Assembly: GCF_007748115.1 (NCBI RefSeq)
Contig: NZ_CP036289.1
Location: forward strand, 2,046,001-2,110,000
Direction of reading: 5' to 3'
Source of the DNA: Bremerella volcania
Lineage (GTDB): Bacteria > Planctomycetota > Planctomycetia > Pirellulales > Pirellulaceae
DNA: 64,000 nucleotides
Each line of letters opens with the position of its first letter. Position 1 is the first letter of the stretch. Made by a program: the position numbers and the translations under genes. Below are positions 1-64,000 of this stretch, in pieces. Under the pieces are notes generated by a model, which had not been told where the DNA came from, made no database searches, and worked only from the letters and a program-made list of their open reading frames with translations.

Positions 1-566
1 CTGAGCAAACGGAAGTGGATGCCCAGCGCCTGGGTGTGGGCACCTTCTTTTTTAAGCAGCGCGAGCGCGCGTTCGTAAAGTTGAATGGCTCGTTCGGTTT
101 GGCCATCTTCCAGACAGTACTGAGCGACCCGCTGCAAGGCATCGGCCGTCATCGTCATTTGGTTTTCCGCCAGCAGAATGGCATACCGCGATGCGATTTC
201 GTTTCGCTGCAGCAGAAAACCAAGTCGCACGATCTCTTGGAGGATGGTGGCCGAGCCGGGGCTTAGGCGGTAAGCGCGTTGATAGGTTTCCAGGGCGCCG
301 GCTACGTCGCCGCGATGATCTTGCAGGCGGGCCTTGGTCAGCAGCGTCGTCAGTTGAAGACGATTCTCGGCCGATTCGTTACGAGGGGTTTTCTCGATCA
401 ACGGTTCCGGCAACTGAGAAAACGGAAGTTCATCTTTGCCACGGTTGGAGGCGACAACTTCCTCGGCCGAGGAACTTTCGGCGGCGGCCAGTGACCTTGG
501 GATGACGCTGCCTAGAACGAGAGCCGCAAACAGCGGCAGCATCCATGAAGATGGACGAAGTATCAT
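1..566 (-). CDS. TPR-repeat protein with signal peptide (3' end outside the window)
   Basis: Minus-strand frame open from an ATG at 566 to the window edge, about 188 codons, with no stop seen. The first 28 or so residues (MILRPSSWMLPLFAALVLGS, then an Ala-rich stretch) look like a Sec signal peptide, so the product is probably exported or periplasmic. From about residue 70 the sequence turns into helical pairs typical of tetratricopeptide repeats, for example ALETYQRAYRLSPGSATILQ and RAIQLYERALALLKKEG, spaced as in TPR units. TPR proteins act as protein-protein scaffolds; no enzyme motif is visible. The start was chosen for the signal peptide directly after it. Plus-strand frames here are shadows. 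Confidence 0.75.
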   Translation of the reverse strand, partial: MILRPSSWMLPLFAALVLGSVIPRSLAAAESSSAEEVVASNRGKDELPFSQLPEPLIEKTPRNESAENRLQLTTLLTKARLQDHRGDVAGALETYQRAYRLSPGSATILQEIVRLGFLLQRNEIASRYAILLAENQMTMTADALQRVAQYCLEDGQTERAIQLYERALALLKKEGAHTQALGIHFRLL

Positions 567-711
567 AGGACCCTCAACCGGGCGAGGAGTGGATGAATCG
601 ATTCGGCAGCAGGTTTAGATCTGCTGGGGATCGGTTTGCCATGAATTCTATCCTGGACGGGGGAAATGGTCCAAGATGAAACCTGCCACCTCGTTCGGGT
701 GAGGAGCAGTT

Positions 712-1638
712 CTATTTAGGCTTCTTTTTGGTGATTCGCGTCGACGTTTTCTTCGTTGCGGCCTTTTTGGTGGTCGACTTGGTGGCCTTCTTCTTGGCGG
801 GTTCGGCCTTGGCCGTTTTCTTGGTGGCAGCCTTCTTAGTGGTCGACTTGGCGGCCTTAGTGGGAGCGGCCTTTTTGGTGGTGGCCTTCTTGGTCGTCGT
901 CTTCTTCTTCGGAGCCGCTGCTTCCTTAGCGGGGTCTTCCTTCGGTGCTGGCGGTTCTTCGCTTACCCGTTTAGGGAAACGCGACTTGGCGTCGGGGGCG
1001 ATTTCCAAAAGCAGGTCACGAATCTTCTTCGAGAACGGTGCATTCTGGAAATCTACGGCCAGTTCGTGGACCATGTCGGAGAACTCGACCCCCTTGGTTT
1101 TGGGAATGGCCCGCTCCATGCCGGGGATGGCCTGCTTTTCGAGTTCTTTGTCGGTGATCGCACCGAGGACAAACATCAGATTCAACAGAGCCCGATCGAC
1201 CGGGATCGAATGGCCGCCGAGGCCGTGCTGGGTGACGTACCCGACCACAAATGGCGTGGCGCCATACTTTTCGATGCTGGCGACGGCCTTGCCCTGGTTC
1301 CCCTTCTTCAGGCCTTCCAGGTCGTAGGTGTAGATGGCCTCGAAAATGTTTTGCAGCAGCGTCTTTACACGCGTCGCGGCAACGTCCGGCATCGGGTGCT
1401 TGGCAAACATTTCGGCCAGTTCGGGAACGCTCGTCACGCGGACTTCGTTCCAGTCGAAGTACTCGCTTTGAAGCGTGCCGTAGCATTCTTCGGCGACTTT
1501 ATGCGGGGCGTTTTCCAGGATGGCGGAAAACACGAGTTGCTCGAGGATCGACCGTTTGTCAGGACCGGCGGTCGTGTAATGCTTTTTGACGATCTTGTGG
1601 CAAGCGGTGAAGACGTTTGCTCGGTTTGCTGCGGCCAT
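712..1638 (-). CDS. HhH-GPD/endonuclease III-like protein with lysine-rich histone-H1-like tail
   Basis: 308 residues from the ATG at 1638. Residues 1-220 are helical. The segment around 135-160 (GLGGHSIPVDRALLNLMFVL) resembles the part of endonuclease III/HhH-GPD glycosylases that carries the catalytic Asp (D148 here). No 4Fe-4S cysteine cluster is seen, and a full helix-hairpin-helix match could not be confirmed by eye. Residues 243-308 are an extreme Lys/Ala/Thr tail built of repeats such as STTKKAATKK, like histone H1/HU-type tails, so DNA binding is likely. A longer frame reaches 1773 but overlaps rbfA and lacks the typical composition, so the ATG at 1638 is preferred. It follows rbfA on the same strand and may be co-transcribed. 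The DNA-repair function is inferred. Confidence 0.7.
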   Translation of the reverse strand: MAAANRANVFTACHKIVKKHYTTAGPDKRSILEQLVFSAILENAPHKVAEECYGTLQSEYFDWNEVRVTSVPELAEMFAKHPMPDVAATRVKTLLQNIFEAIYTYDLEGLKKGNQGKAVASIEKYGATPFVVGYVTQHGLGGHSIPVDRALLNLMFVLGAITDKELEKQAIPGMERAIPKTKGVEFSDMVHELAVDFQNAPFSKKIRDLLLEIAPDAKSRFPKRVSEEPPAPKEDPAKEAAAPKKKTTTKKATTKKAAPTKAAKSTTKKAATKKTAKAEPAKKKATKSTTKKAATKKTSTRITKKKPK

Positions 1639-1702
1639 GGCGTTGTGTGAAGTCTCTTGGTTGTAATGGGCGGGATGAAAGGCAAACGGATTCGCGGGAC
1701 AA

Positions 1703-2128
1703 CTACGAAGACTCGTCCGAGTCGTCGTCTTCCGGTTCCCAATCTTCGTCTGCCAGTTCCTCTTCCGAGACATCCTCGTCTTCCGACGGCGGCAGAACTT
1801 CCTTCAGAATGCGGCTGACTTCCAGCGACTGCTTTACCCCCTTGTCGATCTCGAATTCGAGTTTCGGGATGTAACGCGTGTCGATACGGTCCTTGATGCA
1901 CGACTGCAGGAAGCCGGCCGAGCGGCGGAGACCATTGAGGCAGAGTTGCTGCTTCTTTTCGTCTCCCATGATGGAAACGTGGACCTTGGCACTGCGCATG
2001 TCGCCCGCCACTTCCACTTTGGTTACCGTCACGTCTTTGACGCGCGGGTCGCGCAGCTGCGTCAGGATTGCCATGCTGACAACTTCCCGAATCGCAGATG
2101 CGGCTTTCAATGTTCGACGAGACGCCAT
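1703..2128 (-). CDS. rbfA: Ribosome-binding factor A
   Basis: 141 residues. RbfA binds the 30S precursor and helps mature the 5' end of 16S rRNA, a KH-type cold-shock and ribosome-assembly factor. The sequence shows the family pattern: an N-terminal [20 protein letters not shown] helix, then [26 protein letters not shown] and a helix ending [20 protein letters not shown]. The C-terminus is an acidic tail ([20 protein letters not shown]) longer than in E. coli. The ATG at 2128 has AAGGA four bases upstream; an in-frame ATG ten codons earlier is less well placed. It lies 39 bases downstream of infB in a nusA-infB-rbfA block. Confidence 0.93.
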
Positions 2129-2167
2129 AGGTCCTTTCCCCGTAGTTAGGGGCATCAAGAGGGGTGT

Positions 2168-5083
2168 TTAGCTTTCCAGGGTACGAGCGAATTCCTCGAC
2201 CTTGAAAGCTTCGAGAATGTCCCCTTCCTTGATGTCGTTGAAGCCCGAGAGCTTGATACCGCACTCGTAGCCTTCGCGGACTTCCTTGGCATCGTCCTTT
2301 TCTCGTTTGAGCGAATCCAACGGATAGTCGCCGATACCACGTCCGTCGCGGTTGACCCGGATCCGGCAACCGCGTTCGATGATGCCGCCCAAAACGCGGC
2401 AACCGGCGATGGTACCGATACGGCTGATCGAGAACGTTCGCTGAACCAAGGCGCGGCCCAGTTCCGTGACGCGGGACTCGGGCTTGAGCTGACCTTCGAG
2501 CAGCAGTTTGATGTCTTCGGTCACCTTGTAGATGATGTCGTAACGGCGAATTTCCACGCCGCGATCATCGGCCAGGCTACGTGCCGCTTCATCCGGAATG
2601 ACGTTGAACGCCACGATGACCGCATTCGAAGCGGAAGCGAGCGTCACGTCGGCCACGGTCACACCACCCACGGTGGCCTGCATCACGCGGACCTTGACTT
2701 CGGGGTGATCGAGCTTGTCGAGTTCTTTCTGAATCGCCTCGATCGAACCACGCGTGTCGGCTCGCAAGATGATGTTCAGGTAGACGATGCCTGCGTCGTC
2801 GCCGGCCAGGTTGCCGGATTGCAGACGTTCCTGGAATTGCTCGAACGAAACCTTGACGGTGTGGCCACCGAGCTTATCGGCGCGGCTGCGGTCCGATCGC
2901 ATTTCGGCGATCTCGCGTGCATCGGCGATGTCTTTCAATACGTAGAACTTCTCGCCGGCGGCAGGAGCTTCGTCGAAACCGGTGACGTTGACCGGGGTCG
3001 AAGGAGCGGCTTCTTCCAGACGCTTGCGGGCGTCAAGCGTATCGTACATCGCTTTGACACGGCCAAAGGTACTACCGCAGACGATCACGTCGCCTACTTT
3101 CAGGGTACCGTTGTTGACGATCAGCTTGGCAAGCACGCCACGATCCGACTCTTGTTCGGCTTCCAGGCAAACGCCGACCGCGTCGCGGCTGGGGTTGGCT
3201 TTGTATTCGTGGATTTCGGAGGTCAGCAAGATGGTTTCCAGCAGCGCGTCGACCCCTTCGCCGGTGATGGCGCTGGTCTTCACCACTTCGACGTCACCGC
3301 CCCATTCGGCCGGCAACAGGCCATGCTGCGACAACTGCTGCAGGGCTCGGTCGGGATTGGCACCGGGGACGTCCATCTTGTTGAGTGCCACGATGATCGG
3401 TACTTCGGCCGCTTTGGCGTGGCTGATGGCTTCTTCCGTTTGCGGCATCACACCGTCGTCGGCGGCCACAATCAGCACGGCAATGTCGGTCACGTTGGCA
3501 CCACGGGCACGCATTTCGGTAAACGCTTCGTGACCCGGCGTATCGACGAAGGAGATTTTCTTGTCTCCCTTGTCGACGATGTAGGCACGAATGTGCTGGG
3601 TGATCCCGCCGGCTTCGCCGCTGACGACGTCCAGGCCGATGATCTTATCCAACAGCGACGTTTTACCGTGGTCGACGTGACCCAGGAACGTAACCACGGG
3701 CGGACGTTCGGCCAAATCGTTTTCGTCGTCGACCTGATCCTCGATCTGCGAGATGAGGGTGTCTTCGATCGACTCCGGTTCTTTGATCTTGAGATCGACG
3801 CCATGTTCGGCTGCGATCAACTCGGCCGTTTCGGCATCGAGAGTGGCGTTGATGGTCACCATCTGGCCGAACGCCATGAGCGTCCGCTGGACGGCTTGGG
3901 CGGGCAGGCCGGTCGCTTCGGAAAACTCACGCAGCGTGCATGGCAGTTCCAACGCGACGTCCGTTTTACGTGGTGCAGCCGTCGAAATCTTGGGGCCTGA
4001 CTTTTCGCGACGGGGGCGCTGACGGCGACCGCGCGTTTCGTCCCCTTCATTCATGTCGGCCGAGATCGACTTGGAACGCTTGCGGCCCTGGGTTCGCGCG
4101 TCGCGGCTGCCGGCCATGCCAGCCATCCCGGTCGACTTGCCTTTACCCTTACCTTTGCCCTTGGCTGGTGCCTCGGCGTCATCACGAACTTCGACTACTT
4201 CTTCAAAGTCTGCCGAGGATTTGCGATCCTTGGACTTACGCTTCTTCTCGTGCAGCTTGGTGAATTCTTCAAGCGGTGCTTTCTGCCCCTTCTTGGCGCC
4301 TTTGATGGCTTCCTTGGGGAGCTGCATGATCGGCTTTTGAGCGGCCGGCTCTTTCGATTGGGTCGGCTGCTTCGGGGCCGGAGCGGTCGGCATCTTGGCG
4401 ATCTTGACGACCGGCGTCACCTTCTTGGGCTTCGGCTTGGGCTTGTCGCGATCGTCTTCTCGCTTCGGACCACTGCCACCGCCGAGGGTGCGAACTTTAC
4501 GCTGCGAGCCGATGGCGATGTAGTCGCCGCGGCGAATGCTGCGAACTGGGGCGTCCTGATCCGCTTCCTCTTCAGGCTTGGCCTCTTCCTGATCGTCAGC
4601 CTGCCCCGACTGGGCATCGGCAGCCGGCTTTTCGGCAACGACTTCAGCTGGCTCAGCACCCTTTTCCGCATCAGGGGTTTGAGCGGCTTCCTTCGCGGAA
4701 ACCGGCGTCGATTCTTCCTGGGCGACCGCTGCGCTTTCGTCCGCTACTTCTTCCTCGTAAGACGATTGCGATTCATCCTCTTTGGGACGCATCTTGTTGC
4801 CCAGAGGACCGCCAAGAGTGCGGATTCGCGAGGGCTTGGCCGGCTGGACCGGGCGTTCCGGGCGCATCGGTTCGTCGACGGCTGATCGGCTTTGCGAGCC
4901 GCGGCCGCCTCCGTCGCCACCAGAGTCCTTGTTCATGAAGGCCTTGACTTTGACGAGTTCGTCATCGTCCAGGCTGGCAAGTGCAGACCCCTTCCCGGTA
5001 ACGCCTGCACGGTTGCAGATGTCGACGAGTTGCTTGCTATCTACCTGAAGTTCTTTAGCTAACGCGTAAATTCGTATGGGCAC
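2168..5083 (-). CDS. infB: Translation initiation factor IF-2
   Basis: Initiation GTPase that brings fMet-tRNA to the 30S subunit and drives subunit joining. With the GTG at 5083 the product is 971 residues and starts [20 protein letters not shown], the classic IF2 N-terminal domain. A long charged linker follows (Lys/Glu/Pro-rich, including a GKGKGKGK run). The G domain carries GHVDHGKT at about 468-475, then VDTPGHEAF and NKMD. Domains II to IV follow. The GTG at 5083 has AGGAAGG six bases upstream. A second in-frame GTG at 5143 gives 20 more residues but lacks a convincing ribosome site, so 5083 is preferred. It lies between nusA and rbfA. Confidence 0.95.
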
Positions 5084-5343
5084 TTTGGCCTTCCTGCTGA
5101 GTTTACTTGGGGTGACCCTGAGGTTGATTACCTCACGAGACACCTGTTACCGGGACCCATAATCCTACGTCCCGCCAATTATTTTGCCAACCACGAGCCA
5201 ATTTGCTAATCGTTACAATCGCAACTTGGCGAATCCGGCAGCTCGCACACGAGTGCGGCCATTTGCCCGATTCGTTTCGCTAGTTGGAACTCATCGGGAA
5301 AGGCCTCGCTGCCGAGGGGATACGATTTGGGGGCTCCGCTCAA

Positions 5344-6558
5344 TCATTGCGCGGAGCCGTCTTTAAGCTTCTCATCACGAATACGGCGACGCTCGGCTTC
5401 CATGGCCTTTTCGGCCTCTTCCGCCTTTTGTTCCGCCATATCGCGAATGTGTTCAACTTGTTCTTCCGTGTATTCACCCATTTCCATCATGGCGTCGGTT
5501 TCGATGACTGAGAGATCGTCATAGGAAAGGAACCCTTCCCCCACGAGCTGCTCGGCCACTTCGTCGGTGATGCCTTCGATGGAGCTGAAGCCGGTCACGG
5601 CGCGTTCGATCTGCTCTTCGAGTTCTTCGCGGAGCATGATCTCGATGTCCCATCCGCATAGCTTGCTGGCCAGGCGGACGTTTTGCCCTCGGCGACCGAT
5701 TGCCAGGGAAAGCTGATCCTCGCGAACCAGAACGATGGCACGACCCATCATCTGGCACAGAATCACTTCCTCGACCTCGGCAGGCTGAAGAGCATTGGTG
5801 ATCAGTTCTTGCGGATTTTCGCTCCAACGAACGATATCGATCCGTTCGCCGGCGAGTTCATCCACGATGTTTTTAATGCGGTTCCCGCGAACACCCACGC
5901 AGGCACCGACGCAGTCGACGCGCTGGTCCGAGCTATCGACGGCTACCTTACTGCGGTAGCCGGGCTCGCGACTGATGTTGCGGATTTCGATCACGTTTTC
6001 GGTGATTTCCGGGATTTCCTGTTCGAACAGGCGTTCCACGAACTTCTTATTGGTACGGCTGAGAACCACCTTCACGCGGCTTCCCTGCTTGCGCACCTCG
6101 AACACAACCGCGCGCACACGGTCATTCGCATGGAACGATTCACCAGGAATTTGTTCGCTGCGAGGCAGAATCGATTCGACGTTATCTAGGGTGACGATCG
6201 TCGCGCCCCCTTCACTGCGATGCACGACGCCGTTGACCATCTGGCCGATCAGTTCGTCGTATTCTTCGTGCAGTGCGTCGCGTTCGGCTTCGCGAATCTT
6301 TTGGATGATGACTTGTTTGGCAGTTTGCGCACCGATACGGCCCACCGTTTCTTCCGGGTCCATGGGTGCGCCATCGATGGTCCCGCTGATGGACCCATCT
6401 TTCCGATCGATGTTGATCACGACCTCGGCGTCTTCGGAGTGGTACTTGCGCGAAGCCGATACCAATGCCGATTCGATCGCCTGGAAGACGATTTCCTTGT
6501 CGATCTTTTTGTCCCGGTGAATCGCGTCAACGATTCGCAAGACTTCAGACGGATTCAT
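5344..6558 (-). CDS. nusA: Transcription termination/antitermination factor NusA
   Basis: 404 residues. NusA binds RNA polymerase and RNA to modulate pausing, termination and antitermination. Visible parts in order: the N-terminal RNAP-binding domain ([14 protein letters not shown]), an S1-like domain with [20 protein letters not shown], then tandem KH domains with [20 protein letters not shown] and [20 protein letters not shown]. The C-terminus has one helix-hairpin element ([20 protein letters not shown]) and a charged coiled tail. It is shorter than E. coli NusA (495), which has two acidic repeats. infB starts 260 bases downstream. rimP, usually upstream, is not here; an ABC ATPase sits there instead. 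Confidence 0.95.
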
Positions 6559-6682
6559 GAGTCCTTCACTTTCAACGATGGGTGCTGCCTGGGGTGCACT
6601 TGACTTGATGAGCCAAGGGGTCGCAGCCTGGGCAGGCTTACTTGCGGCAATTCACCGCGGATATCCAAATTGTAAGGCGATC

Positions 6683-7894
6683 TCAGTCTCGCCCGGCGGG
6701 CGATAGACGAAGACCTGTTGCTACGTCAAACCAATGCAGCGAGTCGGCCCTGAATGCCATCGGCACGGGCCGAGCTTCCAGGTCGCCGCTTAACATGGCG
6801 CCGTTGGCTTTGGCCGTGATACGTGGCAGCTCTTCACTGCCAGGTGTCTCGCCAGGAAGACGAATATGGACGTAGCCCGTATCTCCCAGCGATTCGACCA
6901 GTTCGACCTGTCCGCGTCCTGCCTGGGGGCAGTCGGCAGAAGACTCCTCGGTTAAAAGGATGTCTTCCGGGCGAACTCCAAGGACTATTTTCCTCGAACT
7001 GCTTGGTTTTAACTCGGGACGCTGGTTGGCACTCACTTTCAACTGCACGCCGGAAGCGCGGAATTGAACCTGGCCATTCTCTTCAACCAACTCACCCTCG
7101 AGCAAGTTCATGCCAGGGGTTCCCAGGAAGCTGGCGACGAACCGATTGGCAGGCTTGTGGTAAACCTCGCTCGGCGAACCGACTTGCTGGAGAACTCCTT
7201 GGTCCATCACCGCGATCCGATCTCCGAGCGTCATCGCTTCGACCTGATCATGGGTGACGTATATCATCGTCGCACCAAGGCGACGGTGAAGTTCTTTTAA
7301 TTCTCGTCGCATCTCCACGCGAAGTTTCGCATCGAGATTCGACAAAGGCTCATCAAACAAAAAGGCAGCTGGCTGTCGCACAATAGCCCGCCCTAGGGCT
7401 ACCCGTTGACGCTCCCCGCCCGAAAGCTCTCGCGGGTAGCGATCCAGCAGTTTGCTGATTCCCAACGTGCCGGCCACCTGGTCGACCTTGGTCGGAATCT
7501 GCTGATACTGCTTTTCACGCTCTGCCGCGCTTTGGGCATCTTTCAAGCGTCGCCACAGACGAGAAACAATGTTCCCTCCGTAACGAAGCTGCAGACCGAA
7601 CGACATGTTTCGTCGCACCGTCATGTGGGGATACAACGCATAGTTTTGGAAAACCATGGCGATGTCCCGATCTTTCGGCGAGACGTGGGTGACGTTTCGG
7701 TCCCCGATGGTGATCACACCGCCGGAAACATCCTCGAGACCGGCGATCATCCGCAGCGTGGTCGTCTTTCCACAACCACTGGGACCCACCAGTACCAGGA
7801 ATTCCTGGTCGGCGACCTCTAAATTCAACTCACGAACAGCAGCAACCGTGTCGGAAAATCGTTTACTAACTTGATTTAGAACGACTTTCGCCAT
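6683..7894 (-). CDS. UgpC/MalK-type ABC transporter ATP-binding protein (orphan)
   Basis: 403-residue cytoplasmic ATPase subunit of the sugar/glycerol-3-phosphate importer class. Walker A is GPSGCGKTT (37-45), the Q-loop Gln is at 83, the signature LSGGERQRVALGRA starts at 157, Walker B is FLFDE (178-182), and the switch His lies in YVTHDQVEAM. The C-terminal third has the TOBE/regulatory fold (GVRPEDILL). Between the Q-loop and the signature, about residues 104-136, is an extra basic helical insertion (RLWRRLKDAQSAAEREKQY) not usual for MalK. No permease or binding-protein gene is nearby, so it probably serves permeases encoded elsewhere. Substrate unknown. Confidence 0.88.
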   Translation of the reverse strand: MAKVVLNQVSKRFSDTVAAVRELNLEVADQEFLVLVGPSGCGKTTTLRMIAGLEDVSGGVITIGDRNVTHVSPKDRDIAMVFQNYALYPHMTVRRNMSFGLQLRYGGNIVSRLWRRLKDAQSAAEREKQYQQIPTKVDQVAGTLGISKLLDRYPRELSGGERQRVALGRAIVRQPAAFLFDEPLSNLDAKLRVEMRRELKELHRRLGATMIYVTHDQVEAMTLGDRIAVMDQGVLQQVGSPSEVYHKPANRFVASFLGTPGMNLLEGELVEENGQVQFRASGVQLKVSANQRPELKPSSSRKIVLGVRPEDILLTEESSADCPQAGRGQVELVESLGDTGYVHIRLPGETPGSEELPRITAKANGAMLSGDLEARPVPMAFRADSLHWFDVATGLRLSPAGRD

Positions 7895-8076
7895 GATCGC
7901 CTGCTGCCGCTATGTGCTTCGCTCGTTTACCAAACGGAAAACGGCTCTCAAAATGAAAGCCGTCCTACATGCTGAACTTAGTGGCAGTCACAATCCCGTT
8001 AAGATATCGGCTACCCCCGCGAGTGTCAACCAACTCAAGTACCGGATGAGCGTTTCGGCCAATCCGCTGAAATCGA

Positions 8077-9387
8077 TTAAACTCCGCGAATCGCGATTGC
8101 CGAGGCCTGCCCTTGAGGGCTGAAATTCAGGCTCACGAATACCCCATCTGAGGTGATCTCCTGGGGTTCGGCCGATACCTTCAGTTGGCACTTCGGGTCC
8201 GGGGTCGAATAGCCCAGGGTGCCCGGCAGCGACTTTTTCTGCTGGGCGAGCAAACTACCAATCACTTCTATGACGCCGCAACCTGCTCCGAGGTTACCGA
8301 AATAGCTTTTCAGGGCGACCACTGGGACCTTTTGGGCATGATCCCCCAGGAACTGCGTGAGACCGGCGGCTTCGTCCCAGTCCGATTGCTCGCTGCCCAA
8401 GCCGTGGGCGTTGATGTGCTGAATATCGCCTGGTTGGATGCCCGCATCGCGGCAAGCGACCGACATCGCATTACCGATGGCTGTGGCACGGTCAGGCGTG
8501 CGATCAGCCTTCCAGCCGGTGCAAATCGCTTGACCGATGACTTCCCCCAGGATTTTGGCCCCCCGGGCCTCGGCGTGTTCGAGCGATTCGAGAACGATCG
8601 ATCCGGCGCCTTCGCCGATGATCATTCCCTTTCGGTTCAAGTCAAACGGCAGGCATTGGCCGCTCAGTTCGTCCGAGCCCTTGGCGATCGGGTCTTGAAG
8701 GTACGAGTGGCAAGTGCGGGTTTCATGCACGCGGGTACCCGTCGAGCCAGCCACGATCACGTCAGCATGGCCGCGGGCGATCGTCATCATCGCTTCCCCC
8801 AGGGCCGCCCCAGCCGAAGCTTCCCGCAGCGTAATCGAGTTATTCGGGCCGCGCATGTCGTTGAAGATGGCGACGTGGCTGGCCGGCATGTTCGGCAAGT
8901 ATTTGAGCAACCACAGCGGTGTGATCTCCGGCAGGCCCTTCTCGGCCCACTGCTCGAATACGAACTCGTTCGAGCCGTTGAGGCACGCGGCGGTCGCTTT
9001 GTCGAACTCTTCCGGAATGGTCATCATGTAGTCGGAACCGAAGATGACGCCCGAACGTTCTGGATCGTAGTCACCCATTGCCAGGCCGCTGTGCTGCAAG
9101 GCACGTTGCGCGGCGGCGACCCCCATTTGTATCTCGCGGCACATGACCTTCAGGTTCTTGCGGATCGACCGCATCTGGTTCTTATCGACTTCGCCAAAGT
9201 CGGAGATATTACCCGTGAAATCGAGGGCTTCGCCGGCATATGGCGAAGGTAACGCATCGGCTGGCAAGCTCTCGATCTTGCGGATCCCGGAGGTGCCCGC
9301 TTCCAAAGCTGCGGAGAAGGTGTCCAGATCCATCCCTAGGGGGCTGATCTGACCCATACCAGTAATGACGACTCGTCTCGATTGCAT
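8077..9387 (-). CDS. Beta-ketoacyl synthase homologue lacking the catalytic Cys (chain-length-factor-like)
   Basis: 436 residues from the ATG at 9387 (MQSRRVVITGMGQISPLGMD). The thiolase fold of FabF-type synthases is clear along its length. The position of the acylated Cys (FabF TAC163A) reads REA190SAG, an Ala. The His of NAHG is kept (H328) and the Lys too (K360), but the second active-site His (FabF GH340) is Asn365 in SYFGNLGAG. By family knowledge such a protein cannot condense normally. It may act as a chain-length factor, a decarboxylating partner, or a subunit of a heterodimer with the intact FabF 2.7 kb upstream. A longer frame to 9510 exists but adds non-homologous sequence. The role is inferred. 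Confidence 0.85.
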   Translation of the reverse strand: MQSRRVVITGMGQISPLGMDLDTFSAALEAGTSGIRKIESLPADALPSPYAGEALDFTGNISDFGEVDKNQMRSIRKNLKVMCREIQMGVAAAQRALQHSGLAMGDYDPERSGVIFGSDYMMTIPEEFDKATAACLNGSNEFVFEQWAEKGLPEITPLWLLKYLPNMPASHVAIFNDMRGPNNSITLREASAGAALGEAMMTIARGHADVIVAGSTGTRVHETRTCHSYLQDPIAKGSDELSGQCLPFDLNRKGMIIGEGAGSIVLESLEHAEARGAKILGEVIGQAICTGWKADRTPDRATAIGNAMSVACRDAGIQPGDIQHINAHGLGSEQSDWDEAAGLTQFLGDHAQKVPVVALKSYFGNLGAGCGVIEVIGSLLAQQKKSLPGTLGYSTPDPKCQLKVSAEPQEITSDGVFVSLNFSPQGQASAIAIRGV

Positions 9388-9686
9388 TCGTACGCCTATC
9401 GACACCGGGCAAACTAGGTTGTGCCTAGGGTGTTGGGGATTTTTAATGGTGACCCAAAATTTTAGGCCACTAGGGCGGCACTGTCGATGGGAGCCAGCCG
9501 CTGCCCCCACGCTGACGAAGGGCGTCCAAGTGCCGTAATGCCAATTGGATCGCTCGAATCAGAACCGCAAGCATCCCCAGTGCGAGATGCGCGGAAAGAC
9601 TTCCTTGGGCCCGCGTACTTATGAAATCGGAATCTGGCAGCGGACTCTTCACGCCGATTGCCAGAATGCCACCTGTTGGGGGATTG
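9388..9686. other. Intergenic region without a supported gene
   Basis: 299 bases between the secretin-like gene and the KS-like gene, both on the minus strand. A minus-strand frame of 81 codons (9470-9715) fills part of it but overlaps the end of the upstream gene, lacks a ribosome site and has no recognisable motif. The region probably holds the leader of the KS-like gene. No terminator hairpin with a T tract was seen. Confidence 0.4.
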
Positions 9687-10949
9687 TTAGTATCGACCGC
9701 GGCTATCCACAGCATTCGGCTGAGCCGTCGGAACTGGGGCGCCAGCGCCGGTCTTGGCGTCTCCCTTGAATTCCACGAACATCAAGCCGTCGGCACGCGG
9801 TGGGCCGGTGGGAATCAAGCTGGGAAGGCTCGGAATCTGAGCAGCCGAGGCCATGCCTGCCTGAGGCCGGGCCACGACACCGCAGCTAATCAGCAAGACT
9901 TGATCGGACGGCCAGCGGAAACGCTCGTGCAGTCGCCAACTGACCATTTGCGGAATCTGGATATCGACCGCTTGTCGCTGGACACCAGAGGTGGGGACGT
10001 CGACGTCAACGGTGACGAACTTCTCGACCTGGTCGACGCTGCACTTCAATACTGCATCGATCATGCGATCGTCCGGCGTCAGCAGCGGGCTGACTTCCAT
10101 CGAGAAACCTTCCTCGATTTGGTCGGTTTGCAGTTCGTAGCCTGGGAAGGTCTGCGTTGCGCGAACACCGCGGACGAACGAACGAGGCTGAAGCATCGAG
10201 ATCGTGCTCGATTGGCCGTTGTGAATCAAAAGGTCGGCTGCGTGATGTTCGCGGAAGTCGCTTCGCTGTCGCAGTTCACTTAGCAGCACAGCGGCGTTTT
10301 CCTTGCTCATCAGCCAGGCCTCGATGCCTGGCGTTTTCACGGAAACAGGCTGCATCATGCGGTAGGCAAGACGACGCCAATTGGGGCTTTTCACCGTGAC
10401 CAGGCGAACGCCCAGCTTTTTGACTTCGGCTTGGCTGTCGACGAACTTGGTCACGACCTCGGTCACCACTTCCTGCATCTCAGGCGTGTGATAGACGCGA
10501 AGCGTGCTCTTGTTGGCGGAAAGCATGCCGAGGGGATCGCCGAACCAGACGTCGGTGCCTGTTTCACGCAGAATCCAGTCGATGATGGCTTGCTCCGGCT
10601 TCGCGGTGGTGGTGACGCGGCTAGTGTACGGCGTGAGATCGTAATCGCGCCACACCTGACCGGCACTATTAGGAAGTTCTTTCAGGCCGGATGTTACCTT
10701 CAACAGGCTACCTGACTTCGAGACGTTTTCGGCCTGGCGTGTCGGTGGATCGCTGGCGTAGGCGGCCGGCTGAACGGTGCTGCCAGGGCTGCTGGGAACG
10801 GCGGCTCCTGGATTTCGCCATTGAAGCGAAGTATCAGAAGCGGTCGTTGTCGAGCCACTGATCGGCATGGGCCGAGGTTCCGACTGAGCGGTTGCCACGT
10901 GGGTGGTCAATGCAACCAATAGAATGCTGAAAAGAGTGCCACGTGCCAT
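9687..10949 (-). CDS. Secreted secretin-like (type II/III secretion N-domain-like) protein
   Basis: 420 residues from the ATG at 10949, which has GGAGGA seven bases upstream. Residues 1-21 (MARGTLFSILLVALTTHVAT) form a Sec signal peptide ending AQ. A Ser/Pro/Thr-rich stretch follows to about residue 80. The middle (AIIDWILRETGTDVWFGDP, then STLRVYHTPEMQEVVTEVV) resembles the small N-domains of secretins. The second half (GYELQTDQIEEGFSMEVSPL, then VDIQIPQMVSWRLHERFRWP) resembles the beta-rich secretin core, but no full pore or lipoprotein box is evident. It may be a periplasmic planctomycete-specific protein. The function is not known and the secretin link is a resemblance only. Confidence 0.7.
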   Translation of the reverse strand: MARGTLFSILLVALTTHVATAQSEPRPMPISGSTTTASDTSLQWRNPGAAVPSSPGSTVQPAAYASDPPTRQAENVSKSGSLLKVTSGLKELPNSAGQVWRDYDLTPYTSRVTTTAKPEQAIIDWILRETGTDVWFGDPLGMLSANKSTLRVYHTPEMQEVVTEVVTKFVDSQAEVKKLGVRLVTVKSPNWRRLAYRMMQPVSVKTPGIEAWLMSKENAAVLLSELRQRSDFREHHAADLLIHNGQSSTISMLQPRSFVRGVRATQTFPGYELQTDQIEEGFSMEVSPLLTPDDRMIDAVLKCSVDQVEKFVTVDVDVPTSGVQRQAVDIQIPQMVSWRLHERFRWPSDQVLLISCGVVARPQAGMASAAQIPSLPSLIPTGPPRADGLMFVEFKGDAKTGAGAPVPTAQPNAVDSRGRY

Positions 10950-11101
10950 GATTCGATCCTCCATGATCCGACGCCAATTTGGTCTCGCCGATTCCACTGG
11001 TAGCTGAGACGCTTCGTCGAAAGGTGCCGGAGTATAGAAACCACGCAGAACCGCGGCAAGGCGAATCGGCCGATCGCGCGGAATGCGTCGGCAACCCAGC
11101 G

Positions 11102-11995
11102 TTACAGGAGATCGTTCAGCCAGTCGTCATCGTTGTTTTTGGCCGTTTTTTGAGATGTCGACGCCGATGGAGTGCTAGCGTGCTGAGGGGAGCTGGCGGG
11201 TGCGTCTTGTATCGCGGCTTTACGTGGTTTGGCAGGTTCGTCGGCGAAGAGGTCGATATCGTCGACGTCGTACTCTTCGTCGGGAAGCGAAATATGCTTC
11301 GATGCGGTGGCGACGGCTCGGCTCGATTCGCCGACAGGCTTGGCAATCGTCTCGCTGACTCCTCTGCCCCGCCCCGGATCGCGAGCAACCTTGGTTCGCT
11401 GGTCCATGCGTTCTCGCTGAAGGCGTTCTGCTCGCTTCGGATCATTCAGTACGCCAAATCGTTGCATCAGGATGAACCAGGCGAACGCCAGGCCGGCAGC
11501 AACGATCAGCCCGACAATGGTTCCCGCCAGCGGGCCGAAAAAGATTCTTCCCGCGACCACGGCCACGAAACCCAAAAAGGCCGCGCAGAGACCCGATGCG
11601 ATGAGGAAGTCTCTGGGGGTGGCCAGTTCGTGAAGCTGCTCGGCGAGCCATTTTTCCATTTTGGTTTTGGGCTCGGAATCCCTCGCGAGTGCTTCTTCGG
11701 TGAGATCCTCGAAGTAGGCTTCGAGCTTGGTGTGCCAGCCGCAGCCTTTGCAGAGGTACTCTTGGGCAGGAATCACCTTGTCGCACTTCGGGCAGTCGGT
11801 CGGCTGCGGGCGGTCATCTTCGTAGGTCTTGGTTTCGTAGCTGGGCTCGATCACCGGCGCGAGGTCGTCTTTGTCGCTCTTCGGACGAACAACCTTGGTG
11901 ATGCTCAAGCATTTGGGGCAGCGGACCGTCTGGCCGATCAGACGCTCTTCGGCATTGATGCCGACACCGCAGCAAGGACAGGTAATGCGAATCAT
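11102..11995 (-). CDS. Zinc-ribbon membrane protein
   Basis: 297 residues. The N-terminus is a zinc ribbon with CPCC (residues 6-9) and CPKC pairs, followed by a second CPKC...CKGC ribbon at about 68-86. Two hydrophobic segments at about 130-152 and 156-180 (FLIASGLCAAFLGFVAVVAG and an adjacent LIVAAGLAFAWFILM) predict an integral membrane anchor. The C-terminal 90 residues are charged and low-complexity, ending in an acidic DDDWLNDLL motif. The protein resembles the many MJ0042-like zinc-finger membrane proteins of planctomycetes. It sits between fabF and the secretin-like gene. No function can be assigned. Confidence 0.75.
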   Translation of the reverse strand: MIRITCPCCGVGINAEERLIGQTVRCPKCLSITKVVRPKSDKDDLAPVIEPSYETKTYEDDRPQPTDCPKCDKVIPAQEYLCKGCGWHTKLEAYFEDLTEEALARDSEPKTKMEKWLAEQLHELATPRDFLIASGLCAAFLGFVAVVAGRIFFGPLAGTIVGLIVAAGLAFAWFILMQRFGVLNDPKRAERLQRERMDQRTKVARDPGRGRGVSETIAKPVGESSRAVATASKHISLPDEEYDVDDIDLFADEPAKPRKAAIQDAPASSPQHASTPSASTSQKTAKNNDDDWLNDLL

Positions 11996-12127
11996 GCTCG
12001 CGTGAATCTCGGGACGGAAGTTAAATGATCCCTGCCATTGGCCCGAGGCAGGGTTTTCTATTTCCGATCATTCCCCAAAGTGAGGAAAAACGCAAGGACT
12101 TCCGCAGAGTCAGAGATGCTTTGAGGC

Positions 12128-13369
12128 TTACTCGGCGTACTCTTTCGCGATAACACACGCGTTGTGGCCGCCGAAACCGAAGCTGTTGCTCATGGCGTAG
12201 CTAACTTTGCGGTTCTTGGCTTCGTTGGGCGTGTAGTCGAGATCGCAGGCCGGATCTGGCTTTTCCAGATTGATGGTCGGCGGGACGATGCCCTCCTGAA
12301 TGGCCTTGATACACGCGATCAGTTCGATGCCGCCGCTGGCACCTAAAGAGTGTCCCAGCGAGCTCTTCGTGCTGGAGACGGCCAGCTTGTAGGCGTGGTC
12401 GCCGTAGACCGTCTTGATGGCGGTCGTTTCGGCCTTGTCGCCTGGGGGCGTGCTCGTTCCGTGCGCGTTGATGTAGTCAATCTTTTCCGGTGCCAAGTGA
12501 GCGTCGTTCAATGCGTTCTGCATTGCCCGGGCTGCCCCGCGACCTTCTGGGTCAGGCGAGGTAATGTGGCCGCCATCGCCGCTGCAACCAAAGCCTACCA
12601 GTTCGGCCAGAATGTTCGCGCCGCGGGCCTTGGCGTGTTCGAGTTCTTCCAGGACGACCACGCCGGCCCCTTCGGCCATGACGAAACCGTCGCGATCGAG
12701 ATCAAACGGACGGCTTGCCCTTTTCGGGTCGTCGTTGCGGAACGAGAGGGCCTTCATGTTCGAGAAGGCGCTGATTCCCATCGGGGTGATGCCCGCTTCG
12801 GTACCGCCCGAAATCATGACGTCCGCTTCGTCATATTGAATGGCTTTCAGAGCATCTCCCAGAGCATTGGTCGCACTGGCACAAGCCGTGGCCACCGTGT
12901 AGTTGGGGCCTCGCATGCCGTAGCGGATCGAGATGTTTCCGCCGGCGGCGTTGAGCATCAGGCGTGGAATCGTCATCGGCGAGACACGATCGGCACCCTT
13001 GGTCAGAAGCTTTTCGGTTTGCTCTTCGATGGTGGCAATGCCCCCCACGCCTGATCCCAGGATCACGCCGCAGCGGTACGAATCTTCTTGCGAGAAATCG
13101 AGGCCAGATTGAGTGACGGCGTCGATTCCCGCGACCATTCCAAACTGCGAGAAACGGTCTAGACGCTTTTGTTCCTTCGAATCGATGTACTCGTCAGGTG
13201 CCCAGTCATGAACGTCAGCGGCGAACTTCACCTTGAACCGGGAAGTATCCAGGATCTTGATTTCGTGGATACCACTCTCCCCTGCAATCAACTTGGACCA
13301 GAACTGATCAAGTTGGCAGCTAAGCGAGGAGACAATCCCCATTCCGGTAACGACAACGCGACGCTTCAT
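12128..13369 (-). CDS. fabF: 3-oxoacyl-[acyl-carrier-protein] synthase II
   Basis: 413 residues, the same length as E. coli FabF. It condenses malonyl-ACP with acyl-ACP in fatty-acid elongation in the cytoplasm. All catalytic residues are present and fall on the E. coli numbers: Cys163 in TACASATNALG, His303 in NAHGTSTPPGDKAE, Lys335 in STKSSLG and His340 in GHSLGASGG. It starts 49 bases after acpP and ends the rpmF-fabD-fabG-acpP-fabF block. The degenerate synthase at 8077-9387 is a diverged paralogue. Confidence 0.96.
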   Translation of the reverse strand: MKRRVVVTGMGIVSSLSCQLDQFWSKLIAGESGIHEIKILDTSRFKVKFAADVHDWAPDEYIDSKEQKRLDRFSQFGMVAGIDAVTQSGLDFSQEDSYRCGVILGSGVGGIATIEEQTEKLLTKGADRVSPMTIPRLMLNAAGGNISIRYGMRGPNYTVATACASATNALGDALKAIQYDEADVMISGGTEAGITPMGISAFSNMKALSFRNDDPKRASRPFDLDRDGFVMAEGAGVVVLEELEHAKARGANILAELVGFGCSGDGGHITSPDPEGRGAARAMQNALNDAHLAPEKIDYINAHGTSTPPGDKAETTAIKTVYGDHAYKLAVSSTKSSLGHSLGASGGIELIACIKAIQEGIVPPTINLEKPDPACDLDYTPNEAKNRKVSYAMSNSFGFGGHNACVIAKEYAE

Positions 13370-13417
13370 GATTCTATGAACGCTAGGAGTACAAGCGGGA
13401 AGGAAGAGTTCAGCCGA

Positions 13418-13654
13418 TTAGGAGTTCTTGGCTTCTTCCAGGTAATCGATCGCTTGACCGACCGTTTCGATCTTATCCGCGGAATCCTCTGGAATGTCGA
13501 TATCAAATTCTTCTTCCAGTTCCATGACCAGCTCGACCATGTCTAGCGAGTCGGCACCCAGATCGTTCACGAACGAGCTGTCGCGGGAAACTTTTTCTTT
13601 ATCAACACCCAGTTGGCTAGCAACAATCTCAATTACACGCTCTTCAACCGACAC
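13418..13654 (-). CDS. acpP: Acyl carrier protein
   Basis: 78 residues from a GTG at 13654, the exact length of E. coli ACP. The GTG follows GGAGGACACGTC and gives [16 protein letters not shown], matching the family start. An ATG eight codons upstream would add an unusual MPQNGGHV extension. The phosphopantetheine site is DSLD with Ser36, inside [20 protein letters not shown]. It carries growing acyl chains as thioesters for FabD, FabF and FabG, all encoded next to it. Strongly acidic, as expected. Confidence 0.96.
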
Positions 13655-13868
13655 GACGTGTCCTCCGTTTTGGGGCAAGCGACCGAAAGCTCGGTCGTCT
13701 ATGGTGACCTAGTTGGTTTTTTATGAAGTTTCAAGCTCAACAAGATAGATGACCCAAGTAAAACGGGTCAAGGTGGAGACCACCTTATCCATCTTAATTT
13801 TCAGGAAACACGCTCTTAGGAAAAATTTGGTGTCTAAGTCAATGTCACTAAGGTGTTTCCATTGAATG

Positions 13869-14639
13869 CTAGCCGGTCATGCCGCCGTCGACGGTCAGAA
13901 CCTGGCCGGTGACGTAGGCGGCGTGATCGCTGGCCAGGAATAGGACCGCGTCCGCGATCTCTTCCGGCTTGCCCATCCGCTTGGCTGGAATGCGTTTCTT
14001 GACTTCGTCTTCGACTGCTGGGCCCAGGGCTTTGGTCATGTCCGATTCGATGAAGCCTGGGCAGATGGCGTTGATCGTTACCTTGCGGCCGGCCAGTTCG
14101 CGGCTCAAGCTGCGGGTAAAACCAATCATACCCGCTTTCGAGGCCGAGTAGTTCGTCTGGCCTGGGTTACCCATGATGCCGGAGACGCTGCTGATGTTGA
14201 TGATCCGGCCATATCGGGCACGCATCATGTACTTCGACGCGGCTCGGCTGAACAGGAACATGCCGCGCAGGTTCGTGTTGATGACCGTATCCCATTCTTC
14301 GTCGGTCATCCGGGGAAGCAAGTTGTCGCGGGTAACGCCAGCGTTATTGACCAGGATATCGATCTTTTCCCAGTCTTCAGCAACCTTGTCGATCAGTTGC
14401 TCGACGCTTTCCCGCGACGTCACGTCGCAGGGGAAGGCTTCCGCCTCGCCGCCGGCTTCTTTAATGGCAGCGACGGTTTCGGCCAACTTGTCGGCGCTGC
14501 GGGCCACACAAGCGACCTTAGCACCGCGCTTGCCCAGTCCAATGGCGATTTGCTGACCAATCCCCTGCGAGGCACCAGTAACGATGGCGATCTTGCCAGT
14601 CAAATCAACGGGAAGTGCGGTTCGTTCAGCGTCGCTCAT
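13869..14639 (-). CDS. fabG: 3-oxoacyl-[acyl-carrier-protein] reductase
   Basis: 256 residues, short-chain dehydrogenase family. It reduces 3-ketoacyl-ACP with NADPH. The nucleotide-binding motif is TGASQGIG (21-28), the NNAG motif is at 98-101, and the catalytic Ser151, Tyr164 and Lys168 lie in NISSVSG and YSASK. The C-terminus DGGMTG is typical. About ten extra residues precede the core compared with E. coli FabG. It starts 54 bases after fabD and precedes acpP by about 215 bases, so a separate promoter or leader for acpP is possible. Confidence 0.96.
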   Translation of the reverse strand: MSDAERTALPVDLTGKIAIVTGASQGIGQQIAIGLGKRGAKVACVARSADKLAETVAAIKEAGGEAEAFPCDVTSRESVEQLIDKVAEDWEKIDILVNNAGVTRDNLLPRMTDEEWDTVINTNLRGMFLFSRAASKYMMRARYGRIINISSVSGIMGNPGQTNYSASKAGMIGFTRSLSRELAGRKVTINAICPGFIESDMTKALGPAVEDEVKKRIPAKRMGKPEEIADAVLFLASDHAAYVTGQVLTVDGGMTG

Positions 14640-14693
14640 GAGGAAATTGCCTAATAGGTTGTATTCAAAAGAGTTAGTGGAATCGCAAAGGGG

Positions 14694-15602
14694 TTAGGCT
14701 TCGACGCCGGTGAACGCAACTTTGCGATTGATTCGCTTCATCAGGCCGCGAAGCACCTTGCCGGCACCGATTTCGTAAAACTCGTCGAAGCCCTGGTCCA
14801 AGAGGTAGCGCATGGATTGTTCCCAGCGAACCTGCGAGCAGACTTGTTGCTGCAAAAGCGAGCGGATCTCTTCGACGTCGTCGTGCGGTTGACCGTCGAC
14901 ATTGGAAATAACCGGGATCTTAGGACTCTTGAGCGTGACGTTCGCGAGCGCGGCGGTCAGCTTATCGACTGCAGGTCGCATGATTTCCGTGTGAAACGCC
15001 CCGGCGACGGCCAGGGGAATGACCTTCATGGCACCGCTCTTCTCAGCGATTTCAGCGGCTCGCTCGCAGGCATCGTTCGTGCCGGAAACGACAATATTGC
15101 CAGGGCAAAGCAAGTTGGCGATTTGTAGAATGCCATCGCCGCGGGCTTCGTCGCAGATCTTCTCGACGGCATCCTGTTCAAGTCCCAGGATGCTGACCAT
15201 ACCGCTTGGTACGGCATCGGAGGCGGCCTGCATGGCTTCGCCGCGTACCTGGACGACTTTCAGCGCGTCTTCAAACTCCATCACGCCAGCGAAGACCATG
15301 GCCGTATACTCGCCCAGGCTCAGTCCGGCGGTGGCTTCCGCGGAGAGAAGAACGTCTGGGGTCTGGTCCCGCAGCTGCGCAAGTGCCGCAATGCTGGTGA
15401 CGAACAGGGCTGGCTGGCTATGGACGGTTGAGTCGAGCTTTTCGCTGGGGCCTTCAAAGCAGATCGAGGCCAGGTCGTAGCCCAGGATTTCGTTGGCTCG
15501 GTCGAAGTGCTCTTTCGCGGCCGGCAACGATTCGTAGAGGGATTTCCCCATTCCAACGGTTTGCGCGCCTTGTCCCGGGAACAGAAATGCGATCTTGCTC
15601 AT
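14694..15602 (-). CDS. fabD: Malonyl-CoA:ACP transacylase
   Basis: 302 residues. It transfers malonyl from CoA to ACP, supplying FabF. Family motifs: FPGQGAQTVGMG near the N-terminus, the nucleophile elbow GLSLGEYTA (usually GHSLGE; the His is Leu here), the catalytic His in GAFHTEIM, and QQVCSQVRWEQSM late in the protein. The ATG at 15602 begins MSKIAFLFPGQG. It lies between rpmF and fabG. Confidence 0.95.
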   Translation of the reverse strand: MSKIAFLFPGQGAQTVGMGKSLYESLPAAKEHFDRANEILGYDLASICFEGPSEKLDSTVHSQPALFVTSIAALAQLRDQTPDVLLSAEATAGLSLGEYTAMVFAGVMEFEDALKVVQVRGEAMQAASDAVPSGMVSILGLEQDAVEKICDEARGDGILQIANLLCPGNIVVSGTNDACERAAEIAEKSGAMKVIPLAVAGAFHTEIMRPAVDKLTAALANVTLKSPKIPVISNVDGQPHDDVEEIRSLLQQQVCSQVRWEQSMRYLLDQGFDEFYEIGAGKVLRGLMKRINRKVAFTGVEA

Positions 15603-15733
15603 CGCAGGGGGCCCTTCTCTCGATCAAGCTTCGAAGTCGACAGACCGCTGGCAGAGGTCTACACGTACGGATGAAATCATCCGCACGGGCATTGTCCCAG
15701 CGGTCTTGTTCGCTTGGAAGCCCAGGGGAGTGC

Positions 15734-15940
15734 TTATTCGGCGACTTCGCTAGTTGGCATGACGATGCGACCCTGATAGTAGCCACATTCAGGGCATACC
15801 ACGTGGGTAGGAACGGCGACGCGAATGCGACGTTCGTGCAAGCAATGGGGGCAGAGAGTCAGCTCGCGGGCCTTCAGGCCATCGTGAGCGCGACGCATGC
15901 CGGTGCGGGAATTCGACTGTTTTCTCTTTGGTACTGCCAT
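15734..15940 (-). CDS. rpmF: Large ribosomal subunit protein bL32
   Basis: 68 residues from the ATG at 15940 (MAVPKRKQSNSRTGMRRAHD), the standard L32 start. A longer frame to 15991 adds 17 non-homologous residues. The C-terminal half keeps the four cysteines of the zinc-binding form (CPHC and CPEC). It is the first gene of the fatty-acid block. In many bacteria rpmF is followed by plsX and fabH; here fabD follows directly after 131 bases. Confidence 0.95.
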   Translation of the reverse strand: MAVPKRKQSNSRTGMRRAHDGLKARELTLCPHCLHERRIRVAVPTHVVCPECGYYQGRIVMPTSEVAE

Positions 15941-16260
15941 GACCGTGTTTCCAGCGAGGGTGTAGCAAAGCGTAAGTCGCTTGCTTGCCACAATTTAGTG
16001 CCCTGAAAGCCGCGGTGGATTATGCCGATCCAGCGACTGGTGGGGCGAACGTCCGATGAAAGCCTCAAAATAGATGAGGCACAATATGCAGGTGGAAACG
16101 CGAAATGATACTGGTATTCCGCAGAACCGTCAATAAGCCCTACTAATTCCCGTATTTGGGATTTTTGTTATTGACGCATCCATGCAATCGCCACAGAATA
16201 AGCATGTACTGAGACTTGATATCAACTTTATTTAAGCCGATAACACTCTCGCCTGAATTT
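15941..16260. other. Divergent intergenic region between rpmF and the 119-codon gene
   Basis: 320 bases with clearly lower GC than the neighbours, notably an AT-rich stretch around 16125-16250. It must hold the promoter for rpmF and the fatty-acid block on the minus strand and one for the plus-strand gene at 16261. No clear -35/-10 pair or operator could be singled out by eye. Confidence 0.45.
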
Positions 16261-16620
16261 ATGTCCTACCTCAAAGAACATGTGGTCGAAACGATCTCGA
16301 CCGGAGACCGTGACCGCACGCTCGTCGTCAATTGTACCGACCGTGACGGTTGCGCGTTTGTCGAAATCCGCCAGCAAAGCTTCGGTGGTCAGCGTGTGGG
16401 CTGGTTCACTCAATCCAGCGTTCAAGTATCGCCAGAATCGCTTGCCGCCCTGCGAACGGCCTTGGGTATCGCAAGTGCTTTGCCAGACATGGTTTCCGCA
16501 AAGAATCGCGAGCGTGTCACTCTTAAAGCGACCCGCACGGAACAAGATGCCATCGTGTCGGGAAGAATCGGTTCGTCGTCGGCCCCATCGCTGCGTGTCT
16601 GGCACGCGGAATCCGCTTAG
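16261..16620 (+). CDS. Conserved-looking hypothetical protein (119 residues)
   Basis: The ATG at 16261 gives MSYLKEHVVETISTGDRDRT; an in-frame TTG at 16216 would add 15 residues. The product is soluble, with a probable beta-rich core (LVVNCTDRDGCAFVEIRQQS) and a helix (SPESLAALRTALGIASAL). The layout faintly resembles PC4-like single-strand-binding folds, but no motif proves this. The opposite strand is open too, but this frame has the better codon pattern, and a strong rho-independent terminator lies 70 bases downstream on the same strand. Function unknown. Confidence 0.6.
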   Translation: MSYLKEHVVETISTGDRDRTLVVNCTDRDGCAFVEIRQQSFGGQRVGWFTQSSVQVSPESLAALRTALGIASALPDMVSAKNRERVTLKATRTEQDAIVSGRIGSSSAPSLRVWHAESA

Positions 16621-16691
16621 ATAAAAGCATTGTTGAGGCAAGTGCCTGGGTTTTGCCTGGGTGTCACCCCAACAACACTCGTGTAATCAGC

Positions 16692-16730
16692 CGACCCTTT
16701 GAACGCCTGGTTCAAAGGGTCGTTTGTTTT
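16692..16730 (+). terminator. Rho-independent terminator
   Basis: A 13-bp perfect stem (CGACCCTTTGAAC with GTTCAAAGGGTCG, 16692-16704 and 16710-16722), a 5-base loop, then TTTGTTTT on the plus strand. It terminates the 16261-16620 gene and lies just before the convergent ferritin-like gene. Confidence 0.85.
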
Positions 16731-16739
16731 CTTGGCGGC

Positions 16740-17198
16740 TTAGCCAGCTTTCGAGGCGCTGCCACCCTTGGCCTGGGCGGCCACGCTTGGGTCTTTCAGG
16801 ATCATCGTGAATTCGTCCACGCCTTCCTGCTCTTCCAGCAAGATTTCTTCCAGCAGAACGACCAGAGGGCGATTCTTTCCGTCGACCATCGACAGGACTT
16901 CCTGGTAAAGCTCAACGGCCTTCGATTCGAATGCCAGGCCGTTGGTTAGCATCTCGTACAGGTCATCGGTTTGTTTGACCTGGTTACGTTCGATGGTCGG
17001 AACGCCGCCGAGTGCGGAAATCTTCTGGCCGATGATCTTGGCATGGCCAAACGATTCCTTGGCGGCATCCAGGAACATTTCACTGTAAACTTCGCGCCAC
17101 AGCCCGCTGACAACGAAGCCGGCCTGCGAGTACTGAGCGACTCCGGTCCATTCGTGCTTCAGAATTTCATTCAACTTGTCAATTACGGCCTGATCCAT
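16740..17198 (-). CDS. Ferritin-like/bacterioferritin family protein
   Basis: 152 residues of four-helix-bundle type. The helix ILKHEWTGVAQYSQAGFVV carries a Glu in the ferritin ligand position, followed by AAKESFGHAKIIGQKI (the E..H pair) and LEEILLEEQEGVDEFTMIL with closely spaced glutamates. These match di-iron ligands of bacterioferritin-like and Dps-like proteins. Iron storage or oxidative protection is the likely role. No haem-ligand Met could be assigned. The Ala/Gly/Ser-rich tail is short. The ATG at 17198 is well placed after AAGGAC. Monocistronic by position. Confidence 0.85.
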   Translation of the reverse strand: MDQAVIDKLNEILKHEWTGVAQYSQAGFVVSGLWREVYSEMFLDAAKESFGHAKIIGQKISALGGVPTIERNQVKQTDDLYEMLTNGLAFESKAVELYQEVLSMVDGKNRPLVVLLEEILLEEQEGVDEFTMILKDPSVAAQAKGGSASKAG

Positions 17199-17675
17199 GG
17201 TGGTGTCCTTTCATTCTGGCTTAAGAGCGAGCAAGGTCGCTCGTGAGTGTTGCGTCATCACCGTTGAGTAAGCAGCGGATACGCTGGATAAGTACGGTGC
17301 AAGTCGCGAGCCTGAACGATACGTTGGCGGTGGCTACATCATCGTGTACAGTCTCAACTTCTTCCCGAATGGTATCACTCGTATCGACAAAATCCAGAGG
17401 GAAGTAACCCTAAGCGTGGTCTTCACTTGCATTTTTCATCAAAAGATAGTCGCTCTCAACAAGGGGCCTTGTTGAGACGAGCGTTGTGGTGAGTCGGTCT
17501 CAATAAGAAGCCAAAGGTGATCCGAGAGTACTCTTGGCGACGATCACTGGATGAAGAGCGATTCACCTTCTGTTACCGAAACTCGAACCCATCGACGGGG
17601 TTCGATTGGCTGGGCCTAGGTCCGCACGATTGCCAAAGTCTTTTACTCGCAAAGACCCTAACTAAGGCCAACAGG
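17199..17675. other. Divergent intergenic region with a short palindrome
   Basis: 477 bases between the divergent ferritin-like gene and the cytochrome gene. Codons upstream of 17676 remain open on the plus strand to 17517 but do not look coding. At 17455-17476 there is a perfect inverted repeat (CTCAACAAGG and CCTTGTTGAG around GG) without a T tract, about 200 bases before the cytochrome gene. It is a candidate operator. Confidence 0.4.
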
Positions 17676-19061
17676 ATGCGATTGCTCTTCTCTCTTTCCG
17701 TGCTCTTGTTCCTCCCTTCTCTGCTACATGCCCAGCAGCCTGTTTCCGATGACGAGCTTCGTGCTTCGATTCAGAAGGCGTTGCCGCTGGTGGAAGAGAC
17801 CTCGAAGGTCGCTCTGCGGGAGCGGGCTTGTTACACATGTCATCATGGGGGCGTCACCACGATGGCGATCGAGGCCGCGCGGCTGCGTGGGTTTGAGGTC
17901 GATCGGCAGAATGTGCTTGAGCAGATGGAGCGTGCCCAGTTGAATCTTACGCGGGCCATTCGCCGGGTAGGCGTTGGCGGGCGGACGCCGGGTCAGGCCG
18001 ATGGGATTGGTTGGCAACTGATGACGCTGGCCGCTGGTGATTGGCCGGCCGATGAGGCGACGCACCTCGCCGTCGAGCACCTGGTTCAATACGACCACGA
18101 GAGTGACCACTGGGCCTGGGCCGGAAGGCCTCGTCCGCCGACGGTGGCCAGCCCGTTCACCACCACGTGGGCCGTTGTCCGCGGGGTTCTCGATTACACG
18201 ACGCCTGATACGAAACTGGGGGTCGCGGTGCGCGTGACTGAAGCTCGAGATTGGCTCATCCGCACGCCCAGTCGCGATACCGAAGAGAGTGTTTCGAAGC
18301 TGCGGACGCTGAAGCTTGTGGAAGCTGACGAGCGTGCGATCCGAGACGAAGCGAAGAAGTTGCTTGAGATCCAGCAAGACGATGGGGGTTGGGCACAGCT
18401 GCCTGGACAAGAGAGCGACGCGTACGCGACCAGTACCGTGCTGATTGCGTTGCTCGAATCGGAACAACTCAAGCGTGATGACGTTGCTATTCAGGCCGGA
18501 CTGCGTTTTCTGTTGGGCTCGCAGCTGGAAGATGGTTCGTGGCACGTGAAGAAGCGGGCCCCCTTCGTGCAGCCTCACTTCGAGACGTCCTTCCCGCACG
18601 GGAAAGATCAATTCATCTCGGCCGTGGCGACTGCCTGGTCGGTCTATGCGATGGCTCAATTGCTGCCGAGTGTCGCGGACCACGATGACGAAGCAGCGTT
18701 AGCCGCTATGAAGCCAGAGAATGCTAAGAAGTCGGAAATTGAGTTCACGCCAGAGCAGATTGCGTTCTTCACCGAGAAAGTTGAACCAATCCTGCAGCGG
18801 CGATGTTATCGCTGTCATACGACCGAGAAAGAGCCGAAAGGTGATCTGGCGTTGAACTCGCGCGAGGAAATCTTGATTGGCGGTTACGGCGGTCCCGGCG
18901 CGGTGCCTGGCAGGCCCGACGAAAGCATGATCTTCAAGGCGCTTAATGCTCCCCCTGATTCTCTCGTTCCGCAAATGCCGCCCCGCGGCGGCAAGCTTCC
19001 GCAGGAGGAAATGGAACTGATCAAGAAGTGGATCGAAATGGACCTGCCGCACCGCAAGTAA
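17676..19061 (+). CDS. Secreted di-haem cytochrome c fused to a terpenoid-cyclase/prenyltransferase-like domain
   Basis: 461 residues from the ATG at 17676, which opens with a signal peptide (MRLLFSLSVLLFLPSLLHAQ). The first haem site is CYTCH near residue 55. The middle contains alpha-barrel repeats like those of squalene cyclase/prenyltransferase folds (LLEIQQDDGGWAQLPG, then FLLGSQLEDGSWHVKKR), each with the QxxDGxW pattern. The C-terminal 100 residues are a planctomycete-type cytochrome c (PSCyt1-like) with CYRCH and a PPRGGKLPQEE ending. The protein is probably periplasmic and redox-active. No catalytic DxDD cyclase motif is seen, so cyclisation is unlikely. A substrate cannot be named. 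Confidence 0.8.
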   Translation: MRLLFSLSVLLFLPSLLHAQQPVSDDELRASIQKALPLVEETSKVALRERACYTCHHGGVTTMAIEAARLRGFEVDRQNVLEQMERAQLNLTRAIRRVGVGGRTPGQADGIGWQLMTLAAGDWPADEATHLAVEHLVQYDHESDHWAWAGRPRPPTVASPFTTTWAVVRGVLDYTTPDTKLGVAVRVTEARDWLIRTPSRDTEESVSKLRTLKLVEADERAIRDEAKKLLEIQQDDGGWAQLPGQESDAYATSTVLIALLESEQLKRDDVAIQAGLRFLLGSQLEDGSWHVKKRAPFVQPHFETSFPHGKDQFISAVATAWSVYAMAQLLPSVADHDDEAALAAMKPENAKKSEIEFTPEQIAFFTEKVEPILQRRCYRCHTTEKEPKGDLALNSREEILIGGYGGPGAVPGRPDESMIFKALNAPPDSLVPQMPPRGGKLPQEEMELIKKWIEMDLPHRK

Positions 19062-19116
19062 ATGATCGGCGGGCAGGTCGATGACTTTTCGAAGGATGAG
19101 AAAGAAACGCTGACTG

Positions 19117-20190
19117 CTATTGGTTCTTCATCAACTGAACCATGGCCGCTCCCATCGCCTGGCCTACGTTCATGTAGGTCTCGGCGTTGCCTCCATAGTG
19201 GCCGTTGGAAGCCCCTCCTTTCGATAGTGGATGGGTGTAAACAGTCGCAGTTTCCCCTTTGAACTCGGAGTGTTTGCTGGGATCACTGATGGCCAGCTGG
19301 GCTTCGATGATGTCCTTCTCGGTGCCTGAAGCATCGTCCTTGTTGGTTTGTCCCAGGGTAGCGCACACAAACTTGGCATGCGGCGCGTCGAACTCTTTGC
19401 GAAGCTGCTTGATCAGGTTGACCAGGTTCTGTTCGTACTTCTGCGAATGGCCGGCGTTGTAGCGATCCTTGTCCCCCTGCCACCAAAAGAAGCCGGCGAT
19501 CTCGTAACCCTTGGCACCGGGATAGTACTTGTCGAGTTCGCTCAAGACTTGTTTGGCACGCGCGACGTCGCCGTCGTATTGGAGGCCAGCCTTCCAGCCG
19601 ATCGGCTCAGGCTCGGTCCCTTTCTCCCAACGAAGTGGAGACTGCCCGTAACCGGCATAGACATACGTCTTGCCGTCTTTGGGGTCGGTAAACTCGTACG
19701 AGGGTGAGCCAGGCGGAAGAAGGTCCCAGCCGAGGGAGCGATTTCCGATCGCGCTCTTGAGGATCAGCACAGGCTCGTCGTGGAATTGACCCATATGCTG
19801 ACCGATGCCGATTTCAACGCCGATCTTTCCTCCGGCGACCTTCAGCCAATCGTTCTTTCTCACTTGCCATTTGTCAGGGCCGCCGCTCCCCATCACCGCC
19901 ACGTTGCGAACGTCTTTACGCTGTGTCCAATTGCCGGCGTCATCGACCAGGTAGGGATAGAGTCCCTTACTCTTCACCGCGTGCTCGAGCGTACCTTCCT
20001 GGTCCCCGGCGACCTTGCCCATTTCGAGCATATTCGATTGCCCCATCAGGATGTAGACCTTCACGGGCTTACTCATATCGGCAGGCTGATCGTCAGGTCG
20101 GACGAGATTTGAAGGCTCGGCAGCTTGGATCAGCGAAGTCGAAGCGAACAGAAGAAGCGAGAGAAGCGTGAAGAAAAGATGTCGTGTCAT
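19117..20190 (-). CDS. Sialate O-acetylesterase-like (SASA) carbohydrate esterase
   Basis: 357 residues. The N-terminal 23 (MTRHLFFTLLSLLLFASTSL) form a signal peptide. The SGNH-type nucleophile block is YILMGQSNMLEMG with the Ser of GQSNM. FFWWQGDKDRYNAG fits the WxQGE-like block with Asp in place of Glu. The C-terminal region GGNAETYMNVGQAMG could hold the last element, but the usual Asp-x-x-His pair is not obvious. Such enzymes remove acetyl groups from polysaccharides or sialic acids and are common in planctomycetes that degrade algal glycans. It stands alone, with convergent and divergent neighbours. Substrate unknown. Confidence 0.82.
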   Translation of the reverse strand: MTRHLFFTLLSLLLFASTSLIQAAEPSNLVRPDDQPADMSKPVKVYILMGQSNMLEMGKVAGDQEGTLEHAVKSKGLYPYLVDDAGNWTQRKDVRNVAVMGSGGPDKWQVRKNDWLKVAGGKIGVEIGIGQHMGQFHDEPVLILKSAIGNRSLGWDLLPPGSPSYEFTDPKDGKTYVYAGYGQSPLRWEKGTEPEPIGWKAGLQYDGDVARAKQVLSELDKYYPGAKGYEIAGFFWWQGDKDRYNAGHSQKYEQNLVNLIKQLRKEFDAPHAKFVCATLGQTNKDDASGTEKDIIEAQLAISDPSKHSEFKGETATVYTHPLSKGGASNGHYGGNAETYMNVGQAMGAAMVQLMKNQ

Positions 20191-20270
20191 GATAGGTTTC
20201 CTTAGGGTGAGAAGCGCTCAGCGGAACCCGTATTATGAACAACCGCGCAGCAGAAATGTAGAAAAAAACG

Positions 20271-20633
20271 CTAGGCGCGATCCAATATGGCGGTTGCTCG
20301 CAGCTGTTCCACATCGCGCATCGGTGGCTTGCCGAAGTGCCGTTTGTATTCCCGGCTGAAGTGCGAGGCGTCTTCGTAGCCGACCTGGAAGCCGGCTTGC
20401 GCGGCATCGAGGCCGTCGTCGAGCATCAGTCGTCGTGCTTCCTGCAGGCGAAGTTGCTTCTGGAACTGGATGGGGGTCATCGCAGTGACCGTTTTGAAAT
20501 GCACATGAAAACCGGAGACGCTCATGCTCAACTCTTTGGCGAGGTCTTCAATGCGGATCGGCTGGTCGAAGTTGGCCAGGATCGATTCGATGGCTCGCAC
20601 CATGCGATGGGCATTTCCACCGAAACGGGTCAA
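20271..20633 (-). pseudogene. AraC-family regulator, 3' remnant with only the HTH domain
   Basis: About 120 residues corresponding to the C-terminal DNA-binding domain of AraC-family regulators: [20 protein letters not shown], then [20 protein letters not shown] and [18 protein letters not shown], the two helix-turn-helix units. Family members next to alcohol dehydrogenases normally have about 300 residues with a cupin-like N-terminal sensor domain. Here the reading frame meets a stop at 20646-20648, right where similarity to a divergent adh fragment begins. The sensor domain and promoter are missing, so this is most likely a truncated gene. A short TTG-started protein could still be made. 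Confidence 0.75.
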
Positions 20634-21277
20634 GTAACGAGCACTTTACGCTGCGTCTGCCTGAGAATCTCGATTTGGCCGGAACGGCCCCCCTGCTCTG
20701 TGCTGGGATTACCACCTAATCCCCCATCAAACGCTATGGCGTCGGCCCTGGCATGAAGGTCGGCATTGTTGGCCTGGGCGGGCTGGGACACATGGGTATT
20801 AAGTTCGCTCACGCGCTGGGGGCCCACACGGTCGTCTTCACGACTTCGCCTAGCAAGAAGGAAGACGCCCTGCGTTTGGGTGCCGATGAAGTGATCATCT
20901 CTCGCAATGCAGACGAGATGCAAAAGCACGCCGGCAGTTTCAACTCTATCCTCGATACGCTCTCGGCTCCGCACGATATGAACGCGCTACTGGGGATGCT
21001 TACGACCGACGGTAATCTGACCTTGGTCGGGGCCAGCGAACAGCCGATCGAGGTCTCTGGGTTTTCGCTGCTATTTGGACGCCGAAGTCTGTCAGGCTCG
21101 ATCATTGGCGGCATTGCGGAAACGCAGGAGATGCTCGATTTCTGTGGTGAAAAGAACATCACGTCGGATGTCGAAGTGATTCCGATTCAGAAAGTGAACG
21201 AGGCGTACGAACGTCTTTTAAAATCAGATGTTAAGTATCGTTTTTTCATTGACATGGAATCGCTGAAAACGGCGTAA
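20633..21277 (+). pseudogene. Zinc-type alcohol dehydrogenase (YahK/AdhA-like), 5'-truncated with nonsense codon
   Basis: From about 20633 the plus strand encodes [20 protein letters not shown], then an ITT-stop-SPIKRYG segment and the Rossmann part VGIVGLGGLGHMGIKFAHAL. Family members read ITTYSP here; the Tyr codon is TAA at 20717-20719. The N-terminal 140 or so residues with the catalytic zinc ligands are absent. An ATG at 20753 could restart a 174-residue C-terminal piece (NAD(P)-binding half), but this would lack the zinc site. The break abuts the truncated araC, so one deletion probably removed both starts. Confidence 0.8.
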
Positions 21278-21376
21278 ATCGACCAGGTTTAGCGGGACGT
21301 TCCGCCGGCTTACGTGTTTAACCAAGTACGTTTGCTCGGCAAAGATACGTCAATACGATATTCAAGGGGAATGACT

Positions 21377-23769
<2,393 letters not shown>

Positions 23770-23962
23770 CTCTATCGGCTTCGGTTCGACGAACCTGGGA
23801 TCGCTCTGCAAAGCAATAGTGAAGGATACGTTCCAGACTGCCTGCATCGACTTAAGACCAAACACACGCATCGTACCCCTGCGAGAAGTTATTTGTAGAA
23901 TGTCTCAGTTTTCAGCGGTACAATCTGGGGACTGGGTAAATTCTAATCGGGGGAGAAACACC

Positions 23963-24553
23963 ATGGCCGAAGCAAAAAAAGCAAGCGTTACCTTTCTTTT
24001 GATCATGGGCATTTTGACGGCGATATTGGGTGTGATCGCGATTGGGTCGCCGGCCGTTGCTGGTACCGCGGTCGTTTATATCGTGGGTGCCATCATGCTG
24101 ATCGCTGGAATCTCGCAGGTTGCCATGGGGCTTAAAGCGGAAGGATGGTCCCATAAACTACTTCCGCTGATTCTTGGTACCGTGACGACGTTGGGTGGGA
24201 TTGCCGTTCTCGCGCATCCGATTTTGGGGATGGAGATTCTGACGATGATTCTCGCGGCATACTTTGTTGCCGAAGGTATCTGGAAGGTCGTCGCTTCTTT
24301 CAGCTTTCGTCCAGCCCAAGGCTGGCTAGGGATGCTTTTTAGTGGCGTCATTACCTGGCTGTTGGGCGCGATGATCTGGACGCAGTGGCCCGCTTCGGGC
24401 ATGTGGGCGATTGGCATTCTGGTAGGTGTCGATCTGTTGATCACCGGTATGGCGTTGATTTTCGTCGCGATGACTCTGGGAAAGATCGCGGACAAGATCG
24501 AGGAGGTCACCACCCAGTCCGAGCCTCCATCGGAAGATGCCGCTCACGCATAA
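23963..24553 (+). CDS. HdeD/DUF308-family membrane protein
   Basis: 196 residues from the ATG at 23963, with GGGGGAGA eight bases upstream. Six hydrophobic segments are visible, starting with FLLIMGILTAILGVIAIGSP and continuing with repeated LGG/ILG-type helices; the end is a soluble acidic tail. This matches the HdeD/DUF308 family, which in E. coli is linked to acid resistance. No operon partner is clear. Biological role here is inferred only from the family. Confidence 0.85.
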   Translation: MAEAKKASVTFLLIMGILTAILGVIAIGSPAVAGTAVVYIVGAIMLIAGISQVAMGLKAEGWSHKLLPLILGTVTTLGGIAVLAHPILGMEILTMILAAYFVAEGIWKVVASFSFRPAQGWLGMLFSGVITWLLGAMIWTQWPASGMWAIGILVGVDLLITGMALIFVAMTLGKIADKIEEVTTQSEPPSEDAAHA

Positions 24554-25936
24554 CGACGAGAACGACTGTTTGAGCGCAAAGAAATAGCCGTCGGCTAAAG
24601 GCGCGCCGGCGGCCATTTCTCAGGAACACCTCAGCTTTCAAGCGCAGGGGATGGCTTGAAGCTTTCGGTGCCGCTTCTTGAACTCAGGAGGTGGAGGAAG
24701 TGCTCGACATCGCGTCGACAAATTAAATGGTGATTTCTGCCAGGTCGGATTCTTCGGCCAAAGCGATCGCCTGACCGAATGTCGCTGCCGTATCTGATCA
24801 AAAAAAGAACTGACGGTTACCGCATCGAGAAATGGCGTGTCGGAAGGAATGTTCGCAACATCCACGTCACGATCCGTCCCGGACTACCATTCACGATGAA
24901 CCCCACTGCGGCCAACCCGCCGGCAACCGCCAGTTCCGAAGATGGCTATAAAGCCATCAACGCGCCAATATGCCAGTCGGTCGCGACTAGCAAGTGTTTC
25001 GTTAGGCTCTGATAGAGCGTTTGAGCAAATCGAAAAGGTGCCTTTCCGCTTCCGATCACTCGATTTCAAACCTCAGGAAAAGTTATCCCGAGGAAGCTCA
25101 TTGGAAGGTCTCGCAGATCTCGTTCGCCGAAAATCACGACGCAAGTCTGTACGTGACGGCTTATGAGATGCGAGATCTGCCACGCCGCAAGGGATCGATC
25201 GAAATGCATGAGTGGCAGAAGGGCAAGACGCCTAGGCGTTCGGCGGCCCACGCAAACAAGAGACGACGTGTTGCCGAGAGATGATAGCCGCTGGACGATC
25301 GCTGACGACGAAAGTCGCTGTGACCTCGAATGTAGGCGTCGCCCAATTTGAAGCTAACGTCAGCAGTTGTGTTTCGGTCTTACTTTCGGCATCAATTTCG
25401 GTGACTTCCGCCAATCCGCTGTCGTGCGAGTGGGGGCTGGTCAGCTTTCCGCTAGGGGAAAAATCGGTCTGTAGCAGACCGCCAACCACCAGCACGGCAT
25501 AGAAGATCACCAGGAACGCTCGAACGGGAGAAATGTTGTCCGAAAGATGAAATCTCGCCCCGTGTACACAACGCAGCACAGAACCACCACCTGCGGTCGA
25601 GGCAGATTCAGCGGAATCATTTTGTGCGGAGGAACGGAACATCAAGCGATGCTGGTAGGCAATAAATTCTTGAGTAAGACTCAGAGAATACTACCTCGTC
25701 AAATTTGAAAATGCAACCGCACTCATTCTCGCGGATTCGGATAGCCGCCTGGATGGATGCGGTTGTATCCCAACCAGAAAGTATCTGACTTAAGGAAAAC
25801 GCATCGCCAGTCAGATCGGTGGATGGCAATTAGTTTGCCCTTAGGGGTTGCATTTCGCAGGTTCTCGCGAAGATTCCCTTCACCCCGTAAAATGCGGGAT
25901 TCCCAGTTGGTTTCCTATGTCTGTTGAGAAGTCATC
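24554..25936. other. 1.4-kb stretch without a convincing gene
   Basis: Between the HdeD-like gene and the 198-codon gene, only short, overlapping and poorly biased frames exist on both strands. Composition is less GC-rich than the surroundings. The best candidate is a minus-strand frame at 25232-25642 (listed separately). No tRNA, repeat or transposase motif was found. The stretch may be a decayed gene or a former insertion site. Confidence 0.45.
25232..25642 (-). CDS. Possible small membrane protein (doubtful)
   Basis: 136 codons from an ATG at 25642. The product would have one hydrophobic segment (AFLVIFYAVLVVGGLL) at about residues 42-58, preceded by a Ser/Ala-rich stretch and followed by a soluble domain. 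There is no ribosome site, no family motif and no operon partner. The frame is kept at low confidence because it is the longest frame with a membrane segment in an otherwise empty region. Confidence 0.25.
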   Translation of the reverse strand: MFRSSAQNDSAESASTAGGGSVLRCVHGARFHLSDNISPVRAFLVIFYAVLVVGGLLQTDFSPSGKLTSPHSHDSGLAEVTEIDAESKTETQLLTLASNWATPTFEVTATFVVSDRPAAIISRQHVVSCLRGPPNA

Positions 25937-26533
25937 ATGCGGTATGTCATTCTTGTCGAGCAAAAACGTCAGGCCCCAGCGATGTTCACGGCTCCGGTCG
26001 ATCAGGACGATGCCGATTACCTTCGCCGCGCCGCGGAAACGCTCAAACCCCTCTCAGCGGAAGAATACATGAAGGGGCCGGCGGCCATTTTGCACATGTT
26101 GGCACGCTACAGCTACATCTTGGATGGCGACGACGTCTATTGGTGCGTCGAGTGGTTGCCAGGCATGATCATGATCCGTTTTTCGCGTGGCGGCCAAATG
26201 GCTTGGACCGCGTTGCGTAGTCCTGTGCCTGACTTCGGCGGGCGGACTGCGGACAAGGCGGATCGAGACGCTTACGACCCCGATGCGCCCAATCACCAGG
26301 TGAACTTGATCTTCGAGCCATGGACGGCCCAGTCGGACGAAGACGATCGCAACGCGAAGGGGTTTGCCCGGGCCGACGCGAAGACGGAAGCGACGTTCGA
26401 GGCGGCACTGTCACGCGTTAACGAAATCGGCGAGCAGATTGAAACGCAACATGGAGACGATCTGGAAGCCTGGGTTTACCGAGGGGAAGAGGAAGTCGCC
26501 AAAATGGTGGGCGACGGGGTTCGCATCGACTGA
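25937..26533 (+). CDS. Hypothetical soluble protein (198 residues)
   Basis: The ATG at 25937 opens MRYVILVEQKRQAPAMFTAP. The product is soluble and acidic, with Trp- and Tyr-rich strands (YSYILDGDDVYWCVEWLPGM) and a helical C-terminal part rich in Glu and Ala (TEATFEAALSRVNEIGEQIE). Codon usage is strongly GC-biased like the core genes, so it is real. It converges with the MoxR gene, with stops only a few bases apart. No family was recognised. Confidence 0.7.
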   Translation: MRYVILVEQKRQAPAMFTAPVDQDDADYLRRAAETLKPLSAEEYMKGPAAILHMLARYSYILDGDDVYWCVEWLPGMIMIRFSRGGQMAWTALRSPVPDFGGRTADKADRDAYDPDAPNHQVNLIFEPWTAQSDEDDRNAKGFARADAKTEATFEAALSRVNEIGEQIETQHGDDLEAWVYRGEEEVAKMVGDGVRID

Positions 26534-26536
26534 TCC

Positions 26537-27502
26537 TTAGAAAGGGACATTGACCTCAGCGATCAGGTCACCAATCACTTGACGGCTTTGGGCGGAACCT
26601 CCCGTCGAACGGGCCGAAATCACCGGTAACGCCACGTGTTGCACGTCATCCGCTGTGACGAACTGGCGACCTTGCAGGTAGGCCCAGGCCTGCGCACAAC
26701 GCAGCCACTGCAGGATGCCTCGCGGACTCACATGACCGGTGAACTTATTATTGGCGCTGAATGCTTCGGCGAGATCAGCGACGTACTCGAGTAGCATTTC
26801 GCCTGTTTCGACCGAAGCGGCTTGCTGCTGCAGCTGAAGAAGCTGCGTGCGATTCAAAATAGGCTCTTCGGCCTCTTGAAACCCTTCCAATACGCCGCCG
26901 CGCGATTTCATGAGTTCCATCAAGCTGTTTCGGTCCGGCGCGCCGATGCTGATCTTCATCGAGAAGCGATCGAGCTGTGCTTCTGGAAGCGGAAACGTGC
27001 CGTGTAGTTCTTCCGGGTTTTGCGTGGCGATGACAAAGAACGTTTCAGAAAGCCGGTAGGTGTGATTGTCAATGGTTACCTGGTGCTCTGCCATGGCTTC
27101 CAGCAAGGCACTCTGAGTGCGGGGCGTGGCACGATTGATCTCGTCGGCCAAGACCACATCGGCAAAGACAGGCCCCTCGTGAAACTCGAATTGTGACGTT
27201 TGCTGATTAAAGATGTTGAATCCGGTGACGTCTCCCGGCAGCAAGTCCGGCGTACATTGAACGCGCGAGAAACGCCCGCCGATGGCTTCCGAGAGGGCCT
27301 TGGCCAGCGTCGTTTTGCCCAGACCCGGCAGATCCTCAATCAACAGATTTCCGCGGGCAAGCAGACAGGCAAGTACGAGCTGTACGGTTTCCGGTTTGCC
27401 GCGCAGATGCTCGTTCAGGCGATTACGCAGCCGGCCCAGGACCGCTTCAGCATCCAGGTCTGCCGAGGTTGTCGGGGAAGCCATTTCATGGGAGGAGGTC
27501 AT
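26537..27502 (-). CDS. MoxR-family AAA+ ATPase
   Basis: 321 residues from the ATG at 27502. Walker A is DLPGLGKTTLAKAL, Walker B is VVLADEINRATPRTQ, the sensor-1 region is FFVIATQNPEELHGTFPLPE, and RTQSALLEAMAEHQVTID matches the MoxR consensus. MoxR ATPases act as chaperone-like partners of DUF58 and VWA proteins, often in cell-envelope or metallo-enzyme maturation. It is the last gene of a DUF58-transglutaminase-MoxR cluster, 24 bases after the transglutaminase-like gene, in an order reversed compared with many bacteria (MoxR first). Confidence 0.93.
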   Translation of the reverse strand: MTSSHEMASPTTSADLDAEAVLGRLRNRLNEHLRGKPETVQLVLACLLARGNLLIEDLPGLGKTTLAKALSEAIGGRFSRVQCTPDLLPGDVTGFNIFNQQTSQFEFHEGPVFADVVLADEINRATPRTQSALLEAMAEHQVTIDNHTYRLSETFFVIATQNPEELHGTFPLPEAQLDRFSMKISIGAPDRNSLMELMKSRGGVLEGFQEAEEPILNRTQLLQLQQQAASVETGEMLLEYVADLAEAFSANNKFTGHVSPRGILQWLRCAQAWAYLQGRQFVTADDVQHVALPVISARSTGGSAQSRQVIGDLIAEVNVPF

Positions 27503-27526
27503 GAACAAATCCTTGATCAGCGGATG

Positions 27527-29779
27527 TTAGCTGGCGGAATCCAACGCGCGGACGGTATCCTTCAAACGCCCGGGGGTCGCCCAGGCAACCACTTCTCGCG
27601 AAGCTTTACGAAGCTCTTGCTTGAGGGTTGAATTGGTGGATGGGTCATCATGATAGATTGCTTGTTGCCCTAGCGTGTGATAGCGCTGCAAACAATCTTG
27701 CTGCGGATCGAGACGAAGAACACAGTTGGCAAAGGATTGCCCTGCGTGCGGCGCAATACCGGCTGTTTTGAACCGGTTTCGGAGCAATCGCTGCGTCTTA
27801 TGAACAATTTCACGAGGTGTTTGCCAGGGCCAGTAACGCCAGAGCAGGTAAAAGATCAAGCTCTCAAGCGGACGAATAACCAGCTTCGCGAGCACCAGCA
27901 CGCAAATCAGCACGCCGGCAATTCGAACGCCATGATCAGCGAGAAAATTCCATACGGTCAACGCGATGGTCGCTTGCTCCTGATCGTTTGCCGAAGGGAT
28001 GTCAAAGCCAGGAGTTGGTTCAATATCGACCCACACTCGATCATCGAGTTTGACCTGAGCCCAGTAATGCACGTCGTCTTCTTCAATGGCAACGTTACCG
28101 GTAAGCCACGAGCGTTTGTTCTCGTTGGCGTAGTAGCCACCTACCAGGCGAGTCGGATAGCCGAGGGACCGCAACAGCACGACGGCGGACGACGCAAAGA
28201 GATAGTCAGGGCCACGTTTGGATTCAACGAGAAAGTAGAAGACGGAATCGGTTTCGCCAGCCGGAATCGTTGCCTGGGGATCGTACTCGGCGTGATTGCG
28301 GAGTCCATTAACGACCCCCATGATTTCCTCCCAACCAGGATCAGTGCCGTCGGTCCACTCCTGAACGAGTGCGGCTAACTCGTCGGGCAGGAATGGTCCC
28401 TCTTGTGCTTCTCGCCACTGCCTTAATTTGGAGAGAACGCTGGACTGGCGGTATTCGTTTCCGCGGGTCGTCGCTAAAAACTTCCAGAGCAGTTGGGGAT
28501 CGCTCTTCATTTGTTCGGCTAGTGCCTGAAGCTCGTAGTGGGTCACGACCAGGGACGCTTCGTTGGCCCACTCTGGGTGGCTTTGCATCAAACGCTGCAG
28601 ATCGGAAGGAGAGATCTTACTGAGATCAGGCGACATTGTGCCGGCACCTTGGTCGGCCATTGCTTTGACTATGGCCGTGCGGGCCTGTTCCAGAAAGTTT
28701 TCGTCGGTGATATCCAAGTTCTGAGTGATCTTCGAATAGTCGAGATCATCGGCATTGAGCAGCTTCGACAATCCTTGTTGATCGGCGATTTGCGCCGTCA
28801 TGGCAGGTAGTTGCGATTTCTTCTCGGCGAGCCACTGCTTGCCGTTGAATTGTTCGTAATGCGTGGAAGGTATGTGGCGGACTTGGGTGGTATCCAGGCT
28901 GAATAGCTTCTCAAAGTCTTGATTCTCGCTGGGGGCACTGCGGATCGTCGAGAATTCCCGGAACTGTTCACGGTGGGCACGCCGTTTGGCCTCGTCCTTG
29001 CCTTGGCTGCTCCCTTCGGCATCTTCGCCATGTTTCTTGTTCGTGGCATGGTCGATGGCAATCTCTTCCTCTTCCTTTTGAAAGGAAAAGTCCGACTTCA
29101 CTCGGCGTTCCTTCTGCCGCGCGAGGCTATCCAACGACTTATCAACCTTTCTTTCTTTATCCGAGTAGATGAAGAAGGTCACCGCGAAACCGGTTAGCAC
29201 CAGCAAAGTACAGGTAATCACGAAGTCTGGCTTCCAGCGGGTAGCGCCATATCGACCGTCGGTTTCCCATGGCAGTGATTCATTGGCAGACAACCAGAAT
29301 GCCATGATGATTAGTTCGGCCAGGGTACAGATCGTGACCGCGAGCGAACTTTCCAGCGTGAAGGAAAACAGAACAAGCAGTAGTCCAATAAACAGCGTTG
29401 CCCGACGACGGATCGGGTCGAACGTGAAGATCGCCGAGGTCGCGCACAGATTACGCAGCGACTCCATCAGCAGAGCATCGATACGCTCGTCGGCCCCGAA
29501 TCCGAAGACGCGGACAACTGGGATTGCCAACGCCGCGCACATGATGGTTGCTTGAACGATTGGCGGAAAATAAGGGTGTCTCGCGGTTGTTTGATCGCGG
29601 CCGAATCGGCTGGCCAGGGTGAAGAGTAACCAGATTCCCAGCCCCCAACCGGCGCTGATTGCCAGGGCGATGGGCGTGCCCAACTTGTCGAAGATCGTCA
29701 CGTTGGCGGCGGTAACTCCGGCGATGGCCGACGCCAGCGTAAGCCATTGGAGACGCATCGTCGTCTGCGTATTAGCCAT
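27527..29779 (-). CDS. Transglutaminase-like membrane protein lacking the catalytic Cys
   Basis: 750 residues. Several N-terminal membrane segments (LQWLTLASAIAGVTAANVTI onward, to about residue 200), a long charged region, a transglutaminase-like domain at about 500-590, one more helix (GVLICVLVLAKLVI) and a cytoplasmic DUF4129-like tail. The Cys motif reads GPDYLFASS, so the nucleophile position is Asp525 (codon 28205-28207, GAC). The His571 (DVHYW) and Asp585 (WVDIEPTPG) partners are retained. The ATG at 29779 overlaps the end of the DUF58 gene by eight bases, implying translational coupling. The domain is therefore probably non-enzymatic or uses another chemistry. Confidence 0.86.
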   Translation of the reverse strand: MANTQTTMRLQWLTLASAIAGVTAANVTIFDKLGTPIALAISAGWGLGIWLLFTLASRFGRDQTTARHPYFPPIVQATIMCAALAIPVVRVFGFGADERIDALLMESLRNLCATSAIFTFDPIRRRATLFIGLLLVLFSFTLESSLAVTICTLAELIIMAFWLSANESLPWETDGRYGATRWKPDFVITCTLLVLTGFAVTFFIYSDKERKVDKSLDSLARQKERRVKSDFSFQKEEEEIAIDHATNKKHGEDAEGSSQGKDEAKRRAHREQFREFSTIRSAPSENQDFEKLFSLDTTQVRHIPSTHYEQFNGKQWLAEKKSQLPAMTAQIADQQGLSKLLNADDLDYSKITQNLDITDENFLEQARTAIVKAMADQGAGTMSPDLSKISPSDLQRLMQSHPEWANEASLVVTHYELQALAEQMKSDPQLLWKFLATTRGNEYRQSSVLSKLRQWREAQEGPFLPDELAALVQEWTDGTDPGWEEIMGVVNGLRNHAEYDPQATIPAGETDSVFYFLVESKRGPDYLFASSAVVLLRSLGYPTRLVGGYYANENKRSWLTGNVAIEEDDVHYWAQVKLDDRVWVDIEPTPGFDIPSANDQEQATIALTVWNFLADHGVRIAGVLICVLVLAKLVIRPLESLIFYLLWRYWPWQTPREIVHKTQRLLRNRFKTAGIAPHAGQSFANCVLRLDPQQDCLQRYHTLGQQAIYHDDPSTNSTLKQELRKASREVVAWATPGRLKDTVRALDSAS

Positions 29780-30974
29780 ACAGTACCGATCCCGTTTGCT
29801 GAATCGTGTTACGCCAGTCACTGTGGGGCGGTAGCCATACACAACGAGCACCCTGCCCTGGCGCGGGTTCGATGGGACTGGTGCACAGGATTTCGTCGTG
29901 CCAACTATCGGGGTAGCTTTCACCAAGCGGACGCTGGGTTACAAGCACCGATCGCATGGTATCGCGTCGAGTCGTGGAGGGGTACTCGACTTCCCGAGGG
30001 TGATTTTCCGTATCGAGCATGGCGAGATAGTCAAACACCGGCAACAGTCCGTTCTGGTCGATTCCTTCCCACGAGCGATGACCGGACAATTCAAAATCGA
30101 CATGCCAGTTATCACCGACGGCTTGTGAAATGAGGCTGGCAGCAATACTGATCGCGGCTTCATACGCCTCGGCCGCTTCGATGTCGTCCGAGTTTTGCTT
30201 TTCAAGATCGAGTCGGATTCGCAGCCGCCGCGAAGAAGTCGATTCCCGTTCGCAAACGATCAAATCACCGCGTCGGGCCGTATGCCGCCAATGAACGCGG
30301 CGGAGGGATTCGCCAGGCCGATAGGGACGTGGTCCGGCAATGTCCCCTTCATCCCCCCAGTGACGAGCACTGGTCGCTGAACTTTCGTAACCCGAATAGC
30401 GAGAGTCGCTGACGCGACCGGCTAACGGAACGATCTCGGGCCAAATGATCGCTTGGTTGGGGATAGGAAAGGTCTTCGTGGCGGTGAAAAGCCCGAAGGG
30501 GAATCGCGTGACGAGCGTGCCAGTTTGATCGGGAAACAGGCCGCGTGCACTAGGGACCAGCGAAACGACGTCGTTGGTCGTTCCCTTACGCTCGATACGC
30601 GGCACCATGTGTTCGTGCTGATACCCTTCCGGGCTACTTCCTGACGGACGTTCACTGAGACGGAGGACTGTCGTCCCCCAGGTCCACCAGTTCTGATTTT
30701 CGACTTGAATCCGAACCGGCATCTCTTGCCCTACTTGTCCGCGGTACTGCAAAGGAGTGATTTTGGCGAGCAGCTTTTGGATCGACAGATAAGGTAGAAG
30801 AACCCCGACGGCTGCGATCAGTAGTAATGTCCCGGTCACGATGAACGCGCGACCGTGCCAGACAACTCCGCACATGACCGACGCACCCATCACGCAAACC
30901 AACACCCATCCCATGGGATGCGAAGTTTGACCTCTTGAAGTGCTGGCAGAAGGTGTCTTAGGCGTAGGGTTCAT
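29772..30974 (-). CDS. DUF58-domain membrane protein
   Basis: 400 residues. Two N-terminal membrane helices (WVLVCVMGASVMCGVVWHG and FIVTGTLLLIAAVGVLLPYL), a beta-rich region, then the DUF58 core with the signature GPRPYRPGESLRRVHWRHTA at about 240. The domain is VWA-related and pairs with MoxR. The first gene of the DUF58-transglutaminase-MoxR cluster. The ATG at 30974 has AAGG directly upstream, a poor spacing. The role is probably envelope-related; no substrate known. Confidence 0.9.
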   Translation of the reverse strand: MNPTPKTPSASTSRGQTSHPMGWVLVCVMGASVMCGVVWHGRAFIVTGTLLLIAAVGVLLPYLSIQKLLAKITPLQYRGQVGQEMPVRIQVENQNWWTWGTTVLRLSERPSGSSPEGYQHEHMVPRIERKGTTNDVVSLVPSARGLFPDQTGTLVTRFPFGLFTATKTFPIPNQAIIWPEIVPLAGRVSDSRYSGYESSATSARHWGDEGDIAGPRPYRPGESLRRVHWRHTARRGDLIVCERESTSSRRLRIRLDLEKQNSDDIEAAEAYEAAISIAASLISQAVGDNWHVDFELSGHRSWEGIDQNGLLPVFDYLAMLDTENHPREVEYPSTTRRDTMRSVLVTQRPLGESYPDSWHDEILCTSPIEPAPGQGARCVWLPPHSDWRNTIQQTGSVLYG

Positions 30975-31168
30975 CCTTGACGCTTCGCTGCCGTTGGGGT
31001 GAACGAAAGTGGGAATTGATAGGTGACCGCTACGTCATTGTTCGAGGTTTTGGAGCAAGGGAAAGTGCCCTGACCGAATCTTCATCGAGAATTCGCTTAG
31101 ATCCGGTCGAATCGGTACAATAGGTGATCTAGCTCACCGAACTTCCTCTTCCTCCCGAGTCCTTACCC

Positions 31169-32506
31169 ATGCTGAGATTCGCCGTTGGTTTCGCCCTCCT
31201 TTTGGTTTGCTCTTCTCCCCTCTTGGCAGAAAAAACGCAGCGGCCGAACATTGTCGTCATCATGGCGGACGATATCGGCTATGAGTGCCTGGGATGCTAC
31301 GGGAGCGAGGCCTATCCTACGCCGAATATCGATCGTCTGGCCGCGGAAGGGTTACGTTTCGACAACGCTCATTCACAGCCGATCTGTACCCCTTCACGTG
31401 TGCAGATCATGACGGGCATTTACAACAATCGAAATTACATTCGATTTGGAATGCTCGATCCCAAAGCGGTCACTTTTGCCAACCTGTTGCGCGATGCCGG
31501 TTACCAGACGTGTATCGCTGGAAAATGGCAACTCGACGGCGGTTTCGACGGGCCACGTCAGTTTGGTTTCGATCATTACTGTTTGTGGCAACTCACGCGG
31601 CGTCCGAGTCGTTACCCGAACCCCGGCTTAGAAATCGATGGCAAAGAAGTCGACTTCAAGAATGGTGAGTTCGGTCCCGACGTGGTGAGTGACTACGTTT
31701 GCGACTTCATCCAGACGCACCAGGATAAGCCATTCCTTGTTTATTACCCGATGATCGCTCCCCACTGGCCGTTTTTGCCGACCCCTGATCATCCCGACTG
31801 GGACCCCACGATGTGGCGGGACGCGAAGAACGAACCAGGCGGATACAAAGGACCGAAGTATTGGGACGCCATGGTGCGTTACACCGACAAGATGGTCGGC
31901 AAGGTCGTCGATAAGCTGGACGAACTCAACCTGCGCGAGAAGACGTTGATCTTATGGACCGGTGATAACGGAACGTACGAGTCGGTCGTCACGCCGTTTC
32001 ATGGAAGAGACTATCGCGGTGGAAAGGGAAAGACGAAGGACAACGGAACGCATGTCGGTTTCGTGGCGAGTTGGCCAGGCACGATCGAGCAAGGCAAGGT
32101 CGCCGCGGACCTGGTCGACTTCAGCGATGTGCTGCCGACGGTCCTTGAGGTGGCTGGGGTCGAAGTGCCTAAAAAGCTGGAAGTCGACGGAGTCAGCCTG
32201 GCCCCGGTCTTTCATGGCCACGAGAGGGCCAAGCCATACATCTATTGCTGGTACGAACGCAACGGGATGCGTGGGAAAGCGTCGCAGCATGTTCGTGACT
32301 CGCAGTACAAAGTGTATGCCAGCGGTCAAATCTACGATGTCGTTGAGGATCCACTCGAAAAGAATGATCTGGCCGGCAGCATGCCCCCAGGTTCAGAGCC
32401 GGAACGCATTGCGATGCTTCGCCGAGCGCTAGGCAAGCACGAAGCAATCACCAAAGCATCCGATGCGAAGCAGAGAGCCTTGCAGGAGAAGCACGGCAAG
32501 AAGTAA
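31169..32506 (+). CDS. Formylglycine-dependent sulfatase (S1 family)
   Basis: 445 residues. A signal peptide (MLRFAVGFALLLVCSSPLLA) is followed by NIVVIMADDIGYECLGCYG with metal-binding Asp residues. The activation motif is CTPSRVQIMTG (CxPxR), whose Cys is converted to formylglycine. The metal-side motif is WTGDNGTYES. The usual GKWHLG reads GKWQLDGG, so the His is Gln. Planctomycetes carry many such sulfatases against marine sulfated glycans. Its modifying enzyme is not in the window. It converges with the PhoD-like gene. Confidence 0.9.
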   Translation: MLRFAVGFALLLVCSSPLLAEKTQRPNIVVIMADDIGYECLGCYGSEAYPTPNIDRLAAEGLRFDNAHSQPICTPSRVQIMTGIYNNRNYIRFGMLDPKAVTFANLLRDAGYQTCIAGKWQLDGGFDGPRQFGFDHYCLWQLTRRPSRYPNPGLEIDGKEVDFKNGEFGPDVVSDYVCDFIQTHQDKPFLVYYPMIAPHWPFLPTPDHPDWDPTMWRDAKNEPGGYKGPKYWDAMVRYTDKMVGKVVDKLDELNLREKTLILWTGDNGTYESVVTPFHGRDYRGGKGKTKDNGTHVGFVASWPGTIEQGKVAADLVDFSDVLPTVLEVAGVEVPKKLEVDGVSLAPVFHGHERAKPYIYCWYERNGMRGKASQHVRDSQYKVYASGQIYDVVEDPLEKNDLAGSMPPGSEPERIAMLRRALGKHEAITKASDAKQRALQEKHGKK

Positions 32507-32536
32507 AAAAGGCCCGGCGAAGCAAATCGCCGGGCC
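32505..32536 (-). terminator. Rho-independent terminator (minus strand)
   Basis: A 10-bp perfect GC stem (GGCCCGGCGA 32511-32520, TCGCCGGGCC 32527-32536) with a six-base loop. On the minus strand it is followed by TTTTTT (32505-32510). It serves the PhoD-like gene and may also stop the convergent sulfatase transcript. Confidence 0.85.
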
Positions 32537-32560
32537 CTGAATTTGGTGAGTGAAACAGCG

Positions 32561-34501
32561 TTAGGCGAGTACCACGTCGATTGCTGTTTCGGCTTCGGCG
32601 ATGGCCAGAGAAGCGAAACTTACCTCGCCAGCTTTGTTCTTGCCGACATGAACGGTGTACGTACCTTCGGCGAAAACAGGCGGACGGAACGAAGTTCCGG
32701 AGACGCGCTGCGTATAGATGATCTCGTTGGTGTCATCCTTCACGACTTGTACGACCGGGTTCGCCTCGGCATCGAATTTGAGCTCCGGCAAAAAGCCGAC
32801 CGGTTTGCGTCCGTCGTAGTCCGCGACGGCAACTTGGATGGGCCAGCCTGGGAACTGCCCTTCGTCCCCCTTCGTGGCATCCGAGAATCGCGGCCAGCAT
32901 TCGATCGTGACCTCTTGCGTCTTCTTATTGAAACGCACCAGGCCATAACCGTCGGCTCGCTGCTTCTCGTCTTTGATGTTCGGCGGGTTGGCATAAGCCA
33001 TCATCGAGATCTTGTTACCCAGGCCATCTTTGAAGTCGCCGGTCCACGGTAGCGGGCTGTCGGGAACTGGGTTAGGGCCTGGCTTTTCATCTTCTGGATG
33101 CCACCAACGGCCGTAGATGGTGTTCACCAGCGCGGGACTCGTGAATCCATAAGGCCCGTCGCCGAATTGGTCGATGCCATGCTTCACCACGACAGCCAAG
33201 TGTTGGTCACCGCACAGGTGGATTGCCTTGGCTCGGCGAATTTCTTCCAAGGCCTTGCGACGGCCCGTTTGTGGCCAGCCATTGCAGTCGAGGTCGGCCA
33301 AGAGTCGGCCGGTTTCGCTGCCGTGCATATGAACGGCCCCGCAGAATGCGGTTTGCGAGAGGACGCACTTCATCTGCACGTCTTCCCAGTCTTGTCCCCA
33401 GTTGTTCAGGAACTTGAGCTGGCGCTCGCCCAGAAGGACCAAGCCTGACAGATCGATCGTGGCCGGGTCGTACGCGGGATCGTTGATATGGTCAGGCCGC
33501 GGACCCATCTGCGGGATTTTACCGGCCGGGCCACTCTTGAACTTTCGATCTTCCAGAATCGCGAAGTCGACGCCACCTACCTTCATGCTCGTAAAGTAAA
33601 CGGTAATGCCGCGTTCGATCGGCTCTGGATCGGGTGGATCAGGCAAGTGCCACGACTGTTGCCGCTGCACCATGTTGACGTACTCGGCCGGAAACATGAA
33701 GCCGCCGTCTGCATTGCCTGACAATGTCGACAGCTTGCCGTTTTCGCCCCAGAGATTGGGCTGTCCCACGTCGTGGTCGTCCGGTGTGCAGATGGTAGGA
33801 CGATCCTTGATCACGTCACGGAATTGCAGACCAAATTCGATCCAGCCTGCAGTGTGTTCGGTATGGCGATAAGTTTGATCGCCGGCGAAAAAGAGCAGAT
33901 CAGGATCTTGATGCAGCAGGTTCTCGACGATCTCGTGACGTTCACCGGTCGTACGGCTCGAGTTGCACGACATATTCGCGACGACGATCGTTTCCTTGTC
34001 GATCGGATCTTTGCGGATCGTTCCCTCGAACATGGCCTCGTTGCCGTGGCGCACGCGGTAAGGCACCGTCTTCGACCCGTCCCAGTCTTCGACGCGGAAG
34101 TGGGCACTCCAGCCTGGAAAGAGGACTTCCTCTTTGGCGATCTCGACCCACTTGCCATCCTTTTGAATTTCCAGTCGGGCGACGCGGGCCTCGTCCGGTT
34201 TCAGCGGGTAGAGCTGCGCGGTCATCTTCAGCACGCCGTTGGCTTGCGTGTAGACGGCAAACGCAACTACTTCATCGCGTGGAACAATCATCGACGGAGG
34301 CGCGTTGCGTCCGTTGGCTTTCTTGTCCCACCAGTTTCCGACGGCGAGAGAATCGAGCCGCTTATGGTCGGCACCAAACGGCATGGCCGGATCCATTTCT
34401 TTCGCGGCGGCCTGCGCGTCTTGAGCCGAAGCGATGGCGGCTGGTCCGCTCCAAGCAAATGCCGAGGAGAGCTTCAGCCAGATACGTCGAGAGAGCTTCA
34501 T
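32561..34501 (-). CDS. PhoD-like metallophosphatase
   Basis: 646 residues. The N-terminus (KLSRRIWLKLSSAFAWSGPA) looks like a twin-arginine signal. The metallophosphatase core shows NMSCNSS, LLFFAGDQTYRH, PTICTPDDHDVGQPN and HLCGDQHLAVV, matching the GDQ/DDHD/GDxH metal sites of the PhoD/alkaline phosphatase D family. A C-terminal beta-sandwich-like region follows. It is probably an exported calcium/iron-dependent phosphatase or phosphodiesterase. The protein is longer than classic PhoD. Monocistronic by position. Confidence 0.86.
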   Translation of the reverse strand: MKLSRRIWLKLSSAFAWSGPAAIASAQDAQAAAKEMDPAMPFGADHKRLDSLAVGNWWDKKANGRNAPPSMIVPRDEVVAFAVYTQANGVLKMTAQLYPLKPDEARVARLEIQKDGKWVEIAKEEVLFPGWSAHFRVEDWDGSKTVPYRVRHGNEAMFEGTIRKDPIDKETIVVANMSCNSSRTTGERHEIVENLLHQDPDLLFFAGDQTYRHTEHTAGWIEFGLQFRDVIKDRPTICTPDDHDVGQPNLWGENGKLSTLSGNADGGFMFPAEYVNMVQRQQSWHLPDPPDPEPIERGITVYFTSMKVGGVDFAILEDRKFKSGPAGKIPQMGPRPDHINDPAYDPATIDLSGLVLLGERQLKFLNNWGQDWEDVQMKCVLSQTAFCGAVHMHGSETGRLLADLDCNGWPQTGRRKALEEIRRAKAIHLCGDQHLAVVVKHGIDQFGDGPYGFTSPALVNTIYGRWWHPEDEKPGPNPVPDSPLPWTGDFKDGLGNKISMMAYANPPNIKDEKQRADGYGLVRFNKKTQEVTIECWPRFSDATKGDEGQFPGWPIQVAVADYDGRKPVGFLPELKFDAEANPVVQVVKDDTNEIIYTQRVSGTSFRPPVFAEGTYTVHVGKNKAGEVSFASLAIAEAETAIDVVLA

Positions 34502-34675
34502 GATGCTATGGGGGTGAAAAGGAATTTGGCAGGAATTTCTGGATCGGTTGTCCGTATGATTCTTTGAGAATCACCAGGACAGACGCAATCCTTCTATTGT
34601 GGTCCAACAGCAGAGGTTCACAACCATATTACGTCGTTTGCTGGGCGAATCTGACGGGGAATTGTGCGGCTAGCC

Positions 34676-34711
34676 TAAAAAAACGCCAGGGCTGCGATTA
34701 GCCGAGGCGTT
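34676..34711 (-). terminator. Rho-independent terminator of the TROVE gene
   Basis: On the minus strand AACGCC...GGCGTT (34682-34687 and 34706-34711) closes an inner GGCT/AGCC stem and is followed by a run of T (34676-34683). It lies 18 bases after the TROVE stop codon. Confidence 0.82.
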
Positions 34712-34728
34712 ATCCACATAGTTTTCAA

Positions 34729-36390
34729 TTATTCAGCCAATTTAATGGCGTCAATTTCCGCCACGAAACGGCTTCCGTCATCCTCCAGGAACGATGCCAC
34801 GACCTGGAAGACCGCATCGCTGAACCCACCGACATTCAGGATGTCGGCCCGCTCCGGAGCCTGGGTCGTGGTGTAGGGCTGCAAGTCGATACACACCAGC
34901 TTGGGCGTAGCGATCTCGTGACCGCGAAGCTTCATCTGGTTGGCAACAAACTTTTGCCACTCACTCATCACGCCCGTCTGGCCGTAGCTTCCATATCCGT
35001 ACGGACGATTCTTGGTGATCCAGCTTTCGTTATCACTTAAGAGGATCACCCCGGCAAAGGGCCGATGTGCGTAACGTCCGTTGGCGGTTTGCAGTGGAAT
35101 GGAACAGTCGGTTCCACCACCACCGTAACGGGATAGCCGATCGGACAAGCTCAAGATCGAATCGTTGGGATCGAACTTCGCATCGTACGCAACGGTATCG
35201 AACGGCACGACCACGCTGTCCGGATTACGACGCAGGATCGCCGCTGCGAACAGCGCCGCCACGTCGACGCACCGCATCGTGGAAGTTGCTCCGCGGCCGC
35301 GGTAGCCGGTGACCGGACAATGCATCGATCCCGACACGTCCAAGCCGATCAGGACCGGACCAGGTAGCTGCGGAATGTTCCCACACGCAATCTCGGCAGC
35401 GCGGTGCAGCGCCGACTTGATTGCCTGCGGAACTTCATCCGAGGCATGCTTGTAGGCGGCCAGGAACTGGTACGGGAACTGCTTCGAACGCTTGATCTCA
35501 CGCTCGTCGGACAGCCGCTTCGCGATCAAGGCAACCATTTCGGCATCAGGCTTACCTGATTCGCTCCGCAGTACGCCCTGACGCAGCAGCGTATTCAAGT
35601 TCATCCGCAGTGCCTGCGGACCCATCTGCTTGGCGATCGCCTTCCAGGCATGCGCATCCTTGGCCGCATCAGCCAGCAGGTCCCACCGCACCGACAAATC
35701 GCGCACGATGCGGGCCTGTTCGGCCCCCTTCTTCGCTTCACGGAAGGCATTCAGCTGGCGCACTTCCTCCGGCAAGTCGTGCAGCGTAGCGGGAGCCCAC
35801 TGCGCGACCGGCTTTCCGGTCAACCAACCAAACAGCGCACGGCGCTCGTTGTTGGTTGGCTTAGGCCGAGCCATCCGCAGCACGTCGCGCAGCGAAGGAT
35901 CGTTACCGATCGAAGCGGAAAGCAGCTTCAGCGTGGAAGCGTCGTTCAGCCAACGCTCGAAGGCCCGCTTCAAGCTGGAAGACAATCCATTGCGTCCAAA
36001 GCGTCCGCTACGAACCATCTGGAACACGTTACGCAGCATGCGTCCATTGTCGACGACGCGGTCGAACACCTGATGGGTCAACTCCGTATCGCGAACCGAC
36101 AACATCACCAACAGCGCGGCCGGCATATCCTTCATCATTCCGCGCTGCCGCGCGTAAATGGCCAGCTTGGCCAGGAACCGGTCGTCGTTGACCTGATCTA
36201 CGAGCTTCACGACCTCGTCCAACTGCTGCTGACCGGTTGCGTAGAACGTACCGCTCAAGCATCCGGTGGATGCCAACTGCGCGAGTGCATGCTGGGGCGA
36301 CAACGCGTAGGCGGGGCCTCCGGCAGCATTACGCGCGTTAGCGCTGGGACGATGAGACTTGGTAGAACCGAACAACAGCTTGTTAGCCAT
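34729..36390 (-). CDS. rsr: TROVE-domain Ro60 orthologue (Rsr-like) with VWA MIDAS
   Basis: 553 residues from the ATG at 36390, with AAGGAG nine bases upstream; a longer frame to 36522 runs into the RNA gene and is rejected. Residues 1-340 are the HEAT-like TROVE ring that binds misfolded-RNA ends and Y RNA ([20 protein letters not shown], then [18 protein letters not shown]). Residues 345-553 are a VWA domain with a full MIDAS motif DVSGSMHC (D351, S353, S355) and a later [11 protein letters not shown]. Bacterial Ro proteins assist rRNA maturation and RNA decay, gated by Y RNA. Two Y-RNA-like genes lie immediately upstream on the same strand. Confidence 0.93.
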
Positions 36391-36429
36391 GGAAACATTC
36401 TCCTTGGCGAAGAATAAAAAAGTGAAAAA

Positions 36430-36541
36430 GCACACTCGACGAAGGGATGGCGAGAGCTCGGCCCGCACAATCAAAAAGGGCGGGCCGTCAAGAATCGAAC
36501 TTGAAAAACCATGTACTCCCAACCAGCAGTCGAGGGTGTGC
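36430..36541 (-). ncRNA. Y-RNA-like RNA 2 (reduced tRNA mimic lacking a D arm)
   Basis: About 112 bases. The ends pair: 5' GCACACCCTCGAC (36541-36529) with 3' GTCGAGTGTGC (36440-36430), leaving a two-base bulge. Inside is the motif GACTGCTGGTTGGGAGTACA, shared with the upstream RNA. Then comes a T arm, TCAAG-TTCGATT-CTTGA (36504-36488), directly followed by an 8-bp stem CGGCCCGC/GCGGGCCG (36487-36480 and 36466-36459) in the acceptor-stem position, closed by a 13-base loop. Only AGCTC remains where a D arm would start. CTTTTTCACTTTTTT follows the 3' end, and the TROVE start is 40 bases further. Stems were paired by eye. Confidence 0.7.
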
Positions 36542-36558
36542 GAAAAATGTTTTAAAAG

Positions 36559-36706
36559 GAAATGATCGACGAGGAATTGACCAGAGGTAATAACGCTGCT
36601 CTATCCACTGAGCTACACCCCCAAATTTGAAAGCAGGGGTGGCAGGATTCGAACCTGCGACACGCGGCTCTGCAAGCATGTACTCCAATCGGCAGTCAAT
36701 CATTTC
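36559..36706 (-). ncRNA. yrlA: Y-RNA-like RNA 1 (YrlA-type, circularly permuted tRNA mimic)
   Basis: About 148 bases. A closing stem joins 5' GAAATGATTGAC (36706-36695) to 3' GTCGATCATTTC (36570-36559), 12 pairs with one G-U. A short inner ATTG/CAAT stem follows. The head is a tRNA in permuted order: T arm GCAGG-TTCGAAT-CCTGC (36658-36642), 3' acceptor strand CACCCCT (36641-36635), a 12-base connector, 5' acceptor strand GGGGGTG (36622-36616), then the D arm GCTC-AGTGGATA-GAGC (36613-36598). Loop signatures (GG in D, TTCGAAT in T) are perfect. Bacterial YrlA RNAs have this layout, with the Ro-binding stem in place of the anticodon arm. TROVE lies downstream. Confidence 0.8.
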
Positions 36707-36735
36707 GTTCGTGCGATCACCATTGCGATCGTACG
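36707..36735 (-). other. Hairpin between the tRNA-Gln-like gene and Y RNA 1
   Basis: On the minus strand CGTACGATC and GATCGCACG can pair (nine positions, one A-C mismatch) around GCAATGGT. There is no T tract, so it is not a terminator. It may be a processing signal between the two RNAs or part of a longer leader on Y RNA 1. Confidence 0.4.
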
Positions 36736-36738
36736 AGG

Positions 36739-36814
36739 CTGCGGGAGTTGGAATTGAACCAACGACGTCTCGATTCAAAATCGAGGATCGCGTACCAGCA
36801 GCGAATATCCCGCA
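36739..36814 (-). tRNA. tRNA-Gln(TTG) or tRNA-Gln-like RNA
   Basis: A cloverleaf of 76 bases: acceptor TGCGGGA/TCCCGCA (7 pairs; U1-A72 is typical for Gln), anticodon stem CTCGA/TCGAG with loop TTTTGAA and anticodon TTG (36776-36778 on the plus strand), T arm GTTGG-TTCAATT-CCAAC, and discriminator G73 as in Gln tRNAs. The segment between acceptor and anticodon stems is 22 bases, the upper limit, with an 11-base D loop containing GG and a weak first D pair. The 3' end reads GCCT, so CCA is not encoded. The anticodon loop can pair further (ATT/AAT). It could be a working tRNA or part of the Ro locus. Confidence 0.62.
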
Positions 36815-36820
36815 TGAAAA

Positions 36821-36858
36821 CAAAAAAAGGCTCCTCGCCGCATTCGACGAGGAGCCTT
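36821..36858 (-). terminator. Rho-independent terminator upstream of the RNA genes
   Basis: On the minus strand AAGGCTCCTCG (36858-36848) pairs with CGAGGAGCCTT (36838-36828) over a 9-base loop and is followed by TTTTTTTGTTTT. It would end transcripts from the ZIP transporter gene and so separate that gene from the tRNA/Y-RNA/TROVE unit. Confidence 0.83.
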
Positions 36859-37055
36859 CTATCGGAGAGACAGAGAGGTCGACGCGTCAAATGCGTTGCC
36901 AGCTTCGGCCGGCTCGGAGCGTGGGTTGCTCTGCCCTGAAACCGAAGCCGTTGGAATATTGCGTTATTAGTGGATTGAGATGGGATGACACGGGGTCTCT
37001 CCTGATGTTGCCTGGCACTTGCTCAGGCGGCTGGTTGATTGTTCTGGATAGATGG

Positions 37056-37088
37056 ACGTGCCAAACGCCGTGGGGTTCACGCTGGCAC
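37056..37088. repeat. Inverted repeat after the ZIP gene
   Basis: CGTGCCA (37056-37062) and TGGCACG (37082-37088), with an inner CGTG/CACG pair in the loop. It lies 18 bases past the ZIP stop codon on its transcript. No T run follows, so it may protect the mRNA 3' end. The rest of 36859-37105 shows no gene. Confidence 0.45.
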
Positions 37089-37105
37089 GGAGAAAAAGTT
37101 GAAAG

Positions 37106-37819
37106 TTACGGAAGCAGTTCGCAACCCAATACACCCAAAGCGAATCCCAGCACGGCACCCAGTGCCGGTGCCCAGGCCTTTTCTAGCCGGGCCTGAGGCG
37201 CGATGTCTTGAAAGACCAAGAATAAGATTCCACCGCCAGCGACGAGTTTGATCGCCGCGACCACGGCCGGGTACTGCGCCAAAAGAAGAAAGCCACCCAG
37301 TCCCGCAATCGGTCCGAGGAGTGCCAGAACGCCAAATACCATGACGATCTTGAAGCCGGAAATACCAGGCCCCTGATTCATTTCGCGGTAGGCATTAAAT
37401 CCTTCGGGAAGATTTTGTAGGGCAATCAAAATGGCTAGCAACGGCCCGGAATTTCCGCCAGCACTAAAAGCCGCTCCTAGTGCCATGGCTTCGGGGATGA
37501 AGTCGGACAACATCGCCACGAGCTGCGTGGTGGGGCTATGGTAACGGGCCAGAAGGATATCGAGCCCACAAAAGATGAGCCCTCCCAAGACAAACCACAA
37601 TACCGAATAGTGGGTAGGGAGTTCTTCTATCCCCTCCGGCACTAAAACCAAGGCCACAGCGGAAAACAAAGCACCGCCACCAAATGCCATCACGGCATGC
37701 CGGAATTCCTGCTCAAGCCATTCGCGATGGATATGTTCGATGCGTGCGAAGAGTGCTCCCAGCGGCATCGACATACCGGCCATCAGCGTCAGTAAAGTAA
37801 CAGTTAACCAAGTGGGCAT
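37106..37819 (-). CDS. ZIP-family divalent metal transporter
   Basis: 237 residues with seven or eight hydrophobic helices. The family's metal-site helices are visible as SDFIPEAMALGAAFSAG and LIALQNLPEGFNAYREM, the HxxxE/NxPEG pattern of ZIP helices IV and V, although the usual His of helix IV is replaced by Asp in the first. The N-terminal helix has AGMSMPLGALFARIEH. It probably imports zinc or a related metal across the inner membrane. Monocistronic, with a downstream hairpin and a terminator at 36821-36858; divergent from the baeRF gene. Confidence 0.87.
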   Translation of the reverse strand: MPTWLTVTLLTLMAGMSMPLGALFARIEHIHREWLEQEFRHAVMAFGGGALFSAVALVLVPEGIEELPTHYSVLWFVLGGLIFCGLDILLARYHSPTTQLVAMLSDFIPEAMALGAAFSAGGNSGPLLAILIALQNLPEGFNAYREMNQGPGISGFKIVMVFGVLALLGPIAGLGGFLLLAQYPAVVAAIKLVAGGGILFLVFQDIAPQARLEKAWAPALGAVLGFALGVLGCELLP

Positions 37820-38029
37820 GAAGCTATTCGAGTTGGACGTAAGGCGAGCTGTCGAAGAACAATTCTAAAGTTATGGCGCGGACTTTGCACGCTGTATAGG
37901 ATCAATCGAAATAACCAGTGACATGCGACTTGGCGCGCTGTAAGCTGCCAGAGTGGGTGGCTCTGCAACCAGCATGGTGTTTTCTAAACCATCGAGGCGC
38001 TTCGAGTTGGAATAAGGAGATACTTTGAC

Positions 38030-39193
38030 ATGGAACCGCAATTGATTCAAACGCTCCTAGACGACCCGAGCCAGATTTGCGTCTCAATCTACATGCCCAT
38101 GTTTCGCTGGGGCCGCGAAGTTCAGCAAAATGAAATCCGCTACAAGAATTTGATGAAAGATACGGCGACGCTGCTTCAAAGCGATGAAGTTTGTGACGCC
38201 GATTGCCGCAAAGCCATTCTTAAGCGGTTGGAAGACTTTGGAGATGACGAAACGCACCAAGCATGGCGTCATCCTTCCGCCGGTTTAGCACTCTTCGTTA
38301 CGCCAGACTCTATGCAAGTGCAACAAATGGGTTGCAAGTTGACTGAACAGGTGCATGTTGGCGAACGTTTTTATCTGCGTCCCCTGTTGCCAGCGCTGCA
38401 TGGTGATGGCCGATTCGTGCTAATCGCCGTCAGCCACAACCATGTGCGATTGTTTGATGGCAACGCGGATGGCCTGGAAGAACGCGTTCCAGCCGAACTG
38501 CCTGAGAACCTGAAGGACGCACTGAACATTGATGACTACATGACGTCGATCCAGCATTTCAGCTATGCCCAGGGGAACGACGTCGACACGATGTATCACG
38601 GCCAAGGTGCCGGTGAGGATGATCACAAACAAAATATCCTGCAGTTCTTCCACCGAATAGACGCCCCTTTGAATCAGTTCTTGGAAGGACGCAACGATCC
38701 GCTCATATTTGCCGGCGTCGAGTATCTTTATCCGATCTTCAAGGAAGCGATTAGTTACCCAAACCTGTTGCCTGAGAGCGTACATGGGAATTTCGACGAC
38801 GCTTCGGCCGATGAGCTTCACGAAAAAGCACAGGGTGTCGTTCGGCCGTACTTCCAGCAGGAATGCGAAAGAGCGATTTCCAACTATCAAGACGCCTACG
38901 GCCAGAATCGTGCCACGAACGATCTGGAGACGATCCTACGGGCATCGGAGATGGGCGCCGTCGAGGCCCTTCTCATTCGTGAGGATACAGCCATTTGGGG
39001 ACACGTCGACCAAGACGGGCACGTTCAGAACGATGGCGGCCCGAGTGAAGTCAGCCACGATCTGTTAGACGATGCCGCCGTGGAGACACTTAAGAACGGC
39101 GGAGACGTCTTCGTCGTTCGCGAAGCAGATTTCCCTGAGAAAGATTGCGCTGCCGTAGCGCGACTTCGCTTTGAAATCGCGTCCCCTATTTGA
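38030..39193 (+). CDS. Bacterial archaeo-eukaryotic release-factor-like (baeRF) protein
   Basis: 387 residues. The order of conserved blocks matches the baeRF3/baeRF7-type family, related to eRF1: an N-terminal Ile/Tyr-rich domain (CVSIYMPMFRWGREVQQNEI), LIAVSHNHVRLFDG, the central block DDHKQNILQFFHRIDAPLNQ, PLIFAGVEYLYPIFKEAISY, and a C-terminal LLDDAAVETLKNGGDVFVV. Comparative work proposes a role in ribosome rescue or translation stress, but none is proven here. AAGGAG ends ten bases before the ATG at 38030. It lies near the TROVE/Y-RNA locus, separated by the ZIP gene. Confidence 0.78.
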   Translation: MEPQLIQTLLDDPSQICVSIYMPMFRWGREVQQNEIRYKNLMKDTATLLQSDEVCDADCRKAILKRLEDFGDDETHQAWRHPSAGLALFVTPDSMQVQQMGCKLTEQVHVGERFYLRPLLPALHGDGRFVLIAVSHNHVRLFDGNADGLEERVPAELPENLKDALNIDDYMTSIQHFSYAQGNDVDTMYHGQGAGEDDHKQNILQFFHRIDAPLNQFLEGRNDPLIFAGVEYLYPIFKEAISYPNLLPESVHGNFDDASADELHEKAQGVVRPYFQQECERAISNYQDAYGQNRATNDLETILRASEMGAVEALLIREDTAIWGHVDQDGHVQNDGGPSEVSHDLLDDAAVETLKNGGDVFVVREADFPEKDCAAVARLRFEIASPI

Positions 39194-39199
39194 TAGCAG

Positions 39200-40216
39200 T
39201 TAGTCGAGCAAGCCTTTGCTCTTGGCGGCGATCATCTTTTGAATGTGTTCGACTGATTTGGTCGTTACCATCCGGCCGCGCGGAGTACGAACGAGAAGTT
39301 CGCTGCGCAGCAGGAACGGTTCGACTTCATCCGCCAAAGTCTCTGGGGCGGCATTCATCGTGTGGGCAATCGCCTCGATGCCGGCCGGGCCGCCCGCGAA
39401 GACCCGGATGATCGTATTGAGGTACTTGCGATCTTGATTGTCGAGGCCCAGTGAATCGATCTCCTGCATGGCCATCGCGTCTTGGGCCAACTGCAAGGTG
39501 ATATGCCCGTCAGCCTTGCTGGTGACGTAATCGCGGATCCAACGCAAACGGTTGTTGGCAACACGAGGTGTTCCGCGGCTTCGCTTGGAGATTTCGAGAG
39601 ACGCGTCATCGTCGATGGTGACGTCTAATTTGCGGGAGTTTCGCCGGATGATCTCTGCCAGTTCTTCGTGGGTATAGAAGTCGAGATGTTCGCGGAGCGG
39701 AAACCGATCGCGCAGGGGAGCGGTCAGCATCCCGCTGCGGGTTGTCGCTCCGATCAAAGTAAACGGTTTGATTTGTAGATTAATCGTCCGCGCGTTGGTT
39801 CCTTCCCCCAGGACGATATCGATTCGGAAGTCCTCCATCGCCGTGTAAAGGTACTCTTCAACCGCTTTGGGGAGACGATGGATTTCGTCGATGAAGAGAA
39901 TCGACTTTTCATCCGCGTTGGTCAGGTAGGGAACCAGGTCTTTCGGTGCCTGCAGTGCCGGTCCCGAGGTGAGTTGGAAATTAACGCCGAGGTCTTTGGG
40001 AATGCAGGTTGCAAAGGTCGTTTTGCCAAGGCCAGGCGGACCGTCAAACAAGATATGCCCCAGTGGCTCATCACGTTTGACGGCGGCATCGACGACCACT
40101 TTCAGACGTTCACGTACCTCAAGTTGGCCAACCATTTCAGAAATGGATTGCGGGCGGAGGCTCTTGTCTTCTTCATTTGGGCTGTTTTCGCCTTGCAGAA
40201 TCGCTTCCCTGCCCAT
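39200..40216 (-). CDS. ruvB: Holliday junction branch migration ATPase RuvB
   Basis: 338 residues from the ATG at 40216 (MGREAILQGENSPNEEDKSL), with AAAAGG eight bases upstream; the frame to 40267 adds a non-homologous leader. Walker A is DGPPGLGKTTFA, Walker B is ILFIDEIHRL, sensor 1 is IGATTRSGML and the C-terminal winged helix includes RTPRGRMVTTKS. It drives branch migration with RuvA, encoded together with ruvC 3.5 kb to the right. It stops seven bases from the convergent baeRF gene. Confidence 0.95.
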   Translation of the reverse strand: MGREAILQGENSPNEEDKSLRPQSISEMVGQLEVRERLKVVVDAAVKRDEPLGHILFDGPPGLGKTTFATCIPKDLGVNFQLTSGPALQAPKDLVPYLTNADEKSILFIDEIHRLPKAVEEYLYTAMEDFRIDIVLGEGTNARTINLQIKPFTLIGATTRSGMLTAPLRDRFPLREHLDFYTHEELAEIIRRNSRKLDVTIDDDASLEISKRSRGTPRVANNRLRWIRDYVTSKADGHITLQLAQDAMAMQEIDSLGLDNQDRKYLNTIIRVFAGGPAGIEAIAHTMNAAPETLADEVEPFLLRSELLVRTPRGRMVTTKSVEHIQKMIAAKSKGLLD

Positions 40217-40356
40217 TGGAAAAACCTTTTCCCGTGATAAATTTGCGAGTCTAATGCCTGATAGCAACTGAACAGGTGTTGACTATGATCGTCCACTATA
40301 ACAAATAGAGGATGAGGTCGAAAAGTTCGGTATTCTCCGGATAAGAGGCAGGTCGC

Positions 40357-40863
40357 ATGGATTCGATAACCAAAGAGCAAGAGGTTACGCCTACCTGGCA
40401 GAGTGTTTTGGGCCTGTTGGGGTGGATCGTCCTTTGCTTCACGGCGGCGGGTGTTGGTTCTTCGTTTACGGTTCCGCAAATCGATTCCTGGTACGCTGAC
40501 CTGGAGAAACCCTCCTTCAATCCACCCAATTGGATCTTCGGACCGGTCTGGTCGACGCTCTATCTGATGATGGCGGTAGCCGTTTGGCTTGTGTGGAAGA
40601 ATGCAGGCTGGACCAACGCCCCTCACTCGCTGGGGATGTGGTGTTTTCAATTACTCTTGAATACCACCTGGTCGGTGATCTTCTTCGGACTCGAAAACCC
40701 TAAACTCGCGGCCGTGGAAATCACTGCGCTTTGGATTTCGATTCTCATTACGATCGTCGCATTCTGGCGGCACGACCGCGTGGCGGCGCTGCTGTTGGTG
40801 CCTTACCTGCTATGGGTTTCGTTCGCCGCGGTGCTCAACTTTTGGATCGCAGCCCTCAACTGA
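40357..40863 (+). CDS. tspO: TspO/MBR-family membrane protein
   Basis: 168 residues with five hydrophobic helices. The family signature WYADLEKPSFNPPNWIFGPV and the later CFQLLLNTTWSVIFFGLENP are typical. TspO binds porphyrins and is linked to tetrapyrrole and stress control in bacteria. It is divergent from ruvB with a 140-base gap holding both promoters. No operon partner except possibly the small gene 154 bases downstream. Confidence 0.92.
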   Translation: MDSITKEQEVTPTWQSVLGLLGWIVLCFTAAGVGSSFTVPQIDSWYADLEKPSFNPPNWIFGPVWSTLYLMMAVAVWLVWKNAGWTNAPHSLGMWCFQLLLNTTWSVIFFGLENPKLAAVEITALWISILITIVAFWRHDRVAALLLVPYLLWVSFAAVLNFWIAALN

Positions 40864-41017
40864 TACGCTTGTGGTCTAGTGAAAGGCGAACTGCCTGTCG
40901 CACGACCATGATTCGTTCGCCAGATATTGATTTCAGAGGAAAATAGCCCATTGGCACTGCCTTTGCGTAAAGGAGATTTACACTCCCATCACTCCCCCAA
41001 GCAAAGGAACCCTGAAA

Positions 41018-41140
41018 ATGACTGAAATCGTCGCCCATGACATGGTAAACGATGTTTCCGACCAACTTCACATGGACAAGTGCGAAGCGGAGCAAGTGCT
41101 CGAAGGTATGGTCTACGACTTTGTCGACGACCAGCAGTGA
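41018..41140 (+). CDS. Small acidic protein (40 residues)
   Basis: ATG at 41018, TGA at 41138-41140. The start has AAAGGAA nine bases upstream, a better ribosome site than most genes in this window. The peptide is acidic and soluble (MTEIVAHDMVNDVSDQLHMD at the front), with one Cys and Met residues spaced through it. No family was recognised. It ends ten bases from the convergent zinc-ribbon gene. Codon usage fits the host, so I consider it a probable gene, though short frames arise by chance. Confidence 0.5.
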   Translation: MTEIVAHDMVNDVSDQLHMDKCEAEQVLEGMVYDFVDDQQ

Positions 41141-41149
41141 TCTGCGTCG

Positions 41150-42142
41150 CTAGCCACCGAGCAAACTTCCCAAGCCGCCGCATAGAATGGCAATGATCGC
41201 GATGCCAAGCCCCACGGCGAGAACCGTTCCCAGCACCATCATCAAGCGGTGATACGAGACTGGGCCATGTCCGGTCGAGCGTCCGTTCTGTCCATTAATC
41301 AGGAAACGATAAACCTCGTCCTTGTACTGATAGGCCATGATCCAAACCGGTAGCAGAATCGGATCGCTGGCCATATTCTGGATACGAAGATTGACCTGGA
41401 CGTTACGGCTTCGTGGAGGAACGAACTTCATGTCAACCGCTTTCCGCTCGAGTGATTCAAGCCCCGATTTGGCCATCGGTCGAGCGTATTTGCGAGCAAC
41501 GTTGAACTGCTCGACCGTATACTGATCGAGATTGGCCTCTTGGGGCGAAATTCCTTGGCTCATGTCGAAAGGACATAACTGAGAGGTCTCGTTCGGGGTA
41601 AGCGCACCACTGGCACCGACCAGAACGCCTTCGTAGCGAGCCCGATGTTCGCCAGACATGGGATACCAATCGCCGCTGGCTCCCATGGGGGTCTGGCTGG
41701 TATCGGCCGTCCAAAACGTCGAGACGTCGGCGGAAAACACCCAATAAGGTACGTAGACCGGCACCATATTCTTGATCACCGCCTTCTCGGAAATATCCGG
41801 CGGACGCCAGAAGCCTTGGCCAATCGCTTCGCGCATTTCTTTTCGCGCTTCTTCCTCAGTCACGCGAAACGGAATCACTTTCGTGGGAGCGATGACTTTG
41901 TGGTCTTTTCCCTTTTCGAGATTGGTCGATCCGCAAAAGGGGCATCGCAGGGCTTCCGCTTCCGCGGAGTAGCTCATGGCCGCACCGCACCCGCTGCAGT
42001 TGAAGCTGTGTGTAGACAGGGTGGAATCAGGCGTATGGGCATCTTGACGGTGAGGCGCTTCGGTTCCGCAGTTGCCGCAGAACAGATCTTCCTCGTCGAT
42101 CAGTCCGCCGCAAACCGTGCATTTCTCGAGAAGGTCACTCAT
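41150..42142 (-). CDS. Zinc-ribbon membrane protein, paralogue A
   Basis: 330 residues. Two zinc ribbons at the N-terminus: CTVCGGLIDEEDLFCGNCG and CSGCGAAM...CPFCGS. A central soluble domain has PVYVPYWVFSADVSTFWTAD, and the C-terminus has a hydrophobic segment (LMMVLGTVLAVGLGIAIIAI) followed by a Gly-rich tail. The layout is shared with the next gene (WYPMSGEHRARYEGVLVGAS here, WWPLSGRHHRYYSGYMISAS there), so the two are tandem paralogues. They are 25 bases apart. A role in membrane or redox processes is possible but not shown. Confidence 0.8.
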   Translation of the reverse strand: MSDLLEKCTVCGGLIDEEDLFCGNCGTEAPHRQDAHTPDSTLSTHSFNCSGCGAAMSYSAEAEALRCPFCGSTNLEKGKDHKVIAPTKVIPFRVTEEEARKEMREAIGQGFWRPPDISEKAVIKNMVPVYVPYWVFSADVSTFWTADTSQTPMGASGDWYPMSGEHRARYEGVLVGASGALTPNETSQLCPFDMSQGISPQEANLDQYTVEQFNVARKYARPMAKSGLESLERKAVDMKFVPPRSRNVQVNLRIQNMASDPILLPVWIMAYQYKDEVYRFLINGQNGRSTGHGPVSYHRLMMVLGTVLAVGLGIAIIAILCGGLGSLLGG

Positions 42143-42167
42143 GGGGCCAGGCTTTCTTTGCGACTTT

Positions 42168-43310
42168 CTAGTGCATCAGTGCCGAGATCAGCAGAACGAT
42201 GAGAATGAACAGGATCAGAAGACCGATGCCGCCGCCAATGGCTCCCCAGATTCGTTTCCACGAGACGGGCTTGTCTCCATTGATCAGGCCTGTTTGTCCG
42301 TTGACCAGGAAGCGGTACACCTTATCGTTGTAGCGATAGGTGAGCAAATAAATCGGCAGCAGGTACAAGTCGGAGTTTTCGTAGGAGAATTCCGTCTTAA
42401 CGACCAGGCTGCGGCTGGTATCGCCTGGAAGAAACTGTCGGATATTCGTTTGTTCGCGGCGATAGAATTCTTCGTAGCAAAACTTCTGAGCCTCGGCGAT
42501 TTCCATCTGGTACTCTTCGGCAGCCCAGCCGGCCAGGAAATAGGGCTCGTAGCGTTTGGCGGCTAACAGAGAGAACGGCTTGATGCGATCGGCATCGGCC
42601 TGGGTCAGCCCTTTGCTGGCCGAGATCATGTAGCCGCTGTAGTACCGGTGATGCCTGCCGGAGAGAGGCCACCATTCGGTCTTTTGAACGCGACGCGTTT
42701 TAGTGACCATCTTGCCGTTTTCCATGGTCGTGTACGATTCGGTCTTGTACCAATACTCGCCGATCGAAGCGCTCCAGCGGCTTTCGGCAAGCATCGAGAA
42801 ACTCCAGAACGGAAGGTACACCCCGCGCAGCTTGTCTTCGATCTGGGCCATGTGCAAGTCGCCAGGTCGATACCAGTCGTTGCCCTTGATCCACGCGCGA
42901 AACTTTTCCATCGCCATTTCGGGCGTCACGCGAAATGGAATCACAAACTCAGGCAGCTGCCGGCCAGAGACCTCTGGCGAATACTCGACGACGTAGGTCG
43001 AATCGCAAAAGGGGCAGACATAACTCAACTCTTGCGGATCGATCGAAACATTCGCCCCGCACGTTTTGCAGTGGAAATATTTCTTGATCGACTGCTTGGC
43101 TTCCGCTTTCCTTTCGGCCGCCCCTTTCACCTCGTGAGGCGTACCGCAAGCAGGACAGAACTTATCGTTTGGTTCCACCGGACAACCGCAAGCCGCACAT
43201 GGCTCCCCCTGCGGCTGAGCCACTTCAGCAGCAACCAATTCATCGTCCGCCGCCGACTCGGCAACAACTAGCTGTTCTTCGTTGGAAGGAGGACTAACCA
43301 CGGATTTCAC
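42168..43310 (-). CDS. Zinc-ribbon membrane protein, paralogue B (start inside a mobile-element end)
   Basis: 380 residues. Two ribbons (CAACGCPVEPNDKFCPACG and CKTCGAN...CPFCDS), a soluble domain similar to paralogue A (GVYLPFWSFSMLAESRWSAS), and a C-terminal helix (GAIGGGIGLLILFILIVLLI). The first possible start, GTG at 43310, lies inside the left inverted repeat of the GxxExxY cassette (43294-43314), so the first six codons are element-derived. The native start may have been lost, or lie further in. Promoter supply may now come from the element. Function unknown. Confidence 0.8.
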   Translation of the reverse strand: MKSVVSPPSNEEQLVVAESAADDELVAAEVAQPQGEPCAACGCPVEPNDKFCPACGTPHEVKGAAERKAEAKQSIKKYFHCKTCGANVSIDPQELSYVCPFCDSTYVVEYSPEVSGRQLPEFVIPFRVTPEMAMEKFRAWIKGNDWYRPGDLHMAQIEDKLRGVYLPFWSFSMLAESRWSASIGEYWYKTESYTTMENGKMVTKTRRVQKTEWWPLSGRHHRYYSGYMISASKGLTQADADRIKPFSLLAAKRYEPYFLAGWAAEEYQMEIAEAQKFCYEEFYRREQTNIRQFLPGDTSRSLVVKTEFSYENSDLYLLPIYLLTYRYNDKVYRFLVNGQTGLINGDKPVSWKRIWGAIGGGIGLLILFILIVLLISALMH

Positions 43311-43767
43311 GGATTAACACAAATAAGGATTAGTTAGCGACGCGTTTCCACGTGAGCTTGACGTTTTTGAAATTGAGAAGCAATGCAAGGCGGAGTGATG
43401 TGATGTTTAAATAGCCAATCATTTGAGCGATATGAGTCTCACTAAACGCAGTCACGACCTTCGTGTCAGCAATGACCAAATCGTCAACGATCAAATCGGG
43501 AATAAGCGTTCCGATTCGCTCGCCTGAATAAAATACAGGGTATTGCTTTTGTTGGTCGATTTGGTGCCCTCGTCTTTTAAGTTCAATGACAAGGGCATTT
43601 TCATAAAGTTTCTCGTCGAGGCCTGGCCTTAACTGATTCAAAACAGTCATGGATGCCCCAATGATCGATTCGCTTATCTCTTTATGAATCAGTTCGGAAC
43701 TCACAGTATGTTCATTTCCTGCACCATCTTTTCAGTATCCGTGAACATCCGTGCAATCCGTGGTTAG
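43294..43767. mobile_element. 474-bp GxxExxY cassette bounded by 21-bp inverted repeats
   Basis: The left end 43294-43314 (CTAACCACGG...) and the right end 43747-43767 (inverted) match in 20 of 21 positions. The right side holds a further GTGAACATCCGTG copy of the CACGGAT-type unit. Between them lies a single AT-richer gene of the GxxExxY family. No transposase is present, so this looks like a passively mobilised or repair-associated cassette. It separates the zinc-ribbon pair from ruvA, and no target-site duplication could be confirmed. Confidence 0.6.
43330..43704 (-). CDS. GxxExxY-family protein
   Basis: 124 residues. The naming motif is GLDEKLYENALVIELKRRGH. Later come the strand-rich VFYSGERIGTLIPDLIVDDL and a DTKVV that may be the PD-(D/E)xK-like core (D and K of DTK). 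Function in this family is unproven. The gene is less GC-rich than its neighbours and is enclosed by inverted repeats, which suggests transfer. An upstream ribosome site is not evident. Confidence 0.85.
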   Translation of the reverse strand: MSSELIHKEISESIIGASMTVLNQLRPGLDEKLYENALVIELKRRGHQIDQQKQYPVFYSGERIGTLIPDLIVDDLVIADTKVVTAFSETHIAQMIGYLNITSLRLALLLNFKNVKLTWKRVAN

Positions 43768-43778
43768 CCTTTTCTTTT

Positions 43779-44408
43779 TCATCCCTCTTGATGAGCAATT
43801 TTGTACACTGCCTGGACGAGGGAATCCACGTCCTTGTAGCTCTTTTTCTCGGCGACCGCCGCGTCGAGTAGTTTTCTGGCCTGGGTTTCCGAGTGACCCA
43901 GTTGCAACAGGACCTCGAAGGTTTCGGTGACGACGTCGCGCGAAACTTCGGGGTGCTCGCCATCGGCACCTGAGATCAACAAGGCGAACTTGGGGACCTT
44001 GCGGCGCAGCTTCGCCACGATTCGGTCCGCGGTGGCGGGACCGATACCCGGCAAGGCCGATAAACCCTTGGCGTCCTGTTGTTCGATCTGATTGGCGACT
44101 TCTTGGACCGGACGGACCATGGCTCGCAAAGCTTTTTTCACGCCGACCCCGTCCACCGAGCAAAACAGCTCGAAAAACTCGCGTTCGATGTGATTGGAAA
44201 AACCGACCAGGCGAGGGCTCATTCGCCCGCGGGAAGGATCGCCGTCGAGGTAGTTGATCGTGTGAAAGGAAACTTTCTGACCAATCTGCGACTGAACCTG
44301 GCGGCGAACGAAATCCGGCACCAGCACTTCATACTCGAAGGGATCGGCGGCGATCGTAACGCTGGTGATGTCAACCGAGACCAACTTGCCGGTGATTTTC
44401 GTAATCAA
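43779..44408 (-). CDS. ruvA: Holliday junction branch migration protein RuvA
   Basis: 209 residues. Domain I begins [20 protein letters not shown]; the helix-hairpin-helix motifs are [20 protein letters not shown] and [20 protein letters not shown]; the C-terminal domain III is [19 protein letters not shown]. It binds junctions as a tetramer and loads RuvB. Directly downstream of ruvC by 27 bases. The right end of the GxxExxY cassette lies 12 bases after the stop codon. Confidence 0.95.
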
Positions 44409-44435
44409 GGGAGAATTCCGTTTCGAGAATAAGTG

Positions 44436-44930
44436 TTAGATGGTCGTTGCGATTTTGCTGAGGTAATGATGACACAATGCCACAGCCAAGGCATCGGCCA
44501 CGTCCGCCGGCTCGGGAACTTCCGAAAGGCCAAGCTCTCGGCGGATCGATTCCTGCATCTGGCTTTTAGGGGCTCGGCCGTTACCGGTCAGAATCTTTTT
44601 GATTTGAGTGGCAGCATAGCTGTGGAACGTCAAGTCATTCTGGGCCGCCGCCAGGCATAATACGCCGCGAGCATGCCCCATGATGATGGCCGTCTTGGGG
44701 CGTTCGTAATGCGAGTACAACTCTTCCATCGCCATCACGCTTGGTTTGAGGGACGTGATGACGTCGGTGATTCCCTCATGAATCTCACGAACCCGAGCCG
44801 GTACATCCCCCCGCGATTTCCCCCGCACGACGCCAGCTTCCACGATCGAAACGCCGGACGGACCGACGTCGAGCACACCATAGCCGGTGATGTTCAAACC
44901 AGGATCGATGCCGAGGATACGTTTCTTCAT
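44436..44930 (-). CDS. ruvC: Crossover junction endodeoxyribonuclease RuvC
   Basis: 164 residues. The RNase H-like acidic centre is visible as GIDPGLNITGYGV (Asp7), MEELYSHYERPKTAIIMGH (Glu) and the final PADVADALAVALCHH (two Asp). It resolves Holliday junctions. First of the ruvC-ruvA pair. A palindromic repeat element begins six bases upstream of its ATG and separates it from cysS. Confidence 0.95.
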   Translation of the reverse strand: MKKRILGIDPGLNITGYGVLDVGPSGVSIVEAGVVRGKSRGDVPARVREIHEGITDVITSLKPSVMAMEELYSHYERPKTAIIMGHARGVLCLAAAQNDLTFHSYAATQIKKILTGNGRAPKSQMQESIRRELGLSEVPEPADVADALAVALCHHYLSKIATTI

Positions 44931-44935
44931 GTCTT

Positions 44936-45113
44936 AGCCCCAACGGGGCGGCAGATAATAGCCAGGGGCGTAAGCCCCTGGAAAGGAAGTGTATAGTTGT
45001 GAGCCCCAACGGGGCGACAGAAATTCTGTCGCCCCGTTGGGGCTCAGTCAATAATTGGGACATGCAACCAGGGGCTTGCGCCCCTGGCTATTATCTATCG
45101 CCCTTTCAGGGCT
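44936..45113. repeat. Nested palindromic repeat element
   Basis: The outer arms start at 44936 and end at 45113 and are inverted copies over about 46 bases, both containing GATAATAGCCAGGGGC and an AGCCC end. In the centre, 45001-45045 is a perfect inverted repeat of 22 bases per arm around one A, built on GCCCCGTTGGGGCTC. Each outer arm also contains its own small palindrome (CCAGGGGC...GCCCCTGG). The element fits REP/MITE-like families abundant in such genomes and can form very stable RNA on either strand. It lies between cysS and ruvC. Confidence 0.8.
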
Positions 45114-45126
45114 AGGAATGGCCGAG

Positions 45127-46662
45127 TTAACCTTTACGCCAAAGCGTGCCGTCTTTGCGGTCTTCCAATGTGATGCCGCACTCAGTCAGGCGATCGCGGA
45201 TGAGGTCGCTCGTTTCGAAGTCTTTCTTCTTTCGCGAGTTGGCTCGGATCTCGATGACCAGGCTCATCAGTTGATCGACCAGGCCGGCGTCTTCGCTCGA
45301 ATCGGCTTCGGGCTTTTCGGTGAAGAGGCCCAGGATGGCGGACAATTCTCGGATGGTCGCCATCGCTTGATCGAGCGAACGGGTGTCGGCGTCTTTGGTT
45401 TCTTCCAACTTGTTCTGATCGATGTACTTGTTCACGCCGCGGACGATCTCGAACAACTCGCTCACACCGCCACCGGTGTTGAAGTCGTCGTCCATCTTTT
45501 CGAGGTAAGCGTCGCGATGCTTTTTGAGCAGCGTCAGCAGTTCGTCGCTGCCTGCTTCGATTTCACCTTCCCTGCGGGTCTTGGCCGCCGCGATGTCGTA
45601 GAAGCTTTTGCCGGTGATGCGCTCGTATCGCTCGAACAAACGATAGAACGTATCGAGCCCGGTCCCGGCTTCTTCGATGGCTGGCTCGCTGAACAAGATT
45701 GTGCTGCGGTAATGGGTTCGCAACAGGAAGAAGCGAATGCGTTCACCCCCCTGGCGATCGATCAGCGAGTGCAAACCACCGGCACCGCCGCTGCGGCTCA
45801 TCTTGCCGCCGGCTTCTCCTTCGGTCGCGCCTTTTTCGCGTTCGGCCTTACCGCCGATCTTGCCGGCGCTGGGGTCGCTTCGCAGTAGTCCGTTGTGCAT
45901 CCAGTAGTTGACCATCGGCTTGCCATGGCAGCATTCGCTTTGGGCAATTTCGTTTTCGTGGTGGGGGAAGGTCAGGTCGAGACCGCCACCATGGATATCA
46001 AAGGTTTCACCGAGAATGCTCTTGCTCATCGCCGAGCATTCGATATGCCAGCCTGGACGGCCTTTCCCCCAGGGGCTGTCCCAGGAAGGTTCGCCCGCTT
46101 TCGCTTTCTTCCATAGCGCGAAGTCGCCTGGCGAGCGTTTGCTGGCGGCGGCACCCCCCCCCTCCCCTTGCATCGCATCGACGCTGCGATTGGTCAGCTT
46201 GCCGTACTGGGCATCTTTGCTGACCTCAAAGAAGACGTCCCCATCGACATCGTAGGCAAAGCCTTTCTCGACCAGGTCTTGGATGAACTGAATGATGTCG
46301 TCCATCGAAGAAGTGGCCCGCGGCATGTCGTCGATCGTGGTGACGTTCAGCGCCGCGAGGTTATCGAGGTAGTCCTTGATGTTCTCTTCGGCGACTTCGA
46401 GCATCGTCATCTTGCGCTCGTTCGCCTTGTTGATCAGTTTGTCGTCGACGTCGGTGATATTCACCACCAGACGAACGTCGTAGCCGCTGTGCTGGAGGTA
46501 GCGTTTGACCGTGTCGAAAATCACCGGGCCGACCATGTGACCGATGTGGGCTTCGGCGTAGACGGTTGGTCCGCACAAGTAGATGCCGACTTTGCCAGGC
46601 TCGACGGTCTTAAATTCTTCCTTGGTACGGCTCAGCGTGTTGTAGACCCGGAGATTACTCAT
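45127..46662 (-). CDS. cysS: Cysteinyl-tRNA synthetase
   Basis: 511 residues. The class I HIGH motif is [14 protein letters not shown], the zinc-binding region includes [17 protein letters not shown] and [16 protein letters not shown], and the KMSKS motif is KMSRSGG. Compared with E. coli there is an insertion of about 22 residues just before KMSRS ([20 protein letters not shown]) and Gly-rich residues earlier ([20 protein letters not shown]). It charges tRNA-Cys. It starts 57 bases after ispF, and the repeat element follows its stop codon. Confidence 0.94.
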
Positions 46663-46719
46663 GATCTTCCTTTAGACCGCCAGTGGATGCGGTTGGTTCG
46701 GCGAATGATTGGGTGGAGT

Positions 46720-47196
46720 TTAAACTTTACGAAGCAGACATACGCATTGGACTTCGATCGCTTCCTCGCGGCCGACACTGCCGACGCCCTCGCCGGTCTT
46801 GGCTTTGATGCCAATGTCCTCGGGCGAGACGTGCAAGATTTCGGCGATGCGGATTTGCATCAGCGACTTCAGATCGGCCAGCTTGGGACGTTGGGTATGG
46901 ATGACGCAATCGAGATTGATCAGCGTCCAGCCTTCGTCGAGGACTTTTTGATAAGCAAGTTGCAGAAATTCGCTTGACGGTCGATCTTTGTTCTCTTCGG
47001 CCGTATTGGGAAAAAGTTGCCCAATATCAGGAAGATTGGCCGCACCCAGTAACGCGTCGGTGATGGCATGCATCAAAGCATCGGCGTCGCTATGTCCGAC
47101 CAGGTGTTTGTCGTGCGGAATTTCGAGGCCACCAAGAATGAGTGGCCCCCCGTCGGCAAGGCGATGGGTGTCGTGTCCGAGCCCGATACGTATCAT
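46720..47196 (-). CDS. ispF: 2-C-methyl-D-erythritol 2,4-cyclodiphosphate synthase
   Basis: 158 residues. The enzyme of the non-mevalonate isoprenoid pathway forms MEcPP. Metal ligands Asp8 and His10 lie in GLGHDTHRL and His42-region in GHSDADALMHAITDALLGAA; the C-terminal signature is GIKAKTGEGVGSVGREEAIE. It is the first gene in an ispF-cysS pair. The start MIRIGLGHDTHR is standard. Confidence 0.95.
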   Translation of the reverse strand: MIRIGLGHDTHRLADGGPLILGGLEIPHDKHLVGHSDADALMHAITDALLGAANLPDIGQLFPNTAEENKDRPSSEFLQLAYQKVLDEGWTLINLDCVIHTQRPKLADLKSLMQIRIAEILHVSPEDIGIKAKTGEGVGSVGREEAIEVQCVCLLRKV

Positions 47197-47365
47197 CCGT
47201 AATTATTTCCCAAGGCGAATCAAACCTCGCTGGGTCACGTTCCGATCTCCCTGACCGGAAAACACGCCCGAAAGCGCGGCGATTATAGCTAATACCCCAT
47301 ATTGCCACAACGCGAGGGGGCTCGGCCAACTGTCCGAAAATACCCCCCTGGTCTATAATCTGCAC

Positions 47366-48394
47366 ATGGCACCGATCATCCAACTAGAAAAGCTGACCAA
47401 GACCTACGAGGTCTATCAGAAGCAAGAGGGCCTGCTTTCTTCCATACGCGGGCTATTTCATCGGCAATACAAGACCGTCGAGGCGGTCAAAGGGATCGAT
47501 CTGACCGTCGATCAGGGGGAATTCGTCGCCTTTCTCGGCCCCAATGGGGCGGGTAAAACGACCACGCTGAAACTTCTCTCTGGCGTGATCAATCCATCCT
47601 CCGGTTCGGCCACGGTCATGGGGCACATTCCCTGGCATCGCGATAATGCCTATCGTCGTCGTTTTGCCCTCGTGATGGGGCAGAAAAACCAACTGTGGTG
47701 GGACCTGCCGGCCCAAGACAGCTTCCGGCTTCATCAAAAAATTTATCGCATCGATGCCGATCAATTCCAACGAACGCAGGACGAACTAGTTGACCTGTTG
47801 GGGGTGAAAGATCTCCTCTCGCAGCCGGTCCGGGCACTCTCGCTGGGCGAGCGCATGAAGATGGAGTTGATCGCCGCCCTGCTCCATTCGCCGGACGTGT
47901 TGTTTCTCGACGAACCAACGATCGGCCTGGACGTCGTCGCCCAGCACAACATTCAGCAGTTCCTCAAGCATTATCAGCAGGAACGCAAGATCACCGTCCT
48001 GTTGACCAGCCACTATATGAAGGACATCGCCGCGCTGTGCCAACGCGTGGTGGTCATTGCCCATGGCGTGATCATCTATGATGGCTCACTGAGCGGCATC
48101 ATCGATCGTTTTGGCGGCTATAAGATTCTGACGCTGACCTTCGGCGAGGATGCCGCGTCGGGCAATCTTTCTCGCTTTGGCGACGTCATCTCCGAGGACT
48201 TCCCCAAGGTCAAACTGCGGGTCGATCGGGCGAAGGTGGGCGAAGTACTCGCCTCAATTCTCGATCAGTACGAATTGGCCGACGTTGGTGTCGAAGATCC
48301 ACCGCTGGAAGAAGTGATCGCGGACGTCTTTTCGTTGGCACACCCCGGCGACAAATCCGCGAACGAAAAGAAGATGGCCGAGGCGTCGAGCTAA
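47366..48394 (+). CDS. ABC-2 exporter ATP-binding protein
   Basis: 342 residues. Walker A is [15 protein letters not shown], the Q-loop is [14 protein letters not shown], the signature is [16 protein letters not shown], Walker B is [12 protein letters not shown] and the switch is [10 protein letters not shown]. The family is the DrrA/NatA-like exporter group; long N- and C-terminal extensions are present. The two permeases follow immediately, with 15 bases and then a short overlap/spacing, forming one exporter operon. Substrate unknown. Confidence 0.92.
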
Positions 48395-48409
48395 CCACAG
48401 GAGAGTCAC

Positions 48410-49258
48410 ATGGCGGAACTTGCCGCACGGGCCTCCACCTGGTGGGCCATCTTTCAGATCAACTTCTACGAGAAGCTCGTTTATCGAGGCGACTTCATGC
48501 TGGGGACGCTGATGCGTTTCCTGCCGATCGTCACGCAAATCTTTCTGTGGTCGGCGATCTTCTCGGCCCGAGGTGGGGGAGACAGCGCCGGCGAAGAGAT
48601 CGTCGGCTATACCTACTACAACATCGTCGCTTATTACTTGCTGTCGACCATTTCCCGTGCGTTTTCCAGCATGCCGGGGCTGGCGTCTGGCATCGCCCTG
48701 CAGATTCGCGAAGGGGAAATCAAGAAGTACCTGATCCAACCACTGGATCTGATTTCGTTCTTTCTGTTGAATCGCGTGGCCCACAAGTTGACGTATTACA
48801 TTGTGGCGGCCGTGCCATTTGCGATTGTCTTCTTCATCTGTCGTGGCTACTTCGAAGGATGGCCGCCGACTCACGTGCTGTGTGCGTACGCCTTCTCGCT
48901 GATTCTGTCGTTCATGCTGGGCTTCTTCATGGAGGCCACCATCGGCATGATCGGCTTCTGGTTTCTGGAAGTACGGTCGCTGCTGTTCGTTTATATGCTG
49001 TTCACGTTCTTCCTGTCCGGGCACATGTTTCCTTTGGACATGCTGAACGAACTGGGAGGCCCCTGGTCGACGATCGTGAAGTCGTTGCCATTGATGTACC
49101 TGGCCTATTTCCCGGCGGCCGTGTTTCTTGAAAAGATCACCGGCGCGGAACTGATGTGGGGGCTGATCGTACAGGTTGGCTGGGTTGTCTTCTTCATCAT
49201 TGCCTCGCGCCTCGCGTTTCACTACGGCGTGAAGCAATATAGCGCTTACGGAGGTTGA
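48410..49258 (+). CDS. ABC-2 exporter permease 1
   Basis: 282 residues, six hydrophobic segments (for example GTLMRFLPIVTQIFLWSAIF, FSLILSFMLGFFMEATIGMI, FVYMLFTFFLSGHMFPLDML). It fits the DUF990/ABC-2 type, with the loop motif MFPLDMLNE. The start at 48410 follows CAGGAG. It probably forms a heterodimer with the next protein and is powered by the ATPase upstream. Confidence 0.88.
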   Translation: MAELAARASTWWAIFQINFYEKLVYRGDFMLGTLMRFLPIVTQIFLWSAIFSARGGGDSAGEEIVGYTYYNIVAYYLLSTISRAFSSMPGLASGIALQIREGEIKKYLIQPLDLISFFLLNRVAHKLTYYIVAAVPFAIVFFICRGYFEGWPPTHVLCAYAFSLILSFMLGFFMEATIGMIGFWFLEVRSLLFVYMLFTFFLSGHMFPLDMLNELGGPWSTIVKSLPLMYLAYFPAAVFLEKITGAELMWGLIVQVGWVVFFIIASRLAFHYGVKQYSAYGG

Positions 49259-49263
49259 TCTCG

Positions 49264-50121
49264 ATGAACGACCGACCTTCCTATGGAAGCGTGTTCTTCA
49301 TGTTCCTGCGAAACAGCCTGGTCCGTGACCTGAGCTTTCGCTCGAACTTCTGGGTCGAATGCGTTTCGAGCCTGTCATGGGTGATCATGAATTTGGGCTT
49401 TTACTTGCTCATTTTCAGTTACACCAACTCGATCGGGAACGACACCGGCTGGGGCAAGTGGGAGTTCTTCGTCTTCCTGGCGACGACGCTGCTGGTCAAC
49501 AGCCTGGTGCAGATGTTCTTCATGCCGAACATTCAGGAGTTCTCCGAGTTGATCCGCACCGGAAAACTCGACTTTGCTTTGCTCAAGCCGATCGATACGC
49601 AGTTCCTGATCAGTTTTGAAAAAGTGAACTGGCCTTCCACCGCGAACTTTCTGTTCGGCATCTTGTTGATGTCGATCAGTCTCTATCAGTTGACGCATCG
49701 GCCGAATGATCCGATTGAATTGACCGTGGGGATGGTGGCCGTGTACATCGTCTTTTTGCTGTGTGGCGTGGCGATCCTTTATAGCCTGATGATCGTCCTG
49801 GCCGCGTCCAGCATTTGGCTCGGTAGAAATACTTCGCTGTACGACTTCTGGTTTTACATCACCAGCTTCTCGCGTTACCCGATGGAGATCTACAATGCAG
49901 GCAGTCTGGGCCTGACTCTGAAGATGATCTTCACGTTCGCGATTCCCATTCTGATCGTCGTGAACGTACCAGCACGGATTCTGGCTCAGCCCATGGGCGT
50001 CGATCCGACCGACAAGTGGCTGCTCTCAGGCTACATGATCGTTGCTACGGGATTAAGCCTGCTCTTTTCACGCTGGGTCTTCAAAAAGTCTCTGAAGAGT
50101 TACCGCAGCGCGAGTAGCTAG
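49264..50121 (+). CDS. ABC-2 exporter permease 2
   Basis: 285 residues from the ATG at 49264, with GGAGG nine bases upstream; the frame could begin at 49255. Six hydrophobic helices (SLSWVIMNLGFYLLIFSYTN, AVYIVFLLCGVAILYSLMIV, FTFAIPILIVVNVPARILA). Similar architecture to permease 1, so the pair is probably ancient and paired. Its stop codon overlaps that of the convergent MFS gene. Confidence 0.88.
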   Translation: MNDRPSYGSVFFMFLRNSLVRDLSFRSNFWVECVSSLSWVIMNLGFYLLIFSYTNSIGNDTGWGKWEFFVFLATTLLVNSLVQMFFMPNIQEFSELIRTGKLDFALLKPIDTQFLISFEKVNWPSTANFLFGILLMSISLYQLTHRPNDPIELTVGMVAVYIVFLLCGVAILYSLMIVLAASSIWLGRNTSLYDFWFYITSFSRYPMEIYNAGSLGLTLKMIFTFAIPILIVVNVPARILAQPMGVDPTDKWLLSGYMIVATGLSLLFSRWVFKKSLKSYRSASS

Positions 50122-51506
50122 AGCGGTTCCAATTCATCATCCGGATCGACGTCCATCTCGCCGTATAGCACATGATGTCCCGGATCGTGCCGCGGTTCGA
50201 CCAGGAACCATGTCATCGCCCATCCGACAAACAGAATGACGGCGATTCCGCTGAAGACCACTTCAAAGCTCGTCAGGTCGATCATCAGGCCGACAAACGG
50301 CGAGAGCACCATCGGGATGGCGATGCACAAGCTTTGGGTGGCCAGGTAACGCGGGTGCCGTTCGGCCGGAACGAGTTCCAGCGTGTAGTTGGTAAACGCG
50401 CGGAACGTAATAGGGGTCACTCCGACGAACAGGAAGAGCCAATCAAACAGATGCAGGCCCACGTCGCCGGAGTGCACCAAGGCAATCGACCCCAGCGGCA
50501 AGATCATCACGCCGAAGAGCATCGTTCGCAGCACCAGGCGATTCCCTTTCCAGTCGGCCAAGGGACCGCCCAGCAAACTGAAAATCGCAGTCCCGGCGTT
50601 CTGAATGATTACCCAGAAAATCATCCGCGAAAGACTGACGTCCAGGCGTTCTCTCGCCAGGGCTTGATAATGCGGGAAGAGCATCAGCGAAAAGCCAAAT
50701 GCCGCCGCGATCAAGCACACCCAGCGAAAGCGAAGATCATCGCGAACAACCAGAAATGATTCCAGCAACAGATGCTTGGCCGAGAACGTTTTTCTGTCGA
50801 GTTGATCGCGATTTTCCTTTAATCCAACAATGCTCAACGCGCTGAGGACAAACGCAGACGCTGCGAAACCAAAGATCCAGTTGACCTGAATCGTGTTTCC
50901 TTCAAGCCATTTCGGCAGCAGCCATGCCGCCAGCGAGATGGCAATGACTGCCCCGATCACGTTCGAGGCCAGCATGAGTCGCCCACGGAGATGGGGCGGA
51001 ACGAGCTTCCCTTGGGCGGTTCCAAAACCAAGTTGATTCAGGCCGGTGGCGCAGAAAAAGAGAAAGTAAAAGCCCAGAAACCCCACGACCATCGCCGATT
51101 GGCCAATCGCCGCATCGACGCCAGGAATGAACATGGCCGCCAGGCCGGCAAAGGCCACCGACATGGCCAGCGAGGTACCAAACAGCGACCATTTCTTCAG
51201 CGGAAGACTACGAAGTCGGTCGGCATAAAGCAGCGGCGGGCAACTTTGTCCAATCCGGCCGAGAATGGGGAGAAACCCGCGGACCCAGCCAGAACCGGCG
51301 ATTAGATCGAGCACGGCGGGAATGATAATGCTCTCGGTCTTAAAGATCCAGCCGCACCGCAGCACGATTTGATAAATCGTGAGCAGGGCGAAGTTTCGTG
51401 AAACCCCCTCCTCGAATTGGATGCCAGCCGCTGCGTTTACTTCAGATTGCGGGGCCTGGCGGCCGTCGGGCTCCTTGGCAGTCGAGGAAAGAGGGTTTGC
51501 GCTCAT
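50118..51506 (-). CDS. Major facilitator superfamily transporter
   Basis: 462 residues with twelve predicted helices. MFS-like motifs are visible as LGFGTAQGKLVPPHLRGRLM (motif-A-like loop) and GGPLADWKGNRLVLRTMLFG in the second half. The N-terminal 40 residues are soluble and Pro/Glu-rich. Substrate cannot be read from the sequence. The stop codons of this and the upstream permease overlap by a few bases in convergent orientation. It is divergent from nothing close. Confidence 0.86.
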   Translation of the reverse strand: MSANPLSSTAKEPDGRQAPQSEVNAAAGIQFEEGVSRNFALLTIYQIVLRCGWIFKTESIIIPAVLDLIAGSGWVRGFLPILGRIGQSCPPLLYADRLRSLPLKKWSLFGTSLAMSVAFAGLAAMFIPGVDAAIGQSAMVVGFLGFYFLFFCATGLNQLGFGTAQGKLVPPHLRGRLMLASNVIGAVIAISLAAWLLPKWLEGNTIQVNWIFGFAASAFVLSALSIVGLKENRDQLDRKTFSAKHLLLESFLVVRDDLRFRWVCLIAAAFGFSLMLFPHYQALARERLDVSLSRMIFWVIIQNAGTAIFSLLGGPLADWKGNRLVLRTMLFGVMILPLGSIALVHSGDVGLHLFDWLFLFVGVTPITFRAFTNYTLELVPAERHPRYLATQSLCIAIPMVLSPFVGLMIDLTSFEVVFSGIAVILFVGWAMTWFLVEPRHDPGHHVLYGEMDVDPDDELEPL

Positions 51507-51757
51507 TTAGACCATTATAGAACTGGCCATAAGAACCGACGACGGGGGCCAATTTGGGCTAGAAGCAAGAAAAGAGGAAAGCCCCAGATCGAGTGCGCGG
51601 TAACTTAACGATCCAGGGCTTCCTCAAACAATCGCTGGATGAAGAGAGGATCTTCATGCAGAAAATTGTCGCGGTGAGAGGTAAAACCCCGGTAGTTGGG
51701 TAAGGTTTTGGCCGAATCGAAAAAAATCCAGGAAAGTTCTAGGGAAAAATTCCTGCC

Positions 51758-52309
51758 TTACTTCTCGCCCAAAATCAGTTCCAGATAACTGCGACGTTCG
51801 CTATTAGAAAGCCCCAGTTGCTGGGCCAGCTTGGCAATGGCTTCCTTGGCCGCTTCCATGTCTTCCTCGCCTGAGGTGATTTCCAGTTCGACGAACTTGC
51901 CCAGGTTGAGCACTTCGTCCATGGCCACCAGTACCTCAAAGCCTTCGTACTGAATGTGCGATTTACGGCGATCCTTGGTCACTTCGGCGACTGGGGTAAA
52001 GCCGAGCGATTCAAACATGTCGACGATGTTGGCTGCCCCGGTTGCTCCGGAAATCAGTGGAACTTCAATTTCACGCCGGGTTTTGGTGGAATCGTCGACT
52101 TTCGGGCCTTTGTACGTAATGAAGTTCTGATCTCCGACGCGACGGATCCGCAGCGCTTCATCCGTCTCGGCGAAATTCCGGGAAGGATGGCTGTAGTATT
52201 TGTCTGCCTGACGCTTGGGGACCTCGATGATTCCACCCAGTTCTTCCAACTGCGACTCGATGGGGGTTAGGTCGTCGACCGGAAATTTTAATTCAACCTC
52301 AAAATTCAT
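51758..52309 (-). CDS. CYTH-domain protein (class IV adenylate cyclase/thiamine triphosphatase-like)
   Basis: 183 residues. The ExExK signature is EVELKF at residues 4-9. Basic residues of the tunnel follow: DEALRIRRVGDQNFITYKGP, then TRREIEVPL and YEGFEVLVAMDEVLNLGKFV, then LELILGEK. CYTH enzymes bind triphosphates with metal; the family includes CyaB-type cyclases and thiamine triphosphatases. Which reaction is made here cannot be said. Confidence 0.9.
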   Translation of the reverse strand: MNFEVELKFPVDDLTPIESQLEELGGIIEVPKRQADKYYSHPSRNFAETDEALRIRRVGDQNFITYKGPKVDDSTKTRREIEVPLISGATGAANIVDMFESLGFTPVAEVTKDRRKSHIQYEGFEVLVAMDEVLNLGKFVELEITSGEEDMEAAKEAIAKLAQQLGLSNSERRSYLELILGEK

Positions 52310-52579
52310 CGCACAAGTGAATCCTTCAAGCAGCGGTTTGCTTCCAAAATCGGGAAGCTGTCAGTCGCAGTTGTACAACAGGCTGACGGGAACACAATGA
52401 CCTATTATTTCCTTACGGGGCGATTGTTGCCAGAGCGATCTAGCTGCGAGGTGCCGAAGACGAGCTGAAAGTCCCTTGTTTGTCGCTTCATTGGATCCCA
52501 CGGTACCGGCATTGGCCGATAGAATAAGGTGGGCCTGGGGCACGCGTGTCCCTTCATGTGACCTTAATGCGAATCTGAA

Positions 52580-53248
52580 ATGCCACGACTTTTGACTCGA
52601 TTTACCGCAATCCCCAGACAAAGCAGCAGTCCGCGAAGCGGCAATGTCCTGCTTTTTGTCCTGCTATGCATCCTGGCAGGCTTGGCGGTCATGCTGCTCA
52701 TTTCGCTTCTGGGGCCAGGCAGTAGTGGACCTGCCACGTCGCATCCCTGGGTAGGTCATCCGGTGCCGGGAGCTCAGCTTCAGCCGCTTTTTAATGCGGA
52801 AGAGGCTATTGATACGGGCAGTTTCGCGGGAAAGGTCACACTGGTGAACTTCTGGGGGCCGTGGTGTGGTCCTTGCCTGATGGAGTTTCCGGAACTCCTG
52901 GGAATCGAGCAGCGCTACGCGGATGATCCAGACTTTCAGCTAGTCTCCATCGCGGCCGATGGGCAGTGGATGGCGGGCAAGCCAGGGTTGTTTGAGGAAG
53001 ACACCGAGCAGCTCAAACACGACTCGCAGTTGGTGCTGGCACAGTACAATTCTGCGATGCCCGTCTATGTCGACTTGAATGCCGATTTTCGGCGAGAACT
53101 GGTGAAATTGAATCCGCAGTTTGGCTATCCGACCAATTTCCTGGTGGGGCGCGACGGTACGATCAAAGCCGTATGGGTGGGCTATGGGGGCGACTTGGCT
53201 CCGATTGCCAAGGCGATTCGTGCCGAATTGGAACCAGGCCAAGAGTAA
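52580..53248 (+). CDS. Membrane-anchored TlpA-like thioredoxin
   Basis: 222 residues. One N-terminal membrane anchor (GNVLLFVLLCILAGLAVMLL) at about 22-44, then a thioredoxin fold with the redox motif WCGPC in VNFWGPWCGPCLMEFPELLG, and cis-Pro in FGYPTNFLVGRDG. It probably acts in the periplasm as a thiol-disulfide oxidoreductase, e.g. in cytochrome c or protein folding. No ccm gene is nearby. The gene converges with glnB. Confidence 0.9.
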   Translation: MPRLLTRFTAIPRQSSSPRSGNVLLFVLLCILAGLAVMLLISLLGPGSSGPATSHPWVGHPVPGAQLQPLFNAEEAIDTGSFAGKVTLVNFWGPWCGPCLMEFPELLGIEQRYADDPDFQLVSIAADGQWMAGKPGLFEEDTEQLKHDSQLVLAQYNSAMPVYVDLNADFRRELVKLNPQFGYPTNFLVGRDGTIKAVWVGYGGDLAPIAKAIRAELEPGQE

Positions 53249-53263
53249 CCCCCGGGCAACCGG

Positions 53264-53611
53264 CTAGATGGCTTCAGGACCGCGTTCTCCGGTGCGAATT
53301 CGGATACAGTCATCCATCGGGACGACGAAGATCTTGCCGTCACCGATTTCTCCTTTATCGCTCGACCGGGCACCCTTCACGATGGCGTCGATCGTGGGTT
53401 CGACGAAATCTTCGTTGACGGCGATCTGCAACTGGACCTTGCGGAGCAGATTGACCGTGAACTCATGCCCTCGGTAGACCTCGGTTTGCCCCTTTTGGCG
53501 GCCAAAACCCTGGCAATCCATCACCGTCAGACGAAAAACCTCGACTTCAGTCAAGGCTTCCTTCACGGCTTCCAGGCGGCTCGGCTGAATGATGGCGATC
53601 ACAAGTTTCAT
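53264..53611 (-). CDS. glnB: Nitrogen regulatory protein PII (Tyr51 absent)
   Basis: 115 residues from the ATG at 53611; a longer frame to 53821 has no homology. The fold is standard: MKLVIAIIQPSRLEAVKEAL, T-loop GFGRQKGQTEVYRGHEFTVN, B-loop GEIGDGKIFVVPMDD. In the T-loop, Tyr46 is kept, but the uridylylation Tyr51 is Phe and the cyanobacterial phosphoryl-Ser49 is His. ATP/2-oxoglutarate sensing may remain intact, but covalent control by GlnD is unlikely at the usual site. It lies downstream of amtB, as in many glnK-amtB pairs (reverse order). Confidence 0.93.
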   Translation of the reverse strand: MKLVIAIIQPSRLEAVKEALTEVEVFRLTVMDCQGFGRQKGQTEVYRGHEFTVNLLRKVQLQIAVNEDFVEPTIDAIVKGARSSDKGEIGDGKIFVVPMDDCIRIRTGERGPEAI

Positions 53612-54038
53612 GGAGAGGGGTCCAGATCGAAAGTTCGATGGGAGTCCAAACCGTCGAATGTAAACGGAGTGCCCGTAAGGGGCAAGTGCCAGCTGGCAGA
53701 CCGGGAAAATAAGACAGATGCCAGAGTAGCAGCTGGCAAGTTTTTCAGTATTCAGTAGGAAAGCAGTCGCCCAGCGACCTTTCTGGTCCCCTCGCCTACG
53801 CGGGGTGCGGGGGCGAACCAAGTACAGATTTCACCATCAATGTACTCGCTGAACACTGAAAACTTCAAAAGAAAGCGAAGCGCATAAAAAAACCCCGACT
53901 TGGAAGAGCGAGGCGGAACACCCTTCCAAGTCATTGGGGTAGAACTTCTGGCCCAGGCAAAGGCCGAAGTGTCTTCATTAACTTCGCGGGCGATACCAGG
54001 GGCAAAGCCCGCGAGGTTGGCTTTCAAAACATTCAGTC
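53612..54038. other. amtB-glnB intergenic region
   Basis: 427 bases between the two minus-strand genes. It contains the amtB terminator at 53886-53940, so glnB probably has its own promoter in 53612-53885. A GC-rich unit (CTACGCGGGGTGCGGGG) lies at about 53797-53813. No gene is supported. Confidence 0.5.
53886..53940 (-). terminator. Rho-independent terminator of amtB
   Basis: On the minus strand ACCCC and GGGGT plus ACTTGGAAG and CTTCCAAGT form a two-part stem (53892-53940), followed by a run of seven T (53886-53892). It lies 98 bases after the amtB stop codon. Confidence 0.83.
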
Positions 54039-55541
54039 TTAGGAGGCGACGTGGCCAGCTTGCTGGGTTCCTTCGGAAACCAGGTGAGCTGGGTAGGCGT
54101 ACATGCCGTGCTCGTGGATATCGAGACCGGCCATTTCTTCTTCAGCACTGACTCGCAAGCCCATGGTGAACTTGATCAGGTTGAAGATCACAAAGCTGAC
54201 GCCGAAGGCCCAGACGAAGCCAACTGCGACACCGATGATTTGGCTGATCAGCTGAGCCGTGCCACCAGTGGTGACCAGACCGCCGTCGGTCATGAAGAGG
54301 CCCACAGCCAGAGTACCCCAAGCACCACAGACACCGTGAACCGAGACTGCACCGACGGGATCGTCGATCTTCAGCTTGTCGAACATCACACAGGAGAGAA
54401 CCACGATCACGCCACCGATCAAACCGGCGACAGCTGCCCATGCTGGGCTCAAGGCATCACAACCAGCGGTGATGGAAACCAGACCGGCGAGAGCACCATT
54501 CAAAGTGAACGAGGTGTCAGGCTTGCTGAACATGATCCATGAGGCGACCATGGCACCAACCACACCGGCTGCGGCAGCCAGGTTGGTGGTGACAGCGATG
54601 TAAGCGAAGGAACCACCACCGACAGCTGTGGTCGAACCAGGATTAAAGCCGAACCAACCCAACCACAGGATGAACACACCCAAGGCACCCAGCGGAATGC
54701 TGTGACCAGGAATTGGCTTGACCTTACCGTCAGCGGTGTACTTGCCAATACGGGGACCGATCGTGATGGCACCGGCCAGAGCCGCCCAACCACCGACCGA
54801 GTGCACCACCGTCGAACCAGCGAAGTCGTAGAAACCGGTTTCCATGCTTTCCAGCCATCCGCCGCCAGCGTACAGACCACCCCAAGCCCAGCTACCAAAG
54901 ATCGGGTAGACGATCACGGTGATCAGGACCGAGTACACGAGGTAAGCGGAGAACTTGGTTCGTTCAGCCATCGCCCCCGAAACAATCGTCGCGGCGGTAG
55001 CACAGAACACGGTTTGGAAGATCAGAAACGCCCAGTTGAAACCGACGTTCGAGTTCACTTCCACTGCTGCATCGCTGCCGCCATCGAAGATGAACATGTC
55101 CGTTCCAAGGAAGCCGTTGGTGTGACCGAACATCAGGCCGAAACCGATCAGCCAGAATGAAAGAGAGCCGATGGAGAAGTCCATCAGGTTTTTCATGATG
55201 ATGTTACAAGCGTTCTTGGCACGCGTGAACCCAGCTTCTACCAGAGCGAAACCAGCCTGCATGAAGAACACGAGGAACGCCGCCAGACAGGTCCACAGCG
55301 TGTCAACGTCGCCCAGAACGGCATCAGCGGTGAGAGGTTCTTCCGCTTCTTCTTCTTCAGCAGCACCTTCTTCGGCGGCGGCTTCTTCAGCCTTTGGTTC
55401 GCCTGCTTCGGCCATCGGAGCTTCCTCCGATGCCGGGGTTCCGGCGTCTTGCGCCGAAAGCGGGTAAGAGATCATGAGCCCGAGAGCGATTGCGAGCATC
55501 GCAAACCACACTCGGTTGGGGAGGGAGAGGGAACTTACCAT
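54039..55541 (-). CDS. amtB: Ammonium transporter AmtB with signal peptide and acidic linker
   Basis: 500 residues from the ATG at 55541; a longer frame to 55721 adds non-homologous residues. An N-terminal signal-like helix (VWFAMLAIALGLMISYPLSA) is followed by a long Glu/Ala-rich linker (residues 31-70). Then come eleven membrane helices of the Amt fold, for example FLVFFMQAGFALVEAGFTRA, GFGLMFGHTNGFLGTD, DFAGSTVVHSVGGWAALAGA (pore His), and SVHGVCGAWGTLAVGLF (second pore His). It imports ammonium and is normally blocked by PII when nitrogen is sufficient. glnB lies downstream. Confidence 0.94.
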   Translation of the reverse strand: MVSSLSLPNRVWFAMLAIALGLMISYPLSAQDAGTPASEEAPMAEAGEPKAEEAAAEEGAAEEEEAEEPLTADAVLGDVDTLWTCLAAFLVFFMQAGFALVEAGFTRAKNACNIIMKNLMDFSIGSLSFWLIGFGLMFGHTNGFLGTDMFIFDGGSDAAVEVNSNVGFNWAFLIFQTVFCATAATIVSGAMAERTKFSAYLVYSVLITVIVYPIFGSWAWGGLYAGGGWLESMETGFYDFAGSTVVHSVGGWAALAGAITIGPRIGKYTADGKVKPIPGHSIPLGALGVFILWLGWFGFNPGSTTAVGGGSFAYIAVTTNLAAAAGVVGAMVASWIMFSKPDTSFTLNGALAGLVSITAGCDALSPAWAAVAGLIGGVIVVLSCVMFDKLKIDDPVGAVSVHGVCGAWGTLAVGLFMTDGGLVTTGGTAQLISQIIGVAVGFVWAFGVSFVIFNLIKFTMGLRVSAEEEMAGLDIHEHGMYAYPAHLVSEGTQQAGHVAS

Positions 55542-56063
55542 GTGATTCGTACCTTTTACATAAGATGAAACAAACATCAGCCAGCTATATGCCAGGGCCA
55601 GGAATCGATCCAACGTGGGACATCTCTGAGTGCGCCTTCCCACGTAGGGTCGTGTGCACGAGAACCCCCTGTTCGCAAGCGTTGTGCCATTAGTTCCGAC
55701 TATGCCAATGAAAAGCCTCATGCAAGAATTGCTGGAGTTCTATGTCGTTTTCTAAGAACGACTTAGGAGAAGGCGGGAATTTGCGCTTTTCACTGGACGT
55801 TTTTGCCAGGGCCGCCGCATGCAAAGAATGCGCGCATGAAGCTTGCTACGATTCTCAGCACTTTTGCTTGGCGCCACTGCCTCCGTTTGGGACGCCCTTG
55901 GCATACGCAATCGCCGTAATAATGGCTTGTGGAGCGGCGCAACGAGAATCGGTCCGGCCGATAGAGGCATGTTTTGGCCGTAAAAAAATGCGCAAAAAAA
56001 GAGAGGCCTGAATCAGGTCTCTCTTGCTGCTTCGATCGAGTGAGGACTTCGGCGATTTCGTCT
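55542..56063. other. Intergenic region between amtB and the MBL gene
   Basis: 522 bases. The part 55542-55900 upstream of amtB should hold its promoter; the part near 55994-56025 is the terminator of the MBL-fold gene. Short frames on both strands have no start context or motif. No operator or NtrC-type site was identified by eye. Confidence 0.45.
55994..56025 (-). terminator. Rho-independent terminator of the MBL-fold gene
   Basis: On the minus strand AAGAGAGACCTG (56025-56014) pairs with CAGGCCTCTCTT (56010-55999) around ATT, with one T-G type mismatch, then a run of T (55994-56000). It lies about 40 bases after the stop codon. Confidence 0.83.
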
Positions 56064-56846
56064 CTACTTGGGCAGAACGCCTTTGACGATTTCGTCTTCC
56101 CACTCGTCCATCAGTGGCCAGTCGACCGCACACGTTCCGAAGTCGGCCATGTGAAGGTAGCCATTTAAGCGGGCAATCGTCTTATCGAGCATGGCATCAT
56201 CTTTCCGGAAGATGGGGCCGTGGCTCGGTAAAAGCCATTTCACGTCGCTGTGACGAATTCGCTCGAGCGATTTGATGAAGTCCGGGATATCGCTGCCATG
56301 GTGGGCATCGATCGCGCCAACGCATCCATCGCGATAGATGTTATCTCCGGAGAAGAGCAGATCCCCCATGCGGAAGCTCAACTGGCTGTTGGTATGGCCC
56401 GGTGTATGCCACACTTCGAGTTCGAGCTTGCCGACCCTCAAGACGTCGCCATCTTCAATCTGATGCTCGATCTTCACCGGCGGCATGTCGAGATGGATGT
56501 CTTGCAGGGCGATCTCGGCGAACGTTTGCAGTTTATCGCCCGATTCCAGAGCCTTCACAGCCAATGGATGGGAGGTGACCGTCGTGCCGAGAATTTGCTT
56601 GGCTTTGGCCAGTCCCTGGATGTGATCGACGTCGGCATGGGTGGCGATCAGCGTTTTGCAGTTGGCCAGAGGAAAATCGATGTTTCGGATGACGTCGATG
56701 TATTCCTCGACCGTTTCATCGAAACCGATGTCGATGAGAATCCATTCATTTCCCTCGAAAACCAGGTAAACATTGCAGCCTAACAGCTCGCCGGCCTGGT
56801 AGTTGAGTTCGATAACGTTGGGGAAGATTTCTTTGCGAGCCAGCAT
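56064..56846 (-). CDS. MBL-fold metallohydrolase
   Basis: 260 residues from the ATG at 56846. The metal motif reads [10 protein letters not shown] with His70, Asp74 and His75; the position usually filled by the second His is Asp72, a variant common in this family. Further ligands are [12 protein letters not shown] and [14 protein letters not shown]. Glyoxalase-II/persulfide-dioxygenase-like hydrolases share this fold. Substrate unknown. The gene is monocistronic with its own terminator. Confidence 0.88.
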
Positions 56847-56998
56847 GACAGGCAGATTACCTTGGGCGTAAATGGGATTTAGATAATATCCCCATCTTAA
56901 CCGCCCCCTCAGTTCAGTCACAACCAGAGGTTGCCCTGCTGAGTAAGATTGAGCACCCAAGTCATTAAGCGTACGTGGGTGCTCTAGTTCAGAATGAA

Positions 56999-57232
56999 TT
57001 AGCGACGCGAACCGCGAGTCAGGTAGGTACCAATCTCGCTAACGTCGACCTGGTCTGGGGCGTCGGCCATGCGTTGCCAAATCGTGTTGGCATCGTCCCA
57101 GTCAAGATTTGTTTCACTGCTGTTGGCAGACTGACAAATCGCTTCCAGGGCACGCTGTTCATCCCCTTCACGAAATGCCCAGACGTAAGTCTGACCATCC
57201 TTCTCATAAACGACTGCGTTCATCGTTACCAT
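56999..57232 (-). CDS. Small hypothetical protein (77 residues)
   Basis: ATG at 57232 with AAGGAGG seven bases upstream; a longer frame to 57280 is less likely. The product is acidic, with an N-terminal strand pair ([20 protein letters not shown]) and a helical part ([20 protein letters not shown]), ending in a basic LTRGSRR. Codon usage fits the host. No family recognised. A 20-bp palindrome lies upstream at 57327-57346. Confidence 0.65.
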
Positions 57233-57326
57233 AGGTCGCCCTCCTTCGCGTCCTGCCTCTTTTTGCCTCTGTTCCAGCAAGTCGCGGTGTTAAGTGATTG
57301 TTGAACGAATCCTCGGTGAACAACTC

Positions 57327-57346
57327 CGACGTGAAATTTCATGTCG
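57327..57346. promoter_or_regulatory. 20-bp imperfect palindrome, candidate operator
   Basis: CGACGTGAAATTTCATGTCG is symmetric around AAATTT with a single mismatched pair. It lies 95 bases upstream of the 77-codon gene and about 180 bases from the nnrD stop codon. A further half-site CGACGTGAA follows at about 57379. The symmetry and AT core suggest a dimeric regulator; none is named. Confidence 0.35.
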
Positions 57347-57524
57347 AAGTTCCGTTAAACCTTGTCAAAGAATACTCACTTCATCGACGTGAACCAATTG
57401 CAAAATCGTTGTGGATATCCGTACGCACTAATCTGTGATTAGCGGATGACTGTTTCGCCATGACGTTATCACCGCAACGGAAACGATAGTCGTGCAAACA
57501 ACCACTGTTGCATGGACGTTTGAT

Positions 57525-58412
57525 TTACGTCGAAGGGAGATCGCGTCGCGACTCGTAATCGCGCCACGCTTCCTCTAAGAACGTCAGCAAACCAGATGCC
57601 GTCAGACCTGACTGGGTCGTCTCTCGGATAGCCAGGTCGGCAGCTAATCCATGAAGATAAACCGCAAGAAGCGCCGCTTCATAAACATCAAGCGACTGAG
57701 CGAGCAGTGCGGTGATCAGACCGGTGAGCACGTCGCCTGTTCCTCCGGTGGCCAAGCCGGGATTGCCAGTGGGATTATGCCAATGACGATGTCCATCGGT
57801 AACGAGCGTCTGGGGGCCTTTCAAGACAACGACGACTTGCTGGTTCCCCGCGACGTCGACGGCCATGTCGCGCGCGTCTTCCATCGACAGATGCGGTTTG
57901 CCGACAAGACGCCGAAATTCGCCGAGATGCGGCGTGACGACACGTGGGCCAGCATGACCAGCAAGGGAATCGTCGCGCTGCGCTAACAAGTTCAAGCCAT
58001 CGGCATCGATGACCATCGGTTTAGAAAACGTTTCATAAAGATGACTCACCAGATGAAACAAGCCGCGTGTTTGTCCCAGCCCCGGGCCGATTGCCAGGCA
58101 GTCTGAAGAGTGAAGCTTTTCGTTCAAGCGTGCTTTGGCATGCAAGGGAATGCGTCCGGTGCGATCGGTCGGCAAGGCCCACGTCATGTACGACGGTTCA
58201 AAGTTGGCGACCGTGTTGATGATCGCATCAGGCACGGCCAGCGTCACCAGGCCTGCTCCCCCTTTGAGACACGCTTGTCCGGATAGACTAATCGAGCCAG
58301 GCATGCCGACCGAACCACCAACCAGCAGCGCCCTGCCAAACGTTCCCTTATGAGAATCGGCCGCTCGGGCGGCGATGATCGGCAAGCCGGATGGCAAAGG
58401 TTGATTGGGCAT
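57525..58412 (-). CDS. nnrD: ADP/ATP-dependent NAD(P)H-hydrate dehydratase (stand-alone)
   Basis: 295 residues from the ATG at 58412; the frame to 58511 is a longer shadow. Family blocks: GRALLVGGSVGMPGSISLSG, GLGQTRGLFHLVSHL, DADGLNLLA, VVTPHLGEFRRLVG and the catalytic ATGGTGDVLTGLITAL. It repairs damaged NAD(P)HX. Many bacteria carry a fused epimerase (NnrE) domain at the N-terminus; it is absent here, so an epimerase must be encoded elsewhere. It follows larB by 16 bases. Confidence 0.91.
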   Translation of the reverse strand: MPNQPLPSGLPIIAARAADSHKGTFGRALLVGGSVGMPGSISLSGQACLKGGAGLVTLAVPDAIINTVANFEPSYMTWALPTDRTGRIPLHAKARLNEKLHSSDCLAIGPGLGQTRGLFHLVSHLYETFSKPMVIDADGLNLLAQRDDSLAGHAGPRVVTPHLGEFRRLVGKPHLSMEDARDMAVDVAGNQQVVVVLKGPQTLVTDGHRHWHNPTGNPGLATGGTGDVLTGLITALLAQSLDVYEAALLAVYLHGLAADLAIRETTQSGLTASGLLTFLEEAWRDYESRRDLPST

Positions 58413-58428
58413 GAGTCGTTCCGTCACT

Positions 58429-59199
58429 TTAACCTTCGGATTGGGATTTGGCTTGGTGCACGCGAAGCGAAATGAGGCCGGCCAGGTACGCACCTTTAAA
58501 GCCAGCATCAATGTTCACGACCGTGACATTCGAAGCACAACTGTTCAGCATGCCCAACAGTGCGGCAACTCCCTGGAAGCTCGCTCCATAGCCGACGCTC
58601 GTTGGTACGGCGATGACCGGACAGGCCAGGTGACCGCCGGCAACGCTGGGAAGTGCCCCTTCCATGCCAGCCACGACAATTACGGCATCGGCATCACTCA
58701 ATAGGTGAGCTTGCTCTCCAAAGCGATGAGGACCCGCGACACCGACGTCTTGAATGAACACTGGTTCGATGCCCATCCAGCGTAACGTCTCGCGTGCTTC
58801 TTCCGCGACCGGCAAATCGCTGGTGCCCGCAGTGACCAGGCCGACGTTGCCCCAGGTCGGCTCGTTGCTGGGCATGCGAAACGTGCGGGCCTTTTCGTGA
58901 TAGATCGCTGCGGGCAACGCCTCTTTCAATGCGGCACCCTTGGTTGCGTCGATACGTGTCGCCAGCGACTTGTCACCACGCTCTTGTTGTTTGCGAAAGA
59001 TCTCGACGATCGTTTCGACCGACTTGCCTTCGCCGAAGACGACTTCCGGAAAGCCGCAGCGGCGAGCGCGATCGATGTCAAGCGTCGTGTCCGTAAGCTG
59101 CTCCGATTTGGGCTGCATGACTTGGGCACAGAAGTCCGCGAGAGTTACTTTACCGGCGCGGTAATGCTTGGCGAGGCGTTCCAGTTCGTGGCGTTTCAT
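58429..59199 (-). CDS. larB: LarB-like pyridinium-3,5-bisthiocarboxylic acid mononucleotide synthase
   Basis: 256 residues from the ATG at 59199 ([20 protein letters not shown]). The C-terminal half has the PurE-like AIR-carboxylase fold: [36 protein letters not shown], and [20 protein letters not shown]. In lactate racemase systems LarB makes the first step of the nickel-pincer cofactor. larA, larC and larE are not in the window, so the role may be independent. Co-directional with nnrD, 16 bases upstream. Confidence 0.88.
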
Positions 59200-59310
59200 G
59201 GAGATCGAGGTCAATGGTTTTCGATAGTGGAGCGAAATAAAACGTTTGATTATACGAAATCGTCACCGCTTGGGGCTGGGTCAAAATTCTTTTTGGAAAT
59301 CCCTATCCGA

Positions 59311-59344
59311 TCATGGTTTAATGGATGTCATGGTTTAATGGATG
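59311..59344. repeat. Perfect tandem duplication of 17 bp
   Basis: TCATGGTTTAATGGATG occurs twice in direct succession (59311-59327 and 59328-59344), in the intergenic space between larB and the Gfo/Idh/MocA gene. It probably arose by slippage. It adds possible start codons but none gives a long frame except the downstream gene at 59404. Confidence 0.85.
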
Positions 59345-59403
59345 GATTCCTGCACCATGCTTTCCCACCCACTTGCCCCCTGCCCTCTTCGAGGAATCTT
59401 TCC

Positions 59404-60714
59404 ATGAAACACCCGCAAAAATCTTCGCGTCGTCACTTCTTGAAAACAGCCGGGACCGCTGCGGCTATCGCTGGCGTTGCCAGCTACGTCCCCCGGCATG
59501 TGCTGGGTGCCGACGGCGTGCCGAGTGCCAACGACAAAGTGAACCTTGGCGTGATCGGTTTCGGCAACCGCTGCAAATACGTCATGGGAGGCACCCTGCC
59601 CCATGCCGACGTCCGCTGCATCGCCATTGCCGATGTCTGGTCGAAGCACCGTGACGAAGGCAAGGCGATCGTCGACAAACACTACGGCAACACCGACTGC
59701 GAGACGATGCGTGACTTTCGCGAGCTGTTAGACCGTAAAGATATTGATGCCGTCGTCATCGCGACCGGTGATCGTTGGCACGCGGCGGCATCGATCCTGG
59801 CCGCCAAGGCCGGCAAGGATGTCTACAGCGAGAAGCCATGCGGAATCACGATTGAAGACTGTCAGCAACTTGCCGATACGATCACGGCCGAGCAGAAGGT
59901 GTTTCAAGCCGGCACGCAGCGGCGTAGCGTTCCTAACTTCATTAAAGCGGTCGAACTGGCCCACTCAGGCAAACTGGGTGAACTGCAAACGCTCCATGCT
60001 TCCGTTTATCGGCCCGTCCTCGATAACAGTTGGTTGCCTGCCCAGGCTCAGCCTTCCCAAGACGAGATCGATTGGAATTTGTGGCTTGGCCCAGCCGCCT
60101 GGCGTCCGTTCAACCTGGCGTACGTGCAAGGGAAATGGCGCGGTCAGTGGGACTTCGATTCCGGCGCTCGGCTGCTGGATTGGGGGGCTCATACGTTGGA
60201 CCTTTGCCAGTGGGCCAACAAGGCCGACGCGACCATGCCGGTCGAGTACCAGCCACACAAGGATGGTATTACCTGTCAGTACGAGAACGGCGTGAAGTTG
60301 GAAATCGATTTCCTGGCCGATCCGTTTGGTGATCGTTCGCCAGACTACATCACGCGGCTGGGAACGTGTCCGGTACGTTTCATCGGCTCCGAAGGCTGGG
60401 TCGAAACAGGGGACAGCGGCGAGATCGTCTGCTCTTCGCCGGCACTGCAAAAAGAGATCACCGAAGACACGACGCGCGTGCGGGGCCTGGACGTGGCCAG
60501 TCACTCGCGTAACTTCCTCGATTGCATTCGCTCTCGCAAGCTGACTGCGGCCAATCAGAACGTGATGCGCAAGTCGCACATTGCCTGTCACGCAGCCGCC
60601 GCGGCCTGGATCTTTGATCGCAAACTGACCATCGATCCACAGAGGGAAGTCTTCGTGAACGACGCCGATGCCAACGGACTGATCTCGCGTCCGGACCGCA
60701 TCTGGAACGTGTAG
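59404..60714 (+). CDS. Tat-exported Gfo/Idh/MocA-family oxidoreductase
   Basis: 436 residues from the ATG at 59404, with AGGAA upstream. A twin-arginine signal (SSRRHFLKTAGTAAAIAGVA) directs export. The Rossmann nucleotide motif is LGVIGFGNRCKYVMGG, the family Lys is in VYSEKPCGITIEDC, and WDFDSGARLLDWGAHTLDLC holds the typical conserved block. In planctomycetes these proteins are linked with periplasmic sugar or sugar-acid metabolism. A longer frame starting at 58897 is a shadow of larB. A terminator follows. Confidence 0.9.
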   Translation: MKHPQKSSRRHFLKTAGTAAAIAGVASYVPRHVLGADGVPSANDKVNLGVIGFGNRCKYVMGGTLPHADVRCIAIADVWSKHRDEGKAIVDKHYGNTDCETMRDFRELLDRKDIDAVVIATGDRWHAAASILAAKAGKDVYSEKPCGITIEDCQQLADTITAEQKVFQAGTQRRSVPNFIKAVELAHSGKLGELQTLHASVYRPVLDNSWLPAQAQPSQDEIDWNLWLGPAAWRPFNLAYVQGKWRGQWDFDSGARLLDWGAHTLDLCQWANKADATMPVEYQPHKDGITCQYENGVKLEIDFLADPFGDRSPDYITRLGTCPVRFIGSEGWVETGDSGEIVCSSPALQKEITEDTTRVRGLDVASHSRNFLDCIRSRKLTAANQNVMRKSHIACHAAAAAWIFDRKLTIDPQREVFVNDADANGLISRPDRIWNV

Positions 60715-60734
60715 CCACTTCTACCGAATGATCC

Positions 60735-60775
60735 GGGAGCAATGTCTCAAATGTTGAAGACATGCTCCCTTTTTT
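60735..60775 (+). terminator. Rho-independent terminator
   Basis: GGGAGC (60735-60740) and GCTCCC (60764-60769) with ATGTCT/AGACAT continuing the stem after a one-base bulge, then TTTTTT on the plus strand. It lies 20 bases after the Gfo/Idh/MocA stop codon. Confidence 0.85.
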
Positions 60776-60809
60776 GTGGAATGGGTACTCTGTGGTTGAG
60801 GAGTGTTGA

Positions 60810-61991
60810 CTACTCTTCTTCTTCCCGCTGGGCAGCACTCAGCGCGCCGATCTCCCAGCTCAGGCGACCGAGCCAGAGGGAATAGACGAACGTGCCCCCG
60901 ACGAGCATCACCCCGCCTGGCAGTGCGATGTATGCCAGGCGATCAATTCCGGCGAAGAAGAAGAGAGCCGCGCCGGCAGCCAGGATTGCGGAGATCAAGA
61001 CGGACGTTGCCACATAGAACAGCAGCCACTTCCCCGGCAGCTTGAAAAGGGACGAGACGATCATGCCGCTCCACGGCGTGACCACCGAGCCTTGGTCGAG
61101 CATCGAGAGATAGATCACCGGAAAGGCCAGGAAGGTGAATGCCAACAGGGGAAGTGCCGACCACGGGTCGATGGTGGCCATGATGCCGAATGGAACGAAG
61201 CTCAGCAGCGCGGCGATCACCAAAAAGAGGGCTTCCATCATGCGATCGAAGATACCCAGTTCCGGCCAGTCCCATTCTTCCTGGCCGCTCGAGATCGACA
61301 TCACCAGGAATAGGAAATGGCTTCCCAGGAAGATGATCGTACCGGCGCCGAGAACCACCGATAGGGCGCTGCCGGCCAGGCTGTACATATAAGTCATGAA
61401 GGTCTGGTTCGGCTGCAGTCCGTAATAGATCGCATTGGCCGCGAAGTAGACCGTCACGGAAGCGAACAGCGAAAGAAAGACCCAGCGCATCAACAATCCC
61501 ACGTCCGAAAACAACAGGATGTCTCGTTGGATTTCTTTGGGAGAAAAGGTGAGCGGGTAATCGACCAACTCTTCACGTGGATCGTAATCGATGGGAGTCA
61601 GTTGCTCGCGATGCTTTTTCTCTTCTTCCTCGGACTCCTGGTAGTTGCGTGGTTTGCGTTCCTCGAACGCCCCCTGAGTCCGCTTGTTTAGGTCTTTGCG
61701 CTCGGCTTGCTCCTTGATCTCTCTTTGGGCCTGGGACATGATTTCCTGCCCCATCTTCTTTCGAGCATCATCATGATCGTGGGCTACCTCTTTCAGGCCA
61801 TACCCGTCTTCAAGCACAATCGGGTCAGGCACCTCCAGCTTGATCTCGGCCTTTTCAATCGTGAAGCGATGGTGGCAGTCAGGGCACTCCGTCTTGCGCC
61901 CCACATCCATCGTGCGAACCGACATGCGGGTCGAGCAGACGGGGCACTTCACCACGTGCGTCTTGATATGCGAGGAGGAATGCTCAGTCAC
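60810..61991 (-). CDS. Zinc-ribbon and coiled-coil protein with six membrane helices
   Basis: 393 residues. The N-terminus has a CPVC...CPDC zinc ribbon (KCPVCSTRMSVRTMDVG, then ECPDCHHRFTIEK). Residues 70-140 are charged and Lys/Glu-rich (HDHDDARKKMGQEIMSQAQR), likely coiled. From about 165 there are six hydrophobic helices (WVFLSLFASVTVYFAANAIY, LFLVIAALLSFVPFGIMATI, LPLLAFTFLAFPVIYLSMLD, LIYV-type later). The end is acidic (EREEEE-like). This is one of several zinc-ribbon membrane proteins in the window. Function unknown; the layout suggests a regulator or membrane organiser, which is inference. Confidence 0.78.
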   Translation of the reverse strand: MTEHSSSHIKTHVVKCPVCSTRMSVRTMDVGRKTECPDCHHRFTIEKAEIKLEVPDPIVLEDGYGLKEVAHDHDDARKKMGQEIMSQAQREIKEQAERKDLNKRTQGAFEERKPRNYQESEEEEKKHREQLTPIDYDPREELVDYPLTFSPKEIQRDILLFSDVGLLMRWVFLSLFASVTVYFAANAIYYGLQPNQTFMTYMYSLAGSALSVVLGAGTIIFLGSHFLFLVMSISSGQEEWDWPELGIFDRMMEALFLVIAALLSFVPFGIMATIDPWSALPLLAFTFLAFPVIYLSMLDQGSVVTPWSGMIVSSLFKLPGKWLLFYVATSVLISAILAAGAALFFFAGIDRLAYIALPGGVMLVGGTFVYSLWLGRLSWEIGALSAAQREEEE

Positions 61992-62314
61992 GAATCGGAC
62001 TTTCTAGCAGATGGGCAATATTGGACAAGACAACTACTATTCTAACGCAGAAAACCAGCAATACTCTTTGGCTTCCGCTTTCTTTGCACTTCGGAAAACG
62101 AACGTGGATCTTGCGTAAGTTCGTTCCTGCCGGCCCAGACCGAGGCGCATTTATATCGATTGTCTCGATTTAACGTCAACTAGTGAAGTAAGTTAGCTAG
62201 AATTCGGATGAAGGTTTGGTTGTCATTCGGTAACGAACCAAGCAAAATACGAGTTTTCCGACGAGTGGCTGGGCAAAATATGCAGGCCACGTCGCCCTTG
62301 GGCAAAGGCGAATT
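61992..62314. other. Divergent region upstream of ribF
   Basis: 323 bases between the minus-strand zinc-ribbon gene and ribF. A hairpin TTGGTT/AACCAA lies at about 62214-62239. No FMN (RFN) riboswitch pattern is seen. Promoters for both genes must lie here; no clear -35/-10 pair was singled out. Confidence 0.4.
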
Positions 62315-63265
62315 GTGCAACTTTATCGGGACCTGGATTCACTTTCGACAGAAATCCGAAGCGGAGCGCTAACGATCGGCAACTTCGATGGCGTTCACTT
62401 GGGACACGCCAAGATTGCGCAGCAAGTGCGGAAGCGAGCTGACGAAGTTGCCGGCCCGGCGGTTGTGTTTACGTTCGATCCCCATCCGGTGCGGCTTCTT
62501 CGCCCGGAATTGGCTCCGCCCCCCCTTACCTGGACACGGCGCAAGGTCGAGCTTCTCGGTCAACTCGGCATCGATGCCGTCATCGCATATCCCACCACGC
62601 CCGAGCTTCTGCAGTTAACGCCGGACGAATTCTTCCAGCAGATCATCGTGCAGAAGATGGCTGCCAAGGCAATGGTTGAAGGGCCCAATTTTAATTTTGG
62701 AAAAGACCGCGCCGGCGACGTCAAAACATTAGAAGCATTATGCCTGAAGAACGGCATCCTGCTGGATATCGTCGAGCCCCTAACCCGCCCAGGCGAAACC
62801 GAGTACGTCTCGAGCAGCCGCATTCGCAAGCTGATCGCTCAGGGTAATGTCCAGCTGGCCTGCGAGATGTTGACGCAGCCGTATCGCATCCGCGGAATGG
62901 TCACGCACGGAGCCGGCCGCGGAGCAAATCTAGGGTTCGCGACCGCCAACCTGGAAGCGGTCGATACGCTGGTGCCTGAGATGGGGGTTTACGCCGGAAT
63001 GAGTTATCGGGGGGACGATGCGTACGCCGCCGCGATCAACATTGGTCCGAATCCCACGTTCGGCGAGAAGGCCCGCAAGATCGAGGTCCACCTGATCGAT
63101 TTTCAAGGATCGCTCTACGGCGAGCCGCTGGAAGTCTCGTTTCTGTCGCGCTTGCGCGATGTGACCACGTTTCCCGACGTCGATGCACTCAAGAACCAAC
63201 TCAATCAAGACATTCAAACCACGATCCAGACTTTTCAAAACTATCAGTCGAAGACTTCTTGTTAG
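62315..63265 (+). CDS. ribF: Bifunctional riboflavin kinase/FAD synthetase
   Basis: 316 residues from a GTG at 62315 with AAAGG seven bases upstream (CAAAGGCGAATTGTG). The adenylyltransferase half has the nucleotide motif TIGNFDGVHLGHAKIAQQV and the ATP-site residues of SSSRIRKLIAQGNVQLACEM. The kinase half includes RGANLGFATANLEA and AAINIGPNPTFGEKARKIEV. It makes FMN and then FAD from riboflavin. It is followed after 15 bases by the phosphoesterase gene, probably one transcript. Confidence 0.93.
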   Translation: MQLYRDLDSLSTEIRSGALTIGNFDGVHLGHAKIAQQVRKRADEVAGPAVVFTFDPHPVRLLRPELAPPPLTWTRRKVELLGQLGIDAVIAYPTTPELLQLTPDEFFQQIIVQKMAAKAMVEGPNFNFGKDRAGDVKTLEALCLKNGILLDIVEPLTRPGETEYVSSSRIRKLIAQGNVQLACEMLTQPYRIRGMVTHGAGRGANLGFATANLEAVDTLVPEMGVYAGMSYRGDDAYAAAINIGPNPTFGEKARKIEVHLIDFQGSLYGEPLEVSFLSRLRDVTTFPDVDALKNQLNQDIQTTIQTFQNYQSKTSC

Positions 63266-63280
63266 ACTGCCTGAAGGACG

Positions 63281-64000
63281 ATGGAAACTCCCATGAATAT
63301 TGACTGGGCCGCACTGAGAGCGGCGATCGACGTTCCGCAGAGATTTGTCCTGACTAGCCACGTTCGTCCTGACTGCGACGCGCTGGGCAGCGAGCTGGGT
63401 ATGGCGGCCCTCCTTCGCCAGATGGGCAAAGAAGTGACGATCGTCAACGACTCCGAGACGCCAACGCACCTCGAATTCATCGACCCCGCCGGCGAGATCA
63501 AGCAGCTTGGCAAAGACGTCTCGCGAGAGGAAATCGTAAGCGGCTACGACGCGTTCATGGTGGTCGATACGAGTGCCTGGATTCAGCTAGGCGAAATGGC
63601 CGAGGTGATGAAGGAGTTTCGGGGCGTCAAGCTGGTGCTCGATCATCACGTCAGCCAGGACGATCTTGGAGGCGAGATGTTCAAAGACCCGAAGTGCGAG
63701 GCAACAGGTCGCCTGGTCTACGAAGCCTACAAGGCCTGGGACATGACCATGACGAAGGAAGTCGCGACGGTCCTGTTCACGGCGATTGCCACGGACACCG
63801 GTTGGTTCCGTTTTCCTTCGGTCAGCGGTTCGACCTATCGGGCGATCGGCGATCTGATCGATGCCGGAGCGGTGCCTAGCGAAATCTATGGGAATCTTTT
63901 CGAGAACGAGCGTCTCCAGCGGGTCAATTTACGGGGACGAATTCTGGCCAGTGCCAAGATCATTCACGACGGCAAGCTGGCCTACAGCATGGCGACCCAG
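63281..64000 (+). CDS. DHH-family phosphoesterase, NrnA-like (3' end outside the window)
   Basis: The frame runs from an ATG at 63281 (or the in-frame ATG at 63293) to the window edge without a stop, 240 codons. The DHH-type motifs are visible: HVRPDCDALGSELGMAALL near residue 28, VVDTSAWIQLGEM, VLDHHVSQDD, and TAIATDTGWFRFPSVS. These are the metal-binding blocks of NrnA/RecJ-like oligoribonucleases and pAp phosphatases. AAGGA lies two bases before the first ATG, so the second start may be the real one. It lies 15 bases after ribF, presumably in the same operon. Confidence 0.88.
   Translation, partial: METPMNIDWAALRAAIDVPQRFVLTSHVRPDCDALGSELGMAALLRQMGKEVTIVNDSETPTHLEFIDPAGEIKQLGKDVSREEIVSGYDAFMVVDTSAWIQLGEMAEVMKEFRGVKLVLDHHVSQDDLGGEMFKDPKCEATGRLVYEAYKAWDMTMTKEVATVLFTAIATDTGWFRFPSVSGSTYRAIGDLIDAGAVPSEIYGNLFENERLQRVNLRGRILASAKIIHDGKLAYSMATQ

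Follow-up and report, generated by a model that had tools for sequence, protein, structure and literature searches.

Organisation of the rsr locus

The window analysed in this study is the whole 64,000-nt stretch of Bremerella volcania (Pirellulaceae, Planctomycetota; hereafter the host) between positions 2,046,001 and 2,110,000 of contig NZ_CP036289.1, and coordinates given without a locus or genome label are counted from its first letter. A tRNA-Gln gene, a YrlA-type Y RNA, a second Y RNA (Y2) situated in the leader of rsr and rsr itself follow each other in this order on the minus strand. The rsr gene (34729–36390, minus strand) encodes a protein of 553 aa. Pfam matches were obtained for vWA_Ro60 (7.7e-14) and TROVE (6.1e-12, over 283–367 of 442 positions only), and the best PDB match was 2nvo, a Ro sixty-related protein (E 1.3e-19). 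The protein thus carries the TROVE and vWA domains and the homology to a solved Rsr/Ro structure by which Rsr/Ro60 proteins are recognised. The start was assigned to the ATG at 36390, which is conserved in relatives, and the listed open reading frame begins at a TTG (36522). A PNPase gene is also present in the host.

The tRNA-Gln gene (TTG; 36737–36814, minus strand), called by ARAGORN, lies upstream of both Y RNAs and is found at the same place in six genus members (G001, G002 and G005–G008); in G003, another genus member, the stretch contains six tRNAs, of which five are within 600 nt. The D arm of the window tRNA-Gln is unusual, and visual comparison shows a likeness of this tRNA to a tRNA-Gln (CTG) near G000:C1:727 kb; two more tRNA-Gln genes of the host are differently shaped. 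Just upstream of the tRNA-Gln gene lies a terminator-like hairpin with a T run (36825–36860, minus strand; 1 found versus 1.2 expected in shuffles), and a similar hairpin was recognised by eye at this position in genus relatives. The hairpin ends 10 nt before the 5′ end of tRNA-Gln, thereby leaving little room for a usual promoter, and no sigma-70 promoter was found in 36300–37150.

Several other features were noticed in the window. On the plus strand, an open reading frame (36627–37196; GVAGFEPATR..GVGIEPTTSRF) is antisense to T arms and to a tRNA and is probably a false gene. A baeRF family 7 gene (bacterial archaeo-eukaryotic release factor; 38030–39193, plus strand) is located near the Ro locus. 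Two Acido-Lenti-1 RNAs (RF01687), one on each strand, are separated by about 90 nt (44936–44981, minus; 45068–45113, plus), and a match to this family just under the threshold was also seen in array L126.

Structure of the first Y RNA

The first Y RNA (36559–36706, minus strand) consists of a closing stem, a second stem of the Ro type and a permuted tRNA-like head, as supported by Rfam RF02553, folding and covariation. The initial annotation had claimed that the ends pair over 12 positions, that a T arm, a 3′ acceptor strand, a 12-base connector, a 5′ acceptor strand and a D arm occur between them in that order, and that the acceptor strands match with one wobble; all of this was borne out. 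The closing stem is formed by the 5′ strand GAAATGATTGAC (36695–36706) and the 3′ strand GTCGATCATTTC (36559–36570), with 12 of 12 positions paired, one being U-G, and is backed by fold and covariation. The T arm GCAGG-TTCGAAT-CCTGC (36642–36658; helix 4 of the 23-unit alignment described below) is followed by the acceptor-like 3′ strand CACCCCT (36635–36641), a 12-nt linker read from the sequence (36623–36634), the acceptor-like 5′ strand GGGGGTG (36616–36622) and the D arm (36598–36613; helix 6). The two acceptor strands form helix 5, with 7 pairs including one U-G.

Two elements are additions to the earlier description. The second stem of 8 pairs joins the 5′ strand GATTGGAG (36683–36690), within the conserved 5′ box GACTGCC..GGAGTACAT, to the 3′ strand CTCTGGTC (36579–36586), after which comes the conserved 3′ box ending CGTCG; fold, box conservation and covariation support this stem. 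The other addition is a remnant of the anticodon stem, namely, three pairs between 36664–36666 and 36594–36596 (pair listing and helix 3 of the alignment). The view that the anticodon arm had been replaced by the closing stem was therefore nearly right and needed one amendment, in that these three pairs remain and covary.

The minimum-energy fold of the 148-nt RNA reached −50.0 kcal/mol (z −2.33), and 6 of 200 shuffles were equally good. The closing stem, T arm, acceptor helix and D arm, for which such a fold had been proposed as a check, were all recovered together with the second stem; the anticodon-stem remnant was not in this fold, and a local hairpin was predicted there instead. ARAGORN found no tRNA within the first Y RNA, its sole call here being the adjacent tRNA-Gln.

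Conservation of the first Y RNA

The unit of the window was aligned with 22 units from the genus, family and order. These 23 units were drawn from 38 units bearing both a T arm and a D arm, and the other 15 were excluded by eye before counting owing to long inserts, shorter heads or other heads. In the alignment, 94.5% of 848 cells were paired; shuffled alignments gave 82.8% paired cells and 11.3 pairs changed on both sides, and 0 of 500 were as high. When partners were slid, 36–49% of cells were paired, a control that leans toward the structure because the structure was written from the window sequence. Loss of pairing in relatives had been named at the outset as the result that would speak against the element; pairing was found to be conserved, with 22 of 39 pairs changed on both sides. 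Among the single helices, 99.1% of T arm cells were paired with changes on both sides in 4 of 5 pairs, the acceptor strands showed such changes in 6 of 7 pairs, and the D arm was paired in 100% of cells with one such change among 4 pairs. RNAalifold, run unaided on the 23 units, predicted 26 pairs, 16 of them changed on both sides, and recovered the closing stem, T arm, acceptor and D arm; it returned neither the second stem, at whose site a two-pair local hairpin was predicted, nor the anticodon remnant.

Circularly permuted tRNA genes occur in some algae and archaea, and the element could be such a gene, with the 3′ half first and a working tRNA arising after end joining. The order of the halves and the paired ends would suit this explanation, as would the 20 nt around the T arm, which are identical to host tRNA-Arg(TCT). 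However, only three anticodon-stem pairs are left and there is no anticodon loop; the letters at the anticodon-stem site vary over the 23 units with pairing mostly kept; the same stem bears non-tRNA heads; and the 76 host tRNAs called by ARAGORN already serve all 20 amino acids. A permuted tRNA gene is thus very improbable.

Relationship to the YrlA family

YrlA RNAs have been described as 90–150 nt long, their ends forming a large stem and a further domain resembling tRNA (PMC8394870). The first Y RNA lies inside this range with its folded length of 148 nt. It presents the features expected of YrlA, including a tRNA-like head that runs from the T arm through the acceptor to the D arm, a Ro-type stem (paired ends, a second stem and an internal loop between them) and a coding position near rsr. 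The covariance-model check proposed for the element was performed as an E-value search with Rfam YrlA (RF02553), and yielded a match of 40.8 bits (E 1.2e-7) over model positions 23–86 of 114, under the gathering score of 69. This score is a database cut-off and no biological trait, and it was passed in 1 of the 98 genomes searched. At the gathering threshold, the window returned no Y RNA match, just the two Acido-Lenti-1 RNAs. We therefore term the first Y RNA YrlA-type and do not call it a member of RF02553.

In the Rfam model, the T arm likewise comes first and is followed by the acceptor and the D arm, and the four outer pairs that enclose them correspond to the anticodon-stem remnant of the first Y RNA. 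Permutation is accordingly an already known trait of YrlA, because the layout is identical. A relative of the same order (G065) carries two tandem units scoring 73.5 and 67.6 bits over the whole YrlA model, the former exceeding the gathering score; the boxes of this relative, AUGCC..GGAACUACAU, form a transition from the Rfam consensus to the boxes of the window. The Rfam match, the covariation, the G065 boxes and the identity of rsr uphold the proposal of a YrlA relative next to a TROVE gene. The window element is a YrlA-type Y RNA of a planctomycete, and as such of a known type.

It might also be supposed that two independent tRNA pseudogene halves came to lie in this order by chance, and separate weak tRNA matches (E 1.6 and 5.3) were indeed obtained for them. 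The joint match to the YrlA model at E 1.2e-7 and the covariation of the acceptor strands flanking the linker (6 of 7 pairs) argue against this origin, the probability of which we regard as next to negligible.

TROVE was detected in 28 and YrlA in 30 of 98 genomes, the host included. Both occurred in 25 genomes, TROVE only in 3, YrlA only in 5 and neither in 65 (Fisher p 2.8e-15, an overstated value because related genomes are not independent). A genus member that is 96% complete (G004) is without TROVE and also without YrlA. Box units were present in all three TROVE genomes lacking a YrlA match (G017, G035 and G049), and among the five YrlA genomes lacking a TROVE match, rsr was recovered by tblastn in one (G057). 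Sub-threshold YrlA matches were seen in 7 of 14 control genomes, none above the cut-off, so that a weak match alone is no proof; the position beside rsr and the boxes are stronger evidence.

The second Y RNA and the rsr leader

Y2 (36430–36539, minus strand; fold and alignment) comprises a closing stem, a second stem, a T arm (36488–36504) and an acceptor-like hairpin of 8 pairs (36480–36487 with 36459–36466), and has no D arm. Its closing stem is of the same type as in the first Y RNA, with the 5′ box GACTGCTGGTTGGGAGTACAT and the 3′ box CTCTCGCCATCCCTTCGTCG. The fold reached −42 kcal/mol (z −3.06; 1 of 200 shuffles equally good). Eight units of this compact form were chosen for alignment from 28 'T' units, among which quite different heads occur; 92.1% of 240 cells were paired and 10 of 30 pairs were changed on both sides, a level reached by 0 of 500 shuffles, with the acceptor helix as the weakest part (81.3% paired). 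The Y2 stretch gave no Rfam match up to E 10, YrlB (RF02565) included, and the exact Y2 T arm is absent from the 76 ARAGORN-called host tRNAs. The host tmRNA was considered as a model for Y2 and discarded, as no clear likeness was seen by eye.

Within the genus, Y2 stands beside the first Y RNA in the host (G000), G001, G002, G007 and G008, with two boxes each. G005 (L004) has Y2 with a variant box, and G006 lacks it, the nearest 3′ box there being 134 nt from rsr. In the window, Y2 ends 39 nt before the rsr start codon and 24 nt before a Shine–Dalgarno-like AAGGAG (36400–36405, minus strand). Thirty loci were surveyed with a loose 3′-box pattern, one of them without an N-terminal rsr hit. A 3′ box was found ahead of the rsr start in 24 of the other 29 loci at distances of 18–134 nt, and in 22 of these 24 it was at most 61 nt away, the exceptions being G006 and G026 (80 nt). 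The values of 18–19 nt in G000, G001 and G002 came from a spurious TTCGCC match, and these three distances were re-read by eye: the true 3′ box of the window is 50 nt from the rsr start, and G001 and G002 are alike. The five loci with no 3′ box within 160 nt encode either a distant protein (L002, 23% identity) or an rsr product at 42–44% identity (G042, G059, G065 and G082). The initial annotation had included neither Y2, with its place in the leader of rsr, nor the arrays of relatives.

This arrangement would also fit mainly cis-regulation, in which Y2 is no free Y RNA and instead acts within the leader, where it responds to Rsr or tRNA and thereby controls the translation of rsr. The short distances from Y2 to the start codon and the Shine–Dalgarno-like site, and the common occurrence of a Y 3′ box near the rsr start in relatives, favour such a role. 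However, its closed stem and boxes recur in units located apart from rsr, and we consider a purely regulatory leader unlikely.

Y RNA arrays in relatives

The box pattern was searched in the 98 genomes and gave 104 matches in 41 genomes, compared with 26 in 22 genomes for the pattern read backward. Single scattered box matches may thus be due to chance; clusters of several boxes in one place were not matched by this control. The largest arrays contained up to 8 box matches per locus (G016 and G040). A regular-expression scan of the fetched loci yielded 112 distinct units. A matching end stem closes 95 of them; among the 17 others, some (e.g. L093, L098 and L112) look like chance matches. The closed units comprise 38 with T and D arms, 28 with a T arm only, 10 with 23S-like sequence and 19 with neither. 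One stem type is combined with several heads in relatives, including class I tRNA, Leu-like tRNA, T/acceptor only and 23S-like heads. By eye, Leu-like heads with a long variable arm and a Leu-type D arm were recognised at L057 1630, L042 1131 and L143 984.

A same-strand tRNA lies within 600 nt of a box in 24 of the 35 Y loci examined (G027 counted twice, and three loci without a box by that pattern), and the nearest one is tRNA-Cys(GCA) in 13 of those 24. In one genus member (L136; G008:C1:638800-640800), an isolated short Y unit, remote from rsr, was noticed right after an apparent tRNA-Cys gene. The host tRNA loci that were fetched contained no Y unit by pattern, and a third host box match (G000:C1:3289868) was rejected, having no 3′ box by eye and looking like coding sequence. 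The head of a short Y unit in L055 (1890–1960, plus strand) contains the 12-mer AGTACGAGAGGA, which we take to be the sarcin–ricin loop 12-mer of 23S rRNA; it was seen in this one unit among the loci scanned and may be a chance occurrence.

23S-like heads

The 23S-like head is not present in the window. Twelve units of relatives were compared by blast with the host 23S gene (L121), and their common segment corresponds to 21–24 nt at 23S positions 1855–1878, presumably the helix 69–71 region of domain IV. Nine of the 12 units are identical over 21–24 nt at 1855–1875/1878 (E 3.3e-8 for L005 and 1.4e-6 for the others), L046 and L052 match in 23 of 24 nt (E 1.4e-6), and L143 matches in 20 of 24 nt (E 0.009). 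The tail of the unit, the consensus partner of this segment, has its best match ending at 23S 1852–1855 in 9 of 19 units, and in 6 of those 9 at most 25 of 500 simple shuffles scored as well. The tails of L145 and L158 reached the same shuffle level and align elsewhere in 23S; the middle segment reached it in 2 of 19 units. In the clear cases, the tail matches 23S just before the segment, so the order is swapped relative to 23S. Judged from these sequence matches, a permutation of the 23S-like head is suggested with moderate confidence.

For nine 23S-like units, RNAalifold predicted 44 pairs, of which 20 were changed on both sides, a number that none of 500 shuffles reached; the structure was derived from this same alignment. 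Of the ten 23S-like units of the array scan, L005 (divergent), L041 and L055 (inserts) had been excluded from the set, and L132 and L037 were added. Ten further units were cut, five of which were excluded (three with long inserts and two from contigs already represented). The remaining five units, which had no part in deriving the structure, keep 40–43 of the 44 pairs, versus 19–55% when slid, and the helix-69-like stem retains 5 of 6 pairs in three of them and 6 of 6 in two. In single-sequence folds of three 23S-like units, one of them folded without part of the 3′ end, the consensus was not the minimum (z −1.44, −2.35 and −2.09).

Exact matches to the pattern TMCATGACGGTCCTAAGGTAGCG were found in 15 stretches of genome contigs, in a scan that may omit records near the host's own genome. 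Fourteen are named as planctomycetes, among them Aeoliella straminimaris (genus in Pirellulales), and one only as 'bacterium'; 8 of the 15 are contigs of G003, G016, G025, G032, G035, G040, G062 and G071, so the sets overlap. The Y 5′ box stands directly before the 23S-like segment in 14 of the 15 stretches, and the fifteenth (L159) has the variant GACTGACGG. By tblastn, rsr was detected in 11 of the 15 and not in L146, L154, L156 or L158. A phage origin of the head was rejected, as the pattern had no match in viral contigs. Long inserts, rich in inverted repeats by eye, were seen inside the 23S-like units L149 (507–797, minus), L158 (273–565, minus) and L147 (6490–6756, minus), as if small mobile repeats enter the loops and leave the stems unbroken.

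These heads bear on the idea of a decoy, in which tRNA-like heads compete for tRNA-cutting enzymes in stress and Rsr merely stores or stabilises them. Such competition is raised for Salmonella YrlA in one report (PMC7790460). A decoy would agree with heads that copy a tRNA minus the anticodon, and with the frequent position of Y units beside tRNA genes, a possible supply of replacement tRNA. The heads are nevertheless without the anticodon loop, which is the cut site in Salmonella (PMC7790460), and a 23S-like head is unfit for a pure tRNA decoy. We consider this explanation quite unlikely.

Proposed mechanism

Both RNAs of the window share one Ro-type double stem with conserved boxes; the head of the first Y RNA copies parts of a tRNA in permuted order, as if opened within the anticodon stem, and that of Y2 copies a T arm with a closed acceptor-like helix. 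In our overall reading, the window holds a Ro locus with a YrlA-type Y RNA and with Y2 in the rsr leader, the RNAs acting in tether or gate roles, and we hold this reading to be probable. By analogy with other bacteria, the Rsr ring would hold the double stem of the Y RNA. The head would then show its tRNA-like elbow and acceptor outwards, where it could recruit or occupy tRNA-recognising enzymes and PNPase, and the Y RNA may gate entry to the Rsr ring as described for Deinococcus. As the initial annotation proposed, the head may also be modified like tRNA and be open to cleavage by RNase P/Z. Binding of Rsr to its own leader through Y2 might couple the Rsr level to free Y RNA; alternatively, Y2 may be cut out of the rsr message. 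The tether and gate model, the contact between stem and Rsr, and the link to PNPase derive from other bacteria (PMC8394870, PMC4726728).

A wider proposal, made tentatively and with slightly less than an even chance of being right as a whole, is that planctomycete Ro loci are adaptor sets in which a constant Rsr-binding double stem carries exchangeable heads. Each head would be the copy of a translation RNA opened at an outward hairpin and permuted, with the Ro stem replacing that hairpin. The tRNA would be cut in the anticodon stem and the 23S rRNA in the helix 69 loop, and through these heads the Ro machine, or its partner enzymes, would be directed to tRNA or to 23S rRNA. The leader Y RNA would balance the amounts, and the window would represent a reduced form with two RNAs.

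If one Ro protein does use several heads that copy tRNA and a piece of 23S rRNA, a single locus would allow these heads to be exchanged and their effects compared. For autoregulation, the leader Y RNA provides a simple model.

Comparison with known systems

The first Y RNA shares with Rfam YrlA (RF02553) the order of parts, the double basal stem with an internal loop, the neighbouring rsr and the retained anticodon-stem pairs. It differs in the box letters (CUGCC..GGAGUACAU in the window versus AUGC..GGAACUAC in Rfam YrlA), in matching model positions 23–86 alone and in its score under the gathering value. Y2 resembles YrlB (RF02565) of the Salmonella rsr-yrlBA-rtcBA operon in being a second Y RNA near rsr; however, Y2 lies upstream of rsr, whereas the operon name (PMC7790460) puts rsr first, and Y2 lacks a match to the YrlB model at any E-value up to 10.

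With the RYPER complex of Deinococcus radiodurans, in which a Y RNA tethers Rsr to PNPase, the host has in common genes for an Rsr homologue (the 2nvo match), a Y RNA and PNPase; a difference is that many planctomycete loci carry several Y units with different heads. Deinococcus Rsr is reported to take part in the maturation of rRNA during heat stress and in its decay upon starvation (PMC4726728), and the 23S-like Y RNA is thereby a concrete RNA for testing that report.

The 23S-like heads share with the helix 69–71 region of 23S rRNA the segment of 21–24 nt and a tail whose pairing with this segment resembles helix 69; unlike 23S rRNA, they are apparently permuted in the clear cases, have a shortened helix-71-like hairpin and are set on a Y stem. 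No title or abstract on 23S-like Y RNAs or planctomycete Y arrays appeared in a literature search that did not cover the main Y RNA papers.
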